Positions 1 to 64,000 of a stretch of 64,000 nt of DNA are shown one piece after another. Each line of letters opens with the position of its first letter. Positions within the stretch are counted from its first letter, which is position 1. Source of the DNA: Sphingobium wenxiniae (lineage in GTDB: Bacteria > Pseudomonadota > Alphaproteobacteria > Sphingomonadales > Sphingomonadaceae); the NCBI RefSeq assembly GCF_007830065.1, contig NZ_VLKK01000002.1, forward strand, positions 62,001 through 126,000, in the 5' to 3' direction. The notes under the pieces are model-generated. The model was not told the DNA's origin. It was given only the letters and a program-made list of their open reading frames with translations, and made no database searches. Position numbers and translations under genes: made by a program.

Positions 1-522
1 GTTGATGAGCTTGCAGATCTGCCCCGAACCGGCCTCGCCGAGCCAGGCGATCTTCTTTGCGAACGTCTCGAGCACCGGCAGGGCGCGCTCATAAGCATCG
101 CGGTCCCCACCGACCATCACCGTCATCTCGCCCGCCGCCGCACGCGCGCGGCCGCCGCTGACCGGCGCGTCGAGCACCGCGACGCCCCGCACCCGGCCCT
201 TTGTCGTCAGAGCCTTGCACAGGCCCGGGCTGGCGGTGGAATGAATCAGGATGATGCCGCCGCGCCGCATCGCCGCCAGCAACGGGCCGACGACCTGCTC
301 GACATCGGCATCGGCATAGACGCACACGCCCACAATGTCGCAGGCCTCGCCCAGAGCGGCTATCGACGGCGCGCAGGTCGCGGCCGTATCGGCATAGGGC
401 TGGAGCGATTCCGCACGCCGCGCCCATAGTGTCAGGTCGAAGCCGCTTTCGACGATCCGCCGGGCGATCGGCCCGCCCTGGTCGCCCACCCCGATAAAGC
501 CGATCTTCATCCTGTCAGCCAT
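1..522 (-). CDS. 3-hydroxyisobutyrate dehydrogenase-family oxidoreductase, 3' end outside window
   Basis: A NAD(P)-dependent beta-hydroxyacid dehydrogenase-type enzyme, expected to be cytosolic. The 174 visible codons begin at an ATG and run off the window edge without a stop. A Rossmann GxGxxG (KIGFIGVGDQGG) lies at residues 6-17. STASPG and the substrate-binding signature DAPVSGG follow in mid-protein, and near the edge GSGQICKLIN holds the family's catalytic lysine. The start lies only 3 nt after the stop of the upstream SDR gene, so the two are probably cotranscribed and act on related hydroxyacyl or ketone intermediates. The family is clear; the substrate is not. The C-terminal all-helical domain is beyond the window. 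Confidence 0.85.
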   Translation of the reverse strand, partial: MADRMKIGFIGVGDQGGPIARRIVESGFDLTLWARRAESLQPYADTAATCAPSIAALGEACDIVGVCVYADADVEQVVGPLLAAMRRGGIILIHSTASPGLCKALTTKGRVRGVAVLDAPVSGGRARAAAGEMTVMVGGDRDAYERALPVLETFAKKIAWLGEAGSGQICKLIN

Positions 523-525
523 GGC

Positions 526-1290
526 CTACCCCATTCCCAGCGTGAAGCCGCCGCCGACCTTCAACGTCTCGCCGGTCACGAAGGACGCGGCGGGCGAGGT
601 GAGATAGAGCATCGCATTGACGATGTCCTGCGGTACACCCTCCCGCCCCAGAACCTGCTGCGCCTGCACATAGGCCACGGTCTGCGGACTGAGTTCGGCC
701 CGGATCGTATCGGTCATGATGAGGCCCGGCGCAATGGCGTTCACCCGCACTCCGCTCCCGCCCAGTTCCCGCGCAAACGCCGTGGTCAGTCCCCGAACCG
801 CGAGCTTGGACACGCCATAGGCAGTCGGCACCGGATAGGCGGCAGTGGAGGAGATATTGACGATCGACGCGCCCTCCCGCCCCGCCATCAGCGGCGCGGC
901 AGCCAGCGTACAGATGATGACGCCCATCACATTGACGTCGAACAGGCGGCGCAGTCCGGCGATGCCGGTATTCGCCATGGTGGTGTTATATTCCTCCGAA
1001 TGCAGCCCGGCATTGTTGATGAGGATGTCGAGGCCGCCATGATCGCGCCGCACCGCCTCCATGGCGGCCGCCACATCGCCCTCATCGGAAACGTCGCAAG
1101 TCAGCGCGCTCACTCTGCCGCCCCTTGCGCGAATTTCAGCCGCCGCCGCCTGGAGCGCGTCTGCGTCCCGGTCGGTCATCACGACATGGGCGCCGCTTCC
1201 GCTCAACGCTTCCGAAAAGGCTTTGCCAAAGCCGCGGGCCGCGCCGGTGACGAAGGCGATCCTGCCTGCATAGGGGGTTGCGCTTGTCAT
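526..1290 (-). CDS. SDR family NAD(P)-dependent oxidoreductase
   Basis: A classical short-chain dehydrogenase/reductase of 254 residues. It has the cofactor motif TGAARGFG near residue 15, INNAG in the middle, and the catalytic Ser (NISSTAAYP) followed by YGVSK. An ATG 15 nt further upstream is in frame, but an AGGAGG-rich ribosome-binding site sits between the two ATGs at proper distance from the inner one, so I start there. It would oxidise an alcohol or reduce a ketone on a catabolic intermediate; the substrate cannot be read from sequence. It leads a two-gene unit with the downstream hydroxyacid dehydrogenase and is divergent from another SDR. Confidence 0.88.
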   Translation of the reverse strand: MTSATPYAGRIAFVTGAARGFGKAFSEALSGSGAHVVMTDRDADALQAAAAEIRARGGRVSALTCDVSDEGDVAAAMEAVRRDHGGLDILINNAGLHSEEYNTTMANTGIAGLRRLFDVNVMGVIICTLAAAPLMAGREGASIVNISSTAAYPVPTAYGVSKLAVRGLTTAFARELGGSGVRVNAIAPGLIMTDTIRAELSPQTVAYVQAQQVLGREGVPQDIVNAMLYLTSPAASFVTGETLKVGGGFTLGMG

Positions 1291-1356
1291 ATGCCTCCTC
1301 TCCATATGGCGGCACCGCAGGCCGCCATTTCACTTATGCGATGATTCACGAATCGA

Positions 1357-1370
1357 TAGACAAATGTCCA
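1357..1370. promoter_or_regulatory. candidate operator, TAGACAAATGTCCA
   Basis: A 14-bp imperfect palindrome between two divergent SDR genes. Its reverse complement matches 13 of 14 bases of a site at 63735-63748 in another divergent promoter. The half-site form TRGACA/TGTCYA is typical of small dimeric repressors. Which regulator binds it is unknown. Confidence 0.4.
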
Positions 1371-1452
1371 TCGAAACCGTTAAGCCGGCTCATCATCGCA
1401 TTTTCGATTGATGTGATCATCATTGCAATCGACGAAATATAGGGAGCAGGAG

Positions 1453-2190
1453 ATGGATCCTCTTTTCGATTTCACCGGCAAGATCGTGCTCGTCACCGGC
1501 GGGAGCCGCGGCCTGGGCCTGGAAATGGTCCGCGCCTTCGCCGCACGCGGCGCCGACCTCATCATCACCAGCCGCAAGGAGGACGCATGCGAGGAGGTGG
1601 CAAAGGAGGTCCGCGCCCTCGGCCGCCGCGCGCTCGCGATCGGCGCCCATGCCGGGAAATGGGACGAGATCGATCATATGCTGGAACGCGCCTACGCGGA
1701 ATTCGGCCGGATCGACATCGCAATCAACAATGCAGGCATGGGACCGGCCATGCCCAGCGCCGACTATACCGAGGATCTCTTCGACAAGGTCGTGGGCCTG
1801 AACTTCAAGGGACCGTTCCGCATAGCGGCGAAGATCGCCCAGCGCATGAAGGAAGGCGAAGGCGGCGTCATCATTAACGTCTCCTCCTCCGGCGCGGTCA
1901 TGCCGCTGCCGGGAGTGGTGCCTTATGGCGCCGCGAAGGCGGCGCTCAATGCGATGAGCCGCTCGCTTGCCGCCGAATTCGCCCCCACGGTCCGCGTCAA
2001 CGTCCTGTCGGCCGGTCCCTTCCTGACCGACATCGCGAAGGCATGGACGCCCGAAATGCGCGAAAAGAGCACCAACCTGCTTGGCCGCCCCGGCAAGCCG
2101 GAAGAAATTGTGACGGCCGCGCTGGCGTTGGCGAGTCCCCATTCCAGCTACGTCACCGGCGCTTTCTACCAGGCCGACGGCGGTTATTAG
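1453..2190 (+). CDS. SDR family oxidoreductase
   Basis: A classical SDR of 245 residues with TGGSRGLG near residue 16, INNAGMG in the middle, and NVSSSG followed by YGAAK as the Ser-Tyr-Lys catalytic set. The C-terminus ends VTGAFYQADGGY, the usual SDR tail. A GGAGCAGGAG ribosome-binding site precedes this ATG; an upstream in-frame start 30 nt earlier has no such site. It stands alone on the plus strand and converges on the STAS-like gene, with the two stop codons only a few bases apart. The substrate is unknown; the setting suggests dehydrogenation of an alicyclic or acyl-CoA alcohol. Confidence 0.88.
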   Translation: MDPLFDFTGKIVLVTGGSRGLGLEMVRAFAARGADLIITSRKEDACEEVAKEVRALGRRALAIGAHAGKWDEIDHMLERAYAEFGRIDIAINNAGMGPAMPSADYTEDLFDKVVGLNFKGPFRIAAKIAQRMKEGEGGVIINVSSSGAVMPLPGVVPYGAAKAALNAMSRSLAAEFAPTVRVNVLSAGPFLTDIAKAWTPEMREKSTNLLGRPGKPEEIVTAALALASPHSSYVTGAFYQADGGY

Positions 2191-2194
2191 AGCA

Positions 2195-2566
2195 TCAGGA
2201 TTTGAGCCAGGCTTCCGCATCCGCAACGCTGCGGAAGACCTGCTCGTCATTTTGGGCGTCGGTGGTCCGTTCCGCCTGCATCTTCAACAGAGCGGAACCG
2301 GCCACGACCGCGAGCCGATCGCCCGGCCGACGAACCCGGTCGCCGACCTCGCGCAGCCGCTTGACGATTTCGGCAGGCTGGACAAGCCCTTCGCCGCTGT
2401 CGAACAGCATCCGAACCCGAGGCGATTTCTGGCGCGCCAAGGCCACCTCCTGTTGCAAGGACCGTTCATACTTCTCAACAACCTCCGGGGTCAGCAAACC
2501 CTTCAGAGAACAGCGAACAATAGCGGCATCGGAATCATAAGCGACTCGCACTTCGGCCAAGAGCAT
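2195..2566 (-). CDS. small STAS/SpoIIAA-like protein, function unknown
   Basis: A 123-residue soluble protein without signal peptide or membrane segment. The pattern of a charged N-terminal strand, 'LKGLLTPEVVEKYERSL', a central strand-loop 'RVRMLFDSGEG' and a C-terminal 'DEQVFRSVADAEAWL' helix resembles the SpoIIAA-like STAS/SEC14-type family, which has a regulatory or lipid-binding fold rather than an enzyme fold. It starts 23 nt after the stop of the upstream SDR gene, preceded by AAAGGA, so it belongs to the transporter/SDR operon. I cannot assign a role. A partner-binding or ligand-sensing function is a guess based on the fold. Confidence 0.6.
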   Translation of the reverse strand: MLLAEVRVAYDSDAAIVRCSLKGLLTPEVVEKYERSLQQEVALARQKSPRVRMLFDSGEGLVQPAEIVKRLREVGDRVRRPGDRLAVVAGSALLKMQAERTTDAQNDEQVFRSVADAEAWLKS

Positions 2567-2589
2567 CGATCGTCCTTTCGGGCTTTCAC

Positions 2590-3357
2590 TTACCGGACCA
2601 TGAAGGCCCCGCCATCGACCGAAAGCGTCTGCCCGGTCACGAAGCGCGCGCCGTCGCCCGCATAGAAGACGACGAACGGCGCGAAATCCCGATCCGGGTC
2701 GCCAAAGGCGCCCCCAAGGGGGATTGCGCTGGCCATCTGATCGTCATGCGCCGCCAGTTGGGCCGGACTCAGGGCCGCGCGGGTGGCGCGGTACATCTCG
2801 GTCATGATGACAGGACAGATCGCGTTGACGGTGATCCCGTATTTGGCCCAAGCGACTGCGATCGAACGCGTCCAGGCCAGCACCGCACCCTTGGACGCGG
2901 CATAATCGGCCTTCATCGCCGCGCCGGTGGCGCCCGTCGAGGACGCGAAGTTCAGGATACGCCCACCTTTTTCCTTGAGATGCGGAAAGACCGCCTGGTT
3001 GATCAGCATGGTGCCGCCCATATTGACGCGCAGGACGTCATTGAGCTGCGCAAAGCTGATATCCTCCGCCGGGACCGTCGGTGCGATGGCGGCGGCATGA
3101 ACCAGCCCGTCGAGCCCGCCGAGGCGCCGCACGGCCTCCCCGGTCGCATCCTTGACCTGGCCTTCATCCGCCACGTCGCAGCGAATGAAGCTGGCCCTGC
3201 CGGGCATCCCCTCTATCTCGCGCTCGACATCCTCGACGCCGCTGCTGCGATAGAAGCCGACGACATGGGCTCCGTCCCGCACAAAGGCGGAAACCGTGGC
3301 CCTGCCCATCCCGGTCGCGCAACCGGTGACGATGAAACGCTTGCCAGTAACACTCAC
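2590..3357 (-). CDS. SDR family oxidoreductase
   Basis: A 255-residue SDR. The cofactor loop reads TGCATGMG at residues 12-19; the usual NNAG is replaced by HAAA; the active site is NFASSTG followed by DYAASK, so the Ser-Tyr-Lys set is intact. The tail FVTGQTLSVDGGAF is classical. It lies between the GPH transporter gene and the STAS-like gene on the same strand with short gaps, which suggests a single transcript in which a compound taken up by the transporters is oxidised or reduced. The exact substrate is unknown. Confidence 0.87.
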   Translation of the reverse strand: MSVTGKRFIVTGCATGMGRATVSAFVRDGAHVVGFYRSSGVEDVEREIEGMPGRASFIRCDVADEGQVKDATGEAVRRLGGLDGLVHAAAIAPTVPAEDISFAQLNDVLRVNMGGTMLINQAVFPHLKEKGGRILNFASSTGATGAAMKADYAASKGAVLAWTRSIAVAWAKYGITVNAICPVIMTEMYRATRAALSPAQLAAHDDQMASAIPLGGAFGDPDRDFAPFVVFYAGDGARFVTGQTLSVDGGAFMVR

Positions 3358-3413
3358 GGCCTGTTCTCCTTCACGTCAAAGTCGCGCCATCGGCCCGGAT
3401 TGCGTGCCTCGCC

Positions 3414-4781
3414 TCATTCGGCGGCGGCTTGCCGGGCGTCCAGCGCCGACCGGATTTCCCGGTGCCGCTCGCTGGTCAACGAATAACGCAGAATTACCGG
3501 TACGGCGAGCAGGCTCAACAGCGCGGGGAAGCCCAGGAAAAGCAGCTCCAGGCCCACTATGGCGCCGGGCGGATTGGCAACGCCCGGCGAAGGGTTGAAG
3601 CCGACCTTGTCCAATGCCCAGAACATCAGGCCGACCGCCAGCGCCTGTCCGATCTTCCAGATGCCCGTCAGCAGGGCATAAAGCAGGCCGGTCTGATCAC
3701 GCCCCGTTTCCAGCATGATATGGTCGCCCACGTCCGCCAGCATGGATCGCGGCAACATGCTGGTTGCGCCATAGACCGCCCCGCCAAGCATCATGACGCC
3801 GGCCAGAACCCACACATTGCCGCCCGGAGCAATATAAAGAAGGCTATGCGCCAGGGCGAAGTAGCAGGCCGATATAGCGAGCGAGCGATGCTTGCCGACC
3901 CGCTTGGCGAGATAAGCCCACAAGGGGGTCACGACCAGCCCGGCGATGGCGTTGCCGATAAGCAGGATGCCCGCGTCCGCCAGTTGCAAGCCCTTCACGT
4001 TCGTGAAGAAGAACAGCATCAGCGTCGCCGTGCCGCCGGCCGCCAGACCCAGCATCGCTTCGATGGCGAGGACGCGCCGCACCAGCCCGATCCGCATCAG
4101 TGCGGCATAGGCGCGCCACCCGGCCGAATGCTGCTGATCCACCCGCTTGCGCTCGCGCACGAATATCACCGCGGGGAGTACCGCGATGGGCGTCACGGCG
4201 ATGACGAACCACGCCATTGCGCTCATGCCGTCGGCGGCCGAGTTCATGCCCATCAGGGAGACGAGCTTGGGCAGCAGCAACGCGAACAGCATCCCGATCA
4301 TGAAAGCGACCTGCCACCAACCGAACATCCGCGAACGCTCATGATAGTCCGAGGTGACGTTGGCCGCGAGCGACAGCTGCGCCAGCCCCAAAATGGACCA
4401 GCCGCCATAAGCGAACAGCAGCCAGATCACCAGATGGGCAATGCCGACACCCCGATCCGCCATGAACAGCATCCCGATGGACAGCATGATGAGCGGCCCG
4501 CCCAGCAATAGCCAGGGACGATAACGCCCGATGGGGGTGCGCGTGCGGTCCATCAGGAAGCCGAGGACCGGATCGACCCCGATATCGAGCAGGCGGACCA
4601 CCATGAAGGCAGTGCCCACCGCGGCAAGGTCAAGACCGAGATAGCCGGAATAATAGCTCGGCAGATAGACGGCCAGCGGCAGGGTGAAAGCCGACAGAAC
4701 GATGCTGGGCGCGGCCAATATCGCCATAATAGCACGCGACAGCGAAGGGGAAGTCTGCATGGTCGATATGTTGCCGTTCAT
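3414..4781 (-). CDS. GPH-type (MelB-like) MFS symporter
   Basis: A polytopic inner-membrane transporter of 455 residues with about 12 hydrophobic segments. The loop after the second segment, around DPVLGFLMDRTRTPIGRYRP (residues 70-90), is the signature of the glycoside-pentoside-hexuronide:cation symporter branch of the MFS, in which an acidic residue takes part in cation coupling. In sphingomonad catabolic clusters such carriers often sit with non-sugar substrates, so a sugar should not be assumed. Its start lies 1 nt from the stop of the upstream alpha/beta hydrolase gene, indicating tight coupling of hydrolysis and transport. An in-frame ATG at residue 8 is a possible alternative start. 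Confidence 0.87.
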   Translation of the reverse strand: MNGNISTMQTSPSLSRAIMAILAAPSIVLSAFTLPLAVYLPSYYSGYLGLDLAAVGTAFMVVRLLDIGVDPVLGFLMDRTRTPIGRYRPWLLLGGPLIMLSIGMLFMADRGVGIAHLVIWLLFAYGGWSILGLAQLSLAANVTSDYHERSRMFGWWQVAFMIGMLFALLLPKLVSLMGMNSAADGMSAMAWFVIAVTPIAVLPAVIFVRERKRVDQQHSAGWRAYAALMRIGLVRRVLAIEAMLGLAAGGTATLMLFFFTNVKGLQLADAGILLIGNAIAGLVVTPLWAYLAKRVGKHRSLAISACYFALAHSLLYIAPGGNVWVLAGVMMLGGAVYGATSMLPRSMLADVGDHIMLETGRDQTGLLYALLTGIWKIGQALAVGLMFWALDKVGFNPSPGVANPPGAIVGLELLFLGFPALLSLLAVPVILRYSLTSERHREIRSALDARQAAAE

Positions 4782-4782
4782 T

Positions 4783-5517
4783 TCAGTCCGTGACCTCGTG
4801 CAGCACTATTTCGGCCAGCATATGGGGCCTTGTCGTCATCGCCTGATGTCCGGCATCGATCCGGGGCGTTCTAGCCGCGTGAAAACGTTCCGCAAAACGA
4901 TATTGCCATTCCGGCGGGAGAATCGCGTCTTGCAGACAGACGACATAGCTTGCCTCCACCGGGAGCGTGTCGTCGTAGCTCCAGTTCCTCCAGGCATAGG
5001 CGTCGGCAGGCCAGTGGTCATTGCCCAGGAGCGCCAGGAACGCATCCCCCTCCTCCGCGCTCATGTCGTTGCAGAACATGTGCCGATGGAGTTCCTTGGG
5101 GGGAACGGCATCGTTGCCGAAGGAGCGGCCGACGGCGCTGTCTTGCCCCGCATGGATAGCGAAGGTCGATTCGACCACGGTCCTGCCCGGATCGGGCGCG
5201 GAGCAGCTGACATAGATCGCGCGGCGGAACAGTCCGGGCCTGAGCGCCAGCATGGCCGGGATGACGTTGCCGGCCTGGGAATGGCCTACCAGCACGACAT
5301 CGCGCAGGCCCGCCGCGTCGAGATCGGCGACAAGCTCGGGCGCAATATCGGGAAAGGCGATGGCGTCCGTGTCGCGGCCGCGTTTCGTACCGCACCCCGG
5401 CACGTCCAGCGGATAAAAGCGATGCTCGCCCGGCGACGATTGCCGGTCCATCGCGGCTATAAGGCCGTCCCAGATCCAGCTTCCCTGCTCGCCGCCATGC
5501 AGAAATGCGAAGTCCAT
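4783..5517 (-). CDS. alpha/beta hydrolase (esterase/hydroxynitrile-lyase-like branch)
   Basis: A 244-residue serine hydrolase, predicted soluble. It opens directly with the first strand and oxyanion segment (MDFAFLHGGEQGSW), has the nucleophile elbow GHSQAG near residue 85, and the general-base histidine in DAGHQAM near the C-terminus. The compact form without a lid insert resembles small plant-type methylesterases and salicylate-esterase-like proteins. I take the ATG preceded by GAGGAGAATATTG; longer in-frame starts up to 210 nt upstream lack a ribosome-binding site and add a low-complexity leader. Ester, thioester or lactone hydrolysis is likely; the substrate is unknown. Confidence 0.85.
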   Translation of the reverse strand: MDFAFLHGGEQGSWIWDGLIAAMDRQSSPGEHRFYPLDVPGCGTKRGRDTDAIAFPDIAPELVADLDAAGLRDVVLVGHSQAGNVIPAMLALRPGLFRRAIYVSCSAPDPGRTVVESTFAIHAGQDSAVGRSFGNDAVPPKELHRHMFCNDMSAEEGDAFLALLGNDHWPADAYAWRNWSYDDTLPVEASYVVCLQDAILPPEWQYRFAERFHAARTPRIDAGHQAMTTRPHMLAEIVLHEVTD

Positions 5518-5770
5518 CAATATTCTCCTCTTCCGGTCCGGCGTCAACGACGCGCGCCCCCCTCCCTCGGCCATGCATGACCGGGAGAGCGGAAGGGCAA
5601 GTCCGTGCCTGGGCACCGGCATCGCCAGGCGGAAAGCCTCCGCGTCCACATCGCCGTGCCCACCCCTATCGCCACAGCCTTTTCGCGTAGAGGCGGAATA
5701 TGATCGATCGGGAAATGGCCCTTGCAAGGACCATCTTCCTTCAGCAGGGCGCGGCCGGGCATCCGGTATT
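5518..5770. other. intergenic region upstream of the hydrolase gene
   Basis: About 250 nt between the MFS gene stop and the hydrolase start, both on the minus strand. Apart from the hydrolase ribosome-binding site I find no credible small gene, strong hairpin or long palindrome. It may hold a separate promoter for the hydrolase/GPH unit. Confidence 0.4.
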
Positions 5771-7060
5771 TCAGGCGGACTTGGCGAAAGCCGCCCTGTT
5801 GCGGCCGATCGCGCGCGCGATGAGCAACTGGCCGGCGATGGCGATGGCCATCACCGGAAGCAGCGCGAGCATCCCGAAAGCGAGCGCTTCCATTCCATGG
5901 CTCTGCTTGAAGACATCGCTGACGGTGCCGACGTAAAGGGGTCCCAGCCCGGCGCCGACAAGATTGTTCGCCAGCAGGTAGATCGATCCGAAGACGGTGG
6001 CCTGCTCCGGCCGGGCATAGGCCTGGACGATCGCGATCGCCGGCGCCAGGAACGTTCCGGACATGCACAGGGGCACCATCCAGAGCAGCAGCGACGCCGT
6101 CCAGCTTTCCGCATGGACCGCCAATAGGACGAACGGCATGGCGATGGCGAGGCTGACCGCCGGCACGAAGGCATAGGCAAGGGGCGTGTAGCGGGACAGC
6201 CGGTCGCCCATGACGCCGCCCAGCCAGAGGCCAAGTCCGAAAGCAACCGCGTTGCAGACCGAATACCATGCGCTCATCTCCAGCAGCGTCATGCCTTTGA
6301 CGCGCATCATGAAGGAGGGCAGCCAGGAGATCAGCGCGTGGCTGGTGCAGGAGGTGAGTCCTGCGAAGATGAAACACAGGCGCAACACGGGATGGCGGAG
6401 AAAATCGCCGAAGGACGCCAGCAGCGACGGCGGCGGCCCGGCATGTTCGACGATTTCCGGCCGCTTCGGCTCCCGCACCAGCAGAAACAGCGCGGCGGCC
6501 GCCAACAGGCCGGGCAGGCTCACCGCGATCAGCGCCATGCGCCATCCGAAGTTGGCGGCAACCCAGGCCGAAAGAGCGACGCCGATAAAGGCCGACACGG
6601 GCGACGCCACATGGAAAAGACCAAGCGCGCTGCCGCGCCGTTCGGGCGGGAATTTGCTGGCAATAAGGGCATAGGAAGGCGCGGTGCCGCCCGCCTCGCC
6701 GATCGCCACGCCGACCCGCGCGATAGCGAGATGCGAAAAGCTGGCCGAAACAGCGCCGATCATGGAGCAGACCGACCAGACGACGCAGGCGACGGAAATG
6801 GTCAGCACGCGGCCCACCCTGTCCGCCAGCCAACCGACCGGCACGCCGAATATGGTGTAGAAGAAGGCGAAGGCCAGACCTGTCAACAGCCCCAGCTGCG
6901 TATCGTTCAGATTGAGGTCGCGGCGGATCGGTTCCGCCAGGAAGGCCACGATGTTCCGGTCCATGGTATTGCACATGTAGATCAGGAACAGCAGCGCGAG
7001 CACCGGATAGGGCCGCTGGAAAAAGGCGCGCGCCCCGCGCTCTCCGATCGGCTTGGACAT
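5771..7060 (-). CDS. MFS transporter, spinster-like
   Basis: A 429-residue, 12-segment permease of the inner membrane. The first helix region contains NTMDRNIVAFLAEPIRRDL and the next loop GVPVGWLADRVGR, the pattern of spinster-type major facilitators common in sphingomonad catabolic clusters. The second half repeats with GLGLWLGGVMGDR. I start at the ATG preceded by GGGGGAGCG, removing 41 residues of unlikely leader. It follows two amidohydrolase genes on the same strand, so it probably imports (or exports) the compound they process. The substrate is unknown; family members in such settings are often linked to aromatic or lipophilic acids. Confidence 0.87.
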   Translation of the reverse strand: MSKPIGERGARAFFQRPYPVLALLFLIYMCNTMDRNIVAFLAEPIRRDLNLNDTQLGLLTGLAFAFFYTIFGVPVGWLADRVGRVLTISVACVVWSVCSMIGAVSASFSHLAIARVGVAIGEAGGTAPSYALIASKFPPERRGSALGLFHVASPVSAFIGVALSAWVAANFGWRMALIAVSLPGLLAAAALFLLVREPKRPEIVEHAGPPPSLLASFGDFLRHPVLRLCFIFAGLTSCTSHALISWLPSFMMRVKGMTLLEMSAWYSVCNAVAFGLGLWLGGVMGDRLSRYTPLAYAFVPAVSLAIAMPFVLLAVHAESWTASLLLWMVPLCMSGTFLAPAIAIVQAYARPEQATVFGSIYLLANNLVGAGLGPLYVGTVSDVFKQSHGMEALAFGMLALLPVMAIAIAGQLLIARAIGRNRAAFAKSA

Positions 7061-7166
7061 GGCACGCTCCCCCCTTGCGCCGGCTTTTCCGGCGTCGCAT
7101 CGAATCGAAAGCGGCCGGACATCAGTCCGGCCGCCATGCTTTAACTGTGCTGAAGCGCCGTTACGC

Positions 7167-8390
7167 TCAACGCTTGCCCTCAAGCAGGCCCTTGAGGTTG
7201 GAACTCATGAACATCTGCTGCTCGGCAGGGTTGAAGTCCTTGACCTCGTTCAGGAAGTCGAGCGGAAGCTTCAGGCCTTCCGGGTGCGGCCAGTCGCTGC
7301 CGAACAACATGCGTTCGGCCGGGACGTGGACCTTCAGTTCGTTGAGATTTTCCTCATAATAGGGCGCGACATAGACGCACTGCTGGAAAATCTCGACCGG
7401 ATCCTTCTCGAAGCTGTGGGGCATCTGGCCATAGGCGCGGTGCAGCATCTTCATCAGGTGCGGAACCCAGATCGAACCATTTTCCGCCGACACCCAGCGG
7501 ATGTTGGGGAAGCGGCTCATCACGCCATGGGCGATCAGCGCCGAGATCATGTCGGCAATCGCGCGGCCCTGGCTGTCGATGCACGCCTTGAGCGGATCGG
7601 AACGGTCAAAGGCAAGCATTTCCTTCGCGCCGCTGCCCCACCAGCGATAAATCTGGTCATAGCCGGAATCGGACACATGGAGGACGACGAAGATATTGGC
7701 TTCGTTGACCTTGGCCCAGAACTTGTCGAATTCCGGCAGGCCCGGCGAGCGGGGGCCGAACAGGCCCGGCACCGGCGCGGGACGGATCAGGACATGACGC
7801 GCGCCATGCTGAAGCGCCCAGTCCAGCTCTTCGCACGCCAGGTCGACATCGGCCAGCGAGATATAGGCGCAGGGGAACAGACGGTCCTTATAGGCAAAGG
7901 TCCAATCATCCGCGACCCAGGCGTTGAGCGAGTGGACACATGCCGCCATCAGCTCGATATTATTGCCCATATGACCTTCGATCACCGACGCCAGCGTCGG
8001 GAAGATCAGTTGCGCGTGGACGCCTTGCTCGTCGAGCAGCTTCAGGCGGGTCTCGGGGTTCGAGAATTCCGACTGATAGGCAAGCGCGTCGCCGGTCAGC
8101 TCGCGCAGCGTCTTGCCTTCCCAGTTTTCACCACGATACCAGATTTCATGGGTGCCGGGCGCGGCGACCACGTCAAAGGTCGGGTTGGGAATATATTCGC
8201 TGATATGGCCGTTGATGGCCAGTTTGGTCCGGCCGTCGACCTGCACATATTGGAAGTCCTTATGAAACTTCTTGGGCAAGTGGCGCCGGAACGTGTCCAT
8301 TGTTTCATAATAATGCCCATCGGCATCGTATACCGGATAACCAAGGTCTCTCGTTTCCTTGGTTCTCTCCATAACAGTCTGAACCGCCAT
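7167..8390 (-). CDS. amidohydrolase family (Amidohydro_2, ACMSD-like) protein
   Basis: A TIM-barrel metal-dependent hydrolase or decarboxylase of 407 residues. The N-terminal metal motif is degenerate, DADGHYYE at residues 22-29, instead of the usual HxH. A mid-protein barrel histidine (VVLHVSD) and the C-terminal aspartate in LFGSDWPHPEG are present. This subgroup includes decarboxylases related to aminocarboxymuconate semialdehyde decarboxylase as well as C-C hydrolases. GAGGAGAATATC precedes the chosen ATG; an in-frame upstream extension of 33 residues is rejected. It is the second of two tandem amidohydrolase genes ahead of the MFS gene. Confidence 0.85.
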   Translation of the reverse strand: MAVQTVMERTKETRDLGYPVYDADGHYYETMDTFRRHLPKKFHKDFQYVQVDGRTKLAINGHISEYIPNPTFDVVAAPGTHEIWYRGENWEGKTLRELTGDALAYQSEFSNPETRLKLLDEQGVHAQLIFPTLASVIEGHMGNNIELMAACVHSLNAWVADDWTFAYKDRLFPCAYISLADVDLACEELDWALQHGARHVLIRPAPVPGLFGPRSPGLPEFDKFWAKVNEANIFVVLHVSDSGYDQIYRWWGSGAKEMLAFDRSDPLKACIDSQGRAIADMISALIAHGVMSRFPNIRWVSAENGSIWVPHLMKMLHRAYGQMPHSFEKDPVEIFQQCVYVAPYYEENLNELKVHVPAERMLFGSDWPHPEGLKLPLDFLNEVKDFNPAEQQMFMSSNLKGLLEGKR

Positions 8391-8562
8391 GATATTCTCC
8401 TCTTGAGCAATTCGCTTGCCTGCGTTCGAAGGCCAAGCTTTGCAAAATATTTTCGCACAGATCGCCGCGTGTCGGCAGCCGCACGCCAAATCCGATCACG
8501 CTCTATACCGCCCGCCGCATTAAACGCTGCCCCACCGAGGGAAACATCACATGCATGCAGCG

Positions 8563-8585
8563 GGCGGCTTTACGTGCGTGCCGCC
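8563..8585 (-). terminator. weak hairpin after the first amidohydrolase gene
   Basis: Arms GGCGGC and GCCGCC with an 11-nt loop lie just past the stop of the upstream amidohydrolase gene. There is no clear T-run, so it may be an mRNA-stabilising hairpin or partial terminator. The remaining nucleotides up to the next start show nothing else but a ribosome-binding site. Confidence 0.33.
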
Positions 8586-8588
8586 GTA

Positions 8589-9920
8589 TCAGGCAGCCTG
8601 CTGCACGCCGTCTTCCTTGGCGACTTCAGTGAACATGCGCGTAATGTCGCCCGAAGTCACAGGCCGCGGCTTTTCGCCCGGCGCCAGCGGCGCGGGGCCG
8701 CCGAAGGACTGGAGGCTGGTATCGACCTTCTTCGCCGCCGCTGCCGCGCGCAGCGCGCCGACGGTGCACTTGTCGCGCCCGCCCATCATGCCGAACGCAT
8801 CGAAATTGAACAGGCGCAGCGCATTGCCGTGGCTGATCTTGTCGATCTGCACGTCGGTGAGCCCCCCGAGCGTTTCGAAAAGCCGGTCGCCCGATTCCGG
8901 CCATACCGTGTCGGAATGCGGATAGTCGCATTCATAGGCGACATTGTCCTCGCCAATCTTGTCCAGATTCTCAAGGCCGAAGGCATCATCGATGAAGCAG
9001 GTGAGGAAATGTTCGCGGAACACGTCGCTCGGCTTCTTCTTGCCGAAATCGGCATGGGTCCACGCCTTGTGATGCTCATGCACGAAGTCGGCACGTTCCA
9101 GGAAATACGGAATCCAGCCAATGCCGCCTTCCGACAGCGAGACCTTCAACGGATATTGCTGCAACGCCTTGAGGTGCAGCCAGTCCGCCGCCGAATTGAC
9201 GATGGAGATCGGCATCGTCGTGATCCAGGCATCGATCGGCGATTCCATGGAGGCGTGCGGCGCCTGCGCGCCCGAACCGATGTGGATGTTGATGACGATG
9301 TCGAGGTCGGCGCAGGCCTTCCAGAGCGGATCCCAATGCTCGTTATGGATGCTGGGCTGGCCCTTGAGCGACGGATTGTCGCTGAAGGTGATGGCGTGGC
9401 AACCCTTCTTCGACACGCGATGCAGTTCCTCCACGGTCGCCTTGATGTCCCAATAGGGCACGAGCGCCAACGGAATGTTGCGACCCGGATGGCTGCCGCA
9501 CCATTCGTCGATATGCCAGTCATTATAGGCGCGCAGCAGCGTGAGCGCGTTCGCCTTGTTCTCGAACTCGTGGAAAAGGCCGCCGTCAAACGTGACGACG
9601 CTGGGGAAGTTAAGCGAGGAGAGAATGCCGTTGGCATCCATGTCGTCGATGCGGGCATTGATGTCCCACGCGCCCTTGCGCATCTGCTCGAAGGAAACGG
9701 GTTCGCAACCATATTCCTCCTTCATGCGGCCGACAACCGCGTTCAGGCCGATCGATCCGGTGCGCTTGCCCTCGTATAGCCAGTAATCCGCGCCATTCTT
9801 GTCCTTGCGCAGTTCCGGCTTGATCGACTGATGCTGAACACTGAGGTGCTGGTCGTACATCGTGGGGGGCTCGACGATGTGGTCGTCCACGCTCACGATG
9901 ATCATATCTTCGAGCTTCAT
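8589..9920 (-). CDS. amidohydrolase family (Amidohydro_2) protein
   Basis: A 443-residue TIM-barrel protein. It opens with IIVSVDDHIVEPP (D12-D13-H14), the usual start of a large uncharacterised Amidohydro_2 subgroup. A barrel histidine in NIHIGSG and the C-terminal YECDYPHSD supply further metal ligands. Family members hydrolyse or decarboxylate small carboxylated or ring compounds. GAGGAGAGAATGCC precedes the start. It is the first gene of the tandem and does not closely duplicate the downstream amidohydrolase (different active-site spacing), which suggests two different steps rather than a recent duplication. Confidence 0.85.
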   Translation of the reverse strand: MKLEDMIIVSVDDHIVEPPTMYDQHLSVQHQSIKPELRKDKNGADYWLYEGKRTGSIGLNAVVGRMKEEYGCEPVSFEQMRKGAWDINARIDDMDANGILSSLNFPSVVTFDGGLFHEFENKANALTLLRAYNDWHIDEWCGSHPGRNIPLALVPYWDIKATVEELHRVSKKGCHAITFSDNPSLKGQPSIHNEHWDPLWKACADLDIVINIHIGSGAQAPHASMESPIDAWITTMPISIVNSAADWLHLKALQQYPLKVSLSEGGIGWIPYFLERADFVHEHHKAWTHADFGKKKPSDVFREHFLTCFIDDAFGLENLDKIGEDNVAYECDYPHSDTVWPESGDRLFETLGGLTDVQIDKISHGNALRLFNFDAFGMMGGRDKCTVGALRAAAAAKKVDTSLQSFGGPAPLAPGEKPRPVTSGDITRMFTEVAKEDGVQQAA

Positions 9921-10410
9921 GGCATTCTCTCCTCGGACAATAACATACACTGTGTCATTTTTTTACGCCAATCGCGGCATCAAGTAAAGCCCAAAATCAT
10001 CTTATGCTGCCTCAGGGCGCGCCCGCATGATCGCGAGGGGCAGCGGATCGCCCCCTGCCTTATATGAACCCCAGGTCCAGTACGGCCTTTGAGCTGGTTC
10101 AATGATGCCGCGGCAAGTTCCTCTTCCCCCTATCGCATCACTTCGCGCATGCGCCTCCCCCGAGTCACCATGCCGCAAGTAAAGCATAGCCTTTTTCGCG
10201 AATCACCGCCAGCAGTTCGCGAACCTTGATGAGAGACTCGCCCCATGACGGCCGGTCCATGACAGGAGGATGATCCCAACAGAGACGTGATGAATAGGGC
10301 CGCGGCGTTGCACTGCCTCGATCACCCGCCATAACGCCCGCGCACATTCGTGATTTTCAAGGAACGATGATGATCGATCCCATTGCCGCCGCCAATCGCC
10401 GGAGGCGGAC
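9921..10410. other. 490-nt intergenic region between divergent operons
   Basis: It separates the minus-strand amidohydrolase operon from the plus-strand ACAD operon. Short open frames occur on both strands but none has a ribosome-binding site plus recognisable protein features. A 9-bp palindrome sits close to the amidohydrolase start, and the ACAD gene has a GGAGG site. I see no RNA gene or mobile-element remnant. Confidence 0.5.
9947..9955. promoter_or_regulatory. short palindrome ACAC-T-GTGT upstream of amidohydrolase
   Basis: A perfect 9-bp odd palindrome embedded in an A+T-rich stretch 27 nt before the amidohydrolase start, a position expected for an operator overlapping the promoter or leader. 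The regulator is unknown. Confidence 0.3.
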
Positions 10411-11571
10411 ATGACGGCAACGAGCCTGCACCTCGAACTTCCCACGCTTACACCGGAAGCGGAGACGCTGCGGCAGGAAGTCCGCGCCTTCATCGCGGAG
10501 GAACGCTCGAGCGGCCGCCTTCCCCCGCCCCACCGCATCGGCCTCGGCTTCGACCGGGAGATGACGAAGCGCATCGCCGCGAAGGGCTGGATCGGCCTTA
10601 CCTGGCCCAGGCAATATGGCGGACAGGAACGCTCGGCGCTCGAACGCTATGTGATGAACGAGGAGCTGCTGGCCGCCGCCGTGCCGGTCGGCGCGCATTG
10701 GGTCGCCGATCGTCAGTCCGGTCCCGTGCTCCTCAAATTCGGCACGGACGAGCAGCGCCGGTTCTACCTGCCGAAGATCGCCGCGGGCGATCTGACCTTC
10801 AGCATCGGCATGAGCGAACCCGAATCGGGCTCCGACCTCGCCTCGCTCAAGGCCCGCGCCGAGAAGGTCGATGGCGGGTGGCGCATCAACGGCCGCAAGA
10901 TCTGGACGACCAACGCGCATCGCGCCCAATATATGATCGTGCTGGTGCGCACTTCCACGGTGGAAGGATCGCGTCATGCGGGGCTGAGCCAGCTCATCGT
11001 GGACCTTGCCGCGCCCGGCGTCACGATCAGCCCCATCATCTCGATGGCGGGCGAGCACGACTTCAACGAAGTACTGCTGGAGGATGTCGTCGTCCCCGAC
11101 GACGCGCTGATCGGCAAGGAAGGCAATGGCTGGAACCAGGTGTCGGCCGAGCTTGCCTATGAACGGTCGGGCCCGGAGCGGTGGCTGTCGAGTTTCCGCC
11201 TGATCAGCGAGCTGGTGGACGTGCTCGGCCCCGACGCGCGGGCCGCGAGCCTGGAGGAGCTGGGCCGCCTGATCTCGCATCTCCTTTCGCTGCGCCAGCT
11301 TTCCATGTCGGTCGCAAGCATGATCCAGCAGGGCCAGTCGCCCAATGTCGAGGCGTCGATCGTCAAGGATCTGGGCACCAAGTTCGAGCAGGAAGCCGTC
11401 CGGGTAGTGCGTAACATCGTCAGCGCCGAGGATCTGATCTCGAACGGACGGGCGGAACGCCTCAAGGCGCTCCTGATCCACGCCCAGCAATATGCCCCTG
11501 CCTTCACGATCCGTGGCGGCACCAATGAAATCCTGCGCGGCATCATCGCCAGGGGGATCGGTCTGAGATGA
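10411..11571 (+). CDS. acyl-CoA dehydrogenase, larger subunit type
   Basis: A FAD-dependent acyl-CoA dehydrogenase of 386 residues that would introduce an alpha-beta double bond into an acyl-CoA. It has an N-terminal helical domain with WPRQYGGQ near residue 67, the flavin/substrate strand IGMSEPESGSDLASL, WTTNAH, and a C-terminal GGTNEILRGII. The usual catalytic Glu before GT (as in YEGT) is Gly here, as in isovaleryl-type and steroid ACADs where the base lies elsewhere. A GGAGG site precedes the ATG. The stop overlaps the start of the next ACAD, so the pair may form a heteromeric alpha2beta2 enzyme. Confidence 0.9.
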   Translation: MTATSLHLELPTLTPEAETLRQEVRAFIAEERSSGRLPPPHRIGLGFDREMTKRIAAKGWIGLTWPRQYGGQERSALERYVMNEELLAAAVPVGAHWVADRQSGPVLLKFGTDEQRRFYLPKIAAGDLTFSIGMSEPESGSDLASLKARAEKVDGGWRINGRKIWTTNAHRAQYMIVLVRTSTVEGSRHAGLSQLIVDLAAPGVTISPIISMAGEHDFNEVLLEDVVVPDDALIGKEGNGWNQVSAELAYERSGPERWLSSFRLISELVDVLGPDARAASLEELGRLISHLLSLRQLSMSVASMIQQGQSPNVEASIVKDLGTKFEQEAVRVVRNIVSAEDLISNGRAERLKALLIHAQQYAPAFTIRGGTNEILRGIIARGIGLR

Positions 11572-12611
11572 GCGAAAATCGTACCTTTTTCCGGGAAACC
11601 GTTGAGCGCATCCTGGCCGACACGCTGGACAAGGCGGCGATCGACGCCGCCGAGGAGCGGCGCCTGCCTTCTTCCCTCTACGACGCGCTCGTGGAAAATG
11701 GCATCACCCTGATGCTGGTGCCGGAAGACAAGGGAGGCATAGGCGCGAGCGTAGGCGACGCCGCCGTCATCCTGCGCGCCGCCGGTGAAGCCGCCGCGCC
11801 GGGGCCCCTGCTGGAAACCATGCTCGGTCAACGGCTGCTGGCCGATGCCGGCATCGACCTGACCGACGGCCTGCTAAGCCTGGTGTTCGTCGACGATTCC
11901 GCCATTCCGGCCGAGGGCGAAACCGAGTGGCGAGACGCGGCGATTCACGACGTGCCCTGGTCTGAAGCGGTCAGCCATGTCCTTGTGGTCGCGCGCTCCG
12001 ACAGCGGCGCGCGCCTCCTCCTCACCCAGGCAGACGGATGGACTGTAACGCCCGTTTCCGATGCGGCGGGCGAGCCGCGCGACACGCTGACCGCAGCGTC
12101 CATCCCGGTCGTTTCCGCAACGCTGGGGGACTATGACGCGCTGCTGCGCACCGCCTCCATTCTACGCGGTGCGCAGATATTGGGCGCCATCGAATGGTCA
12201 TTCCGCCGCAGCGTGGAATATGCCGGCGAGCGCAAGCAGTTCGGGCGGGAGATCAGCAAGTTCCAGGCGGTCCAGCAGATGCTCGCCGAACTGGCCGATC
12301 ATGTGCTGGCCTCCGCGGGTATTACCGAAGCCGCGGCCGAAGGGCTGAACGCCAGCCTGGCCGCCGCCGCCCGCTCGCGTCTTGGCGATGCCGCCGATGC
12401 GGCGATCCTCATCACGCATCAGGTCCACGGCGCTATGGGCTTCAGCCTCGAATATGCGCTGAATTCACGCACCCGCCGCCTCATGGCTTGGCGCGACGAT
12501 TATGGCAGCGTGCTGCACTGGCGCCGGGCGCTGGCAGGCAATTTCGCGGGACTGACGCGCGAAACCTTCTGGCCCGCTGTTTCCGACGCCGGACTGCCGG
12601 GAGCCGCTTGA
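11568..12611 (+). CDS. acyl-CoA dehydrogenase, smaller partner subunit
   Basis: A 347-residue ACAD homologue, short and divergent in the middle domain, translationally coupled to the preceding ACAD by an ATGA overlap. It keeps the C-terminal helical domain with RKQFGREISKFQAVQQMLAE and HQVHGAMGFSLEY, but lacks the C-terminal GT-type active-site loop. This matches the partner subunits of heteromeric ACADs described for actinobacterial steroid side-chain degradation, in which one subunit contributes FAD-binding residues. The heteromer is inferred from pairing and truncation. Confidence 0.87.
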   Translation: MSENRTFFRETVERILADTLDKAAIDAAEERRLPSSLYDALVENGITLMLVPEDKGGIGASVGDAAVILRAAGEAAAPGPLLETMLGQRLLADAGIDLTDGLLSLVFVDDSAIPAEGETEWRDAAIHDVPWSEAVSHVLVVARSDSGARLLLTQADGWTVTPVSDAAGEPRDTLTAASIPVVSATLGDYDALLRTASILRGAQILGAIEWSFRRSVEYAGERKQFGREISKFQAVQQMLAELADHVLASAGITEAAAEGLNASLAAAARSRLGDAADAAILITHQVHGAMGFSLEYALNSRTRRLMAWRDDYGSVLHWRRALAGNFAGLTRETFWPAVSDAGLPGAA

Positions 12612-12612
12612 G

Positions 12613-13170
12613 ATGAGCGCATCAGGGGACGACTGGTCTGCCGAGCGGATCGCAGATCGTTTGCAGATCAGCGACGTCCTCTACCGCTATTGCGGCGCGA
12701 TCGACCGCATCCAGCCCGACGCGCTGATGGACCGCGTCTTTCATGCCGACGCGCTGATAGACAAGACCGGAACCCCCTATCCGGTGGCGGAATTTGTGGC
12801 GAACGTCGCCGCGCGCCATCCGGGGGTGCCCAACGCGTCCCACATGGTCACCAACATTCTCATCGACTTCGTGGATACGGACACCGCCTTTGTCGAAAGC
12901 TGGTGCATCGCGTTGGAGCGTCATCCGCCCGCCGGGGCGGACGGGCGGACTGTCGATCGGGTTTACCGTGTCCGCTACGGCGACCGTTTCGAACGGCGCG
13001 GCGACCGGCGCTGGCGGATCGCCACGCGAACCTTCGTCATCGACCATGTGCTGAGCGCAGCCGCCGATCCCGCGCTGGACCCGCCGGCCGCCGCCCGCAT
13101 CGAAGGACGCCGCGACGCCGACGATGCCATCGTGCGGATGCGCGTCAGCCTCGGTCTGCCACCGGTGTGA
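12613..13170 (+). CDS. SnoaL-like / NTF2-fold protein
   Basis: A 185-residue protein with the SnoaL-type (nuclear transport factor 2-like) pattern: an N-terminal helix with IADRLQISDVLYRYCGAID, a central HMVTNILIDFVD strand and a C-terminal RRWRIATRTFVIDHV. The fold includes ketosteroid isomerase-like enzymes, small dehydratases and non-catalytic proteins. It begins 1 nt after the ACAD stop, so it is part of that operon and may act on the enoyl or keto product. Its last 26 nt overlap the 3' end of the convergent TetR gene. Confidence 0.75.
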   Translation: MSASGDDWSAERIADRLQISDVLYRYCGAIDRIQPDALMDRVFHADALIDKTGTPYPVAEFVANVAARHPGVPNASHMVTNILIDFVDTDTAFVESWCIALERHPPAGADGRTVDRVYRVRYGDRFERRGDRRWRIATRTFVIDHVLSAAADPALDPPAAARIEGRRDADDAIVRMRVSLGLPPV

Positions 13171-13786
13171 ACAGCAGCGCGAGAATGTCGACCTCCGCGC
13201 GCAGCAAGTCTTCATTGCCGGCATCTTCGACATTATATTGTACGGCACGGGAACGGGCGGCCATCCGCTCCATCGACACATAGATGATCACCGCGCGCGA
13301 CTGGGCCGATGCCTTCGTCAGCCTCCCGCCGGGCTGAGCAGCCTTGATCCGGTCGGCAATTGCGTGGATGATCGGCATTGTCGCTTCGTGCCGGACCTTG
13401 AGGAAATCGATATTACCGCTGTCGGCGATGTAGTTCCGCGCGTTCAGGATCGGCCGGTGCCGCTCCCAATAGGCGGTATAGCTTTCGATGAATGTCCTGC
13501 TCAATATTTCCGGCGGTGTGCCGGGAGCGGCATCGCGGAGCACCGCCGCCACCTCCGCCAACTCTTCGGCCGCCTCCTGCGCGAGAATGAGCAGGACTTC
13601 GTCTATATCCTTGAAATAGAGATAGAAGCTTTGCGAGGCCATCCCGGCCGCGCGCGCGATCTTGCTCGCGCTCAGCTTATGCACTGATTCGACCGCGATC
13701 AGGGAAAGCGTGGCGTCGAGCAACCGCCGCCTGCTTTCTTCACCCTTGCGCCCGAGCGCCTGCCCCTGCTTATTGATCCGTTTCAC
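13145..13786 (-). CDS. TetR family transcriptional regulator
   Basis: A dimeric DNA-binding repressor of about 213 residues. The N-terminal helix-turn-helix reads SASKIARAAGMASQSFYLYFKDIDEV, followed by an all-helical ligand domain. I choose the GTG preceded by AAAGGGGCGG; a longer in-frame TTG start 60 nt upstream is less likely. It is the last gene on the minus-strand operon running from the crotonase gene through the thiolase-like gene, so it probably controls that operon (and perhaps the convergent ACAD pair) in response to a CoA thioester or acid. Its operator is not certain. Confidence 0.88.
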   Translation of the reverse strand: MKRINKQGQALGRKGEESRRRLLDATLSLIAVESVHKLSASKIARAAGMASQSFYLYFKDIDEVLLILAQEAAEELAEVAAVLRDAAPGTPPEILSRTFIESYTAYWERHRPILNARNYIADSGNIDFLKVRHEATMPIIHAIADRIKAAQPGGRLTKASAQSRAVIIYVSMERMAARSRAVQYNVEDAGNEDLLRAEVDILALLFTPVADRG

Positions 13787-13886
13787 GCCGCCGCCCCTTT
13801 GAAGGGCCGCAAAAAAGACGACCTCAGATGCCAAGTCAATGTTCAAATATCAATGAGCCAGAGGCGCGCCGATCCGTCCGGGCCGC

Positions 13887-15041
13887 TCAAAGCACCTCAT
13901 CGGTCCCGAAGATCGTCACCGCCTGGCTTGACAGCACACCGCCATTGCCGTGCGACAGCGCCAGCTTCGCGCCCGACACCTGACGCCCGCCCGCCAGCCC
14001 GCGCAATTGCGTCACCGCCTCGACCATGGTGAACAGGCCGTACATGCCGGGATGGGCGCAGGACAGACCGCCGCCATTGGTGTTCACCGGCAATCTTCCG
14101 CCCGGCGCGATGGCTCCGTCCGCCACGAAGCGCCCGCCCTCGCCCTTGGGGCAGAAGCCCAGATCTTCCAGGAACAGGATCGTGTTGATCGTGAAGGCGT
14201 CGTATAGTTCGACGACATCGATGTCGGCCGGCGCGACCCCCGCCTGGGCATAAGCGCGCGGGGCCGCCTCGGTCGCGGCCGTCACTGTGAGGTCAGCGAG
14301 CGCGGAGATGTTGCGGTGCCAGGTGGCGTTGGCCGCGCCCAGCAGATAGGCAGGCTTCTGCGGCAGGTCGCGCGCCCGGTCGGCGCGGGTCATCACCACG
14401 GCGGCGGCGCCATCCGTGACGAGGCAGCAGTCGCGCACCGTCAGCGGATCGGACACCATGCGCGCGCCGAGCACATCGTCGATCGACAGATCGCCCTTCA
14501 TGAAGGCGTCGGGATTGAGGTTCGCCCATTTGCGCGCCGCCACGGCCACCTCGGCCAACTGCTCGCGGGTGGTGCCATATTGGTGCATGTGGCGCTGCGC
14601 CGCGAGCGCATAGGCCGTCGTCGGGTTGCGCGGTTTATAGGGCGCCTCATAGGGAAAGGGCGTGCCCCCGCTGCGGACCAGACCGCCCGCGCCCGACCGC
14701 TGGTTGCTCCCATAGCAGATCAGGACCGCGTCGCAGAGCCCGGCGTCCAGCGCCAGCGCCGCCCACATGGCCTGAATCTGGAACGCCGAGCCGCCCGTGC
14801 GGGTCGTCTCGACCATTTTGGGGCGAATGCCGAGATATTCGGGCACGCTCATTGCGCTGAACGGATCTTCGGAAAGGGTCGAAAACACCCCGTCGATGTC
14901 GGCCGGCGTCAGACCGGCGTCGGCAATGGCGGCCAACGATGCCTTGGCCAGCAGCTCCATGGCGGAGAAACCCGGCCTGGAATCGATGCCCAGGACCGCG
15001 GTGCCGACGATAGCGGTGCGCCCCCTTGGAAAACCGCTCAT
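13887..15041 (-). CDS. thiolase-like / SCP2-thiolase family protein lacking the catalytic Cys (possible retro-aldolase)
   Basis: A 384-residue thiolase-fold protein of the lipid-transfer/SCP2 branch. Where thiolases carry the nucleophilic Cys it reads TTRTGGSAF (residues 79-87), so Claisen-type chemistry through a cysteine is unlikely. ELYDAFT (Tyr280) and AHPGMYGL (His330, Tyr334) are present near the usual C-terminal catalytic loops. Ltp2, an actinobacterial steroid side-chain aldolase, is a thiolase-fold enzyme that uses tyrosines instead of the Cys and needs a DUF35 partner. Here the gene overlaps a DUF35 gene by an ATGA. A retro-aldol or acyl-transfer role is therefore inferred. Confidence 0.85.
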   Translation of the reverse strand: MSGFPRGRTAIVGTAVLGIDSRPGFSAMELLAKASLAAIADAGLTPADIDGVFSTLSEDPFSAMSVPEYLGIRPKMVETTRTGGSAFQIQAMWAALALDAGLCDAVLICYGSNQRSGAGGLVRSGGTPFPYEAPYKPRNPTTAYALAAQRHMHQYGTTREQLAEVAVAARKWANLNPDAFMKGDLSIDDVLGARMVSDPLTVRDCCLVTDGAAAVVMTRADRARDLPQKPAYLLGAANATWHRNISALADLTVTAATEAAPRAYAQAGVAPADIDVVELYDAFTINTILFLEDLGFCPKGEGGRFVADGAIAPGGRLPVNTNGGGLSCAHPGMYGLFTMVEAVTQLRGLAGGRQVSGAKLALSHGNGGVLSSQAVTIFGTDEVL

Positions 15042-15421
15042 GCCGCGCCTCCCTCGACAGGCGCGAACAGCACGGCGGGCGCGCCGTCCACCTCGCCGAC
15101 CCGTGCCTTGACCGCCATGCCGATAGCGATCGTGGCGGGATCGCAATCGACCAGCCGGCTCATCATGCGAACGCCTTCCGCCAGGTCGATGAGCGCGATC
15201 ACATAATCGGGCGTCGGCGGCTTGTTGCGGATGACGGTGAAGGAATAGACCGTGCCCTCGCCCGACGCTTCCACCCATTCGAGATCCGCGAGGCCTGTGC
15301 CGGGCTGCGCGATTCGCGGGAAGAAGACGTAGGCGCCCGTCGATGCCGACCGCTGCACCATGAAACGGCCTTCCGCCAGATAGGCGGCATATTCCGCCTC
15401 GGGATGCACGGTCTTTACCAT
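15038..15421 (-). CDS. OB-fold DUF35 protein without zinc-ribbon cysteines
   Basis: A 127-residue DUF35-type protein: an N-terminal rubredoxin-like segment (YAAYLAEGRFMVQRSASTG) and a C-terminal OB fold (GEGTVYSFTVIRNKP ... IALIDLAEGVRMMSRLVD). Family members bind CoA thioesters or dock to thiolase-like enzymes. The four cysteines that normally hold zinc in the N-terminal ribbon are absent (Ser and Ala in their place). I start at the ATG preceded by AAGGACG, just downstream of the ligase stop. The overlap with the thiolase-like gene points to an obligate complex. Confidence 0.8.
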   Translation of the reverse strand: MVKTVHPEAEYAAYLAEGRFMVQRSASTGAYVFFPRIAQPGTGLADLEWVEASGEGTVYSFTVIRNKPPTPDYVIALIDLAEGVRMMSRLVDCDPATIAIGMAVKARVGEVDGAPAVLFAPVEGGAA

Positions 15422-15431
15422 CGGATCGTCC

Positions 15432-17546
15432 TTAATGATGCCCGTGGCCTGCCGCCATGCCATTGGGATCGACCGCCACGGCCAGCGCGTCTACCGCGAC
15501 CACGCCCTCGCCCTCGGGATAGACGAACACGGGGTTGAAATCGATCTGCTCGATGCCGGTTTCGGTGCGGGCCAGTTCCGCCACACGGGAGACGAGCGCG
15601 GCAAGCGCATCGATATCCGCGGGCTTCTGCCCCCGCACGCCGGCGAGGATCGGCGCGGTCTTGAGGCCGAGGATCAGCTGCTTGGCTTCTTCCGGCGAGA
15701 TCGGCGGCGGCGCGAACACCACATCCTTCAACACCTCCAGATAAATGCCGCCCGATCCCAGCATGACCAGCGGACCGAAATCGGCGTCGCGGATGACGCC
15801 GATGACCAGTTCATGACCCTTGGGCATCATCTTCTGGATCAGCACGCCTTCGATCCGTGCAGCCGGATCATAAGCCTTGGCGTTGGCGATGATCTCGTCA
15901 AACGCCGCTTCCACCTCACCCGCGCCCACGCCCAGCTTCACGCCGCCCGCCTCGGTCTTGTGGGAGATGTCGGGCGACTGGATCTTCAGCACCACGGGAA
16001 AACCCATCGCCGCCGCGTCGCGCGCCGCGCTGTCGCGGTCGCTTGCCAGTGCGGTCGGTGGAACGGGAATGGCATAGGCGTCGATCAGCGCGCGGGTGTC
16101 CGCCTCGTCCAGCACGCCGGGCTTCAGATCGCGCAGCTTGGGCGCATCGGCGGGCGCAACGGGCGGGCGCGCCTTCCACTTGCTCTGGAACGCCGCATAG
16201 CGGCCGATGGCGTCCAGCGCCGAGGCGCAGGCGGTGTAGCTGTGGAAGCCTTGTCCCCCCAGGCTGGCCAGCGCGGCCATATTTTCGTCGCTCGGCAGGA
16301 TGTGCGAGGTAAACAGAATCGGCTTGGTCGCGTTGGCGAAGACCGGCCCCAGCCGTTCGCCCAGCTTTTGGATGCGGCCTGGCGAATGCAGGCCGATATT
16401 GACGATGAACGCATCCACCTCCTCGCTTTGCTGCAAACGCTCCAGCACGCTGACGAGCGGCCCGCCGCCGGACTCCACGGCATTGGCGGTCACGTCCACC
16501 GGATTGGCGGTGGACCCGAAATCGGGAATCCATTCGGACAAGTCCTTTTGCAGCGGCGCGCTCAGCACCGGCACGTCAAGCCCGGCGGTTCCGCACAGGT
16601 CCGCCGCCCAGGCGCCCGCGCCGCCGGACGTGGAGATAACGCCCACCTTCTTCACCGGCACATGCGGGAAACGCGCCAAGGCCGCTGCGACGGACAGCAT
16701 CTGCTCCTGGTCAAACACGCGGATGATGCCATAACGCTCGAACATCGCGTCATAGGCTGTGTCGGCGCCGGTCAGGTGCGCGGTATGGGATACGGCGGCG
16801 CGCTGCCCCGCTTCCGACCGGCCGACCTTCATGATGACGATCGGCACGCCCTTGTCCGCCGCCTTGCCCGCCACTTCGGCAAAGCGGGCGGGGGTCTTGA
16901 GCCCCTCGATGAACATCACGATGACGCCGCTCTCGCCCTCGTCGAGCAGATGGTCGACGAAGTCGAGACTTTCGAGATCGCCTTCATTGCCCGTCGTCAC
17001 GATTGCATGGAAATCGAGATTTTCCTTGATGCCGCGTCCGAACAGCGCGAAACCCAAGCCCCCGCTCTGCGAGACGATCGACACCTTGCGGCCGGGGCGC
17101 AGCGCGGGGCGCTCCTCCGACAGCGCCGTGTCCGCCACCGCCGCGAATGTCGCCGCCGCGCCGTCGAGCGAGACATAGCCTTCGCAATTCGGCCCCATGT
17201 AGCGCAGCCCGCTATCGCCAATGGCATCGGCCAGTTCGAGCATGTCCACCCCGGAAGACAAGATCACCGCCGCCTTGGCACCCGCCGCCACGGCTTCACG
17301 GATCACGCCCGGCACGGTCGCGCCGGGCGTGGCGATCAGCACCAGCTCGACCCCGCCGGGTATCTCCGTCAGGCTGGTATAGCCTTGCTTGCCCTGAATG
17401 ATGCCGCCTTTGGGATGTACCGGGTAGATCGGCCCCTTGTGGCCGCTGTTCAGCGCGATCTTGAGCAGCTTGCCGCGCATCTTCGACGGATCGTCCGCAG
17501 CTCCGACAACGGCGATGCTCTGGGGTGTGAAGAAGCTGTCAAGCAC
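15432..17546 (-). CDS. acetate-CoA ligase family protein (NDP-forming acyl-CoA synthetase)
   Basis: An approximately 704-residue fused acyl-CoA synthetase of the NDP-forming superfamily, which interconverts acyl-CoA plus ADP and acid plus ATP through a phosphohistidine. In order: CoA-binding domain (SIAVVGAADDPSK), ligase/phosphohistidine domains with KVGRSEAGQRAAVSHTAH (the His in SHTAH is the phosphorylated residue), and a C-terminal ATP-grasp domain (GFPVVLKIQSPDISHKTEAGG). The start is uncertain: I use a GTG at the normal domain boundary; an in-frame GTG 81 nt upstream is possible. It lies in the operon before DUF35 and the thiolase-like protein, probably activating or releasing a short or cyclic acid. 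Confidence 0.87.
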   Translation of the reverse strand: MLDSFFTPQSIAVVGAADDPSKMRGKLLKIALNSGHKGPIYPVHPKGGIIQGKQGYTSLTEIPGGVELVLIATPGATVPGVIREAVAAGAKAAVILSSGVDMLELADAIGDSGLRYMGPNCEGYVSLDGAAATFAAVADTALSEERPALRPGRKVSIVSQSGGLGFALFGRGIKENLDFHAIVTTGNEGDLESLDFVDHLLDEGESGVIVMFIEGLKTPARFAEVAGKAADKGVPIVIMKVGRSEAGQRAAVSHTAHLTGADTAYDAMFERYGIIRVFDQEQMLSVAAALARFPHVPVKKVGVISTSGGAGAWAADLCGTAGLDVPVLSAPLQKDLSEWIPDFGSTANPVDVTANAVESGGGPLVSVLERLQQSEEVDAFIVNIGLHSPGRIQKLGERLGPVFANATKPILFTSHILPSDENMAALASLGGQGFHSYTACASALDAIGRYAAFQSKWKARPPVAPADAPKLRDLKPGVLDEADTRALIDAYAIPVPPTALASDRDSAARDAAAMGFPVVLKIQSPDISHKTEAGGVKLGVGAGEVEAAFDEIIANAKAYDPAARIEGVLIQKMMPKGHELVIGVIRDADFGPLVMLGSGGIYLEVLKDVVFAPPPISPEEAKQLILGLKTAPILAGVRGQKPADIDALAALVSRVAELARTETGIEQIDFNPVFVYPEGEGVVAVDALAVAVDPNGMAAGHGHH

Positions 17547-17680
17547 GGTATTTTCCCATCTGAATGGCAGTTGCGCCCTGCTTTCAGCAGCGGCGGAGCC
17601 TGACAAGTGCGTGACCCAATCGATCACATACGGATTGCCCGGCCCGCCTGACGCGTTCAGTTATATGTTGGCGGCGATGA

Positions 17681-18520
17681 TCATGCGCCGATGCGATCGA
17701 GAAACCGCATCAGCGCGTCGGCGAATATGTCGTTTTCATCGCCGACGAGCATGTGGCGCGCGCCCGGAATCACTTCGACCTCCAGTTGGGGGATCAGCGC
17801 GCGCAACGCTTCGACCCCATCGGCATCGACGACCTCGCTCAACTCGCACCAGGCGAGCAGCGCGGGCACCGTCACCTTGGGCGCCACCGTTTCGAGATAG
17901 GCGCTGCCCGCGCCAAGCCCGATCCGGTGCCGCGGATCGCGATAGCCAGAATCCCAATGCCAGTGCCAGCGGCCATCCTCGCTCTGCCGCATGTTCCGGC
18001 GCAGACGTTCGCCCGCGCCCGGCGCGACCGTCTGGCCACGCGCCGCCGCGAGCTGGGCCGCGGCTTCGTCCGGGGAAGCAAAGCCATCGGAGGAGATTTG
18101 CGTAGACTGGGCGACGGTGGCGATCCCATCGGGACGCGAACGCGGGACGGCATCGACCAGCGCGACCGCGAGCGCCACCTCCGGCCCGGCGCTGCCGGCC
18201 GCCGCCAGGCTGATCTTCCCGCCCAGCGAATTGCCGACCAGCACCATGGGCCGGCCGACCGCGCCCGCTACCGCCGCTATGTCGGCGACCTGCCGCGGAT
18301 AGCCGTAATCCCCGTCCGGCGCGCGATCGCTTTCGCCATGACCGCGAAAATCCAGAGTGATGGCGCGCCGTCCGCTGTCGGCCAGACGCAGCGCGACACG
18401 ACGCCAGCTATGGCGTGTCTGCCCCATGCCGCCGATCAGCAGCACGGGGGTTCCGTCCTCCGGACCATAGAGGTCGGCGGCCAATCTCTGGCCGTCGCCG
18501 CCCGTGAACCAGTGCGTCAT
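17681..18520 (-). CDS. alpha/beta hydrolase
   Basis: A 279-residue serine hydrolase. It carries the oxyanion-strand motif LLIGGMGQTRHSW, DFRGHGESDR typical of the epoxide-hydrolase/C-C hydrolase branch, the nucleophile elbow GNSLGG near residue 98 and the terminal histidine GARHMLVGDEND. The start overlaps the stop of the upstream crotonase gene by ATGA. In this operon it might hydrolyse a CoA thioester, an ester or a ring-cleavage diketone. The sequence does not choose among these. Confidence 0.86.
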   Translation of the reverse strand: MTHWFTGGDGQRLAADLYGPEDGTPVLLIGGMGQTRHSWRRVALRLADSGRRAITLDFRGHGESDRAPDGDYGYPRQVADIAAVAGAVGRPMVLVGNSLGGKISLAAAGSAGPEVALAVALVDAVPRSRPDGIATVAQSTQISSDGFASPDEAAAQLAAARGQTVAPGAGERLRRNMRQSEDGRWHWHWDSGYRDPRHRIGLGAGSAYLETVAPKVTVPALLAWCELSEVVDADGVEALRALIPQLEVEVIPGARHMLVGDENDIFADALMRFLDRIGA

Positions 18521-19320
18521 TCGCCGGTGAACGTCGGCGCGCGCTTTTCCAAGATCGCGTCGATCGCCTCTGCATGGTCCTTGCTGATGTTCGACAGCCC
18601 CTCATAGGCCATACCCAGGTCCATCATCGGCTGGGCCAGTTGGCGCAGCGGCATGTTGATCGCGGTCTTGGTGCCGTAGATCGCGTTGCTGGCGCCGTTC
18701 GCGAGCTTGGCGACCCAGCGCTCGGCGATTTCCTCCATCGCCTCGAAAGTCGGCGCGGATTCGGCGATCAGGCCGAGATCGGAGGCTTCCTTGCCGAGAA
18801 TCGGTTCGCCCAGCAGCAGGAACTTGCGCGCCTTGGCATAGCCCATCTGCTGCGGCCAGATCAGCGAGCCGCCATCGCCTGCGACAAGGCCGATATTGAC
18901 GTGGGGATCGGCGATCTTCGTATCGTCCACCGCGATGACGAGGTCGCACAGCAGCGGCAGCGTCGCGCCCAGACCCATCGCATGGCCGTGCAGCTTGGCA
19001 ACGGTCGGCTTGGGGCAGTCGAGCACCGCATTGACGATCCGGCGCGATCCCCAGAGGCCCTTGAAGAACAGGCCCGGATCGTCGACCTTGCGCTTCATCT
19101 GGGCGAAATCGCCGCCGCCGCAGAAGGACTTGCCCTCGCCGGACAGCACGACCACGCGGACGCGATTGTCGAAGCTCGCCGCCTGGAAGGCGTCTGCAAG
19201 CTGCTCGTTCACCGGATCGGTGATGATGTTGCGCTTTTCGGGATTGTTGAGCTTGATGCGCAGCGCAGCGCCGTCCAGCTCTACCTTGATGAGGTCGAAG
19301 CGCGAATAATCAAATGCCAT
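18517..19320 (-). CDS. enoyl-CoA hydratase/isomerase family protein
   Basis: A crotonase-fold protein of 267 residues acting on acyl-CoA thioesters. The oxyanion loop is GKSFCGGGDF near residue 60. The second active-site loop reads DPHVNIGLVAGDGG: the catalytic Glu of hydratases (PE in FGxPE) is His, and an Asp stands in AGDGG. A close relative lies at 51068-51862. Hydration, isomerisation or another crotonase reaction is possible. I start at the ATG behind GGAGACATTTA. It is cotranscribed with two ACAD genes upstream and a hydrolase gene overlapping downstream. Confidence 0.88.
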   Translation of the reverse strand: MAFDYSRFDLIKVELDGAALRIKLNNPEKRNIITDPVNEQLADAFQAASFDNRVRVVVLSGEGKSFCGGGDFAQMKRKVDDPGLFFKGLWGSRRIVNAVLDCPKPTVAKLHGHAMGLGATLPLLCDLVIAVDDTKIADPHVNIGLVAGDGGSLIWPQQMGYAKARKFLLLGEPILGKEASDLGLIAESAPTFEAMEEIAERWVAKLANGASNAIYGTKTAINMPLRQLAQPMMDLGMAYEGLSNISKDHAEAIDAILEKRAPTFTGE

Positions 19321-19342
19321 TAAATGTCTCCGCAAGATCGGT

Positions 19343-20485
19343 TCAGGCCGCGACGGGCCGGGCCAGCGCGCCGAAGCGTGCGAGATGGAAGGAAGAGTCG
19401 CCGAACAACTGATTGATGACGTTCAGGCGGATATAGTGATGGCCGATATCCAGTTCTTCCGACACGCCCATGCCGCCGTGCAGTTGAACCGCCTGATAGC
19501 CCACATATTTGCCCGAGCGCGCCACCTGCACCTTCGCCGCCGAAATCATGCGCTGGCGCTCGACCGCGTCGCCGTCCAGCGACATCGCCGCGACCAGCGC
19601 CATGGATTTGGCGGTCTGCGTCTGGATGTACATGTCGGCCATGCGGTGCTGAAGCACCTGAAACTTGGCCAGCGGCGCGCCATATTGGATGCGGGTCCGG
19701 GTATATTCGGCGGTCGCGGGGATGAGATATTCCATCGCGCCGATCGCCTCCGCACAGACAGCCGCGACACCGTGATCGAGCGCCAATTCGACCAGCGCCA
19801 CACCGCCATCGACCGGACCGAGCACATTCTCGCCGCCCACGGCGACATTCTCCAGCACCACTTCCGCCGCTCCGAAGGCGTCGATCATGCGGAAGCTGCG
19901 GCGCGAAACGCCCTGCGCATCGGCATCGACCAGGAACAGCGTCACGCCCTCCCGCTCGCCCGTGCTGCCGGACGTGCGCGCCGCGACGATCAGCCGGTCG
20001 GCGCGGTCGCCGTTCAGCACCACAGGCATCCGGCCTGAAATGGTCCAGCCCGCACCATCGGCCGCAGCCGTGAAGCTGGTGTCCTCCGCGCTGCGGAGCA
20101 TGTGCGTGCTGCCCGCGGCAAGCGCCAGTTGGCGCTCGCCCGCGATCACCGGTCCGATCGCATCCTGCCGGGCATCGCCCGACAGGCCCTCGATCAGCAG
20201 GCGGCCCCCGATCACGGCGGTGTAGAGATAAGGCTGGGTCACGAGATGCCGCCCGAACCGCTCCATCACCACAAAGCTATCGGCGGACGAGCCCGCGAAG
20301 CCGCCGACCTCTTCCGGAAAGGCCGCGCCCATAAGGCCCAGCTCGGCCATTTCCCGCCACAGCGCCGCCTCGGCCGCCGGGTCCTTCAGCAGCGCCTCGC
20401 GCTTCACCAGATCATGCTTGTCGGTGAGGAAGCGGTCGACCATGTCGAACAGCATCCGCTGGTTATCGTCGTAATTGAAGTCCAT
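19343..20485 (-). CDS. acyl-CoA dehydrogenase, partner subunit
   Basis: A 380-residue ACAD-fold protein. It has an N-terminal helical domain (MDFNYDDNQRMLFDMVDRFL), GAAFPEEVGG in the first domain, and a C-terminal YGAPLAKFQVLQHRMADM with QLHGGMGVSEELDIGHHY. It lacks the C-terminal EGT/GGT loop and has FGDSSFHLARF there. These are traits of the beta-type subunit of heteromeric ACADs. It lies 14 nt after another ACAD gene, the probable alpha partner. The double-bond-forming substrate is unknown. Confidence 0.9.
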   Translation of the reverse strand: MDFNYDDNQRMLFDMVDRFLTDKHDLVKREALLKDPAAEAALWREMAELGLMGAAFPEEVGGFAGSSADSFVVMERFGRHLVTQPYLYTAVIGGRLLIEGLSGDARQDAIGPVIAGERQLALAAGSTHMLRSAEDTSFTAAADGAGWTISGRMPVVLNGDRADRLIVAARTSGSTGEREGVTLFLVDADAQGVSRRSFRMIDAFGAAEVVLENVAVGGENVLGPVDGGVALVELALDHGVAAVCAEAIGAMEYLIPATAEYTRTRIQYGAPLAKFQVLQHRMADMYIQTQTAKSMALVAAMSLDGDAVERQRMISAAKVQVARSGKYVGYQAVQLHGGMGVSEELDIGHHYIRLNVINQLFGDSSFHLARFGALARPVAA

Positions 20486-20499
20486 TGCTTGCGTTCCTG

Positions 20500-21687
20500 T
20501 CAGACGTTCAGCAGGCGCCGCGCGATGATATTGCGCTGGATTTCCGAACTGCCACCATAGATCGTCAGCTTGCGCTTGTCGAAAAACTGCTGCGCCATAT
20601 GCTCCAGCTCGAACGGCACGACCGGCAAGCCGTCATGCGGCATGGTCAGCGGATGGACCATGCCTTCCGCTTCCGCCATTTCCATCAGCAGTTCGGTCAG
20701 ATTCTGCATGATCTCGCCGCCGCGCACCTTGATGACGGAGACTTCCGGTCCGGGCGCCTTGCCCGACAGTTCGTCCGCCAACACGCGATAGGTGGTGTAG
20801 CGAAGCGCGACAAGATCGGTCTCGACCTCCGCCACGCGCTGCGCCAGCACGGCATTCTCGCTGCGCTTGCGGCCGTCGGGGCCGACCTGCTCCAGACGTT
20901 CGCGCACCTGCCGCGCAAAGGCCATGTTCACGCCGATCCACGCGCCCATCAGCCGCTCATTGCCCAGCAGGAACTTGGTGATGTCCCATGCTCCGCCCTC
21001 GCGGCCGACCAGGTTGGTCACGGGAACGCGCACTTCGTCGATCTGCACTTCGTTGACCGATAACATGCCGCCCAGCGTGTAGATCGGACTCACCGTGACG
21101 CCCGGCTGTTCCATATCGATCAGGAGGAAGGAGATGCCCGCCTGCTTCGGCCCGTCGGTGGACGTGCGGACGAGACAGAAAATCTTGTTGGCGACATGGG
21201 CATAGCTGGTCCACAGCTTGGTCCCGGTCACGATATAATCGTCCCCGTCGCGTACCGCCCGCATCTGGAGGTTCGCGAGGTCGGACCCCGCCTGCGGCTC
21301 GGAAAAGCCCTGGCACCACCAGTCCTCGCTGGACAGGATGCGGGGCAGAAGTTCCGCCTTCTGCTCCGGCGTGCCGAACTCGATCAACACCGGGCCCAAA
21401 AGATCCTGCGACACATGGTTCAGGCGCGGTGCGCCCGCCATGCCCGATTCCTCTTCCCAGATGAACCGCTCCATCGGTCCCCAGCCGGGACCGCCATGCT
21501 CCTTGGGCCAGAGCGGGACATGCCAGCCCTTCTCGCGCAGCAGCGCATGCCACTGCTTGTGCTCTTCCTTGGTCAGCTTGTCGCCCGCCAGCGTCTTGCG
21601 GGCAAATTCGGGCGGCAGGTTCTTCGCGAAGAATGCCCGAATTTCCTGGCGCAGCGCCTGCACCTTATCATCGATGGACAAGTCCAC
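20500..21687 (-). CDS. acyl-CoA dehydrogenase
   Basis: A full-length ACAD of 395 residues: WPKEHGGPGW near residue 60, QGFSEPQAGSDLANL for FAD/substrate contacts, WTSYAHVANK, and C-terminal IYGGSSEIQRNIIARRLL. The position before the GSSEIQ loop is Gly rather than the Glu base of medium-chain enzymes, as in the FadE-type subunits of steroid side-chain ACADs. Together with the following ACAD gene it probably forms a heteromeric flavoenzyme delivering electrons to an electron-transfer flavoprotein that is not encoded in the window. Confidence 0.91.
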   Translation of the reverse strand: MDLSIDDKVQALRQEIRAFFAKNLPPEFARKTLAGDKLTKEEHKQWHALLREKGWHVPLWPKEHGGPGWGPMERFIWEEESGMAGAPRLNHVSQDLLGPVLIEFGTPEQKAELLPRILSSEDWWCQGFSEPQAGSDLANLQMRAVRDGDDYIVTGTKLWTSYAHVANKIFCLVRTSTDGPKQAGISFLLIDMEQPGVTVSPIYTLGGMLSVNEVQIDEVRVPVTNLVGREGGAWDITKFLLGNERLMGAWIGVNMAFARQVRERLEQVGPDGRKRSENAVLAQRVAEVETDLVALRYTTYRVLADELSGKAPGPEVSVIKVRGGEIMQNLTELLMEMAEAEGMVHPLTMPHDGLPVVPFELEHMAQQFFDKRKLTIYGGSSEIQRNIIARRLLNV

Positions 21688-21720
21688 TCGTCGTCACTCC
21701 CTATTCGGCTCGCGCGTTGC

Positions 21721-22557
21721 TCAAAGCCCGCGAAAGACCGGCGCTCTCTTCTCACGAAACGCGGCACGCCCTTCCGCATAATCTTGCGACAAGGTGAGTC
21801 GCGGCTGTTCCTCGGATTCTGCCGCCAGCACGGCGTCCAGCGAGTTATGGCCGCCCCCCAGCACCCGCTTCGTCGCCGCGAGCGAGAGCGGAGCCGTCTG
21901 GGCATAGCGTTGGCCGGAGGCCAGCGCCCTTTCGAGCGCCTCCCCCGCTGGCACCAGTTCGTCGACAAGTCCGACGGCTCGCGCCTCTTCACCCCGCATT
22001 TCGCGACCGGACAAAAGCAGGTCGCGCGCTCGTGCGGCGCCGATCCGCTGCGGCAGCGTCCAGGCAAGACCCGCATCCGCCATCAGCCCCACCCTGCCGA
22101 AGGAGGCGCAGAAGCGCACGCCGTCGCCGGCCACCAGATAGTCGCAGGCTAGCGCGAGGGACATGCCCGCGCCAAAGGCAAAACCCTCCACCGCGCTGAT
22201 CGTCGGCTTGGGCCCCCGGTACAGGATGCGCACGATGTCGTGCAGCACGGCCACGTTGCGCCGGGTCCTTTCCGGATCCGGCTTCATGTCGGGGGGGAGC
22301 CGCCCACCGGAGCAGAAATGACCATCGGCCCCCGTCAGCACGATGAAGCGGCAGGACTCATCCGATGCCGCGTCCTGCAGATGCGCCAACAGAGCTTCGC
22401 GCATCTCCGTCGAGCAGGCATTTCGGAATGCCGGCGCATGCAGCGTCAAGACGACCGCGTCACCCACCTTCTCCTGAAGGACGGCATCTTCAATTGATTG
22501 TTTTACAGTTGCGTCGTTCACCCGGTCACCATGCCGCCAAATTGTCGGCGCGTCCAT
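21721..22557 (-). CDS. enoyl-CoA hydratase/isomerase family protein
   Basis: A crotonase-fold protein of up to 278 residues. It has the oxyanion loop DGHFCSGG and the second loop FGRVGLMADAGLAWTLPQRIG, where an Asp replaces the second hydratase Glu. This resembles the PaaG/delta-isomerase branch more than a true hydratase. The N-terminus is about 15-20 residues longer than usual; a GTG 36 nt downstream is an alternative start. It is the first gene of the long minus-strand operon and is divergent from an NDP-forming ligase gene. Confidence 0.84.
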   Translation of the reverse strand: MDAPTIWRHGDRVNDATVKQSIEDAVLQEKVGDAVVLTLHAPAFRNACSTEMREALLAHLQDAASDESCRFIVLTGADGHFCSGGRLPPDMKPDPERTRRNVAVLHDIVRILYRGPKPTISAVEGFAFGAGMSLALACDYLVAGDGVRFCASFGRVGLMADAGLAWTLPQRIGAARARDLLLSGREMRGEEARAVGLVDELVPAGEALERALASGQRYAQTAPLSLAATKRVLGGGHNSLDAVLAAESEEQPRLTLSQDYAEGRAAFREKRAPVFRGL

Positions 22558-22724
22558 TAACGCGCCCAGAAGGTCGCATCTATTGTTGCCATGGGCCGTA
22601 GTATATCGTCACTAACAGGCTTAACATGTATGTGTTCCTTTCGCCCGGGCAGTTGGACTTGGCAAGCGCTTGAGGCCAGTGCTGCCGCGATCCTCCAGAT
22701 TCCAAAACAGGACCGCCGACGCCC
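22558..22724. promoter_or_regulatory. divergent promoter region (crotonase operon / ligase operon)
   Basis: A 167-nt region between oppositely reading operons. It holds an A+T-richer patch with an imperfect palindrome AACATGTATGTGTT at 22623-22636 (10 of 14 positions symmetric), placed where a repressor could block both promoters. The TetR gene at the end of the crotonase operon is the natural candidate; binding is not shown by sequence alone. Confidence 0.35.
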
Positions 22725-24863
22725 ATGAACGCCCCGACCACCTCGCTCCAGACCGAAGGCCGGCCCGGCCTCGATGCGCTTTTTGCCCCGCGCTCGGTTG
22801 CGATCATCGGCGCCTCTTCCGACCAGCGACGTTTTGGCGGGCGGCCCATCCAGTATCTGCTTGAGGCGGGTTTCGACGGCCCCATCTATCCGGTCAACCC
22901 GGCACGCGCCGAGATACAGGGGCTGAAAGCCTATCCATCGATCCTGGAGGTTCCCGGCCCCGTGGACTGCGCGCTCCTCGCCGTAGGAGCGGATGTCACG
23001 CAGCAGACGGTGGAAGATTGCATCGCACGTGGAGTCAAGGCGGCGATCTGCTATGGCGCGGGCTTTGCCGAGGTCGGCGGCGAAGGCGAAGCGCGGCAGG
23101 CGAAGCTGCTGGAGACCGCCCGCGCCGGCGGTCTTCGCCTGCTCGGTCCCAATTGCATGGGCGCCCTCAATGCGCAGACCAAATTCTACGGCACCTTCGC
23201 CTCGGCGCTGGAGGATGGCGTGCCGCCCGCGGGCCGCATTGCGATCGCCAGCCAGTCGGGCGGCTATGGCGGCTATCTGCTGCGCCATCTCTTCCTGCGC
23301 GGCCTGGGCGTCTCCCAATGGGTCACGACAGGCAATGAGGCGGACATCGATGTCGGCGAGGCGCTGCACTGGATGGCGGGTCAGGAGGATAATGACGTCC
23401 TGATCGCGTATATCGAAGGCCTGCGGTCCAGGGACAGCCTCATCGCCGCGCTGAAGCGGGCACGGGAGAATCGCAAGCCTGTCGTCGTGATGAAGGTCGG
23501 CCGCACCGCCGAAGGCAGCGCCGCAGCCGCATCCCATACCGCCTCCCTTACCGGGCAGGACAATGTCTATGACGCCCTGTTCGAGGAATATGGCGTCCAT
23601 CGCGCCCGCACCACCGACGAACTGCTCGACATCAGCTATGCGCTGTCCAGGCGCACCTTGCCCAAGGGACCGCGCGTCGGCGTTATCAGCATCTCGGGCG
23701 GTGTCGGCGTGCAGATCGCCGACTTCGTGAGCGACGCGGGTCTCACCATGGGCAGCGTGCCGCTGGAAACGCAGGACAAGCTGCGCGCCCTCGTTCCGCA
23801 TTGCAGCCCGCGCAATCCCATCGACATGACCGGGCTGGTCACGACCAACCATGACATCATGGAAAAGACGCTGGACGCCGTGTTCGAGGCGAACGCGTTC
23901 GACGCGACCTTGATCTTCCTCGGCATCACCGGCGCCGCGCCGTCCATGGCCCGGCCGCTGCAACAGGCGATCGCGAATGCCCATGCCCGCGCGCCCGACC
24001 AGCTCGTGTTCGTGTCCGTCACCTGCCCGCCGGAAATGATGCGCGAATATGACGCCAAGGGCTTGCTGGCGTTCGAGGACCCCTCGCGGGCCGTCAACGC
24101 CCTGTCGGCGCTCTGGCAGTTTCGGGAAACCTTCTCGGCCGACATGCCCGCGCCCGTCGCGCTGCCGCCGGCGGAGGCGCTGCCCCTGCCCGAGGACGGC
24201 AAGCTCAACGAGGCGACCGCCAAGGCGCTGCTCGCCGCTCACGGCATCCCCTCGCCGCGCGAAAACCTGGCCCGCGATGCCGCCGAGGCCGCGCGCATGG
24301 CAGTCGACATCGGATTCCCGGTCGCGGTCAAGGTCGTATCTCCCGACATCCTGCATAAAACCGAAGTGGGCGGGGTCGCGCTCGGCCTCGCCAGCGCGGA
24401 GGCTGTCGAGGCGGCCGTCGCGCGCATGGCGGAAACCATCCCGGCCCACTTGCCCGATGCGCGTATCGACGGCTATCTCGTCTCGGAAATGGTCAAGGGC
24501 GGCGTCGAATGCATTCTGGGCATCAGCCAAGACGAGGCTTTCGGTCCCGTCGTGACCTTCGGCCTTGGCGGTACGCTGGTCGAACTCCTCAAGGACACGG
24601 TCTGCGCACTGGCCCCCGTCAGCGAGGCGCGGGCGCTGGAGATGATCGGCAAGGTCCGCACCGCGCCGCTTCTCACCGGTTATCGGGGCGGCCCGCGCCA
24701 TGATATCGAGGCGCTGGCTCGGGCCATCTCGGGCATTTCGGTGCTCGCCGCTCAGCATGCCGGCACCATCACGACCATAGAGGTCAATCCGCTGGTCGTC
24801 CGGCCGGGCGCCGGCGGCGTTGTCGCGCTCGACGCGGTCATCGAAACCCGGCCGGTTGAATGA
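22725..24863 (+). CDS. acetate-CoA ligase family protein (NDP-forming acyl-CoA synthetase)
   Basis: A second fused NDP-forming acyl-CoA synthetase, 712 residues. The CoA-binding domain starts at SVAIIGASSDQRRFGG (about residues 24-39). The phosphohistidine region is MKVGRTAEGSAAAASHTASL with the active His near 270, and the ATP-grasp domain carries DIGFPVAVKVVSPDILHKTEVGG. It parallels the ligase of the opposite operon in architecture but differs widely in sequence, so the two probably serve different acids. It is followed by an SDR and an Old Yellow Enzyme on the same strand. Confidence 0.9.
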   Translation: MNAPTTSLQTEGRPGLDALFAPRSVAIIGASSDQRRFGGRPIQYLLEAGFDGPIYPVNPARAEIQGLKAYPSILEVPGPVDCALLAVGADVTQQTVEDCIARGVKAAICYGAGFAEVGGEGEARQAKLLETARAGGLRLLGPNCMGALNAQTKFYGTFASALEDGVPPAGRIAIASQSGGYGGYLLRHLFLRGLGVSQWVTTGNEADIDVGEALHWMAGQEDNDVLIAYIEGLRSRDSLIAALKRARENRKPVVVMKVGRTAEGSAAAASHTASLTGQDNVYDALFEEYGVHRARTTDELLDISYALSRRTLPKGPRVGVISISGGVGVQIADFVSDAGLTMGSVPLETQDKLRALVPHCSPRNPIDMTGLVTTNHDIMEKTLDAVFEANAFDATLIFLGITGAAPSMARPLQQAIANAHARAPDQLVFVSVTCPPEMMREYDAKGLLAFEDPSRAVNALSALWQFRETFSADMPAPVALPPAEALPLPEDGKLNEATAKALLAAHGIPSPRENLARDAAEAARMAVDIGFPVAVKVVSPDILHKTEVGGVALGLASAEAVEAAVARMAETIPAHLPDARIDGYLVSEMVKGGVECILGISQDEAFGPVVTFGLGGTLVELLKDTVCALAPVSEARALEMIGKVRTAPLLTGYRGGPRHDIEALARAISGISVLAAQHAGTITTIEVNPLVVRPGAGGVVALDAVIETRPVE

Positions 24864-24921
24864 CATGACCCTGGGATCGGCCATGACCGGCGGCATTGTC
24901 AGGGTCGGCAGAATGATTGCG

Positions 24922-24946
24922 GCCGCAAGGCGTCACCGCCTGCGGC
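24922..24946 (+). terminator. GC-rich hairpin after the ligase gene
   Basis: Arms GCCGCA-A-GGCG and CGCC-TGCGGC pair over 10 bp with one bulged base and a 4-nt loop. There is no T-run, so it may attenuate rather than end transcription before the SDR gene. Confidence 0.33.
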
Positions 24947-24976
24947 TCATGAACCGATAACAGGAGGCAGGGCGTC

Positions 24977-25786
24977 ATGGATCTTGGTCTTGAAGACAAG
25001 CGCGTGCTGGTGACGGGCAGCAGTTCGGGCATCGGCGTCGCAATAGCAGATATGCTCGCCGCTGAAGGGGCCAGCGTCATCGTGCACGGACGCAATGTCG
25101 AACGCACCGAAGCCGTCGCCCGGCAGATAGCGCAGCGAGGCGGGAAAACGGTTGCCGTCTGCGGCGACCTGTCCACCGACGACGGCGCCGCGGCAGTGGC
25201 ACAGGCCGCGGCGTCGGCCTTTGGCGGCATCGACATTCTCGTCAACAATGCCGGCGGCGCGGTCGAAGGCAAGGACAGGAGCTGGTTCAAGGCGACGCTG
25301 GACGATTTTCGGCAAAGCTATGACCGTAATCTCCTGGCCGCCGTCCGCCTGATTCACGCGGTCGTGCCGGCCATGAAGGAACGCGGCTGGGGCCGCATCA
25401 TCAACATCAGCACGGCAGCGGCGCATACGCCCACCTCCGCCCAGGCCGAATATGGCACCGCCAAGGCAGCGATGCTCAACATGACGCTCGGCCTGTCCAA
25501 GGCGCTGAAGCAGAGCGGCGTCACCTGCAACGCCGTATCGCCGGGCATGGTGCGTACCGAAGGACTGACCCGCTTCCTCGCCAGCTTCGCGGAAAAGCGC
25601 GGCTGGGGTGACGACATCGCCCGCGCGGAGGAGTATATCGTGAATGCCAACGGCCAGACTTCCAAAAGAGTCGGCGAAGTCGAGGACATAGCCTATGCCG
25701 TCGCCTTCCTGGCCAGCCCGCGCGCCGATTTCATGAACGGCACCAATCTTCATGTGGATGGCGGCACCTCGCCGTCCATGCATTAG
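24977..25786 (+). CDS. SDR family oxidoreductase
   Basis: A 269-residue SDR with TGSSSGIG near residue 14, VNNAGG, NISTAAA followed by EYGTAK (catalytic Ser, Tyr, Lys) and FMNGTNLHVDGGTSP at the end. It has a 20-residue insertion after the substrate loop (EKRGWGDDIARAEEYIV), which suggests a bulky substrate. AGGAGGCAGGGCGTC precedes the ATG. It lies between the ligase and flavoenzyme genes and so may oxidise a ring hydroxyl before or after the flavoenzyme step; this is inferred from order only. Confidence 0.88.
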   Translation: MDLGLEDKRVLVTGSSSGIGVAIADMLAAEGASVIVHGRNVERTEAVARQIAQRGGKTVAVCGDLSTDDGAAAVAQAAASAFGGIDILVNNAGGAVEGKDRSWFKATLDDFRQSYDRNLLAAVRLIHAVVPAMKERGWGRIINISTAAAHTPTSAQAEYGTAKAAMLNMTLGLSKALKQSGVTCNAVSPGMVRTEGLTRFLASFAEKRGWGDDIARAEEYIVNANGQTSKRVGEVEDIAYAVAFLASPRADFMNGTNLHVDGGTSPSMH

Positions 25787-25817
25787 AACAGATATAACCT
25801 TCAGGAGAGCCCAGCCC

Positions 25818-27830
25818 ATGACGGCGTCTTATCCGTATCTCTTTTCCCCTTTTACGTTGCGGGGCGTCACGCTTCCCAACCGGGCGGTGATGGCGCCCAT
25901 GTCGACCGAGCTTGGCGGACGGGACGGGGAAGTCACGCCGGACATGATCGCCTTTTATCGGGAACGGGCGCTTGGCGGCATGGGGCTCATCATCGTTGAA
26001 TATACCTGCGTCGATCCTGATACCGGCCGTGCGCATGAATATCAGCTCACGCTGGAATCGCGGCGCAATCTCGACGGGCACCGCCGCCTGGTCCGTGCCG
26101 TGCACGAGGCCGGAACCAAGGTTTTCATGCAGATCCAGCACAGCGGCCAATATGCCAACCGCGCCGTGCTGCCGGGCGGCATGCCGGTGGGGCCGAGCGA
26201 CATCTTTTCCAAGAAGGACCCGACACGCCTGACCTGCCGCGGCCTGACATCGGCAGAAGTGGCGCGGCTGGCGGCGTCGTTCGGCGAGACGGCGCGGCTG
26301 GCGGTCGAGGCCGGCTATGACGGCGTGGAGCTGCACGGCGCGCACGGCTATCTGCTCACGCAATTCCTCTCGCCGCTCACCAACAAGCGCGACGACGAAT
26401 GGGGCGGCGATTTCGAGCGCCGCATGGCCTTCCCGCTCGCGGTGATCCGCGCGGTGCGGGAGGGGCTGGGCGACCGCCCGCTGGTCTATCGCATCTCCGT
26501 CGACGAGTTCTCCGCCGGCGGTCTCACCATAGAGGATATGGAGATCATCTCGCCCCGCCTGGTCGAGGCGGGCGCCGATGCGCTGCATTGTTCGGCCGGC
26601 CGGGGCGTGGGCGATGCGTTCGAAAAGGTGATCGAACCGATGTCGACGCCCGAAGGCTGGCGCATCCCCTATGCCGCGCGCATCCGCAAGGCGACGGGCG
26701 TGCCGGTCATCACGGTCGGGCAGATCCGCTGGCCCGAAACCGCCGAAGCCGCGATCGCCAACGATCAGGCGGATCTGGTGGCGCTCGGCCGCCCCATGCT
26801 CGCCGATCCCTTCTGGGCCAACAAGGCGAAGGCCGGACGCCGCGACCTGATCCGCCCCTGCACATCCTGCAACTGGTGCATCAGCCCGCATGAGGGCCGC
26901 CATCAGGTCGGCTGCGCCGAAAACCCGCGCACGGGCACGGAGTTGGATTCGCCCCTGTCGCCCGACATCGGCGCCGGACGCCGCGCGGTCGTGGTCGGCG
27001 CGGGGCCGGGGGGCGCCGCCGCCGCGCTGCTGCTCGGCCAAAGCGGTTTCGAGACGCATCTGTTCGAGGAGCGGGGCTTCACCGGCGGCGGGATCATCGC
27101 TTCGGCCACGCCTCCGGGCAAGGACAAGCTGTTCTGGTATTCGGACTATCTGGCAAGCCGCCTGAAGGAGAGCGACGTCGCCATCCATATGGGCAAGCGG
27201 GCCGAACTGTCCGACATCCTCGCCCTCTCGCCCGATGTCGCGATCATCGCGGCGGGCACGCGCCGCATCGACCTGCCCATCGAAGGTGTGGACCATCCCA
27301 AGGTGATGGACGCCTATGACCTTCTCATGGGCGAGCGCGAAGTCGGCGTGGGGGAGGGCGGCCATGTCGTCGTTTATGGCGGCGGCGAGACCGGCTGCGA
27401 GACGGCCGAATTCTGCGCCGAACATGGCATAAGGGTAACGCTGGTCAGCCGGTCGCCCGCCGACAAGCTGGCGCGCTCGGCGGACTTCGTCTATCGCGGC
27501 GGCCTGCTGCGGCGGCTCCATGCCAATCCGCTCGTCACCATTCTCGACAACAGCCATGTCCGTTCCGTCTCGGACGAGGGCGTGCTGATCGAGATCAATG
27601 GCTCCGACGGATCGGAAACGCAGCTATTGGCCGCCGACCGCCTCCTGCTGGCCCAGGGACGCCAGCCGTCCAATGCGCTGGTCGACGAACTGGAGAAGGC
27701 GGGCATAGCCGTATCGATGGCGGGCGACAGCAAGAAGGTCGGCCGCATCGGCGACGCCGTCCACATGGCCTATCGATCGGTGCTCGCCCTCAAGGCCCAG
27801 TTCGCGCCGGTCCAACCCGCCGGCTGCTGA
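25818..27830 (+). CDS. NADH:flavin oxidoreductase, FadH/BaiCD-like Old Yellow Enzyme
   Basis: A 670-residue flavoenzyme. The N-terminal FMN-binding barrel carries ELHGAHGYLLTQFLSP and the DEWGGDFERR motif. A 4Fe-4S ligand set CTSCNWC plus a Cys 12 residues further on lies near residue 355, and the C-terminal half has a dinucleotide site AVVVGAGPGG near residue 395 and a second at VVVYGGGETG. This is the layout of 2,4-dienoyl-CoA reductase, trimethylamine dehydrogenase and the bile-acid enzymes BaiCD/BaiH. It likely reduces, or in reverse forms, an enone or dienoyl-CoA double bond. AGGAGAGCCC precedes the start; an upstream start is rejected. Confidence 0.91.
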   Translation: MTASYPYLFSPFTLRGVTLPNRAVMAPMSTELGGRDGEVTPDMIAFYRERALGGMGLIIVEYTCVDPDTGRAHEYQLTLESRRNLDGHRRLVRAVHEAGTKVFMQIQHSGQYANRAVLPGGMPVGPSDIFSKKDPTRLTCRGLTSAEVARLAASFGETARLAVEAGYDGVELHGAHGYLLTQFLSPLTNKRDDEWGGDFERRMAFPLAVIRAVREGLGDRPLVYRISVDEFSAGGLTIEDMEIISPRLVEAGADALHCSAGRGVGDAFEKVIEPMSTPEGWRIPYAARIRKATGVPVITVGQIRWPETAEAAIANDQADLVALGRPMLADPFWANKAKAGRRDLIRPCTSCNWCISPHEGRHQVGCAENPRTGTELDSPLSPDIGAGRRAVVVGAGPGGAAAALLLGQSGFETHLFEERGFTGGGIIASATPPGKDKLFWYSDYLASRLKESDVAIHMGKRAELSDILALSPDVAIIAAGTRRIDLPIEGVDHPKVMDAYDLLMGEREVGVGEGGHVVVYGGGETGCETAEFCAEHGIRVTLVSRSPADKLARSADFVYRGGLLRRLHANPLVTILDNSHVRSVSDEGVLIEINGSDGSETQLLAADRLLLAQGRQPSNALVDELEKAGIAVSMAGDSKKVGRIGDAVHMAYRSVLALKAQFAPVQPAGC

Positions 27831-27844
27831 AGGACTGCAAGCGA

Positions 27845-27878
27845 AAGGGCCGCTGCACCACAGACTGCACCGGCCCTT
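27845..27878. terminator. bidirectional hairpin between convergent genes
   Basis: AAGGGCCG pairs perfectly with CGGCCCTT, and an inner TGCA/TGCA extends the stem past one mismatch to 12 pairs with an 8-nt loop. It lies between the converging stops of the Old Yellow Enzyme and PF10118 genes, as expected for a shared terminator. Confidence 0.6.
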
Positions 27879-27902
27879 ATCCGCCCTTCAAATATCCGTG
27901 TA

Positions 27903-28736
27903 TCAGGCGGCCAGAGCCTGCCTGCGCTCTTCGAAGGCCGTGAGATATTCACGATATCCCTTCGGCTCCCGACGCTTGGCGGGATCGTAAAAGGGCGACA
28001 ATATCTGCCTCATCATCGGCAACATGCGCTTGAGGATCCGCTTCTTGATCATTTTCTGCCGATCGATCGATGCCTGAAGCTCCGCGGCCGACATACCTTC
28101 GCGATCCTTCTCCATCAGATAGGCGGTCGCCGCCTTGGTGAACTTGCCGAGATGGATGAGGGCATAGAAATAGCCGTAGATGCGGTAGAAATATTCGGAC
28201 ACAGGGTTAAGGCCGCTCAGTTCGTGATAGACGTCCGAACAGACGGTGCGATGCTCGAACTCCTCGGCCAGGTGCCAGCGCCACAGGTCGGCGGCAGCCG
28301 GATCGGCGCCCTCCAGCATATCGTCATAATCCTCGAACCACGCTTCGCATGCGCTCGCGCTCATCGATTCGAACCCCTCGCAATAGGCGAGGTTGAAGCG
28401 CAGCGACCTGGTCTTGAGGAACCGGTCATAATCGCCCCGTATCTTGTCCTCGAATGGCTTGAGCCCTTCATAGCCCTGATCACGCAGCACCTTGTTGAAA
28501 ACGAGGTGGTTCTTGCAATGCTGCATCTCCTGCTTGCAGAAGATGTCGAGATCTTCGAGCAGCTTGGTTTTCCCGGGGTCGATCTTGCCCTGGGCGATCT
28601 TCATCACCTTCAGCAGGTACGGCTCCACATAGGCAGGAATCAGCGACGCGGCGTTGAATCCCTGAGCGAACTCCGCATTGGGGGCCCAATGCGCCTTGAT
28701 CTGTGAGAAATCGAATTTGGGGAAGCGGGCTTTCAC
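27903..28736 (-). CDS. PF10118-family predicted metal-dependent hydrolase (diiron-like ExxH motifs)
   Basis: A roughly 277-residue, mostly helical soluble protein. Two ExxH motifs, QEMQH (about residue 70) and EEFEHRTVC (about 160), plus an intervening YCEGFE, look like a ferritin-type metal site; the family is annotated only as predicted metal-dependent hydrolase. I prefer the GTG preceded by GGAGGATACC; an ATG 12 nt upstream overlaps that ribosome-binding site. It is third on the minus strand after MarR and the fused ACAD. A homologue lies at 42030-42884 near the other Rieske gene. The true reaction is unknown; ring or side-chain oxidation is as plausible as hydrolysis. Confidence 0.75.
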   Translation of the reverse strand: MKARFPKFDFSQIKAHWAPNAEFAQGFNAASLIPAYVEPYLLKVMKIAQGKIDPGKTKLLEDLDIFCKQEMQHCKNHLVFNKVLRDQGYEGLKPFEDKIRGDYDRFLKTRSLRFNLAYCEGFESMSASACEAWFEDYDDMLEGADPAAADLWRWHLAEEFEHRTVCSDVYHELSGLNPVSEYFYRIYGYFYALIHLGKFTKAATAYLMEKDREGMSAAELQASIDRQKMIKKRILKRMLPMMRQILSPFYDPAKRREPKGYREYLTAFEERRQALAA

Positions 28737-28849
28737 GGTATCCTCCATACCTTGGGACCGAAAGTCTACAAATCTATATCTATTTATACAGGACAGATGG
28801 TTGCCCTGTCAAAACCGGTCGGCCCGCTCCTACCCTTGTCCGCGAACGA

Positions 28850-31042
28850 TCAGCGCGACTTGGGCATTCCAAGCGATTTTTCCGCGATCAGACTGCGATG
28901 AACCTCGCTGGTCCCGCCATAAATCGTCATCGCAATGCCGCGCCGCATGGAAACCTCGACGATATCGAGATCCCGGTCGAGTCCCCGCACCAACGAGTAA
29001 GGCGCGGCAGCCTCTATGATGGCGGAGCCATCGACATAGAGCATCTCGGTCGTGAAGAGCTTCGCCATCGGACCCCAGGCGATCTCGTGTACGCCCTCCA
29101 CGCCCGCCCATTCCTGACGCCGGCACAGCACATCCGCCACTTCGTCGCGCACCGCCGCGCGGGCAAGTATGCGCCGCATATTCGCGTCCTCGATCGGTCG
29201 CGATCCATCGGGGCCCATCTTGCGCGCCCAGTCGACCGCGCGTCGGACCATCGCCTTTTGCGCGGCATGATAGCCCGATCCGCCATGTTCGAAGCTGAGG
29301 CCCGATGTCATCACGCGCGCGCCGTCATTCACCTCGCCGATGCGATAGCGGTCGGGCACGCGCACATCGGTGAAATAGGTGATGTTCGTCTTTTCGTCCT
29401 GCAACGTGTAAACGGGGTGCAGCTCAATGCCCGGCAGGTTCATCGGCACGATGAACATGGTCAGTCCCTGGTGCTTCTTGCCGCTGTTGTCGGTACGGGT
29501 CAGCATCAGGATATAATGGGCCTGATGGCCATTGGTGGTGAACATTTTCTGACCGTTCAGCACCCACTCGTCGCCATCGCGCACGGCACTGAATTTCGCG
29601 CCGAAGATGTCCGATCCCGACTGCGGCTCGGAAAAGCCGAGAGCGCCCAGCGCGTCGCCCGCCAGAACGGCGCCGACTATTTCCTGCTTCACGTCAGGCT
29701 GCGCCCAGAGCTGCGCCATGCCTGCGACGAATTCCGTCACGGACGACGGCGTGCGGGTCCAGCCCATATCCTCCCACATGGGCGCGGCCGCCATCACCTC
29801 ATAACGGCTGAGCCTGGGCTTGCCGTCCAGCGCCATGTCGGGATAGGCGAACCCCGCCTCCGCCATCTTCTTGTGGAAACCGGCATGGAAGCCGGATGTC
29901 GAATGATGCATTTTCGCGCGCACATCGTCGGTGATGTTCGCCTCGACGAAGGCGCGCACCTCGGCGGCATAGGCTTCCGCCCGCTCGCCCCATTCGAAGT
30001 CGATGCCGACATCCCCGGCGGACGGCAGCGCTGCCGCTTCCCCGTCCCACAGACGCGCCGCGATCCGATCCAGCTGTTCGTTGGGATCGCCCGCGATCAG
30101 TGCATGGAGCTTGGCGCGGCGGAAATAGATCTGCACGTCATATTCAAGGCTGACGCCATAGCCGCCAAAGGTGCGCACGGCGTGCTTGACCGCCTGGTCC
30201 ACCGAATGGGCGGCCCACCAATAGGCCATTGCGGCACGTGCGCCCGCTCGCTCCTGCCCCGCCGCGATCGAGGAAATGGCACGCCATGTCAGCAGCTTCG
30301 CGCCATCCATGTTGATCGCCGCATCCGCCATGGGATGCGCGATGCCCTGAAAGCTGCCGATGGGGACGCCATAGGCGATCCGTTCGCCCGAATAGGCCGC
30401 CGCCAGCTCCAGCGCGCGGCGTCCCAGACCCGCCAGCGCCGCCGCCGTCAGGACGCGCCATTCCTCCAGAGCGGCATTGTAGAGCGCTTCGGCTTCCGAA
30501 CCGCTCGCCAGGACATGGTGTTCTTCTGCCACGGCGACATCGATCATCGCGACCGTCGCATCGGCAATGTTGCGCGCCCGCTCGCCCGCCGCGCCCACCA
30601 GCGCAACCAGATCGCCGCCGACCAGCGCCACGATGACATGCGCCACCGATCCGCCCAGAACGGGCAAGGGCCGCCCCGTCGTCGCCGGACTGAGCGCGAT
30701 CGTCGCGACCGCCCCTCCCTCCACCGCGTCGAGCAGCGCCCGCGGCGCCTTCGCCCGGTGCAGCAGCGCGGTCGCGACGATCGCCTCCACCAGCGGAACC
30801 GGGGCGACATGGCGTCCCATCTGCTCCGCCACGATGGCTGCATCCATCAGCGACATGCCGCCGTCTTCCGGCGCAAGCGCCCGCATGCCGACAATCCCGA
30901 GCGCGACGAGCTGGTCCCACAGCGCCTTGTCGAGGCCCGATGCCTCCGCCTCCCGCAGGCGGGCGGACGTCACCTCGTCGGCGAACAGGCGCGCGACGGT
31001 GTCCTGCAACATCGTCTGGCTCTCAGAAAATTTCAGCTGCAT
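28850..31042 (-). CDS. fused two-domain acyl-CoA dehydrogenase (FadE34-like)
   Basis: A 730-residue protein made of two consecutive ACAD units. Residues 1-340 form an ACAD that lacks the C-terminal GT loop (KHAVRTFGGYGVSLEYDVQ at its end). Residues 355-730 form a complete one with ALGFSEPQSGSDIFG, TTNGHQAHY and MTIYGGTSEVHRSLI. The arrangement equals a fused heteromer and matches mycobacterial FadE34, which acts on CoA esters of steroids with a five-carbon side chain. Side-chain dehydrogenation of a steroid- or terpenoid-like acyl-CoA is inferred. It follows a MarR gene and precedes a PF10118 gene. Confidence 0.9.
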   Translation of the reverse strand: MQLKFSESQTMLQDTVARLFADEVTSARLREAEASGLDKALWDQLVALGIVGMRALAPEDGGMSLMDAAIVAEQMGRHVAPVPLVEAIVATALLHRAKAPRALLDAVEGGAVATIALSPATTGRPLPVLGGSVAHVIVALVGGDLVALVGAAGERARNIADATVAMIDVAVAEEHHVLASGSEAEALYNAALEEWRVLTAAALAGLGRRALELAAAYSGERIAYGVPIGSFQGIAHPMADAAINMDGAKLLTWRAISSIAAGQERAGARAAMAYWWAAHSVDQAVKHAVRTFGGYGVSLEYDVQIYFRRAKLHALIAGDPNEQLDRIAARLWDGEAAALPSAGDVGIDFEWGERAEAYAAEVRAFVEANITDDVRAKMHHSTSGFHAGFHKKMAEAGFAYPDMALDGKPRLSRYEVMAAAPMWEDMGWTRTPSSVTEFVAGMAQLWAQPDVKQEIVGAVLAGDALGALGFSEPQSGSDIFGAKFSAVRDGDEWVLNGQKMFTTNGHQAHYILMLTRTDNSGKKHQGLTMFIVPMNLPGIELHPVYTLQDEKTNITYFTDVRVPDRYRIGEVNDGARVMTSGLSFEHGGSGYHAAQKAMVRRAVDWARKMGPDGSRPIEDANMRRILARAAVRDEVADVLCRRQEWAGVEGVHEIAWGPMAKLFTTEMLYVDGSAIIEAAAPYSLVRGLDRDLDIVEVSMRRGIAMTIYGGTSEVHRSLIAEKSLGMPKSR

Positions 31043-31158
31043 TCAATCCTCCTTGCATACGCGCCGCTGCGTTCGAACAGCCGGAGCCGCATTGTTTTTC
31101 CGCTATGGCCGAAACCCCTCCGGCAGCAAGTCCGGCAAGCCAAAGCCCAGACATGCGA

Positions 31159-31680
31159 TCAATCCGCCGCGACGGCTTTGCTGACCGGTTCCCCGATACA
31201 GGCGCGCACATGCAGGCTGATTTCATACAGCATACGCAGCAGCCGCTCGATCTCGCCCGGCGGGTAGCTGCCGATCTTTTCGCCCAGGACATCGACATAA
31301 ACCGCGTGCGCGTCCGACAGCAGGACGCGGCCTGCCTCAGTCAAGGTATAGACGAGTCGCCGTCCGTCGCTGTCGTCGCGCCGCCGCTCGATCAGCCCGG
31401 CGTCGATCAGACGATTGAGGTCGCCGGACACGACACTTGGCGGGAGCATCATCAGCCGCGCGATCTCTCCGGGGCTGGCATGTCCCTCGGATATGGCGCT
31501 CAGCGTCCAGATGCCGCGTATTCCAAGCCCATGGCTCTGGGCATAGCGGCTGTGGATGACATTGAAGGCGCCGGAAAGATTGCCGACCGAGGCAAGCAGC
31601 CTGCCGACCGGGCCGGACGGCAGGCGCGCGTGGCGCCCATTCAGCGCGTGAATCACGTCCTGGCTTTCCTTGCCGATCAT
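31159..31680 (-). CDS. MarR family transcriptional regulator
   Basis: A 173-residue winged-helix regulator: recognition region SPGEIARLMMLPPSVVSGDLNRLIDAGLIERR, wing DDSDGRRLVYTLTEAG, and flanking dimerisation helices. It lies 116 nt upstream of the fused ACAD gene on the same strand and is divergent from the Rieske oxygenase gene. A 15-bp perfect palindrome sits in the shared promoter, so autoregulation together with control of the oxygenase is likely. The ligand may be the pathway substrate or an acyl-CoA. Confidence 0.9.
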   Translation of the reverse strand: MIGKESQDVIHALNGRHARLPSGPVGRLLASVGNLSGAFNVIHSRYAQSHGLGIRGIWTLSAISEGHASPGEIARLMMLPPSVVSGDLNRLIDAGLIERRRDDSDGRRLVYTLTEAGRVLLSDAHAVYVDVLGEKIGSYPPGEIERLLRMLYEISLHVRACIGEPVSKAVAAD

Positions 31681-31764
31681 GGCCTTTCCTTTCCTGCGTC
31701 ACGCGCAGCCATCACATGGATGGTGATAGATCGATAGTCTTGCAAAGGCGCCCGGCGCAAGATA

Positions 31765-31779
31765 TTTCGAAATTCGAAA
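31765..31779. promoter_or_regulatory. perfect palindrome TTTCGAA-A-TTCGAAA, probable MarR operator
   Basis: A 15-bp odd palindrome located 23 nt before the Rieske oxygenase start and 85 nt before the MarR start. Size, A+T-rich form and position fit a MarR-dimer operator. A related TTCGAA-centred palindrome lies at 37459-37474. Confidence 0.55.
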
Positions 31780-31801
31780 CAAATTCCTGGAGAAACGCGC
31801 A

Positions 31802-32812
31802 GTGCTCAAGCTCAGCATGAAGCCCACGGGCTGGTTCCAGATCGGCTGGAGCGCGGAAATCGCGCCTGGCGCGACCAAAGCGATGAAATATTTCGGCGAG
31901 GATATGGTCGCCTTCCGCACCGAGGACGGCAAGCTCGTGGTGATGGACGCCCATTGCAAGCATCTGGGCGCCCATCTTGCCTATGGCGGCAAGGTGAAGG
32001 GGGATTGCATTGCCTGCCCCTATCATGGCTGGGAATGGAACAGCCAGGGCGCCAATATTCATGTGCCCTACCAGGACAAGCCGACCGGCGCGAAACTGCG
32101 CACCCGGCACATCATCGAACGGCACGGCATCATCTTCATGTGGCACGATCCGGCCGGCGGCGCGCCGCGCGAGGGCTGGGAACTGCCCGACCTCTTCACG
32201 GGCGTTCCTCAGGTGCCGGCGCGCGAGGAGGATTTTTATCCCTGCTACCCCCATGCCGTCGTCGATAAGCCAGGCGAACGGATACATCCGCAGATGGTGG
32301 TAGAAAACGCGCCCGACACGACGCACTTCCATTTCACCCACGGCACGCCGGAATGTCCTGAACTGCTCTGGTTCGACACCAGCGACGGGTCGTGGCGGTC
32401 GGAAATGGGCTTCAAATCGCCCAAGACCAAGGAGGTCGCGCTCAGCCTCTACACGTTGGCGCCCTGCATCAGCCTGTCCTTCACCATCTTCAACGGCCAG
32501 TCGGTCAAATATCGCCTGATCCTGACGGCCACGCCCGTCGATGAGGAGACATCGGACTTCCGCGTCAATTATTTCTTCCCGCGCGATCCGGCGTCGCCGG
32601 ACGTCATGCCGGAAAGCCTGCGCGCCTTCGCACGGCAGACGGTCGAGTTGTTCGAGGAGGATGCCCGCATGTGGCGACACCAGATCTTCGTGCAGCGTCC
32701 GGTTTTCGCCAAGCAGGATATTGCGGGCTACACCGCCATGCGCAAGTGGAGCGAACGCTTCTACGAGGCGGCCGAGGGTCCAACGCCGATGCGCGCTGTC
32801 GAAGCACTCTGA
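31802..32812 (+). CDS. Rieske non-heme iron oxygenase, KshA-like
   Basis: A 336-residue oxygenase component. Rieske ligands are C52-K-H54 and C72-P-Y-H75. The mononuclear iron site is in ENAPDTTHFHFTH with bridging D172 and ligands H175 and H180. The short length, IACPYHGWEWN and the C-terminal MRKWSERFYE resemble KshA-type 3-ketosteroid 9-alpha-hydroxylases and other ring monooxygenases rather than alpha3beta3 dioxygenases. The start is a GTG behind GGAGAAACGC; the ATG five codons on is an alternative. No reductase gene is nearby. It heads a plus-strand unit with SDR and cupin genes and is divergent from MarR. Confidence 0.88.
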   Translation: MLKLSMKPTGWFQIGWSAEIAPGATKAMKYFGEDMVAFRTEDGKLVVMDAHCKHLGAHLAYGGKVKGDCIACPYHGWEWNSQGANIHVPYQDKPTGAKLRTRHIIERHGIIFMWHDPAGGAPREGWELPDLFTGVPQVPAREEDFYPCYPHAVVDKPGERIHPQMVVENAPDTTHFHFTHGTPECPELLWFDTSDGSWRSEMGFKSPKTKEVALSLYTLAPCISLSFTIFNGQSVKYRLILTATPVDEETSDFRVNYFFPRDPASPDVMPESLRAFARQTVELFEEDARMWRHQIFVQRPVFAKQDIAGYTAMRKWSERFYEAAEGPTPMRAVEAL

Positions 32813-32909
32813 ACCGAAATCCGGAACGCGGGGAGGCCGCAGGACTTCCACGCCGCTCCAATCGGTCCGCAAACCGTAATTCGTCGCTGAGCAACAAGGG
32901 AGGATCGCA

Positions 32910-33710
32910 GTGGATCTGGGCGTCAAAGGCAAAATTTTCGCAATCGTCGGCGGAACATCGGGCATGGGCTATGCCACGGCCCGCGTGCTGGCGGCGGACG
33001 GCGCGTCCATCGCCCTCATCGGGCGGAATCGGGAAGCGGGGGAAAAGAGGGCTGAAACGCTCGCTGCCGAAACGGGAGCCGACGTCCGGATGTTCGCGGG
33101 CGACGGCAGCCAGCCCGGCAGCGTCGAGCAGGCACTGAATGCGGCGGCGGGCTGGAAGGGGCAGCTCAACGGTCTCGCCGTGACCGCCGGCCCGATGCTG
33201 GAGTTGCAGCCGATTGCCGATTTGAGCGATGAGGCATGGCGGGCTTATTTCGATGTGCAGGTGATGACGACCGTGCGCGCCTGCCGCGCCGCCATTCCGA
33301 TGCTGGAGGCGGCGGGCGGCGGCACAATCGTCAATATCTCGGCCTATTCGATCCATTCGCAAAAACCCGCGTTCGTGGCTTACACCGCCATGAAGGCGGC
33401 GATCGCGAGCCTCACCAAGAATATCGCGACGACCTATGGCGGGGCGGGCATCCGCGCGAACACGGTATGCCCCGGTTTCGTCGCGACCGACGCCGCCGAC
33501 GAAATGGCGCGGCAATTGTCGCAAAAATACGGCCTTCCGCCGATAGAGGCGCTTAACAAGGCGATGCGCGAAGAATTCAAGATGACGGTCGCACTCGATC
33601 GCGTCGGACGCAGCGAGGAACTGGGCGAGCTTATCGGTTTCCTGCTATCCTCACGCGCAGGCTATCTGACCGGCGCCCTGATCAATTGCGACGGCGGCAC
33701 CCAATTCTGA
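32910..33710 (+). CDS. SDR family oxidoreductase
   Basis: A 266-residue SDR beginning at a GTG with a strong AGGGAGG site. The cofactor loop is GGTSGMG near residue 14; the NNAG motif is changed to VTAGP; the catalytic region is NISAYSIHS followed by AYTAMK. It carries a roughly 20-residue insert before its C-terminal VGRSEELGELIGFLL. Standing between the Rieske oxygenase and a cupin gene on the same strand, it probably oxidises the hydroxyl made by the oxygenase or a related intermediate. Confidence 0.87.
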   Translation: MDLGVKGKIFAIVGGTSGMGYATARVLAADGASIALIGRNREAGEKRAETLAAETGADVRMFAGDGSQPGSVEQALNAAAGWKGQLNGLAVTAGPMLELQPIADLSDEAWRAYFDVQVMTTVRACRAAIPMLEAAGGGTIVNISAYSIHSQKPAFVAYTAMKAAIASLTKNIATTYGGAGIRANTVCPGFVATDAADEMARQLSQKYGLPPIEALNKAMREEFKMTVALDRVGRSEELGELIGFLLSSRAGYLTGALINCDGGTQF

Positions 33711-33738
33711 ACGACACGCATTTCAACGGAGGATGCCA

Positions 33739-34230
33739 ATGATGGGCGGACCGATTATCGTCCATGTCGACGATGTTCACGAGCAGGAAGTGGTGCGGGT
33801 CGAATATGACGATGGCCGCCACACTTCGATCCACGAGCGTTTCCTGCTCGATACGCCGCGGATGTTCTCCTTCTGGAATCGCTGGGATCCCGGCATGATC
33901 TCGCTCAAGCATGGGCATCAGGGCGACCATATCGTCTTCGTGCTGGACGGAGAGGTGATGGTCGGCGGCGTACAGTGCCGCAAGGGCAGTCATATATTCC
34001 TGATGCATGGCGACCGCTTCGGTCCATGGATCGCCGGACCGGAAGGATGCGAGTTGCTGGGCATCATAGCCGGCGACGGCTCCGCCTTCTGGTCGGATCA
34101 GGACATGGCCGACTATCAGACGATGCTGACGGAGGCCGGCGCGCGCATGGCGGCTGTCCCGCCGCTCGCGGAGCGTCCCCCCTTCCGCGCCAAAGGCAAT
34201 CCTCTGCCGAGCCGCGTGCTGGACAATTAA
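33739..34230 (+). CDS. single-domain cupin protein
   Basis: A 163-residue beta-barrel protein. The first cupin motif is LKHGHQGDHIVFVLDGEVMVGG (two His, a later His and a Glu as metal ligands), followed by a second weaker motif GSHIFLMHGDRFGPW. An exact GGAGG lies 6 nt before the chosen ATG; an ATG 6 nt earlier abuts it. Cupins of this size act as small dioxygenases, isomerases or binding proteins. It sits between the SDR and an isochorismatase-fold gene. I cannot tell which activity it has. Confidence 0.75.
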   Translation: MMGGPIIVHVDDVHEQEVVRVEYDDGRHTSIHERFLLDTPRMFSFWNRWDPGMISLKHGHQGDHIVFVLDGEVMVGGVQCRKGSHIFLMHGDRFGPWIAGPEGCELLGIIAGDGSAFWSDQDMADYQTMLTEAGARMAAVPPLAERPPFRAKGNPLPSRVLDN

Positions 34231-34332
34231 TCGAAAAGCTCGCCTGGAAGCGGACCCGCTTGGACGAGAATGGCTTTAAGATGCGGCCCGTTTGCCGCCA
34301 AACCCATGCTATGAAATAAAGAGGAGAAGACA

Positions 34333-34944
34333 ATGCTGACCGGTAAGACCGCACTGATCGTCAATGAAATGCAGCTGGGCGTGATCGACCCTGCTTACAG
34401 CAACTTCCGCGATCTCGCCAATCAAGTGCAGGAGCGCGGCATCGTTCCAAAGATCGCGCATCTGGCCGACGCTTTCCGCCGGGCGGGCCTGCCGGTCTTT
34501 CACACACCCGTCATCCACCGCCCCGATATGCAGGATCTCAAGGCAAATTCGCTCATCAACGCGCTCAGCCTCAAGAAGCGGTCCATGGCGGAGGGAAGTG
34601 TCGAAGTCGGCTATGTCGATGCGCTCCAGCCGGTCGAGGGCGATTTCGAGGTCGTGCGGACCTCAGGCCTCATCGCCATGTGCGCAACGCAGCTCGACGC
34701 CATTTTGCGTCGCATGGACATATCGACCATCGTGCTGACCGGCGTGTCCACCAATGTCGCCATGGCGGGCAACAGCATCGTCGCAAGCGAACTGGGCTAT
34801 CATGTCGTCATCGCGGAGGACTGCATAGCCGGTTCGGACCCGGACACGCATCAAACCATCGTGAACAACCAGTTGCGCATGGTGGCGCGGATCGTGTCCT
34901 CGGACGATGTGCTTACCGCGCTATCCCAGGGCAGCGCCGCCTGA
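34333..34944 (+). CDS. isochorismatase-fold protein lacking the Asp-Lys-Cys triad
   Basis: A 203-residue protein with the cysteine-hydrolase (isochorismatase/nicotinamidase) fold: TALIVNEMQ at the N-terminus, a LDAILRRMDISTIVLTGVSTN strand-turn, and HVVIAEDCIAG. The family's catalytic Asp (VDMQ) is Glu, no Lys stands in the middle position (FEVVRTSGLI), and the nucleophilic Cys (TNxCV) is Ala in TNVAM. It is therefore unlikely to be a cysteine hydrolase. A non-catalytic or altered role, possibly with the adjacent cupin, is conceivable. The gene has an AAAGAGGAGAAG ribosome-binding site and looks intact. Confidence 0.8.
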   Translation: MLTGKTALIVNEMQLGVIDPAYSNFRDLANQVQERGIVPKIAHLADAFRRAGLPVFHTPVIHRPDMQDLKANSLINALSLKKRSMAEGSVEVGYVDALQPVEGDFEVVRTSGLIAMCATQLDAILRRMDISTIVLTGVSTNVAMAGNSIVASELGYHVVIAEDCIAGSDPDTHQTIVNNQLRMVARIVSSDDVLTALSQGSAA

Positions 34945-34952
34945 CGGGCCGT

Positions 34953-34988
34953 GCGCTGGCGTGCTCCCGGCAGGGAGAGCGCCAGCGC
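34953..34988. terminator. strong bidirectional hairpin
   Basis: A 16-position stem (one mismatch, one G-U) with loop GGCA between the converging isochorismatase-fold and dienelactone hydrolase genes. There is no T-run on either side, but position and stability suit a shared terminator. Confidence 0.62.
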
Positions 34989-35009
34989 GCCGATCATCAG
35001 ACCCAGGCT

Positions 35010-35738
35010 TCAAGATACGGCGATCTTCAACTTCTCCTCAAGCAGGCCGACCGTGCCCAGCCAGGACACCCGGTCGGCCACCGGATCATATTTGACGCCG
35101 GGGATGTTCGTCATCGTGCCCGCGCTGGGATCGGTGAAGGAATGGAAGGCTTCCCCGAAGACAGTGACGTCGCAGACCGCAGCTGCCGCCTCCATCTCCT
35201 CGCGAAATCCCTCGATATGCTCCGGCGGGGCATAGGGATCGTTGCCGCCGGCATAGATGGCGACGTGCGCCTTGACGCCATCCTTGCGCGCCGGCCGCTC
35301 GGTGGTCAGGAGGCCATGATAGCTCACCACCGCGCGCACGTCCGCGCCGGCCCGCGCGAGATCGAGCACGCATTCGCCGCCGAAGCAGAAGCCGATCGCC
35401 CCGATGCGCGCACCATCCACGTCCTCCAGCGAGCGCAGCGCCTCGAAATTGACAAGCACGCGCTCGCGCAGCCTGTCAGGTTCGGCATGGAGCGCCTGCA
35501 TCACGGCGCCGCCCTCCAGCGCATTTTCATACAGCGCGCCATCGCCATACATATCGGTCGCCAACGCCATATAACCCTGCCGCGCCAGCCGCTGCGCCCG
35601 TTCACGCACCAGCGCGCCCTGCCCGCGCGCATCGTTCATCACCAGCACGCCGGGATGCGGGCCCGTTCCTTCGGGGACGGCAAGCTGACCGATCAGGCGA
35701 ACGCCGCCATGTCGATATTCATAGGGCTCCAGGCTCAT
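35010..35738 (-). CDS. dienelactone hydrolase family protein
   Basis: An alpha/beta hydrolase of about 242 residues with cysteine as nucleophile in GFCFGGE near residue 120, an acid residue around GGNDPYAP and the histidine in EAFHSFTDP. These are the Cys-Asp-His triad of dienelactone hydrolases, which open lactones or act on esters. I start at the ATG behind GAGGAGATGGATGG. It lies downstream of a CoA-ligase gene on the minus strand with a 140-nt gap and might open a lactone formed during ring cleavage. The substrate is not evident. Confidence 0.87.
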   Translation of the reverse strand: MSLEPYEYRHGGVRLIGQLAVPEGTGPHPGVLVMNDARGQGALVRERAQRLARQGYMALATDMYGDGALYENALEGGAVMQALHAEPDRLRERVLVNFEALRSLEDVDGARIGAIGFCFGGECVLDLARAGADVRAVVSYHGLLTTERPARKDGVKAHVAIYAGGNDPYAPPEHIEGFREEMEAAAAVCDVTVFGEAFHSFTDPSAGTMTNIPGVKYDPVADRVSWLGTVGLLEEKLKIAVS

Positions 35739-35878
35739 CCATCCATCTCCTCTGCGCCTTTTCCGGCATCGTCCCATCCATGCTCGACGCAGAAGTGGGG
35801 CATCGCGACGGCGCGGATAGCGGCGGCGGATTGAACGCCCGACAATATCGCCATCTTTCTCCCCTCCCCGCTCGCAGT

Positions 35879-37369
35879 TCAGGCGTCCTGCAGAAACATC
35901 TGGGTTACTGCCTTGAGGTCCACCTTCATGGATGTCGTGCGCGGAAGCGTCGGCAGGACCAGGACCTTCGCGGGCACCTGCGGCGTCGTCAGGCTGAGCC
36001 GGGCGTGGTCGCGCAGATCCTCTGGCGAGGGGGCTTCGATGCCCGATTTCAACTCGACGGCAGCAACGGGGACGGCGCCCAGCCTGTCATCCGGCAAGCC
36101 TATGACCGCCGCGTCGAGCACCGCGGGATGAGAACGGAGCGCTTCCACCACCTTTTCCGGCAGCACCTTGTACCCGCCGCGCAGGATGGCGCCGTCACCG
36201 CGGCCCTTGTGGAAGACGAAGCCGTCCTCGTCGATCGTGACGATGTCCGTCGTCCTGATCCACTGGTCGCTGATCTGAGGCACGAGCACTTCGAGAAAAC
36301 CCTCGGCGCCCACCGGCAGTTCGGCGCCCGTCTCCATGTCGGCAACACGCAGGGTGATGCCCGGCAGCGCCTTGCCCATCGATCCCAGCTTGCTCTGGCG
36401 ATATTCCTTGTAGAGCGCCGGCGACCAGCTGATCACCGTGCCGCAAAATTCGGTCGCGCCATAGGCCCAGATCACGTCGATGCCGTATGTCGCCTCGAAC
36501 TCGGCCTGCAACTCCGGCGTCATCGGCGCGCTACCGCCGTAGAAATACTGGATGGAGGCGATCTTCTCCTTGGGCACCTTGGCGTCCAGAATCATGCGCG
36601 CCATGGCCGGCACGCCGCTGACCAGCTTCGGCTTCAGCCGTTCGACCGCATCGGCCCATTCGGCCACATTGAACTTTTCCAGCACGCAGGTGTACCGGTC
36701 GAGCATCGCGCTCGCGACCAGCCCGCACATGCCGCCGATCCCGCCATAGGGCCAGCACAGGATATCCGGCTCGACCGGCCCGTCACGGCCCGCCAGCACG
36801 CTGTCCACCGCGCGCACCAGCATCCGGGTGGGAAAGACGATCCGCTTGGGCTTGCCGGTCGTGCCGCTCGACAGAATCTCAAGGCCCGGTTCGCCTTCCA
36901 CTTCGCGGAATGGGCCTTCGCCCTTCCGTTCGAGTCCCGGGATGAGGTCGAGAGGCTCCGCACCGGGCTGGTCAAGGAGGCCATGGTCGAGCTTGATGGC
37001 CAGCGTGCCGCTGGCCCGCGCCGCTTCCAGCACCGGCTCCGACCAATCCTCCACATCGGCGATGACCGCCGCAAACCGGCTTTCCAGCATCTCCTGGGCG
37101 ATCGCGTCAGGCGACTGGATCGCATAGATGGAGGTGAGCCAGCGCTCCTGGGCGATCAGGCCCAGCATCGCCGTCGCATGAAGCGGCCGGTTGCGCACAA
37201 TGATCCCGACCGACATCCGCTGGCCCACGCCCGCCTCGTCCAGAAGCGCTATGGTCCGGTCGGCAAGCGCGGCATATTCCCCCTTGGTGAACACCCGGCC
37301 CTTATACTCGACGATCGGCATAGCTGGATCGCGGTGAAGGATGGCGGAAAGCTGCTGGCTGAAGGTCAT
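35879..37369 (-). CDS. AMP-forming acyl-CoA synthetase (ANL superfamily)
   Basis: A 496-residue adenylate-forming ligase, activating a carboxylic acid to its CoA thioester. P-loop LSSGTTGKPKRIV lies near residue 165; the A5-type GATEFCG follows in the centre; the hinge region is VFHKGRGDGAILRGGYKV; and the C-terminal catalytic Lys is in PRTTSMKVDL (Met replaces the common Gly before Lys). It is shorter than typical fatty-acid ligases, as in ligases for cyclic acids. The start is the ATG after GAGAGGACCCG. A perfect 16-bp palindrome lies 90 nt upstream. Confidence 0.88.
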   Translation of the reverse strand: MTFSQQLSAILHRDPAMPIVEYKGRVFTKGEYAALADRTIALLDEAGVGQRMSVGIIVRNRPLHATAMLGLIAQERWLTSIYAIQSPDAIAQEMLESRFAAVIADVEDWSEPVLEAARASGTLAIKLDHGLLDQPGAEPLDLIPGLERKGEGPFREVEGEPGLEILSSGTTGKPKRIVFPTRMLVRAVDSVLAGRDGPVEPDILCWPYGGIGGMCGLVASAMLDRYTCVLEKFNVAEWADAVERLKPKLVSGVPAMARMILDAKVPKEKIASIQYFYGGSAPMTPELQAEFEATYGIDVIWAYGATEFCGTVISWSPALYKEYRQSKLGSMGKALPGITLRVADMETGAELPVGAEGFLEVLVPQISDQWIRTTDIVTIDEDGFVFHKGRGDGAILRGGYKVLPEKVVEALRSHPAVLDAAVIGLPDDRLGAVPVAAVELKSGIEAPSPEDLRDHARLSLTTPQVPAKVLVLPTLPRTTSMKVDLKAVTQMFLQDA

Positions 37370-37801
37370 CGGGTCCTCTCTGATTGATTCTCGGCGCGCC
37401 TGATCGCATCTCTTCCACCGAGCGAGGCGCACATATCTTCCGTCGTTAGGACATGTTCGATAATTCGAATTATCATTCGCAACAAGATGCATGTCTGTTT
37501 ATGTTAGCACATATGGCTACCTTTGCAGACCTTTCGTCGATCCATCCTCTATCTGATAAGAAGTGAGCCACGCCTTCCGTGCAAGAGCCGGCGGATGAAT
37601 CGACGAGGCACGTCCCCCTCTCCTCGCCATTCCTTCTTTCCGCCTCAACCCATCCCTACAATCCATCACAGGCGCGCTCAGTGCCCGTTCTTCGCGCTGC
37701 GCCATTGCGCATCCTGGGGCGCCGCCATTACCCCTGAGGCACAATGTCGGGATAGCGGCGCGGAGAAGCGCGTGGACGCGAGACGCAAAGGAGAGTGGTG
37801 C
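37370..37801. other. 432-nt divergent promoter region
   Basis: This region separates the CoA ligase (minus) from the SDR/SnoaL operon (plus). It contains a 16-bp perfect palindrome nearer the ligase. An in-frame extension of the SDR runs upstream through most of the region but lacks a start signal and resembles no SDR, so I treat it as non-coding. I see no further hairpin or small gene. Confidence 0.5.
37459..37474. promoter_or_regulatory. perfect 16-bp palindrome GATAATTCGAATTATC
   Basis: Fully symmetric and A+T-rich in a G+C-rich setting, 90 nt before the CoA-ligase start. It shares the AATTCGAA core with the palindrome in the MarR/Rieske promoter, so the same MarR protein may bind both. 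Confidence 0.5.
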
Positions 37802-38599
37802 ATGAACCACAGGCTGGAAGGCAAGGTGGCAGTCGTCACCGCAGGGGCTAACGGCATTGGCGAAGGCAGCGCCTTCGCGCTGGCCGAACTGGGCGCCGAC
37901 ATCGTCATCGGCGATATCGATGCCGTTAATGGCGAGCGGGTCCGCGAGCGTATCCGCGCGCTCGGCCGGCGCGCCGAATATGTGCCCGCCGACATGATGA
38001 AGGTGGAGGATGCCCGCACCCTCGTTCGCGCGGCGGTCGAAAAGCTGGGCGGCATCGACATACTGGTCAACAATGCGGGCGGCGTGCGCCCCCGCCCGTT
38101 CAAGGATCAGAATGAAGGCAATTGGAAGCGGGTCATCGACCTCAATCTGATGAGCATGTTGGGCGCCACGCATGAGGCGGCCCAGGTCATGCGCGACCAT
38201 GGCGCGATCGTGAACGTGGCCAGCACGGAAGCGCTGCGCGCCGCGCCCGGCTTCAGCATCTATTCCGCGTGCAAGGCCGCGATGGCGCAATTCACCAAGA
38301 CGATGGCGCTGGAGCTGGCCCCGCGCGGCATCCGCGTGAACTGCATCGCGCCGGACCTGATCGACACGCCCGGCCTGGCCCCTCACATGGCGACCGATCC
38401 TGCGGGCATAGACCGGCGCAACCGGAACGTGCCGCTCGGCCGCATGGCCTCCATCGCGGAGGCGGGCAGCGTCGTGGCCTTCCTCGCTTCGCCCGCATCC
38501 TCCTGGGTGACGGGCGTCACCATCCCGGTTGACGGCGGGATAACGGCAGCAGCAGGCTGGCACCTCGACACCAGCCGTCAGTGGCAGATCGCATCATGA
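37802..38599 (+). CDS. SDR family oxidoreductase
   Basis: A 265-residue SDR: TAGANGIG near residue 13, VNNAGG, NVASTEALRAAPG and IYSACK as active site, VTGVTIPVDGG at the tail. AAAGGAGAGTGGTGC precedes the ATG. The stop overlaps the start of a SnoaL-like gene by ATGA, which indicates a functional pair, for example an alcohol oxidation followed by an isomerisation, dehydration or lyase step. The substrate is unknown. Confidence 0.88.
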   Translation: MNHRLEGKVAVVTAGANGIGEGSAFALAELGADIVIGDIDAVNGERVRERIRALGRRAEYVPADMMKVEDARTLVRAAVEKLGGIDILVNNAGGVRPRPFKDQNEGNWKRVIDLNLMSMLGATHEAAQVMRDHGAIVNVASTEALRAAPGFSIYSACKAAMAQFTKTMALELAPRGIRVNCIAPDLIDTPGLAPHMATDPAGIDRRNRNVPLGRMASIAEAGSVVAFLASPASSWVTGVTIPVDGGITAAAGWHLDTSRQWQIAS

Positions 38600-39009
38600 C
38601 CTACGACGAAGAAAACATCGCCCGCGCGGCCATCCGCCACACCCAGTCCATCTACAACAGCGCCGGCGACCGGGGCAAGGTGGACGACATGATCACTGCC
38701 TTCGCCCCCGACGGCGTGCTCGATATCGAGAGCGAAGCCTTCACGGGGCCGGAGGCGATCAAGGCGTTCATCAACAATGTGGCGGCCGGGGCGACGACGG
38801 CGAAGCTTGCCGGCTCCCGCCATCACCTCACCACCTCCCGCATCGAGTTCGACGGTGACGACGCCGCGCAGGGCTGGACCTATTTCTTCGTCATGCGGCA
38901 GGGCGCGGTGATTCAGGAAGGCACCTATATCGACCGCTACCGCAGGATCGACGGCCGCTGGCTGATCGCCCATCGCCGGGTCAAGATGCTCTACGACATC
39001 GCGCGCTGA
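38596..39009 (+). CDS. SnoaL-like / NTF2-fold protein
   Basis: A 137-residue small protein with the SnoaL-type pattern IARAAIRHTQSIYNSAGDRG, an aspartate-rich first strand (FAPDGVLDIES), and the C-terminal strand EGTYIDRYRRIDGRWLIAHRRV. The start is the ATG whose last bases overlap the SDR stop; a GTG 15 nt upstream is possible. The fold covers ketosteroid isomerase-like isomerases and small dehydratases. Here the coupled SDR suggests it handles the resulting ketone. It is not a close copy of the SnoaL-like protein at 12613-13170. Confidence 0.75.
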   Translation: MTYDEENIARAAIRHTQSIYNSAGDRGKVDDMITAFAPDGVLDIESEAFTGPEAIKAFINNVAAGATTAKLAGSRHHLTTSRIEFDGDDAAQGWTYFFVMRQGAVIQEGTYIDRYRRIDGRWLIAHRRVKMLYDIAR

Positions 39010-39029
39010 CGGGCGCCAGGGAAGAACGG

Positions 39030-39044
39030 GGGTCCCGAAGACCC
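39030..39044 (+). terminator. short hairpin followed by TATTTATTT
   Basis: GGGTC and GACCC pair around a CCGAA loop, followed by a T-rich run, 20 nt after the SnoaL-like stop. This is the form of a small intrinsic terminator, separating the SDR/SnoaL unit from the second Rieske gene. Confidence 0.42.
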
Positions 39045-39157
39045 TATTTATTTCACTTAGTATCACACAAGTGCTTACCTAAGACTTGCCAAACGGTTCG
39101 AGCGGGAGAATATTGCGTTCGACAGGTGCCACGCACCGACAAGGCAAGGAGAGTAAC

Positions 39158-40816
39158 ATGCGGCGGGAGCCTCACCCGATCACCGGCGGAATCTACGAGG
39201 ATCTGGGCAACGGTCTCGTCCGGGTCGAGAACCCGAAGACCGGAGGACACGGCATCTTCACCTGGGACGGCACCTGGGTGGAAGGTGACGTAACCTACGC
39301 TGATCCGCACATGCTCGTCTATATCGGGGGCCAGGATCTGCCCGCCGGCAAGGACCGCTATTGGGCAATGACGCCGCCCTACGAACCGGAAGGCGAGGCG
39401 CTGGCCGATGTCGCCGCAGCCGGCTCGATGCTCGCCGCGGGGCAGGAGATTCCGCGCATCATCGCAATGTACAAAGGCGATCCGGGCCTGGAAACCGAAC
39501 ATGGCCGACGCTCGGCGGGACATGTCGACATCGATTTCCTTCTGGACAACGACCGCAAGCCTGAACTCGTGCCGGAGGTTTATCGACTGGAATCGCCGAT
39601 GTCCGGCGGCCCGCAGAAGGTCGGAACCGCCCGGTATTTCGAACAGAGCTACCACGATCGGGAGGTCGAGCGGATCTGGAAGCGCACCTGGCAAATGGCC
39701 TGCCGTGAAGACGATATCCCCAATGTCGGCGACTATATCGTCTATCGCATCGCTCATTTGTCCTACATCGTCGTCCGCACCGCGGAGGATAGCTTCCAGG
39801 CGCACCAGAATGTCTGCCTGCATCGCGGACGGCCGTTGCGGGACAATGATGGCAAGGCCGCAATCGAATTCCGCTGCCCCTATCATGGGTGGAGCTGGAA
39901 ACTTGACGGTTCGCTGAAAGAAATCACGTGCGAATGGGATTTCCCGGGCGTGCGCAAGGACACGTCCCAGCTTCCCGGCGCCAAGGTCGGCACCTGGGCC
40001 GGCTTCATCTTCATCAACCCCGATCCGGAAGCCGAGCCGCTCGAGGACTTTCTCGGCCCGGTGATGATGGAGCACTATCGCAAGTTCAAGCTGCAGAACC
40101 GCTACAAGCAGGCGCATGTCCGGCGCGTGATCAAGGCCAACTGGAAGGTCACGATGGAGGCCTTCATGGAGGCCTATCATGTGATCGCCACCCATCCCCA
40201 GCTCATGCTTGCGGGCGGCGACAGCGCCAATACGCGCTATGACGTGTTCGGCAATTGGGGCCGCGCCGGACACCTTTCGAGCTCATCGATCAGCCCGCAG
40301 CGCGACATCTGGAGAACCAAGGAGGAGCAGCTTGCCGAACACCGCATGATCGCGGACATGAACGCCGAATTTCTGCGCGGCATCATCGGGGACGAGGTGG
40401 ACCAATATTCCGATGCCGAACTGAATGACGGCACGTTCAACAACCTGTTTCCCAACTGCCATCCCTGGGGCGGCTGGGCCCGCATCGTTTTCCGCTTTCT
40501 CCCTAACGGCAGCAATCCGGACGAATGCCTGATGGACGTCATGCTCCTCGCGCCCTGGGCGGAAGGCCAGCCCAAGCCACCGGCGGCAAAGATGAAGCTC
40601 CTGGCCGCCGACGAAGCCTGGACCAACGCGCCGGAGCTCGGCTCCCTTGCCAAGATCATCGATCAGGACTGCATGAACCTGCCGTTCGTGCAGCAGGGGC
40701 TGAAGGCGAAGCAGCCGCCCTATGTCTGGAATTCGGCATATCAGGAAGGCAAGATCCGTCACTTCCACAGCATTTATGACCGCCATATGGGGATCGAGAG
40801 CGAAGAGGACGGCTGA
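39158..40816 (+). CDS. Rieske oxygenase large subunit with N-terminal extension and bridging Glu
   Basis: A 552-residue Rieske non-heme iron oxygenase. Rieske ligands are C220-L-H222 and C240-P-Y-H243. The iron-site helix reads EAFMEAYHVIATH, giving H341 and H346 with Glu338 at the place of the usual bridging Asp; IIDQDCMN further on supplies the third ligand. The Rieske domain begins about 140 residues later than in ordinary alpha subunits, so an extra N-terminal segment of unknown function is present. AAGGAGAGTAAC precedes the ATG. A hairpin follows the stop. No beta subunit, ferredoxin or reductase gene is adjacent. A ring or C-H hydroxylation in the pathway is likely. Confidence 0.88.
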   Translation: MRREPHPITGGIYEDLGNGLVRVENPKTGGHGIFTWDGTWVEGDVTYADPHMLVYIGGQDLPAGKDRYWAMTPPYEPEGEALADVAAAGSMLAAGQEIPRIIAMYKGDPGLETEHGRRSAGHVDIDFLLDNDRKPELVPEVYRLESPMSGGPQKVGTARYFEQSYHDREVERIWKRTWQMACREDDIPNVGDYIVYRIAHLSYIVVRTAEDSFQAHQNVCLHRGRPLRDNDGKAAIEFRCPYHGWSWKLDGSLKEITCEWDFPGVRKDTSQLPGAKVGTWAGFIFINPDPEAEPLEDFLGPVMMEHYRKFKLQNRYKQAHVRRVIKANWKVTMEAFMEAYHVIATHPQLMLAGGDSANTRYDVFGNWGRAGHLSSSSISPQRDIWRTKEEQLAEHRMIADMNAEFLRGIIGDEVDQYSDAELNDGTFNNLFPNCHPWGGWARIVFRFLPNGSNPDECLMDVMLLAPWAEGQPKPPAAKMKLLAADEAWTNAPELGSLAKIIDQDCMNLPFVQQGLKAKQPPYVWNSAYQEGKIRHFHSIYDRHMGIESEEDG

Positions 40817-40839
40817 TCTCGTTAGGGCGCAGCCGTCCT
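40806..40839 (+). terminator. 9-bp perfect hairpin overlapping the Rieske stop
   Basis: AGGACGGCT and AGCCGTCCT pair perfectly around a 16-nt loop; the TGA stop begins at the end of the left arm. There is no T-run. A second small stem (CGCCGC/GCGGCG) follows at 40849-40863. Confidence 0.5.
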
Positions 40840-40985
40840 GGTCATTGGCGCCGCAACGCGGCGGTGATCGGCATCTCAAGCAACATGCTGCGGATATTCT
40901 CCATGGCAGACGCTCAAAGGCTGGACCTTTCCCGCCTGGTGCGGCAACAGCCGGTCAGGTTGGAACGCAAGGTAAAGGATCATTT

Positions 40986-41756
40986 ATGGACATCAAAGGT
41001 GGCTCGGCGCTGATCGTTGGCGGCGCCGGTGGTTTCGGAGCGGCGACGACCCGCCGACTGGCAGAGGCCGGCGCGCATGTCGTGATCGCCGACATGGCCG
41101 AGGAAAAGGGTGCAGCGCTGGCGCAGGAACTGGGCGGTTCGGCACAGTTCCTCAAGACCGACGTATTGAACGAGGATTCGGTTGCCGCGGCAATCGCGGC
41201 GGCGACGGCCAAGGGGCCGCTGCGCGCGGCGGTCGTGGTGCATGGCGGTCCGGCCGCCGGGGCGCGCCTCATCAACCGCGAGGGCAAGCGTTATCCGCTT
41301 GCGACGTTCCAGCGCACCGTCGACATCTTCCTGAACGGCACCTTCCATGTGATGTCACAGGCGGCAGAAGCCATGGCCGCCAATGAGCCGCTGGCCGACA
41401 ACCAGCGCGGCGTCATCATCACAACCGCCTCGATCGCGGGCTTTGAGGGCCAGGTCGGCCAGACTGATTATTCCGCGGCGAAGGGCGGCGTGATCGGCCT
41501 GACACTCACTGCCGCGCGCGACCTCGCGCCGCTCGGCATCCGCGTCATTTGCATCGCGCCCGGCACATTCCTGACACCCGCCTATGGCATGCCGGCGGAA
41601 GAGGCGCAGAAAATCTGGGGCCCGAATGTTCCCAATCCGAAGCGCATGGGCGACCCCGACGAATATGCCCGGCTTGCCGCGCATATCGTGGACAACGACT
41701 TCCTGAACGGCGAGACGATCCGCATCGACGGGGCGCAGCGTTTCGGCTTGAAGTAA
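40986..41756 (+). CDS. SDR, 3-hydroxyacyl-CoA dehydrogenase type II (HSD10-like)
   Basis: A 256-residue SDR with cofactor loop GGAGGFG near residue 13, TTASIAGFEGQVGQ and YSAAKGGVIGLTLTAARDLAPLGIRV. The last stretch is very close to human HSD17B10/type II hydroxyacyl-CoA dehydrogenase, which oxidises 2-methyl-3-hydroxyacyl-CoAs and steroid alcohols. It could supply the hydroxyacyl-CoA oxidation step missing beside the ACADs and crotonases here. The replaced NNAG (VVHGGP) is unusual. AAAGGATCATTT precedes the ATG. Confidence 0.88.
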   Translation: MDIKGGSALIVGGAGGFGAATTRRLAEAGAHVVIADMAEEKGAALAQELGGSAQFLKTDVLNEDSVAAAIAAATAKGPLRAAVVVHGGPAAGARLINREGKRYPLATFQRTVDIFLNGTFHVMSQAAEAMAANEPLADNQRGVIITTASIAGFEGQVGQTDYSAAKGGVIGLTLTAARDLAPLGIRVICIAPGTFLTPAYGMPAEEAQKIWGPNVPNPKRMGDPDEYARLAAHIVDNDFLNGETIRIDGAQRFGLK

Positions 41757-42029
41757 GGCGATCTGGCGAATGGGCAGGCGCCGGCGAACAGTCGGGGCAG
41801 CCGGGTCCATTCGCCGCTCACCGGGATCGACCCAGGCATGGCTCGCTGCCGTGCGATAAGCGGTTCGCGCCGGTTGCGGCGGGAACGCGCCTCGACCGAA
41901 ATTCCCCGACGCTGGCGGCATTTTTGTAGAATGGCATGGATGCGCGACGAACGCGATGATATGCTGCCGATACCCATTTCCGTCTTCTCAAGCCTGATAT
42001 TCCGTGGAGACGAATGAGAGGAATTCGCT

Positions 42030-42884
42030 ATGCGTGTACGCATGCCCAGCTTCGATTTTTCCGACTCCATCGGTCGCTGGATGCCTCGTGCGCCGGAAAT
42101 GGCGCAGTTGCTGAATGCCAATTCCATCGTGATACCGCATCTGGAACGCTTCCTTAACCGCGTGATGGCGCGCGCTCGGGCGGAGTTGAAGGGCGACGAT
42201 CCGGAGAAGGCGCGCATTCGTGCCGACATTTCGACCTTCATCAAGCAGGAATCCTGCCATTATACGGTGCACGGCGCCTTCAACGAGATGATGCTGCGCA
42301 ACGGATACGACCGGCTGCCCGAGTTGGAAAAGGACATCGTGGCCCATTACGACCGACTGCTGGCCACCAAATCGCTGCCTTTCCTGATCGCCTATTGCGA
42401 AGGATTCGAGTCGCTGACGCCGCCGGTCGCGTCCGGCTGGTTCGATGGATCGATGGACCCGATCATGAAAAATGCGGACCCCAATCCGGCCAATATGTGG
42501 CGCTGGCATATCATGGAGGAATTTGAGCACCGCACGGTCTGCCACGATGCGTTCGAGGCGATCCACGGGGGCTATTGGCTGCGGTTTTACGGCTTCTTCT
42601 ACCAGTTCGTCTCCATGGAACGAATGGTGGGCCGCGTGTATCGCTATCTGCTCAGCGTCGATCGGCAGACGATGACATCGGAAGAGATCAAGCGCTCGAA
42701 GACGGGCGCGCGCCGGTCGGTGATCGGCTTCTTCACGCCGATAATCGGCGGCATGGCGAAGATATTGCACCCCCGCTATACGCCGCGCGCCATCCCGGAG
42801 CCCAAGGGTTGGGATGCGACGCGCAGCGATATCGAGGCGAACTGGATGAAGCCGCAACAGGCCCCCGCTCTCGCCGAAGGTTGA
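42030..42884 (+). CDS. PF10118-family predicted metal-dependent hydrolase (second copy)
   Basis: A 284-residue helical protein homologous to the PF10118 protein at 27903-28736. It shares KQESCHYTVH (ExxH), AYCEGFESL, MWRWHIMEEFEHRTVC (second ExxH) and the FYRIYG/FYGFFY region. These residues could ligate two metals in a ferritin-like bundle. AGAGGAATTCGCT precedes the ATG. It follows the second Rieske oxygenase and an HSD10-like SDR, just as the other copy lies by the first Rieske gene, so the family may work with the oxygenases or on their products. The reaction is unknown. Confidence 0.75.
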   Translation: MRVRMPSFDFSDSIGRWMPRAPEMAQLLNANSIVIPHLERFLNRVMARARAELKGDDPEKARIRADISTFIKQESCHYTVHGAFNEMMLRNGYDRLPELEKDIVAHYDRLLATKSLPFLIAYCEGFESLTPPVASGWFDGSMDPIMKNADPNPANMWRWHIMEEFEHRTVCHDAFEAIHGGYWLRFYGFFYQFVSMERMVGRVYRYLLSVDRQTMTSEEIKRSKTGARRSVIGFFTPIIGGMAKILHPRYTPRAIPEPKGWDATRSDIEANWMKPQQAPALAEG

Positions 42885-43031
42885 GCGCTTCGGGCCGGCC
42901 CGCATGGCGGCGAGCGCATGATGTTGCGTTATTGATGCTTTAGTGGATAAATAAGCGCGCGAGGGAAGATCCCCGCACCGACACAATCCCGAGGGCCAAC
43001 GCGGCCGACCGGGAAGAGGAAAGGACAAGCC

Positions 43032-43700
43032 TTGGCGGAAGTCTGCGTGCTGGTGGGAGCAGGACCGTCCCTGGGCGCCGGCCTTGCCTGGAAATTCGCG
43101 CGGGAGGGTTGCCGCATGGCGCTGGTCTCGCGCGACCGCGATGCGCTCGCCGCACTGGAAGCCGAGCTGCGGGCCGCCGGCCTGGAGGCAACCGCCTTTC
43201 CGGCCGACGCCGCCGATCCTGAAAGCGTGGCCGCCTGCTTCGCCGCCATTCGCGGCCGCTTGGGCGATCCTGAAATCCTTCTTTATAATGCGGCGATCGT
43301 TGAACCCGCGACCCTGAGCGACGCCGATTTCGACTATGTCATGCGCTGTTTCGGCGCGAATGCGGGCGGCGCACTGTTGTGCGCGCAGCAGGTGATCCCG
43401 GCGATGCGCCGCAATCGGCGCGGGTCCATCCTCTTTTCGGGAGGCGTGCTGGCGTTTGAACCCATCCTCGGCTGGGGCGTCACCGCCATCGGCAAGGCCG
43501 CGCTGCGGAACATGGCGCTGGTGCTTGACCAGGAATTGCGCGGCGACGGCATCCATGTCGCCAGCGTGGCGATTCACGGCGGCATCCAGACCGATCCCTT
43601 CTACGCGCCGGATCGGATTGCGGATGCCTTTTGGACGCTGCATCGCCAGCAGCCGGCATCGGCATTTGAGCGCGAGATGCATTTCAAGCGGCCGGACTAA
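43032..43700 (+). CDS. SDR-fold protein lacking the catalytic Tyr
   Basis: A short SDR-fold protein of 222 residues starting at TTG behind AAGGAC. The N-terminus has the dinucleotide loop GAGPSLG, and LLYNAA stands for NNAG. The active-site region reads FSGGVLAFEPILGWGVTAIGKAAL: the Lys is kept but the residue four before it is Thr, not Tyr, and the preceding Ser is shifted. Reduction by the standard SDR mechanism is doubtful. It precedes a TauD-type dioxygenase gene by 46 nt and may bind NAD(P) for another role. There is no sign of frameshift. Confidence 0.78.
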   Translation: MAEVCVLVGAGPSLGAGLAWKFAREGCRMALVSRDRDALAALEAELRAAGLEATAFPADAADPESVAACFAAIRGRLGDPEILLYNAAIVEPATLSDADFDYVMRCFGANAGGALLCAQQVIPAMRRNRRGSILFSGGVLAFEPILGWGVTAIGKAALRNMALVLDQELRGDGIHVASVAIHGGIQTDPFYAPDRIADAFWTLHRQQPASAFEREMHFKRPD

Positions 43701-43746
43701 GCCGGTCTGCTTACAATCAGCGGCCCAAGGGACGCGGAGGAAAGAC

Positions 43747-44793
43747 ATGATGGACAGCCTGACCCTCGACCGCGGCGCGCTCCCTTTGGATGACGTCAGC
43801 ATCCGTAAGTCCGCCGCTGCCGGCGCTGTGGTCACGCTGGAACCCCGCGCGCCCGAACTCGCGCGGGATCCCGCCGCCTTTCTCGGCTGGTTCGACGCCC
43901 ATCGGCCTGCGCTCGAACAATTGATCGCCCGCGAAGGCCCCGTCCGCATGCATGGGTTTGCCGTGACCTGCACTCAGGATTTCAGCGCCCTCGCCTGCCT
44001 CTATGACGCGCCGCGCGAAGGCTATGTCGGCGGCGCGACCCCCCGCAGCCAGTTGGCCGAGCGCGTGTTCGAGGCGACGCGCTCGCCGCCCGAGCACCGG
44101 CTGATCGTCCATCAGGAGATGGCCTATCTGCCGCGCTGGCCTCGCAAGATCCTGTTCTATTGCGCCCGGCCCTCCCGCACCGGCGGCGAGACGATCACGG
44201 CGGACGTCCGCAGCTTCGACCGGCTGGTGCCCGCCCGCCTGCGCGACGCGGTGCGCGATCGGGGTGTGCGCTATATCCGTAACTTCCGGGGGCCGGGCGA
44301 AATTCCCGCCGTCCTCGCCTCCGCCCACCGCAGTTGGCAGGAAGCCTTCTACACGGACGATCCAGCCGAGGCGGAGGCCGCCTGCACGCGCATGGGCCTT
44401 TCCTGGAGATGGCTCGACGACGGCAGTCTCAGCGCCGAATATTCGGCGCCCGGCCTCGTCACCCATCCGCTGACGGGGGAGACGCTATGGTTCAACCATA
44501 TCCACAGCCAGACCATGATGCCCGAAAGCGAGCCTGCGCGCTGGGAAGCCTATGACGCATGGTATGCCGATGGACGGCCCAAGGGATATGAAGTGCGATT
44601 TGGCGACGGCGGCGAAATACCGCTCGACGATGTGCGCCATATCTTCGGCCTGCTCGACAAGATGGCGGGCGGCTTTCGCTGGGCGGCGGGCGACCTGCTG
44701 CTCATCGACAACATCGTGACCTTCCATGGCCGCAATCCCTTTGAGGGCGAGCGCAATGTCCAGGTCGCCCTGCTCGAGGAAGGAGAACAATGA
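43747..44793 (+). CDS. TauD/TfdA family Fe(II)/2-oxoglutarate dioxygenase
   Basis: A 348-residue oxygenase. The iron ligands appear as H122-Q-E124 in VHQEMAY and a distal His in DNIVTFHGRNPF near residue 329, with the 2-oxoglutarate-binding Arg in GERNVQVAL. The long middle insert (RNFRGPGEIPAV to TRMGLSWRWLDD) is typical of the SyrP/gamma-butyrobetaine-like subgroup. It would hydroxylate an unactivated carbon of a small acid or amino acid. A second ATG lies immediately after the first. The stop overlaps the class II aldolase start (ATGA). Confidence 0.88.
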   Translation: MMDSLTLDRGALPLDDVSIRKSAAAGAVVTLEPRAPELARDPAAFLGWFDAHRPALEQLIAREGPVRMHGFAVTCTQDFSALACLYDAPREGYVGGATPRSQLAERVFEATRSPPEHRLIVHQEMAYLPRWPRKILFYCARPSRTGGETITADVRSFDRLVPARLRDAVRDRGVRYIRNFRGPGEIPAVLASAHRSWQEAFYTDDPAEAEAACTRMGLSWRWLDDGSLSAEYSAPGLVTHPLTGETLWFNHIHSQTMMPESEPARWEAYDAWYADGRPKGYEVRFGDGGEIPLDDVRHIFGLLDKMAGGFRWAAGDLLLIDNIVTFHGRNPFEGERNVQVALLEEGEQ

Positions 44794-45551
44794 TGGCAAC
44801 CGCATCGCTGGCCCGGGGCCGCGAGATGACCGACGCCGAATGGCAGGTCCGTGTCGACCTGGCCGCCTGCTACCGGCTGGTCGCGCTCAACGGCTGGGAC
44901 GATTTTATCGCGACCCACATCTCCGCGCGCGTGCCCGGCACGCATGACACGTTCCTCATCAACCGGCTCGGCCTGACCTTCGAGGAGATCACGGCGTCCA
45001 ATCTCGTGCGCATCGATGCCGACGGGCGCGTGACCGATGGATCGGATGCACCGGTGAATCCGGCCGGCTTCACCATCCACAGCGCCGTGCATCAGGCGCG
45101 GGAGGACGCCGGCTGCGTCATTCACCTGCACACGCTGGACGGGATGGCGGTTTCCGCGCTGGAAGAAGGGCTGCTGCCGCTCAACCAGACCGCGATGCTG
45201 GCGGGAGCCGACATAAGCTTCCACGATTATGAAGGCGTAGCGCTCGACCTCGACGAGCGCGGGCGGCTACAGCGCGATCTCGGCAGCCATAACATGATGG
45301 TGCTGCGCAATCACGGCACGCTCGCGCTGGGGGCGAGCGTCGCCGAAGCCTTTATCCGGATATATACGCTGGAGCGCGCCTGCACCGCGCAGGTGCGGAC
45401 GCTGGGCATGAACCGGCCGCTGCACGATGCCGATCCGGAGGTGATCGCGCGCACGGGCGAAATGGGACGCGATGCCGCGCGCTATGCCGCGATTGCCTGG
45501 CCCGCCGCCTTGCGCAGGGCGCAGCGGCTCAGCCCCGGTTTCGACACCTGA
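44790..45551 (+). CDS. class II aldolase/adducin family protein
   Basis: A 253-residue zinc-dependent aldolase/decarboxylase-fold protein. The metal site is VIHLHT (HxH) near residue 110 plus LRNHGTLALG (His about 174). N-terminal GWDDFIATHISARVPG is typical of the adducin-like branch. Such enzymes cleave hydroxy-keto or hydroxy acids. It is translationally coupled to the TauD gene, so it may split the hydroxylated product. GGAGAACA precedes two adjacent ATGs; the second is also possible. Confidence 0.86.
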   Translation: MMATASLARGREMTDAEWQVRVDLAACYRLVALNGWDDFIATHISARVPGTHDTFLINRLGLTFEEITASNLVRIDADGRVTDGSDAPVNPAGFTIHSAVHQAREDAGCVIHLHTLDGMAVSALEEGLLPLNQTAMLAGADISFHDYEGVALDLDERGRLQRDLGSHNMMVLRNHGTLALGASVAEAFIRIYTLERACTAQVRTLGMNRPLHDADPEVIARTGEMGRDAARYAAIAWPAALRRAQRLSPGFDT

Positions 45552-45577
45552 GCCTGCGACACGGGAAAGCTTCGCGA

Positions 45578-46561
45578 ATGACGGCGGACCGCACATTCAT
45601 GATCGCCAGTCAATTCGGCGACAGGGCCGACAATATCGTCGCGGCGATGCTGGGGGGAGCGGACGTCCGCAAAGTGCCGCCCGGCTATGATCATAGCGCC
45701 ATAATGGAGGCGGATGTCTTTCTTCACTATCCCGACACGCGCTCGGGCGCGCGATGGCAGGATCGGCCGCCGCCCGGCTGGCCGGGCCGCCTGCGGCTGA
45801 TCCAGCTCATTTCCACGGGGACGGACTTTTATCCGGACTGGCTGTTTGCCGGCCCGCCCGTCACCTCCGCCATCGGTCTCTCAGGGCCGCCGATCAGCGA
45901 ATATTGCCTGGCGGCGATATTCGCGGCGACGCGGGACATGCCGGCCATGTGGATGAAAGGACCCGATCAATGGCATCGCCGCATGGCGCCCTCGATCAGA
46001 GGCAGTCGACTTGGCATATATGGCTTCGGCAGCATCGGCCGCACGCTGGCGGAGCAGGCACTGGCGCTCGGCATGCGCGTGACCGCCGTCCGGGGTTCGG
46101 ACGCGCCCCTCGGCATGGATGGGGTGGAGCAGGCGGCCGACATGCCGGCCCTGATTGGAAACTGCGATCATCTGGTGCTGGCTGCTCCGGGCACGGACGC
46201 GACCCGGCATGTCATCGATGCGACTGCTTTGGCCGCCGCCAAGCCGGGGCTTCACCTTGTCAATGTCGCGCGTGGCAGCCTGGTCGACCATGCGGCGCTG
46301 ATCCCCGCTTTGGACGCCGGCACGCTCTCCCGCGTCACGCTGGACGTGACCGAACCCGAGCCGCTGCCGGCAGGACATCCGCTATATAGCCATCCACGGG
46401 TTTTCCTCAGCCCGCACGTCGCCGCCGCCGGGCAGAGCTTTCTCGATACGGTCTATCAGCGCGCGGCGGACAATATTGCACGCCTATTGCGAGGCGACGG
46501 CCTGATTGGACTGGCGGAGCGGGAACCGGCCGTTCACGCAACTCCCCCGGAACGCGTCTGA
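45578..46561 (+). CDS. D-isomer-specific 2-hydroxyacid dehydrogenase
   Basis: A 327-residue NAD(P)-dependent dehydrogenase. The central Rossmann motif is GIYGFGSIGRTL, followed by VARGSLVDHAAL (catalytic Arg), DVTEPEPLPAG (Glu) and SPHVAA (His), a complete Arg-Glu-His set. It would interconvert 2-keto and 2-hydroxy acids. It follows the TauD and aldolase genes by 26 nt, so a short route of hydroxylation, cleavage and keto-acid reduction is suggested. It ends facing the tandem CaiB gene. Confidence 0.88.
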   Translation: MTADRTFMIASQFGDRADNIVAAMLGGADVRKVPPGYDHSAIMEADVFLHYPDTRSGARWQDRPPPGWPGRLRLIQLISTGTDFYPDWLFAGPPVTSAIGLSGPPISEYCLAAIFAATRDMPAMWMKGPDQWHRRMAPSIRGSRLGIYGFGSIGRTLAEQALALGMRVTAVRGSDAPLGMDGVEQAADMPALIGNCDHLVLAAPGTDATRHVIDATALAAAKPGLHLVNVARGSLVDHAALIPALDAGTLSRVTLDVTEPEPLPAGHPLYSHPRVFLSPHVAAAGQSFLDTVYQRAADNIARLLRGDGLIGLAEREPAVHATPPERV

Positions 46562-46652
46562 CCATGCCATGACGACCGCCGACCCCGGCGCTTGGCGTGA
46601 ATCAATCCATGTCCGCATCGGCGGCTTGCGGACACTCCGCGTTTCCGCGTGA

Positions 46653-46833
46653 AAAAAGGCGCGCGAATATGGCTTCATGCCCATCGAGCAGGTCGTGCGC
46701 CAACTGACGCAGGTTCCCGCCGAGACGATGGGAATCACCGATCATGTGATCGTGAACGGCCGGCTGGCGGTGGAGAACGGCGTCGTGACCGATGCGCGGC
46801 CGGGAATCGTCTCCTATGCGCGAGTCTCCCGGA
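46653..46833 (+). pseudogene. remnant of an amidohydrolase (N-acyl-D-amino-acid deacylase-like) C-terminus
   Basis: About 60 open codons read KKAREYGFMPIEQVVRQLT, then VPAETMGITDHVIVNG, then RLAVENGVVTDARPG. The first part matches the 'LEEAVRKLTSVPA...GLTD' helix and the last the 'VLVNG..VVENG...ARPG' terminal strand of amidohydrolase-3 type deacylases. The 25-40 residues that should lie between them (barrel-to-cap return) are missing, and a stop lies just upstream. I read it as a decayed gene end with an internal deletion; its 3' end runs into the convergent CaiB gene. Confidence 0.5.
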
Positions 46834-49024
46834 TGATCTGTTCGTCGAACAGCAATTGCTGGGCGTGCTCCGCTAGGCCCAGTTCGGACAGGATCATCCG
46901 CGTGTGCTGGCCCAGCAGCGGAGGGGGCAGGTCGAGCGACAGGCGCAGATCGGGTCCGAAATTCCATGCGCCGCCGATGGTCTCGAACGCACCGTAGACG
47001 GGATGCTGCGCGCTGATCGAGAGCGAAAGCGCGCGATTGGCGGGGTCCGAAAGAAAGGCGTCGCGATTGTCCAGCGTGAGCCGGGTCGCGGGAATGCCGC
47101 CGGCCTTCAGCATCGCCAGCAGGGCATCGGCGGGTTGTCCGGCCATCCAGTCATCGACCGGCCGATCCCCCGCCAGACGCGCGAGCCTGTGCGGGGCTTC
47201 GGGATCGTCGGAACTCATCACGATCCATCCGTCCGACGTCCTTGCGATCCGCTTGGCCGGACCCTCGCCCATCTGCATCGAATCGAGCCGGGGCGCGGGC
47301 GCAAGGCGATCCTGCTCGTCCATATAGCTGTCCCATGCGGCCATGCTGGCGCCCAGCAGCGACGCCGCGACCCATTCCCCCTTGCCCGTAAGGTCGCGGC
47401 GCACCAGGGCCGCGAGCGTGACCAGCAGGGACGCCAACGCAGCCAGATGGTCGACCACGCCAAAGCGGTGCCACATCGGCGGATTGCCTTCGCCCCCGCC
47501 CTCCTGTTCCCATCCGGCCGATGCCTGGAACAACTGGTCATAGCCCGGCCAGTCCTTGCGCGGGCCTGCGGGGCCGTAGGAGCTGACATGGGAATAAATG
47601 GCGGAAGGATTGATCGCGCGCACCCGGTCCCACCCGAAACCGAGCTTGTCGGCGGCAGGCATCCGCTGATTGTGATGGACGATGTCTGCCCAGCCGACCA
47701 GCCTTTCCATCACTTCGCGCCCGCGCGGGTCCTTGAGCTGGACGCTGATCGAGCGCTTGCTGCGCTGGCATCCGTTGAACGCCCACTCCCCCGGCCGCAT
47801 CGGATCGCCCGCCAGCGGTTCCAGCTTGATGACGTCGGCGCCAAGATCGCCCAGCAGCATCGGCACCAACGGGCCGGCGAGAAAGGCGCCGAGATCCAGA
47901 ACCTTGACGCCTTCCAACGGCAGTTTCGGCGCGCCCTGAGCGACATCGGCCACAGGCGGCACAGCGCCGTCCGGGCCGATCGTATCCGTCAACAGGTGAA
48001 ACGGCGCGCCCGCCACGCGTATCTTACCGACACCGGGCAGTTCCCGCTGGACGACATAGCCTGCCGCCAGCGCCTGCTCGTCCTTGAACAGCGCGCCCAT
48101 CGGCTGCACCGGCTGCGCGGGTACGTCGGACGCCCAGAATTCGGTGAGCCATTCGCGGGACGGGCGCGTCATGAGGATGGCCTCGACCGCCCCGCGCTCG
48201 CCGTCCAGATAGGGGATGACGGCCCCCGCATATTTTTCATTGTGGCGATCCCGCACTTCACGGGGCATCTCCGCCAGGGCCTTGGCGATCGCGGGTGATT
48301 TTTCCGCCGCGCCCATGATGTGGATCCATTGCCCGTCAGCGCATTCGAACAGCGTTGCGCCGGAATCCTTGGGCATGCCGAACTGGACGGATGGCGTGGG
48401 GTTTTCCGCGCGGGTCCAGTGCATCATCATGGGCAGCAGCCCGGCTTGCACCAGGCTGGTGGACACCGGCCCGCCCTTGCCTGACCGGTTGCGCGCATAG
48501 AGGCGGGCGAGCGCGCCGCTTGCGGCCACATAGGCGGCCAGCGCGCTGCTGAAGGGGAAGCGAAGCCACAACGGCCCGTCGCGCGCGACCGGCTGCTGTT
48601 CGTCGAACAGGCCGGCGCTGCCGAGCGCAAGCGCATCATCGACAGGCATGTCCTGATGGGGATGTCCAGCCGGCCAGGCGCCGACCGCCACATGCACAAG
48701 CGCCGGATAGGCGGCGGACAGGCTGTCCGGATCAAGGCCCAGCGCCCGGGCTTCCGAAGGCAGGAAATCATGCATGACGATGTCGACGGCCGAAAGATGG
48801 CTCACAAGCTGCCGGGCGCGGTCCGCGGGGTCGTGCGCCGCCGCCAAGCGCTCCTTGTCGCGGTTCCACAAGACATCGTGCACGTCCGACAGGCACGATC
48901 CTTCAATATCGATCCGGGTTACGCGCGCGCCCAGCAACGCCAGAAAGTGCGTGCCCTGCGCCACCGCGCGCGTTCTGCCAAGGTCGAGAACATGATAGCC
49001 TGCAAGTGGTAGGTTGGACGCCAA
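46814..49024 (-). CDS. tandem CaiB/BaiF-type CoA-transferase family protein, catalytic Asp absent in both halves
   Basis: A 736-residue protein formed of two CaiB/BaiF (class III CoA-transferase) units. The first starts GYHVLDLGRTRAVAQG, the second LEGVKVLDLGAFLAGPLV near residue 368. In single-domain members the acyl-accepting Asp lies in GKGxxVDxSL; here the sites read GGPVSTSL and GEWVAASL, so Asp is Ser and Ala. Transfer through an aspartyl anhydride is unlikely; racemase-like or binding roles are possible. The start is a TTG behind GGGAGAG at the domain boundary; no ATG nearby fits. It lies downstream of TetR on the minus strand. Confidence 0.82.
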   Translation of the reverse strand: MASNLPLAGYHVLDLGRTRAVAQGTHFLALLGARVTRIDIEGSCLSDVHDVLWNRDKERLAAAHDPADRARQLVSHLSAVDIVMHDFLPSEARALGLDPDSLSAAYPALVHVAVGAWPAGHPHQDMPVDDALALGSAGLFDEQQPVARDGPLWLRFPFSSALAAYVAASGALARLYARNRSGKGGPVSTSLVQAGLLPMMMHWTRAENPTPSVQFGMPKDSGATLFECADGQWIHIMGAAEKSPAIAKALAEMPREVRDRHNEKYAGAVIPYLDGERGAVEAILMTRPSREWLTEFWASDVPAQPVQPMGALFKDEQALAAGYVVQRELPGVGKIRVAGAPFHLLTDTIGPDGAVPPVADVAQGAPKLPLEGVKVLDLGAFLAGPLVPMLLGDLGADVIKLEPLAGDPMRPGEWAFNGCQRSKRSISVQLKDPRGREVMERLVGWADIVHHNQRMPAADKLGFGWDRVRAINPSAIYSHVSSYGPAGPRKDWPGYDQLFQASAGWEQEGGGEGNPPMWHRFGVVDHLAALASLLVTLAALVRRDLTGKGEWVAASLLGASMAAWDSYMDEQDRLAPAPRLDSMQMGEGPAKRIARTSDGWIVMSSDDPEAPHRLARLAGDRPVDDWMAGQPADALLAMLKAGGIPATRLTLDNRDAFLSDPANRALSLSISAQHPVYGAFETIGGAWNFGPDLRLSLDLPPPLLGQHTRMILSELGLAEHAQQLLFDEQIIRETRA

Positions 49025-49228
49025 TTTTATCTCTCCCTGATTCGCTCGGTCGGAGCTGCTTGTTTTGCGAAGCGGTTTTGAGATGCCGGCGAATAGGAAT
49101 GCTGCCGCACGCCTGGCTGGAAACGCAAATTGCCAGCGAGTCGGACTGCATTGATCCGCGATGCTTCTGGATACAGGATGGCAGCCTATCCATACTGTAA
49201 GCAAGCATCCTCGTTGGCCTGGCCCCGT
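49025..49228. other. intergenic region between TetR and tandem CaiB gene
   Basis: About 200 nt between two minus-strand genes, with the TTG-start ribosome-binding site of the CaiB gene at its edge. It is A+T-richer than its surroundings and may contain a separate promoter for the CaiB gene. I see no open frame with coding features, hairpin or long palindrome. Confidence 0.4.
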
Positions 49229-49867
49229 TCAGAGCGGGACGCGCGAACGCGCCACGCCCGCGAGGGCGAAGTCAGCGGCGTCACGGGCGACCTCCGCGCG
49301 CGCGCGCTTCGGCTTCTTCCTGGGCGACGCCCAGATGACTATCCAGTTGACGACGCCCAGCACCCATTTGGCGCTGAGGCCGGCGTCGGTATCGGCGGGG
49401 AACACTCCCTCGCGCACGCCGCGTTCGATGACATCGATATAGATACGCTCGAAATCGGTCCGTAACCCGAGAAGACGGCGCGTGAGCTTGCCCATCGGAT
49501 TTTCGTCAAGCCGCAGCATATAGCGCTCCAGCCCCTGGATCGCGACACGGTTTATCGGTGAACCTTCCAGATTTATCAGCGCCTGTTCGTGCACGATCGA
49601 CCAGAGTTGCCTGTCCGGCGCCGTTTCCCGCGCCCGTGCCGCAAGGCAGCGGTCCGTCGCGAGGCGCAACGCCGTCACATGAATATCGAGATAAAGCTCG
49701 TATTTGCTTGAATAGTAATAATAGAGCTTCCCCTTGGTCGAGCCCATATGCTCGGCGATCTGGTTGATCGATGTCGCACCATAGCCCTTGTCCATGAAGA
49801 CTTCGGCGGCCGCGCGCAGCACATCGTCGCGGCGCATGGAGGGTGTGTCCTGCGTCCCGGCCTTCAC
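49229..49867 (-). CDS. TetR family transcriptional regulator
   Basis: A 212-residue TetR-type regulator. Helix-turn-helix TSINQIAEHMGSTKGKLYYYYSSKYEL lies at residues 25-50, followed by an all-helical ligand domain; the C-terminus is rich in basic residues (PRKKPKRARAEV). The start is a GTG behind AAAGGAGC. It is downstream of the ligase, crotonase and ACAD genes in one minus-strand run, so it is likely autoregulated from the ATACC-N4-GGTAT site before the ligase gene. The same site precedes the thiolase gene. Confidence 0.88.
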   Translation of the reverse strand: MKAGTQDTPSMRRDDVLRAAAEVFMDKGYGATSINQIAEHMGSTKGKLYYYYSSKYELYLDIHVTALRLATDRCLAARARETAPDRQLWSIVHEQALINLEGSPINRVAIQGLERYMLRLDENPMGKLTRRLLGLRTDFERIYIDVIERGVREGVFPADTDAGLSAKWVLGVVNWIVIWASPRKKPKRARAEVARDAADFALAGVARSRVPL

Positions 49868-49895
49868 GGTGCGCGCTCCTTTCTCTGGTCCACCA

Positions 49896-51056
49896 TCATC
49901 CTTTGGGCAGTTTGAGCAGATTGGCGATATTGCCTTTCTGAATCGCCGACGATCCGCCGAAGATCGGCAGCACCAGCGCGTCGCGCACCAGCCGTTCCAT
50001 GGCAAAGCCCTGGGCATAGCCATAGGCCCCCAGGATGCGCTGGCATTTCAGCACGATCTCCACCACGCCGTCGGCCACGAACAGCTTGGTCATGGAGGTC
50101 TGTACGCTGCTCGCTTCGCCCCGGTCTATCAGATCGAGCGAGTGGTCGAGCATCAGCTTGCATGCCTGCAGACCGGTCTGCACTTCAGCCAGCATGTGCC
50201 GCACCGACTGATGGCCGCAAATGCGGGTGCCGAACTGGACGCGCTCCTGGCTATAAGCCCATGCTTCCTCGACCGCGGCCTCGCCTATCCCGATCGCCAT
50301 AGCAACGGGCTGGAGCTTCTCGATCTCCAGTGTCGGCCCCGCCAGCTGCTCCCAGGCGCGGTTCCACATTGCGAAGCCGCCCATCACATTGTCGCGCGGC
50401 ACACGCACATCGTCGAACCGCACGTCGTTGGTGGAGGGACCGCGCATCCCCATCGTCTCCACCTTCGTCATGGAAATGCCGGGACTGTCGGTCGGCACCA
50501 GCACGAAGGACAGGTTGCGGCGGCGGTTTTCGACGCCGCCGGAGCGCACGAGCGCATAGATATAGTCGGAATAGTCGGCGCCCGTGCACCAGCGCTTGGC
50601 GCCGTTGATGACGATCTCCTCGCCGTCCAGCTCCGCGCGCGTCTCCACGCTGGCGAGATCGGCGCCGACATTGGGTTCCGACAAGCCCAGCGCGAACAGC
50701 AGCTTGCCCTCCGCCACCAGCGGCAGCAAGGCGGCCTTCTGCGCCGCGCTGCCCAGATGCAGAATATTGGCGCCCGCATAGCTGACGCTTGCGATGTAGA
50801 GGCTGGCGAGCGCGGTGGAGCGGCGCGCAATCCGGCGGATCACCGCCAGCGTTTCGCGATCGCCAAGTCCCAGGCCGCCAAATTCGGCGGGGATCGCGAT
50901 GCCGCACAATCCGACGCCCGCCATGCGTTCGACGAGCGCGCGCGGCAGGCTGTCCTCCCGGTCCCATCGCTCCACTTCGCCGACTGGCGCGATGTCGTCC
51001 AGCAGCCGATCCACGCTGTCCTGGATCATGGCGAATTCTTCGGCGCTGATGCCCAT
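49896..51056 (-). CDS. acyl-CoA dehydrogenase
   Basis: A 386-residue ACAD. IPAEFGGLGLG lies in the first domain, LGLSEPNVGADLASV in the flavin strand, and WCTGADYSDY and RVQFGTRICGHQSVRHMLAE in the last domain; the C-terminal loop is IFGGSSAIQKGNIANL, with Gly at the MCAD Glu position. No overlap or paired partner subunit is adjacent, so it is probably a homotetramer. It lies 11 nt after the crotonase gene, in the ligase operon, forming an activation-dehydrogenation-hydration set. Confidence 0.9.
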   Translation of the reverse strand: MGISAEEFAMIQDSVDRLLDDIAPVGEVERWDREDSLPRALVERMAGVGLCGIAIPAEFGGLGLGDRETLAVIRRIARRSTALASLYIASVSYAGANILHLGSAAQKAALLPLVAEGKLLFALGLSEPNVGADLASVETRAELDGEEIVINGAKRWCTGADYSDYIYALVRSGGVENRRRNLSFVLVPTDSPGISMTKVETMGMRGPSTNDVRFDDVRVPRDNVMGGFAMWNRAWEQLAGPTLEIEKLQPVAMAIGIGEAAVEEAWAYSQERVQFGTRICGHQSVRHMLAEVQTGLQACKLMLDHSLDLIDRGEASSVQTSMTKLFVADGVVEIVLKCQRILGAYGYAQGFAMERLVRDALVLPIFGGSSAIQKGNIANLLKLPKG

Positions 51057-51067
51057 GACCGTATCGA

Positions 51068-51862
51068 TCAGACCTGCTTGAACTCGGGCGAGCGCTTCTC
51101 GCGAAATGCCTTGATCGCCTCGTCATGATCATGCGTGCGGCCCGACACCGCCTCATAGGCCATGCCGATATCCATGATGCTGTGGGCCATGCGCTGGAGT
51201 TCGGAATTGACGGTGGATTTGGTCCAGCGGATCGCCTTGGTCGCGCCGCTCGCCAGCTCGCGGGCGATCTCCTCGACCGCGCCGTCCAGCTCGGCGGTCG
51301 GCACGGCCCTGGCGATCAGCCCGATCCCGGCCGCCTCGCGTCCTTTCAGCGGACGGCCGGTGAGGAGATGATATTTGGCGCGGGCATAGCCGATCATCTG
51401 CGGCCATAGCAGCGCCCCGCCATCGCCCGCCACCAGTCCGACGCGCACATGCGGGTCGACGATCGTCGCCTCCTCGTCCGCGATTACGATGTCGCAGGCC
51501 AGCGCCATGGTCGCCGCCAGGCCGATGGCGTCGCCATGGACGCGCGCGACGATGGGCTTGTCGCATTCGAGTATGCCATAGATGATCCGCTTGGCTTCCC
51601 GCACGGAACGGTGGAACAGGTTCGGGTCCTCGATCTGATCGCGCATATAGTCGAGGTCGCCGCCGACGCCGAAGAAGCGGCCGGCCGCCGACAGCACCAC
51701 GACGTCGCTTTCGGGGTCTTCGCCGATTTCGTAGAAGAGGCGCGACAATTCCTTGTGCATGGCCGCGTCTACGCGGTTGTGCCGATCCGCATTGTCGATG
51801 GTGACGTAGAGGATGTTGGCATCCCTGCGGAAAGAGAAATAGTCATAGGTGGAGTTGAGCAC
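51068..51862 (-). CDS. enoyl-CoA hydratase/isomerase family protein
   Basis: A 264-residue crotonase starting at GTG behind AAAGGATCGCTC. It has the oxyanion loop GRFFGVGGDLDYM and the second loop DPHVRVGLVAGDGGALLWP, nearly the same as in the crotonase at 18517-19320: His in place of the first catalytic Glu and Asp in AGDGG. Sequence identity between the two is visibly high along the length, so they are paralogues. It lies between the ligase and ACAD genes and would act on the enoyl-CoA. Confidence 0.88.
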   Translation of the reverse strand: MLNSTYDYFSFRRDANILYVTIDNADRHNRVDAAMHKELSRLFYEIGEDPESDVVVLSAAGRFFGVGGDLDYMRDQIEDPNLFHRSVREAKRIIYGILECDKPIVARVHGDAIGLAATMALACDIVIADEEATIVDPHVRVGLVAGDGGALLWPQMIGYARAKYHLLTGRPLKGREAAGIGLIARAVPTAELDGAVEEIARELASGATKAIRWTKSTVNSELQRMAHSIMDIGMAYEAVSGRTHDHDEAIKAFREKRSPEFKQV

Positions 51863-51886
51863 GAGCGATCCTTTCGGCGTGGAATT

Positions 51887-53473
51887 TTAGTGTGATGGTC
51901 CGGCGGCGGCGCGCATCCGGCGCAGCGCCTTCTTGTCGATCTTGCCGCTGGGAAGCTTGGGAAGCGCGTCCGCGAACTCGACGCGGCGGGGGCGTTTGTA
52001 GCCGGCGATCAGCGTGCGGCAGTGGTCGATGACGGCGGCGGCGTCCAGGCTGCTTCCCGGCTCACGCACGATGATCGCGCATACCGCTTCGCCCCACTGC
52101 GCGTCGGCCACGCCGATGACCGCGGCCTCGCTGACCTCCGGGTGCGCGTAAAGGGCGTTCTCCACCTCGCGCGAATAGATATTTTCGCCGCCCGAGATGA
52201 TGACGTCCTTCTTGCGGTCCACCAGGAAGAGAAAGCCCTCCTCGTCCAGCAGGCCGATATCGCCGGTGCGGACCCAGCCGTCCCGCATCGTGTCGCGCGT
52301 AGCGGCCGGATTGTTCCAGTAGCCGGTCATCGCCGCCGGGCTGCGCATCAGCACCTCGCCCGGCGCGCCCGCGCGCTCCGCGCCATCGATCCTGACCTCG
52401 ACGCCGCGCGGGGGGACGCCAACCGATGTCAGGTGCCGCCGGTCCGCTTCCGCGCCGTCCAGCCGGTGGCAGCGCGCGGGCAGCACCGTGCCTGTGATCT
52501 CGGTCTGGCCATAGCTCTGGATGAACACCGGCCCCAGCTTTTCCAGCCCCCGGCGCAACACAGGCTCGGGCATGGGCGCGGCCGAATAGAAGATGACGCG
52601 CAGGCTGGAAAGATCGAAGGCGTCGAAATCGGGATGCTCCAGCAAAGTCTGGATCATCGTCGGGGCCATGTGCGCGACGGTAATCCGTTCGCGCGCGATC
52701 GTCTCCAGCACGGCCAGCGGATCGAAGCCGCGCTGGATGAACATCTCCCCGCCCGACCAGTGCAGGCCGAGCTGTACCGCCTTGCCGCCCATATGAAACA
52801 GCGGCATCGTCACCAGACCCCGGTCGCTGGCGGTCAGGCCCATCTTTGCGGTCATCAGCGCCCCCAGCGCGCGAAAGCCGCGATGGCTATGCATGCAGCC
52901 CTTGGGCGCCCCCGTCGTCCCGCTGGTATAGAGGATGCAGGCCAGCGCATCATCGCCGAAAGGCGGCCAGTCCACCGCTTCCGCCGCGCCCGCCACGAAA
53001 TCCTCGAACGGGATTGCCCAATGCGGCGCCGATCCGATGGCGATGCAATGGGCTAGCGTGTCGATGGCGCCGCGCAAACCCGCGATCATTTCGGCATATT
53101 GATCCTCGAAGAACAAGAGGACCGGGCGGCAATCGCGCAGGATAACCGCATGTTCAGCGGGCGACAGGCGGAAATTGAGCGGAACGATGGCGATGCCCGA
53201 AATCTCCGCCGCCGCGTAGATCTCCAGCATCTCGACGCAGTTCATGGCCAGCATGGCGATCCGCTGCCCCCGGTCCACCCCCAGCGCGGCGAGTCCCGCG
53301 GCGATACGGTGCCCGCGCCGGTAGAGATCGGCATGGCTCAACGTCCGTTCGGGGGCCGATACGCCGAGCGACCGGCCGAAATGCCGCGCGTTCAGCCGCA
53401 GCGTTTCGCCCAAGCTGCCGGCGACCGCCGGGGGCAGTGCGCCATCCTCTCTCTTCTCCGGCATTGATGGCAT
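51887..53473 (-). CDS. AMP-forming acyl-CoA synthetase (long/medium-chain type)
   Basis: A 528-residue ANL ligase, expected to be cytosolic. P-loop LYTSGTTGAPKGCMHSH lies near residue 180, QSYGQTEITG in the centre, GWVRTGDIGLLDEEGFLFLVDRKKD at the hinge, and the C-terminal catalytic Lys in LPKLPSGKIDKK. All core motifs are present, so it should form an acyl-CoA from an acid. AAGGAGCGTCG precedes the ATG. Its promoter region, shared with the divergent kinase gene, contains the ATACC-N4-GGTAT repeat 38 nt before the start. Confidence 0.9.
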   Translation of the reverse strand: MPSMPEKREDGALPPAVAGSLGETLRLNARHFGRSLGVSAPERTLSHADLYRRGHRIAAGLAALGVDRGQRIAMLAMNCVEMLEIYAAAEISGIAIVPLNFRLSPAEHAVILRDCRPVLLFFEDQYAEMIAGLRGAIDTLAHCIAIGSAPHWAIPFEDFVAGAAEAVDWPPFGDDALACILYTSGTTGAPKGCMHSHRGFRALGALMTAKMGLTASDRGLVTMPLFHMGGKAVQLGLHWSGGEMFIQRGFDPLAVLETIARERITVAHMAPTMIQTLLEHPDFDAFDLSSLRVIFYSAAPMPEPVLRRGLEKLGPVFIQSYGQTEITGTVLPARCHRLDGAEADRRHLTSVGVPPRGVEVRIDGAERAGAPGEVLMRSPAAMTGYWNNPAATRDTMRDGWVRTGDIGLLDEEGFLFLVDRKKDVIISGGENIYSREVENALYAHPEVSEAAVIGVADAQWGEAVCAIIVREPGSSLDAAAVIDHCRTLIAGYKRPRRVEFADALPKLPSGKIDKKALRRMRAAAGPSH

Positions 53474-53511
53474 CGACGCTCCTTGCGGCTTCGCGATCAC
53501 TGGACTTCAAC

Positions 53512-53525
53512 ATACCGATTGGTAT
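53512..53525. promoter_or_regulatory. perfect inverted repeat ATACC-GATT-GGTAT, probable TetR operator
   Basis: A 14-bp repeat between the divergent ligase and kinase genes. The same arms and spacing recur at 57588-57601 before the thiolase gene. The form suits a TetR dimer, and the TetR gene downstream in the ligase operon is the best candidate. Confidence 0.6.
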
Positions 53526-53611
53526 TTTTCTTGCCATAGCGAACTACTGCTCTATCTGGCAATGGCCGTTCGAACGCCAGACGGCACAAGTGAAGAGAGG
53601 ACGGCGCTTCG

Positions 53612-54631
53612 GTGAACGACGAACCAACCGACCTGCTGGCGAAAGGCGATCCGCGGCTCCTGCTGCTGCCACTCGCGCGTGCGGCGGTCCCCGGCTGCAC
53701 CGCCGTGCATAACGCGCGGCGGCTGACGGGCGGCGCCAATCAGGAGACATGGGCGCTGGACGCGGAGACGGAGGCGGGCGCCGTGCCGTTGATATTGCGG
53801 CGCGCGCGCGGCGGAACGCTGCAACGCTCGACCGGCATCGGCCTCGATGCGGAGGCGCTGGTGATTCGGACCGCATATGGCAATGGCGTGCCGGCCCCGG
53901 AAGTCCTTCACGTTCTTTCCGCCGGCGATGGACTGGGCAAGGGCTTCGTCATGCGCCGGATGGCGGGCGAGACGATCCCGCGCAAGATCCTGCAAGGGGA
54001 CGCCTTCAGCGCGATCCGGCCGCGCCTGGCGGGCGACTGCGGAAAAGCGCTCGCGGCGATCCATGCGGTGCCGACGGACGGCCTCGACCGCCTTGAACGC
54101 TTTACCCCGCTGAGCCGGGTCGAATGGCTGCACGCTCATTATCGTGCGACGGAGCAGGTCAGCCCGGTCTTCGCCTATGCCTTCGCCTGGCTGCGCGCCC
54201 ATGCGCCGGATGCGCCGGAAAAGCCCGCGCTGGTTCATGGCGATTTCCGCAACGGCAATCTGATGATCGCGCCGGACGGGATCAGCGCCGTGCTCGATTG
54301 GGAGAATGCGCATCTGGGCGACCCGGCGGAGGATCTCGGCTGGTTCTGCGTGCCCTCCTGGCGCTTCGGCAATCTCGACAAGCCCGCAGGCGGCTTCGGA
54401 ACGCGGGAGGACCTGCTCGCGGGCTATGGCGCGGCAGGCGGCTGCATCCCCTCCCCCGACCGCCTGCGTTTCTGGGAAGCCTATGGCTCGCTTTACTGGG
54501 GCGTCGTGTGCGCGCGCAGCGTCGATGAGTTTCGCGGCGGCGCCGATCCGTCGGTCGAGCGCGCGATGATCGCGCGCCGCGCGTCGGAAACCGAACTCGA
54601 CCTGCTGCGCCTCATCGCGCCGAGGAGATGA
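53612..54631 (+). CDS. APH-family phosphotransferase (LvaA/ACAD10-11 kinase-like)
   Basis: A 339-residue protein with the aminoglycoside phosphotransferase/choline kinase fold: RRLTGGANQETW as a nucleotide loop near residue 40, the catalytic loop LVHGDFRNGNLM (HGDxxxxN) and the metal-binding AVLDWENAHLGDPAEDLGW. In this context (small protein plus ACAD downstream) it matches LvaA of the levulinate pathway and the kinase half of ACAD10/11, which phosphorylate a 4-hydroxyacyl-CoA, not antibiotics. The start is a GTG. Substrate identity is inferred from the operon. Confidence 0.85.
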   Translation: MNDEPTDLLAKGDPRLLLLPLARAAVPGCTAVHNARRLTGGANQETWALDAETEAGAVPLILRRARGGTLQRSTGIGLDAEALVIRTAYGNGVPAPEVLHVLSAGDGLGKGFVMRRMAGETIPRKILQGDAFSAIRPRLAGDCGKALAAIHAVPTDGLDRLERFTPLSRVEWLHAHYRATEQVSPVFAYAFAWLRAHAPDAPEKPALVHGDFRNGNLMIAPDGISAVLDWENAHLGDPAEDLGWFCVPSWRFGNLDKPAGGFGTREDLLAGYGAAGGCIPSPDRLRFWEAYGSLYWGVVCARSVDEFRGGADPSVERAMIARRASETELDLLRLIAPRR

Positions 54632-54636
54632 CACCC

Positions 54637-55023
54637 ATGCACGACAGGCCCGATCCATGCGAAATCCTCACGGCCGCAGCCGCTTTCCTGCGCCGCGAGC
54701 TGATCCCTGCCCTGCCGCCCGAACTGTCCTTCAAGACCCGCATTCTCGCCAATGCGCTCGACCTGGTGGCGCGGCAGACGGCTGCGGACGGCGCGGCGGC
54801 GGACGGCACCCATGCTCGGCTGGCCGGTCTGCTCGGCCGGGAGGGCAGCGAGGAGGAACTCGCCGCCGATCTGGCGCGCCGGATCGAAGAGGGTGCCATC
54901 GCGCTCACCGACCCGGCCCTCATCGATCATCTTTGGACGACAACGCTCGCGAAACTGGCCGTCGACCAGCCCAATTATGCCTCTTACCGCGCCGAAACCG
55001 GCGCTGCGGGACTTCAGGAGTAA
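54637..55023 (+). CDS. small LvaB-like (DUF6285-type) kinase partner
   Basis: A 128-residue helical protein: PDPCEILTAAAAFLRRELIPALP at the start, SFKTRILANALDLVARQ, LAADLARRIEEGAIALTDPALIDHLWTTTLAKLAVDQPNY. Such proteins regularly lie between an APH-type kinase and an ACAD; LvaB, which boosts LvaA activity, is the studied example as I recall it. GAGGAG lies 9 nt before the chosen ATG; an ATG 9 nt upstream overlaps the kinase stop but is too close to that site. No catalytic motif is visible. Confidence 0.72.
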   Translation: MHDRPDPCEILTAAAAFLRRELIPALPPELSFKTRILANALDLVARQTAADGAAADGTHARLAGLLGREGSEEELAADLARRIEEGAIALTDPALIDHLWTTTLAKLAVDQPNYASYRAETGAAGLQE

Positions 55024-55026
55024 GTC

Positions 55027-56313
55027 ATGGATTTCAATCTGCCGCCGGACCTTCTGGCCTATCTCGACGATCTGGACCGTTTTATCGCGGCGGAGATCAA
55101 GCCGCTGGAGGAGGCCGACGACAATATCCGCTTCTTCGACCATCGCCGCGAATGGGCGCGCACCGATTTCGACCGGGGCGGCCTGCCGCGCCATGAGTGG
55201 GAGGAATTGCTGCGCGAGGCGAAGCGGCGCGCCGATGCCGCCGGGCACCTGCGCTTCACCTTGCCCCGGCAATATGGCGGCAAGGAAGGGTCGCAGCTCT
55301 GGATGGCGGTGATCCGCGACCGCTTCGCCGCCATGGGTCTTGGCCTTCACAACGATATCCAGAACGAACATTCGATCGTCGGCAACTTTCCCTATGTCGC
55401 GATGCTGATGCAATACGGTACGCCCGAACAGCAGGAGGATCTGATCCCCGGCATGATCGACGGCAGCCGCCGCATCTGCTTCGGCCTGAGCGAACCGGAT
55501 CACGGTTCCGACGCCACCTTCATGGAGAGCACGGCAACGCGCGAGACCCGCGACGGCGTGCCCGGTTGGGTCATCAACGGCACGAAGATGTGGACGACCG
55601 GCATCCATGTCGGCAGCCACTGCGCGACCTTCGCGCGCACCGGCGGCACGGACGGCACGGCGAGGGGCATCACCTGCTTCCTGGTGCCCCTCCCCAATCC
55701 CGGCCTGGAGATCGGCGAATATCTCTGGACCTTCAACATGCCGACCGACCATCCCTATGTCTATTTCAAGGACTGCTGGGTGCCCGAGAGCGCCGTGCTG
55801 GGAGAGGTCGACAACGGCCTGATGGTCGCGCAATCCTTCGTCAATCAGAACCGGCTGCGGCAGGCGGCCGCCTCCCTGGGCGCGGCGTCCTATTGCATCG
55901 AGGAAAGCGTCAAGCACGCGCGGCGGCGCAAGCCCTTCGGCAAACCGCTGTCCGACAACCAGGCGATCCAGTTTCCGCTGGTCGAACTGGCGACGCAGGC
56001 GGAGATGCTGCGCCTCCTCATCTACAAGACCGGGGCGGAGATGGACAAGATGACCCTGGACGAGGTGGAACGGACCATCTCCGACAAGGTGTCGATGTGC
56101 AATTACTGGGGCAACCGCCTGTGCACGGAGGCCGCCGACCGGGCGATGCAGGTCCATGGCGCGATCGGCTATTCGCGGCACAAGCCGTTCGAGCATATCT
56201 TCCGCCATCACCGCCGTTATCGCATCACCGAAGGGTCGGAGGAAATCCAGATGCGCAAGATCGCGGCATTCATGTTCGGCTATCGGGGGCCGCGGAAAGC
56301 CATGTTCGTCTAG
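55027..56313 (+). CDS. acyl-CoA dehydrogenase family protein (LvaC/ACAD10-11-like)
   Basis: A 428-residue ACAD. A long N-terminal helix bundle is followed by LPRQYGGKEGSQL, FGLSEPDHGSDATF, WTTGIHVGSH, a domain swap region RRKPFGKPLSDNQAIQF and RYRITEGSEEIQMRKI, which keeps Glu before the GSEEIQ loop. In LvaC and ACAD11 this fold eliminates phosphate from a 4-phosphoacyl-CoA and isomerises it, with FAD as scaffold, rather than only dehydrogenating. Operon position after the kinase and its small partner supports that role. AGGAGTAAGTC precedes the ATG. Confidence 0.88.
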   Translation: MDFNLPPDLLAYLDDLDRFIAAEIKPLEEADDNIRFFDHRREWARTDFDRGGLPRHEWEELLREAKRRADAAGHLRFTLPRQYGGKEGSQLWMAVIRDRFAAMGLGLHNDIQNEHSIVGNFPYVAMLMQYGTPEQQEDLIPGMIDGSRRICFGLSEPDHGSDATFMESTATRETRDGVPGWVINGTKMWTTGIHVGSHCATFARTGGTDGTARGITCFLVPLPNPGLEIGEYLWTFNMPTDHPYVYFKDCWVPESAVLGEVDNGLMVAQSFVNQNRLRQAAASLGAASYCIEESVKHARRRKPFGKPLSDNQAIQFPLVELATQAEMLRLLIYKTGAEMDKMTLDEVERTISDKVSMCNYWGNRLCTEAADRAMQVHGAIGYSRHKPFEHIFRHHRRYRITEGSEEIQMRKIAAFMFGYRGPRKAMFV

Positions 56314-56356
56314 GACGGACCGTTGGGACAATGTTCCGGCCGGTTCGGAGACGGCC

Positions 56357-57535
56357 CTACATCACCTCGAACAACCCCGCCGCGCCCATGCCGCCGCCGA
56401 CGCACATCGTCACTACGACATAGCGGGCGCTCCGGCGCTTGCCTTCGATCAGCGCGTGCATCGTCATGCGCGCGCCGCTCATCCCATAGGGATGGCCGAT
56501 GGAAATGGCGCCGCCGTCCACATTGAGCAGCTCGTCCGGAATGCCCAGCCTGTCGCGGCAGTAGAGCACTTGCACCGCGAACGCCTCGTTCAGTTCCCAC
56601 AAGCCGATGTCCGCCATGGTCAGGCCGTTGCGTTCCAGCAGTTTGGGCACCGCGAAGACCGGGCCGATCCCCATCTCGTCGGGCCGCGTGCCTGCCACGG
56701 CGATACCGACATAGCGGCCGAGCGGCGTCAGCCCCTTCTTCGCCACCAGCGCCTCGTCCATCACCACCACCGCCGCCGCGCCGTCCGACATCTGGCTGGC
56801 ATTGCCCGCGGTGATGCAACCGTCCGCCGATACGACCGGCTTCAGGCTTGCGAGGCCCTCCGCCGTTGTGTCGGGCCGGTTGCCCTCATCGGCGGCAAGC
56901 GTGATCTCGCGCCGGCTGATCTCGCCCGTCGCCTTATCCGTGACGGCCATGCCCGCCGTGAAGGGTACGATTTCCGCATCGAAGCGCCCTGCCGCCTGCG
57001 CGGCGGCCGTGCGCTGCTGGGAACGCAGCGCATAGGCGTCCTGTGCGTCCCGGCCGATGCCATAGCGCGCAGCCACCACCTCGGCGGTTTGCAGCATGGG
57101 CATGTAGATGTCAGGCTGCATCGCCACCAGATCGTCATCGGAACCGACGCGCATTTCACCGGTCTGGACCAGCGATACCGACTCGACCCCGCCCGCAACG
57201 CAGATGCCCATGCCGTCATTTGCCACCTGATTGGCCGCCACGCCTATTGCCATCAGACCGGACGCGCATTGCCGGTCGATCGACATGCCCGCAACACCGA
57301 CCGGCAGCCCCGCTCGCAGCGCCGCCTGCCGCGCAATGTTGCGCGCCTGCATTCCCTGCTGGAGCGCGGCGCCCCAGATGCAGTCCTCCACCTCTCCGGG
57401 CGCAAGGCCCGCGCGAGCAACGGCGTGGGCGATCGCATGGCCCGACAGCGCTTGCGGCGTGGTGGCATTGAACGCACCCCGAAAAGCCCGCCCGATAGGC
57501 GTCCGGGCGGCCGAGACGATGAGCGCTGCGGTCAT
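56357..57535 (-). CDS. acetyl-CoA acetyltransferase (thiolase)
   Basis: A 392-residue thiolase with a complete active site: nucleophile Cys in [13 protein letters not shown] near residue 89, [23 protein letters not shown] and the second Cys in TMCVGGGMG. It would release acetyl- or propionyl-CoA from a 3-ketoacyl-CoA. The gene converges with the LvaC-like ACAD gene, and its promoter carries the same ATACC-N4-GGTAT repeat as the ligase/kinase divergon, so it is probably in that regulon. It is the only window gene with a normal thiolase active site. Confidence 0.92.
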
Positions 57536-57587
57536 GACAGGTTCCTGATTTCAGCGGCTACTGCTTGTGCCTGTCTGCCTTTCTTAC

Positions 57588-57601
57588 ATACCAAACGGTA
57601 T
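57588..57601. promoter_or_regulatory. perfect inverted repeat ATACC-AAAC-GGTAT, probable TetR operator
   Basis: It lies 52 nt before the thiolase start, with the same arms and spacing as the site at 53512-53525 but a different spacer sequence, which argues for conserved protein contacts. Confidence 0.58.
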
Positions 57602-57626
57602 AATGGAAGGGCGCTTTGGCTGAGGA

Positions 57627-58694
57627 CTATCCCAGATCGATCGCCTTGGTCACCGAACGGGTAAGCCCGAAGCTCGGCATGGCCATGCTGTGCTTGCCGA
57701 CGCCGCCGGCCACGAACAACAGATAATCCTCGGGCTTCTCGACCAGGGGCACGAAAGGATCTTCTTCCGATCTGTCGAATGGCGCCATGGCGTCGAAATT
57801 ATCGCGCGCGATGGCCAGCAGTTCCGAACGGCGGTTGCCTGCGTTGCGGAACAGATAGTCCTGGATGTCCTGGATGCCCGGACCGTCGCGGGCAATGGTC
57901 TGCGCATGTTCGGGGCCAATGCAGATCGCAACCTCGCCACGTCCCAGATAGCTGTTGTTATGGCCAATCGTCGAAATGGTGTCGGCGAAGGTGCGCAGGA
58001 TGCCCTCGCCGTCTTCGCTGGTGTGATTGTTGATCTCATGCGGGGATTCGCTGCCATGAACCGTCACGGTCGACATGTCGGGCGCGAAGCCGCGGCGGAC
58101 ATGCAGCGGCAGCCAGGGCGAGGCCAGTTCATTCTCGGCAAGGCAGAAGCTGAATTTGGCGGGCGTGCCATGTGTGGCGCGGTCGCCCTTGCCCGGCGTG
58201 CCTCCGGCGATGTTGACGAGGATCAGCCGGATGGCGCGGCCGATGGTGGCGTTGGCGCGCCAGCCCTGTCCCATGCAGTTATAGCCTGAATTGACGCGCA
58301 GCCGCTCCGCCGCCGGGCCGTTTATCACCAGCATGGGCGTGACCGGATGGGTCGTGGCATTGATGCCGTAGAGATTGAACTCATATTCCACCATCGCTTC
58401 CACGGCGGCGGCCAGAACGGGCAGATATTCGGGCCGGCAACCCGCCATCACCGCGTTGACGGCGATCTTCTCGATTGTCGCCTGCCCATAAGCCGGGCCG
58501 AGCGCGCCCAGGGATTCGGCCGGGTCGCGGCGCAGGCCGTCCAGCATTCGAGCCACGCGATCCGGAGTCGGCGGGACGACGGGAAGCCCGTCCGTCACGC
58601 CCAGCCGATAGAGTTCTTCGTTCGCTTCCTCGAAATCGAGCGTTGCGGGAATGGTGAGAAAGCGCTCCGCGCTGTCGGGAGTCATCGTCGTCAT
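57627..58694 (-). CDS. conserved protein with GVTDGLPVVPPT motif, partner of CGSC protein
   Basis: A 355-residue soluble protein of unknown function. Near residue 32 it reads LGVTDGLPVVPPTPDRV, then NAVMAGCRPEYLPVLAAAV, PMLVINGPAAERL, YNCMGQGWRANATIGRAI, and ends in FVAGGVGKHSMAMPSFG. No cofactor or nucleotide motif of a known family is apparent. Conserved-looking Cys residues occur in MAGC and NCMGQG. Its ATG overlaps the stop of the upstream CGSC gene by ATGA, so the two are made together and probably form one enzyme. I do not recognise a reaction. Confidence 0.75.
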   Translation of the reverse strand: MTTMTPDSAERFLTIPATLDFEEANEELYRLGVTDGLPVVPPTPDRVARMLDGLRRDPAESLGALGPAYGQATIEKIAVNAVMAGCRPEYLPVLAAAVEAMVEYEFNLYGINATTHPVTPMLVINGPAAERLRVNSGYNCMGQGWRANATIGRAIRLILVNIAGGTPGKGDRATHGTPAKFSFCLAENELASPWLPLHVRRGFAPDMSTVTVHGSESPHEINNHTSEDGEGILRTFADTISTIGHNNSYLGRGEVAICIGPEHAQTIARDGPGIQDIQDYLFRNAGNRRSELLAIARDNFDAMAPFDRSEEDPFVPLVEKPEDYLLFVAGGVGKHSMAMPSFGLTRSVTKAIDLG

Positions 58695-59317
58695 ATGGCG
58701 CACATCATTTCCGAACGGGTGAACTTGTCGCTTTCATCGATGAAGCGGTCGGTATACTCCGTTTCGAGGGTGTCGGCATCGCCGGTAAGCACATGGACCA
58801 CCTGAGCCGCCATCGCTGCCGCGCGCCTTTCAACCTCTTCCGCCGAAACGTCGCCCATGGGATGGGGAACCGTGACGATGGGAAGCCCCGGCACGCCCAG
58901 CGCGACCGCTTCCTGCTGCCCCAGCACGACGAAGGCGTCGCTATTGACCGTTGCGGTCGGCACGCCGCGCTTTTCCAGCGTCACGCCGTCATGGACGCAC
59001 CAGGATGTGCACGAGCCGCAATCGCCATAAGCGTTAATGACGGCATCGCATCTGGCAAGGTCGTCGATCATCTCGTCAGGCGCCGCAGGAGAGGAGCTGA
59101 TCTTCCGGCGGGAGATCAGTTCCGCCACTCCATGATCGCGGATCAATATCGCGCCCACGGCGGCAAGCAGGCGATCGGCATTCTTCTTCGTGTTGTCGAG
59201 CAGGCCGATCCGCGCGCCCCGCAATGTCTTCAGGCGGAGCGCGATCGGCGCGCGCTCCGCCAAGCGGACACCAAGGGGACTCATCAAAAAGCCGCCGTCG
59301 CTCTGGTCGTGTGGCAC
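58691..59317 (-). CDS. UGSC-type protein in its cysteine (CGSC) form
   Basis: A roughly 208-residue protein. IGLLDNTKKNADRLL near residue 38 is a Rossmann-like first strand and helix. YGDCGSCTSWCVHDGVTLEKRGVPT (positions about 97-121) carries Cys-Gly-Ser-Cys plus a third Cys and a His. The ending PGLPIVTVPHPMGDVSAEEVE is typical of the UGSC (seleno)protein family, in which the first Cys is sometimes selenocysteine; the codon here is TGC. A GTG with GGGAGAG 6 nt upstream is the likely start; an ATG 6 nt earlier abuts it. The reaction is unknown; redox or thiol chemistry is suggested by the motif. Confidence 0.8.
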   Translation of the reverse strand: MPHDQSDGGFLMSPLGVRLAERAPIALRLKTLRGARIGLLDNTKKNADRLLAAVGAILIRDHGVAELISRRKISSSPAAPDEMIDDLARCDAVINAYGDCGSCTSWCVHDGVTLEKRGVPTATVNSDAFVVLGQQEAVALGVPGLPIVTVPHPMGDVSAEEVERRAAAMAAQVVHVLTGDADTLETEYTDRFIDESDKFTRSEMMCAI

Positions 59318-59381
59318 AGGCATCTCTCCCGGGGCTGACTATCGCCCGCAGCCATGGGCTTTGAACTCTCTGCAAGATGAC

Positions 59382-59396
59382 AGACGGAATCCGTCT
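59382..59396. promoter_or_regulatory. perfect palindrome AGACGGA-A-TCCGTCT
   Basis: A 15-bp odd palindrome in the divergent promoter between the CGSC and LysR genes, 65 nt before the CGSC start. This is a good candidate for the primary LysR binding site. Confidence 0.5.
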
Positions 59397-59422
59397 TGAC
59401 CAATAGCGTGTTTTGATCTTGT

Positions 59423-59439
59423 GATAACGTTACCTTATC
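59423..59439. promoter_or_regulatory. inverted repeat GATAA-N7-TTATC near LysR start
   Basis: Perfect 5-bp arms with a 7-nt spacer containing TAACGTTA symmetry, 15 nt before the LysR start. It could be an autoregulatory LysR subsite or a chance A+T-rich repeat. Confidence 0.35.
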
Positions 59440-59454
59440 GCGTCAGTTGAGATC

Positions 59455-60369
59455 ATGATGGACCTGCGGCAGATACGTTACTTCCTGGCGGTGGCGGACA
59501 CGTTGAACTTCCGACGCGCCGCCGAGCGCATCGCCGTTTCCCAACCGGCTCTGTCACAGCGGATAAAGGCGCTGGAGGACGATATCGGCGCCCCCTTGTT
59601 CGAGCGGTCGAGCCGGGGTGTCGCGCTGACCCCCGCGGGCGAGGTGTTCCAGCGCGGCGCGCGCAAGATATTGCGCGAAGTCGAACTGGCGCTGTCCAGC
59701 GCCAGGCTTGCCGACCGTGGGGAGAGCGGCGATTTGACCATCGCCTTTAACGAGATAGCGGGCCAGCAGCCGCTCGTCGGCCAGTGCCTTGGCCTGTTCC
59801 GCGCCGCCTTTCCCAATGTCGCCGTCCAACTGTCGGAAATGGGTATGGCCGCTCAGGAGGATGCTCTGCTGAGCGGAGCGGTCGACATCGGCTTCCATTA
59901 TCGCGTGCCCGGTCCAGCGACGGGGCTTGCATATCGCATACTCGACGAGGCTGCCTTCATGCTGGTCATGCCCGAAGGGCACGCTCTTGCGCGTAAGGCG
60001 GCCATATCCCTGGAGGATCTGGCGAATCAGCCCATGGTCAGGCTGCGGCGCGAGATCAATGCCGATACGCATGACGGCATCGTGCAGGCGTTCGCGACGC
60101 ACCGCATACGCCCACGGATATTGGTGGAGGCGTCCAGCGACGCGGCCATGCTGAGCCTGGTTTCGGCGGGCCTTGGCCTAGCTATCGTCATGGGAGCGCA
60201 GCGGCGCGGCGGCTGGGAGGGGCTGGCGCTGCGCCCGATCGAGGGTCTGGCGATGGCCAAGCAGTTCGTCCTTGCCTGGGATGCCGCGAAACGCTCCGCT
60301 CCACGCGACAAATTCCTCGCCCTGGTCGACAGGGCGGCAAAGATGGCGCCGGGCGGGCTGGAACGATGA
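59455..60369 (+). CDS. LysR family transcriptional regulator
   Basis: A 304-residue regulator. The N-terminal helix-turn-helix is MDLRQIRYFLAVADTLNFRRAAERIAVSQPALSQRIKALEDDIG, continuing to LFERSSRGVALTPAGEVF. The C-terminal two-lobe sensing domain includes LTIAFNEIAGQQ and LAIVMGAQ. It is divergent from the CGSC/GLPVVPPT pair, the classical arrangement for LysR activation of a neighbouring operon, and its stop overlaps the following amidohydrolase start by ATGA. The inducer is unknown. A second ATG lies directly after the first. Confidence 0.92.
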   Translation: MMDLRQIRYFLAVADTLNFRRAAERIAVSQPALSQRIKALEDDIGAPLFERSSRGVALTPAGEVFQRGARKILREVELALSSARLADRGESGDLTIAFNEIAGQQPLVGQCLGLFRAAFPNVAVQLSEMGMAAQEDALLSGAVDIGFHYRVPGPATGLAYRILDEAAFMLVMPEGHALARKAAISLEDLANQPMVRLRREINADTHDGIVQAFATHRIRPRILVEASSDAAMLSLVSAGLGLAIVMGAQRRGGWEGLALRPIEGLAMAKQFVLAWDAAKRSAPRDKFLALVDRAAKMAPGGLER

Positions 60370-61196
60370 TTGTCGATGCGCAAATCCACATCTGGGAGGC
60401 CGATCGCCCGGACCGGCGCTGGCCGGCAGCGGGCGCCGAGGGCCGTACCGCCGTTCCCCAGCGCGCAATCCCCCTGTCCGCCGCCGAAGCGCTGGGCGAG
60501 ATGGACGCGGCGGGCGTGGAGCGGGCGATCATCGTTCCGCCCTCGTGGGAAGGCGACCGCAACGATGTCGCGCTCCAGGCAGCGGCGGATTACCCTGAAC
60601 GCTTCGCGGTGATGGGCCGGATCGCACCCGGACCGGCGTTGCTCGACAAGTTGCCGACATGGCGGCAGCAACCCGGAATGTTGGGTGCGCGGCTGATCCT
60701 GAGCGATGGCGATCCCCGCGTGGCCGAAGGACCGGATCACCCTTTCTGGCATGCGGCGGCGGCGGTCCGCCTCCCCCTCATGCTGGCGCCGTCAGGCAAG
60801 ATGCCGCTGCTGACGGCAATCGCGCGGAACCACCCGGCCCTGCCGATCATCGTCGACCATATGGGCGCACGGGTGCACAGGAAGGGCGGGGAAGCCTTCG
60901 CGCAGATCGAAGATGTTCTGGCGCTCGGCAACCTTGCCAATGTCGCGGTGAAGGCGACCTGCCTGCCGGATTACAGTGCCCTGCAACACCCATGGGCCGA
61001 TGTTGCGCCCTATGTCGAGCGCCTGTTCCAGCGCTTCGGAGCGGAGCGGCTGTTCTGGGGATCGGACCTCAGCCGCCTGCCCTGCCCCTACCCGCTCCTG
61101 GTCGAAACCTTTCGCAGCGGATTCTCCTGGCTCAGGGGACGGGACAGGGATCTTGTGATGGGCGGCGGCATACGGGCCTGGCTGGACTGGCGATAA
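60366..61196 (+). CDS. amidohydrolase family (Amidohydro_2) protein
   Basis: A 276-residue TIM-barrel hydrolase of the lactonase-like branch. The N-terminal metal motif is MIVDAQIHIW (D4, H8), with MLAPSGKM and PIIVDHMGARVH in mid-barrel and LFWGSDLSRLPCPYP at the C-terminal Asp. Related proteins open lactones or hydrolyse dicarboxylates. It is translationally coupled to LysR, an uncommon fusion of regulation and metabolism in one message, so its substrate may be related to the LysR inducer. It converges with an ACAD gene. Confidence 0.84.
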   Translation: MIVDAQIHIWEADRPDRRWPAAGAEGRTAVPQRAIPLSAAEALGEMDAAGVERAIIVPPSWEGDRNDVALQAAADYPERFAVMGRIAPGPALLDKLPTWRQQPGMLGARLILSDGDPRVAEGPDHPFWHAAAAVRLPLMLAPSGKMPLLTAIARNHPALPIIVDHMGARVHRKGGEAFAQIEDVLALGNLANVAVKATCLPDYSALQHPWADVAPYVERLFQRFGAERLFWGSDLSRLPCPYPLLVETFRSGFSWLRGRDRDLVMGGGIRAWLDWR

Positions 61197-61227
61197 CCCT
61201 ACCTGTCCAACGGCAGGCCCACCGACA

Positions 61228-62607
61228 TCAGAGCGACACGGGCTTCAGATTATATTTCTCGACGGGCGGGTTCTTCTCGGTATCGGCATGGCCTTCCTCG
61301 AATGTGAGGCCAAGCTCGTCGAGAATGGGTTTGAGCTGTTTTTCAGCCCAGACCTTCTTGATGAAAGTGGTTTCGCTCGGAAGATTGCTGTCGAGACGCG
61401 GCGTATATTCCCGCAGCAGCAGCTTGGACACATTGGCGAGATGCAATTCGGTCACGCCATCGGCCGCGCCCTCATGCAGCGCCACGGCCATAAGCTCGCC
61501 GAAATGCATGATGTTCGACAGGCCGTGCGACCCGTGCAGATGCACCGCGCGCACCGTCACGTCCTGCGCGATCTTGGCCATCGCCGCCTTGATCGCGCTG
61601 ATCATCTTGCGGCCCTGCGCGCCATGCTCCTCCTGCTGGTCGAACATCCAGGCGGTGTAGAGGACGAGCAGCCGGAACTGCATATATTCGATATAGCTTT
61701 CCGCGATCATCGTCTGGACCGCCTGCTTCTCCGCGATGGGTTTCCCGCCCGAGAAGCGGCTGACCGCGCGCTCCGCCATCATGTCGATAAGATGCTTGAC
61801 GAGGCCGATGGTGCGTTGGGCATGATGCAGCCGCCCGCCGCCCAGACGCGACTGCGCGACCTTGAACCCCTCTCCCACCGGGCCGAGCCGCGCGCTGTCG
61901 GGCACGCGGACATCATTGAAGCGGATCCAGGGATGCCCGCCCGAATTGGGGCTGTCCGTCCAGAAGCCGATATTGCGCACGATCTCGAAGCCCGGCGCGT
62001 CGGTCGGGACGATGAACATCGTGGCGCGGCTGTGCGGCGGCGCGTCGGGATCGGTCGCGGTCATCACGATCATGAATTCGGCGTGGTTGGCGTTGGACGC
62101 GAACCATTTGTCGCCGGTGATCACCCAGTCGTCACCATCGCGGCGCGCGACGCAGCGCAAGTTGGTCGGGTCCGATCCGCCCTGCGGCTCGGTCATCGCG
62201 AAGGTGGAGAACATATCGCCGTCGAGCACGGGCTGGAGATATCTGGCCTTCTGCTCCTCGGTCCCGAACATGGCGAGGATTTCCATATTGCCGGTGTCCG
62301 GTCCCTGGCAGCCGAATATCACCGGCCCGAAAGCCGATGTGCCGAACATCTCGTTGATATAGGTGAGCTTGACCGCGCCGAAGCCTTTGCCGCCCAGATG
62401 CGGGGGCAGATGCGCGGCCCACAGGCCCTGCTCCTTCACCTCCTGCTGGAGGCGCTTGATGATCTTGCGCAGCGGCTTGTTCTTGATGTCATAGGCCGCG
62501 TCCTTGTCATAATCGTAGATGAATTCGAGGGGACGAACCTTGTTCTCGACAAAGTCCTTCATCCAGTCGAGCTTCTTCTGAAATTCCGGTTCTACGGTGA
62601 AATCCAT
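61228..62607 (-). CDS. acyl-CoA dehydrogenase family protein, long C-terminus
   Basis: A 459-residue ACAD. The long N-terminal helix (MDFTVEPEFQKKLDWMKDFVENKVRP) is followed by LPPHLGGKGFG, FAMTEPQGGSDPTNL, WFASNANHAEF and MAVALHEGAADGVTELHLA, then a roughly 50-residue extension beyond the usual end. Glu in HEGAADG may be the C-terminal base. It is preceded by an APH-type kinase gene on the same strand, 22 nt away, as in the ACAD10/11 pair. Both ordinary dehydrogenation and phosphate elimination are possible. GGGAGAAGCAGG precedes the ATG. Confidence 0.88.
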   Translation of the reverse strand: MDFTVEPEFQKKLDWMKDFVENKVRPLEFIYDYDKDAAYDIKNKPLRKIIKRLQQEVKEQGLWAAHLPPHLGGKGFGAVKLTYINEMFGTSAFGPVIFGCQGPDTGNMEILAMFGTEEQKARYLQPVLDGDMFSTFAMTEPQGGSDPTNLRCVARRDGDDWVITGDKWFASNANHAEFMIVMTATDPDAPPHSRATMFIVPTDAPGFEIVRNIGFWTDSPNSGGHPWIRFNDVRVPDSARLGPVGEGFKVAQSRLGGGRLHHAQRTIGLVKHLIDMMAERAVSRFSGGKPIAEKQAVQTMIAESYIEYMQFRLLVLYTAWMFDQQEEHGAQGRKMISAIKAAMAKIAQDVTVRAVHLHGSHGLSNIMHFGELMAVALHEGAADGVTELHLANVSKLLLREYTPRLDSNLPSETTFIKKVWAEKQLKPILDELGLTFEEGHADTEKNPPVEKYNLKPVSL

Positions 62608-62629
62608 CCTGCTTCTCCCAATGCAGATT

Positions 62630-63700
62630 TCAAGCGGCTGCGCGAGCGAGCGCTTCCGCCTCGCCGAGCAGGACGCGAACGAAGTTATCGAACCGCTTGC
62701 CCTTTTCGGGCGGGGCGATGCCCACCGCCGCCTCGGCAACCTTATATTCTATGATGCAGGCCATGCGGAATTTCTGAAGCACGAGATAATAGTCGATCGC
62801 CGACACGTCGCGCCCGGTCTTTTCCCCGAAATAATCCACCGCATCCTCGAAATAAGGGAATAACGCGGTGTCCAGATACGGCCGCGCGGGCTGCACGCCG
62901 TCGCGGCGGCGCAACTGGCCGGCATAGGCGGCAAGATCAAGCATCGGGTCGCCGATCGTTGCCGTCTCCCAGTCGATGATAGCGGCAAGGCGCGCCGGCG
63001 GGCGATTGGCGAACATGACGTTGTTCATCGCATAGTCGCCATGCATCAGGCCGGGGCGGCCCGTGCCGGGTATGTTGGCGTTCAGCCAATCGGACACATA
63101 TGCCAGCCCCGGCAGGTCGCGCTTCTCGTAACCCGGATAACGCTGGGGATAGCTGTCGAGCTGGCCGCGCCATCGTTCGACCTGGCGCTCAAGGAATCGG
63201 TCCGGCTTGCCGAAGGTTTCCAGTCCCGCGGCCAGATAGTCCAGGTTCGCCATCTCAACGATGCCGTCGATCATCGCATAGCCGAGATAGTGAAGGTCCG
63301 GCCCGGTGAAGTCCGGCTTGTAGCTCATCTGATCCGTGATCGGACTGAGGTCCGCGGCCCAGCCGTCCACCTGATCCATGACGTAGAAGGGACCGCCAAG
63401 TATGGCGTTGTCATCGCAGAACCCATGGAAACCGGGATGCGGCACGCGCGATCCCGTCAATGCCTTCAGCACCGTCGCCTCGCGCTGGATCGCCTTCTCG
63501 CTCGCCGGCGGCGCGCGGTCGGGCGCCTTACGCAGGATGAGCGGGCGCAGGCCGTTTTCGCGGGCCAGCCGGACCACGATATTGCTCGTGCCGCCGCTGA
63601 CCGATTCGGTTTTCAGCACGCCTTCGCCCAGCGCAGGAATATTGGCCTGCAACCAGGCATCCAGGCGCTCACGCTCTTCGGGTTGAAATGGTGCGCTCAT
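62630..63700 (-). CDS. APH-family phosphotransferase (second LvaA/ACAD10-11-like kinase)
   Basis: A 356-residue kinase-fold protein. The nucleotide loop SGGTSNIVVRLAREN and LILRKAP (Lys) lie near residue 35, the catalytic loop is GLMHGDYAMNNVMFANR, and the metal site is AAIIDWETATIGDPMLDLA. These are the sequence marks of the ACAD10/11-type kinase branch (choline kinase-like), not of drug resistance. No small LvaB-like gene lies between it and the ACAD gene. A 14-bp near-palindrome lies 35 nt before its start. It probably phosphorylates a hydroxyacyl-CoA. Confidence 0.86.
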   Translation of the reverse strand: MSAPFQPEERERLDAWLQANIPALGEGVLKTESVSGGTSNIVVRLARENGLRPLILRKAPDRAPPASEKAIQREATVLKALTGSRVPHPGFHGFCDDNAILGGPFYVMDQVDGWAADLSPITDQMSYKPDFTGPDLHYLGYAMIDGIVEMANLDYLAAGLETFGKPDRFLERQVERWRGQLDSYPQRYPGYEKRDLPGLAYVSDWLNANIPGTGRPGLMHGDYAMNNVMFANRPPARLAAIIDWETATIGDPMLDLAAYAGQLRRRDGVQPARPYLDTALFPYFEDAVDYFGEKTGRDVSAIDYYLVLQKFRMACIIEYKVAEAAVGIAPPEKGKRFDNFVRVLLGEAEALARAAA

Positions 63701-63734
63701 GCTTGTCTCCTCGGGAAGACAAGGAGCATTACGC

Positions 63735-63748
63735 TGGACATATGTCTA
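63735..63748. promoter_or_regulatory. candidate operator TGGACATATGTCTA
   Basis: It contains the perfect 10-bp palindrome GACATATGTC and lies 35 nt before the kinase start. It matches 13 of 14 bases (reverse complement) of the site at 1357-1370, so a common regulator for distant genes is likely. Confidence 0.5.
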
Positions 63749-63875
63749 TCCAAATATGCAATCCATCATGTGAGCGATCACGCAGGACGTCCGGGCGTGC
63801 CGGTCGGCGCTCCCGCTCACCCAATCGCCGTGCGCAACCCAGGCTGAAATTGACGGCATGCCTCTTGTGGCATAA

Positions 63876-63893
63876 CTAAACTCAATCGTTCAG
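63876..63893. promoter_or_regulatory. near-palindrome CTAAAC-TCAATC-GTTCAG
   Basis: Six-base arms with one mismatch and a 6-nt spacer, 26 nt before the ferredoxin start. It is a possible repressor site or a -10/-35 neighbourhood of the ferredoxin promoter. Confidence 0.35.
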
Positions 63894-63918
63894 TAATGGC
63901 GGAGAGGAGAACAGGGCC

Positions 63919-64000
63919 ATGAAGATAGTGATCGACCGCCAGGGCTGCGTTGGCCATGCCCGCTGCCAGGCTGTAGCGCCGGAACTCTATGCCCTTGACG
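63919..64000 (+). CDS. P450-type [3Fe-4S]/[4Fe-4S] ferredoxin, 5' end only
   Basis: The first 27 codons read MKIVIDRQGCVGHARC and continue QAVAPELYALD before the window ends. C10 and C16 within CVGHARC are the start of the cluster site of small ferredoxins that serve cytochromes P450 (and some Rieske enzymes). GGAGAGGAGAACAGGGCC precedes the ATG. Either a P450 or a Rieske oxygenase of this island may be its partner; the next genes outside the window should tell. Confidence 0.82.
   Translation, partial: MKIVIDRQGCVGHARCQAVAPELYALD

Follow-up and report, generated by a model that had tools for sequence, protein, structure and literature searches.

Which reaction is carried out by the products of two overlapping genes that lie, between CoA-ester degradation genes, on a contig of Sphingobium wenxiniae (NZ_VLKK01000002.1)? 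An initial annotation had read them as a UGSC-type protein and a partner outside the recognised enzyme classes, joined in one two-subunit enzyme under LysR control. We examined this reading in a window of 64,000 nucleotides, by which we mean the whole stretch of DNA analysed (positions 62,001 to 126,000 of the contig), and in related loci from other genomes. Both open reading frames, and the ATGA shared by the stop codon of one and the start codon of the other, were found where they had been placed, and this overlap is predicted to couple their translation. A GTG upstream of the ATG of the partner gene would yield 358 amino acids instead of 355, and residues of the partner are numbered here from that GTG.

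Table 1. Features of the UGSC-partner locus; coordinates are positions in the window.
Feature	Coordinates	Strand	Remarks
Thiolase	56357..57535	-	91 bp downstream of the pair, same strand
Partner subunit, unnamed family	57627..58694	-	355 aa from the ATG at 58692-58694
ATGA overlap, UGSC stop / partner start	58691..58694	-	From sequence
UGSC-family protein, Cys form	58691..59323	-	210 aa, ATG start; PF24696 and NF041046
15-bp perfect palindrome AGACGGAATCCGTCT	59382..59396	.	From sequence; absent from the L002 spacer
GATAA-N7-TTATC, T-N11-A LysR box	59423..59439	.	Conserved in L002 (alignment of two spacers)
LysR-type regulator	59455..60369	+	304 aa; divergent from the pair; PF03466, PF00126
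Amidohydro_2 (lactonase-like) hydrolase	60366..61196	+	PF04909, E 3.3e-24; overlaps the end of lysR

The divergent LysR gene and the amidohydrolase frame overlapping its end were also as first described, and the hydrolase is probably a pathway enzyme that stands outside the core enzyme. The proposed four-gene unit is present in the window but is kept only loosely in three close relatives: one has a divergent LysR gene adjoining the pair (L002, 66% identical to the LysR of the window), another has the amidohydrolase, divergent from UGSC and without LysR between them (L003, 63% identical), and the third has neither. The unit is therefore a loose association. A further amidohydrolase, 44% identical to the Amidohydro_2 protein of the window, occurs at L045. 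The thiolase gene possibly belongs to the same operon as the pair; in L002 to L004, which are close relatives, no such linkage was seen.

Conservation also separates two candidate operators in the 131-bp spacer between lysR and UGSC. The 15-bp perfect palindrome that had been linked to LysR does exist, but the corresponding spacer of L002, the nearest relative, lacks it, and we rejected it as a conserved operator. Its occurrence in the spacer is in any case weak evidence, because perfect palindromes of 14 bp or more occur 24 times in the window. Common to the two spacers, on the minus strand, is GATAA-N7-TTATC followed by AGATCAAA, and from this alignment GATAA-N7-TTATC appears the likelier operator.

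The smaller protein is a member of the UGSC family, matching PF24696 with an E value of 8.8e-59 (198.9 bits, cut-off 25) and NF041046 with 156.6 bits (cut-off 125). Its [U/C]GSC motif is the CGSC of residues 102-105, and the Cys-Gly-Ser-Cys with a Cys and His cluster that had been noticed at the outset corresponds to GDCGSCTSWC (Cys102, Cys105 and Cys109) together with H154. The codon at the first motif position is TGC, so the protein contains no selenocysteine, and its own genome lacks selA; a cysteine form is still a member, because NF041046 is named a '(seleno)protein'. Among 61 relatives, 42 have an in-frame UGA at the position of the Cys102 codon (37 UGSC and 5 UGAC). Compared with shuffled sequence, the 48 bases that begin with the UGA fold into a hairpin of greater stability (mean z -2.37, n = 42), whereas the corresponding bases of cysteine copies do not (mean z +0.14, n = 16). 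Of 28 genomes with UGSC, 26 have selA, as against 14 of the 261 without UGSC (Fisher p 1e-24); the two exceptions are the genome of the window, with its cysteine form, and a genome that is 77% complete (G011). Given the UGA and hairpin in 42 of the 61 relatives and the co-occurrence of selA, the UGSC protein of the window is a selenoprotein in its cysteine form. The second cysteine of the UxxC motif is nearly invariant across UGSC copies, and Cys102 is probably the catalytic nucleophile, with Cys105 as the resolving thiol.

At least four switches between the Sec and Cys labels are needed on a tree of the large-subunit family, where the clade of the window groups with haloarchaeal Natrinema copies, likewise cysteine forms. 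Outside their own group, the sphingomonad pair is closest to two copies on Natrinema plasmids (L035 and L091; 58-60% identity), a similarity pointing to a putative transfer between domains. In three genomes selA lies no more than 5-7 kb from a UGSC-partner locus (G091 C73, G123 C19 and G057 C1), and on plasmid pFER4 of Paracoccus ferrooxidans (L042) selA and selB flank it; at all four loci the distance stays within about 5-10 kb, and selenocysteine machinery and UGSC selenoenzyme may travel together. The same proximity would suit the view that the pair is a carrier or assembly factor for selenium or sulfur, serving for example selenium delivery, and not a metabolic enzyme. We consider this very improbable, given the cysteine forms in selA-free genomes, that of the window included, and on haloarchaeal plasmids, and given a catabolic context that differs among the copies.

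As had been supposed, the 355-residue partner belongs to no family described in Pfam, NCBIfam or the PDB, as far as sequence searches go: neither the protein nor any of its 71 homologues gave a match, and our attempt to name the family with the profile of all 72 members returned none in the same databases. PF09338 (GrdE/PrdA) matched none of the 72 sequences, and no homology was detected between the partner family and either UGSC or PrdB-like proteins. The motifs singled out at the start (LGVTDGLPVVPPT, MAGC and YNCMGQGW) are all present, but the impression that they are conserved did not hold for each of them, since Cys89 of MAGC is retained in 96% of the 72 homologues and Cys143 of NCMGQG in only 33%. 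In the larger protein it is Cys89, and not Cys143, that is the conserved cysteine. Invariant in the 72 homologues are D38, G39, G129, R156 and E190. An AlphaFold model of the partner, made from an alignment of four close sequences, was unusable (pLDDT 40). Around some partners the open frame extends to 480-550 amino acids; since the UGSC gene stands apart at these loci, the extension was taken for GC-rich upstream sequence that happens to be open.

The partnership of the two families is obligate. We sampled 289 alphaproteobacterial genomes evenly and detected the large family in 28 of them, precisely those in which UGSC was detected; among a further 398 genomes, drawn from the phylum, the two families again coincided, in five. 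This comparison had been set beforehand, and the families were found together (28 of 28 and 5 of 5 genomes), not mostly apart. At 61 of 63 loci with a large gene, a UGSC domain is encoded on the same strand, adjoining or fused, the remaining two being L076 and L090. Separate genes stand in either order, and in fusions UGSC always comes first. The idea of one two-component unit is borne out by this distribution, in which every sampled genome with either family has both, adjoining or fused. Through plasmid records the known range of the pair widens to actinobacteria, beta- and gammaproteobacteria, Sporomusa and haloarchaea, and the viral contigs searched contained no relatives. Several genomes have many paralogues, up to 7-8 copies in a single genome.

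Some loci depart from the simple pair. In a frequent layout, two tandem large-subunit paralogues come after a single UGSC gene, often with a thioredoxin reductase gene (L045, L047, L049, L051, L053, L054, L056 and L058-L060), which suggests a UGSC plus A/B heteromer. Fusions with a decayed CGSC were found in Vibrio europaeus (L041:8164-10011, where the motif reads MGTS) and Sporomusa termitida (L040:8236-10044); they adjoin aconitase X and DUF126 genes, and are probably a lineage in which the original chemistry was lost. Another fusion without CGSC, on a plasmid of Neorhizobium galegae VafX2 (L088:8254-9991), is spread over two overlapping frames.

In 2008 Zhang and Gladyshev described UGSC together with UGSC/Unknown_1, its fusion to a conserved domain without a name (PMC2398784); their paper gives 255 UGSC sequences in the GOS survey, ranking UGSC among the most abundant environmental selenoprotein families. 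That fusion is very probably the pair described here, although the genes of the window differ from it in encoding cysteine in place of selenocysteine and in being separate and overlapping.

The reaction type is suggested by distant kinship. In hhalign comparisons, a profile of 61 UGSC sequences aligned with PrdB-like UPxC selenoproteins of the same class at an E value of 5.5e-6, UxxC on UxxC, whereas twelve unrelated controls gave values of at least 0.025 and 60 column-shuffled profiles at least 0.0092. When 41 UGSC members were compared with 18,950 NCBIfam models, the five most-matched after UGSC itself were all Grd/Prd models: gly_red_sel_B (16 members), PrdB (9), GrdF (9), GrdH (6) and various_sel_PB (3). 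Against TIGR01917 (GrdB) the UGSC protein of the window gives a weak match over residues 335-408 of the model, around the GrdB selenocysteine, Sec350 (PMC3091704), scoring 14.3 bits against a cut-off of 602.2. Counted against the kinship, the single-sequence matches are weak (best E 7e-4, with PrdB) and far below cut-offs, none of the 41 members being convincing alone with TIGR01917, TIGR01918, TIGR04483, NF040794 or NF040795. By these comparisons, the UGSC domain is distantly homologous to the domain of selenoprotein B in Grd and Prd systems, and not a member of that family.

The architecture can be compared with both reductases. D-proline reductase likewise combines a small UxxC (seleno)protein (PrdB, 242 aa, Sec152) with a larger partner, PrdA, and the motifs of PrdB and UGSC align. 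Unlike PrdA, however, the UGSC partner shows no homology to the PrdA/GrdE family (PF09338) in our searches, the UGSC protein is shorter than PrdB before the Sec site, and the hosts of the UGSC pair are mostly aerobic catabolic bacteria and haloarchaea, whereas those of Prd are Stickland fermenters. With protein B of glycine, sarcosine and betaine reductase (GrdB, GrdF or GrdH with GrdE), UGSC aligns in the C-terminal Sec region of GrdB, but it lacks the N-terminal part of GrdB, and neither GrdA nor the acetyl-transfer proteins C and D are linked to it. Several substrate-specific copies per genome are a trait of Grd systems and of FarBE, a fluoroacetate reductase compared alongside Grd protein B systems (PMC10838667), and a putative one of UGSC copies. 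A GrdA search (PF04723) gave no match in the genome of the window and none in any control genome either, and a search for GrdE/PrdA-type proteins (PF09338), run without a positive control, gave none in the genome of the window; these negatives count against a reductase of the Grd/Prd kind. Many PrdB/GrdB-like selenoproteins with a UPxC motif were seen in alphaproteobacteria (L092-L111), and in ten genomes with PrdB-like genes no GrdE/PrdA-type partner was matched, again in a search without positive control.

GrdB obtains its electrons via thioredoxin reductase and thioredoxin (PMC3091704), which by analogy are the candidate electron source for UGSC. Thioredoxin reductases with a CxxC motif are encoded within 3 kb of the pair at 16 of 61 loci, and their cluster was the largest when neighbours were clustered without bias; in Arthrobacter the gene order is trxB-trxA-partner-UGSC. 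No thioredoxin reductase is linked to the locus of the window, and the one clear copy in the genome is on another contig. The adjoining reductase and the CxxC/UxxC motif would also suit a thiol or selenol peroxidase, or a disulfide reductase, that protects against peroxides or electrophiles and does not cleave a catabolic substrate; a peroxidase activity of GrdB has been reported by a paper that PMC3091704 cites, and a thioredoxin-like fold was guessed for UGSC in PMC2398784. The AlphaFold model of UGSC (pLDDT 62.7, pTM 0.65), with an alpha/beta fold and CGSC at a helix start after the central strand, mildly speaks against that guess: its best PDB fold matches are generic Rossmann/flavodoxin types with a TM score of only about 0.4, and thioredoxin is absent among the 50 best. 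Searches for specific kin of the fold gave these generic alpha/beta matches only, and the UGSC profile had no match among PDB sequences. Considering also that up to 7-8 paralogues per genome each stand by different catabolic genes and carboxylate transporters, that the pair is putatively regulated by LysR, and that a second subunit, with D, R and E residues that never vary, is dedicated to it, we find a protective role fairly unlikely.

Other neighbours comprise carboxylate transporters (TRAP, TTT and TAXI), CaiB-type CoA transferases, SDRs, PEP-mutase/isocitrate lyase-type enzymes, luciferase-like monooxygenases and amidohydrolase-type proteins, including DUF6282. These neighbours and the many paralogues would fit a single type of catalysis, applied again and again to different small carboxylic acids; the variation of the neighbours between clades counts against the reading that we prefer. 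Lyases, hydrolases and enolase-superfamily enzymes among the neighbours, the many loci without a linked thioredoxin reductase and the generic alpha/beta model with CGSC at its helix start are consistent with a non-redox enzyme (racemisation, isomerisation, lyase reaction or decarboxylation), where the role of acid/base or nucleophile would fall to Cys102 and another cysteine, as in enzymes of the Asp/Glu racemase type. This is unlikely, however, in view of a selenocysteine at the first motif position, typical of redox chemistry, a second cysteine of UxxC that is nearly always retained, and thioredoxin reductase as the commonest neighbour.

We infer, with a confidence that only modestly favours it, that the pair is a two-subunit, thiol-recycled reductase of the GrdB/PrdB kind, cleaving a C-X bond in carboxylic-acid catabolism. 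The two gene products would assemble into a single heteromer, a widespread selenoenzyme in its cysteine form, whose action would resemble that of GrdB and PrdB within glycine and D-proline reductase. The 355-residue subunit would hold the substrate, with D38, Cys89, R156 and E190 as candidate residues, and the Cys102 thiolate would attack the substrate carbon beside a carbonyl or carboxylate, expelling the leaving group. Cys105 would then attack Cys102, releasing the reduced product, and thioredoxin with thioredoxin reductase would reduce the resulting Cys102-Cys105 disulfide. In the sphingomonad, the enzyme may serve a LysR-induced pathway for a carboxylic acid or lactone, of which the amidohydrolase and the nearby CoA-ester enzymes would be other steps. 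More tentatively, and at a level of confidence that falls short of probable, the family may constitute a class of two-component seleno/thiol reductases in which a GrdB/PrdB-type Sec domain is combined with a new substrate-binding subunit. Such a class would allow alphaproteobacteria, actinobacteria and haloarchaea to break down many different carboxylic acids aerobically, a single genome having as many as 7-8 substrate-specific copies, and would have moved into Sec-free organisms by Sec-to-Cys replacement.

A 2026 review places UGSC among selenoproteins whose functions are largely uncharacterised (PMC13188914). In open-licence papers we found no assignment of function, partner or regulation for UGSC, and relative to the literature found there, the partner family, the co-occurrence, the link to thioredoxin reductase and the kinship with Grd/Prd tested here appear to be new. 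The chemistry of GrdB and PrdB is known from strict anaerobes; if our reading is true, it is also used in aerobic catabolism. The selenoprotein family UGSC would thereby gain an obligate partner, a probable reaction type and a candidate electron source, and with them a testable chemistry, and the cysteine form from a selenocysteine-free sphingomonad should be expressible in ordinary hosts.
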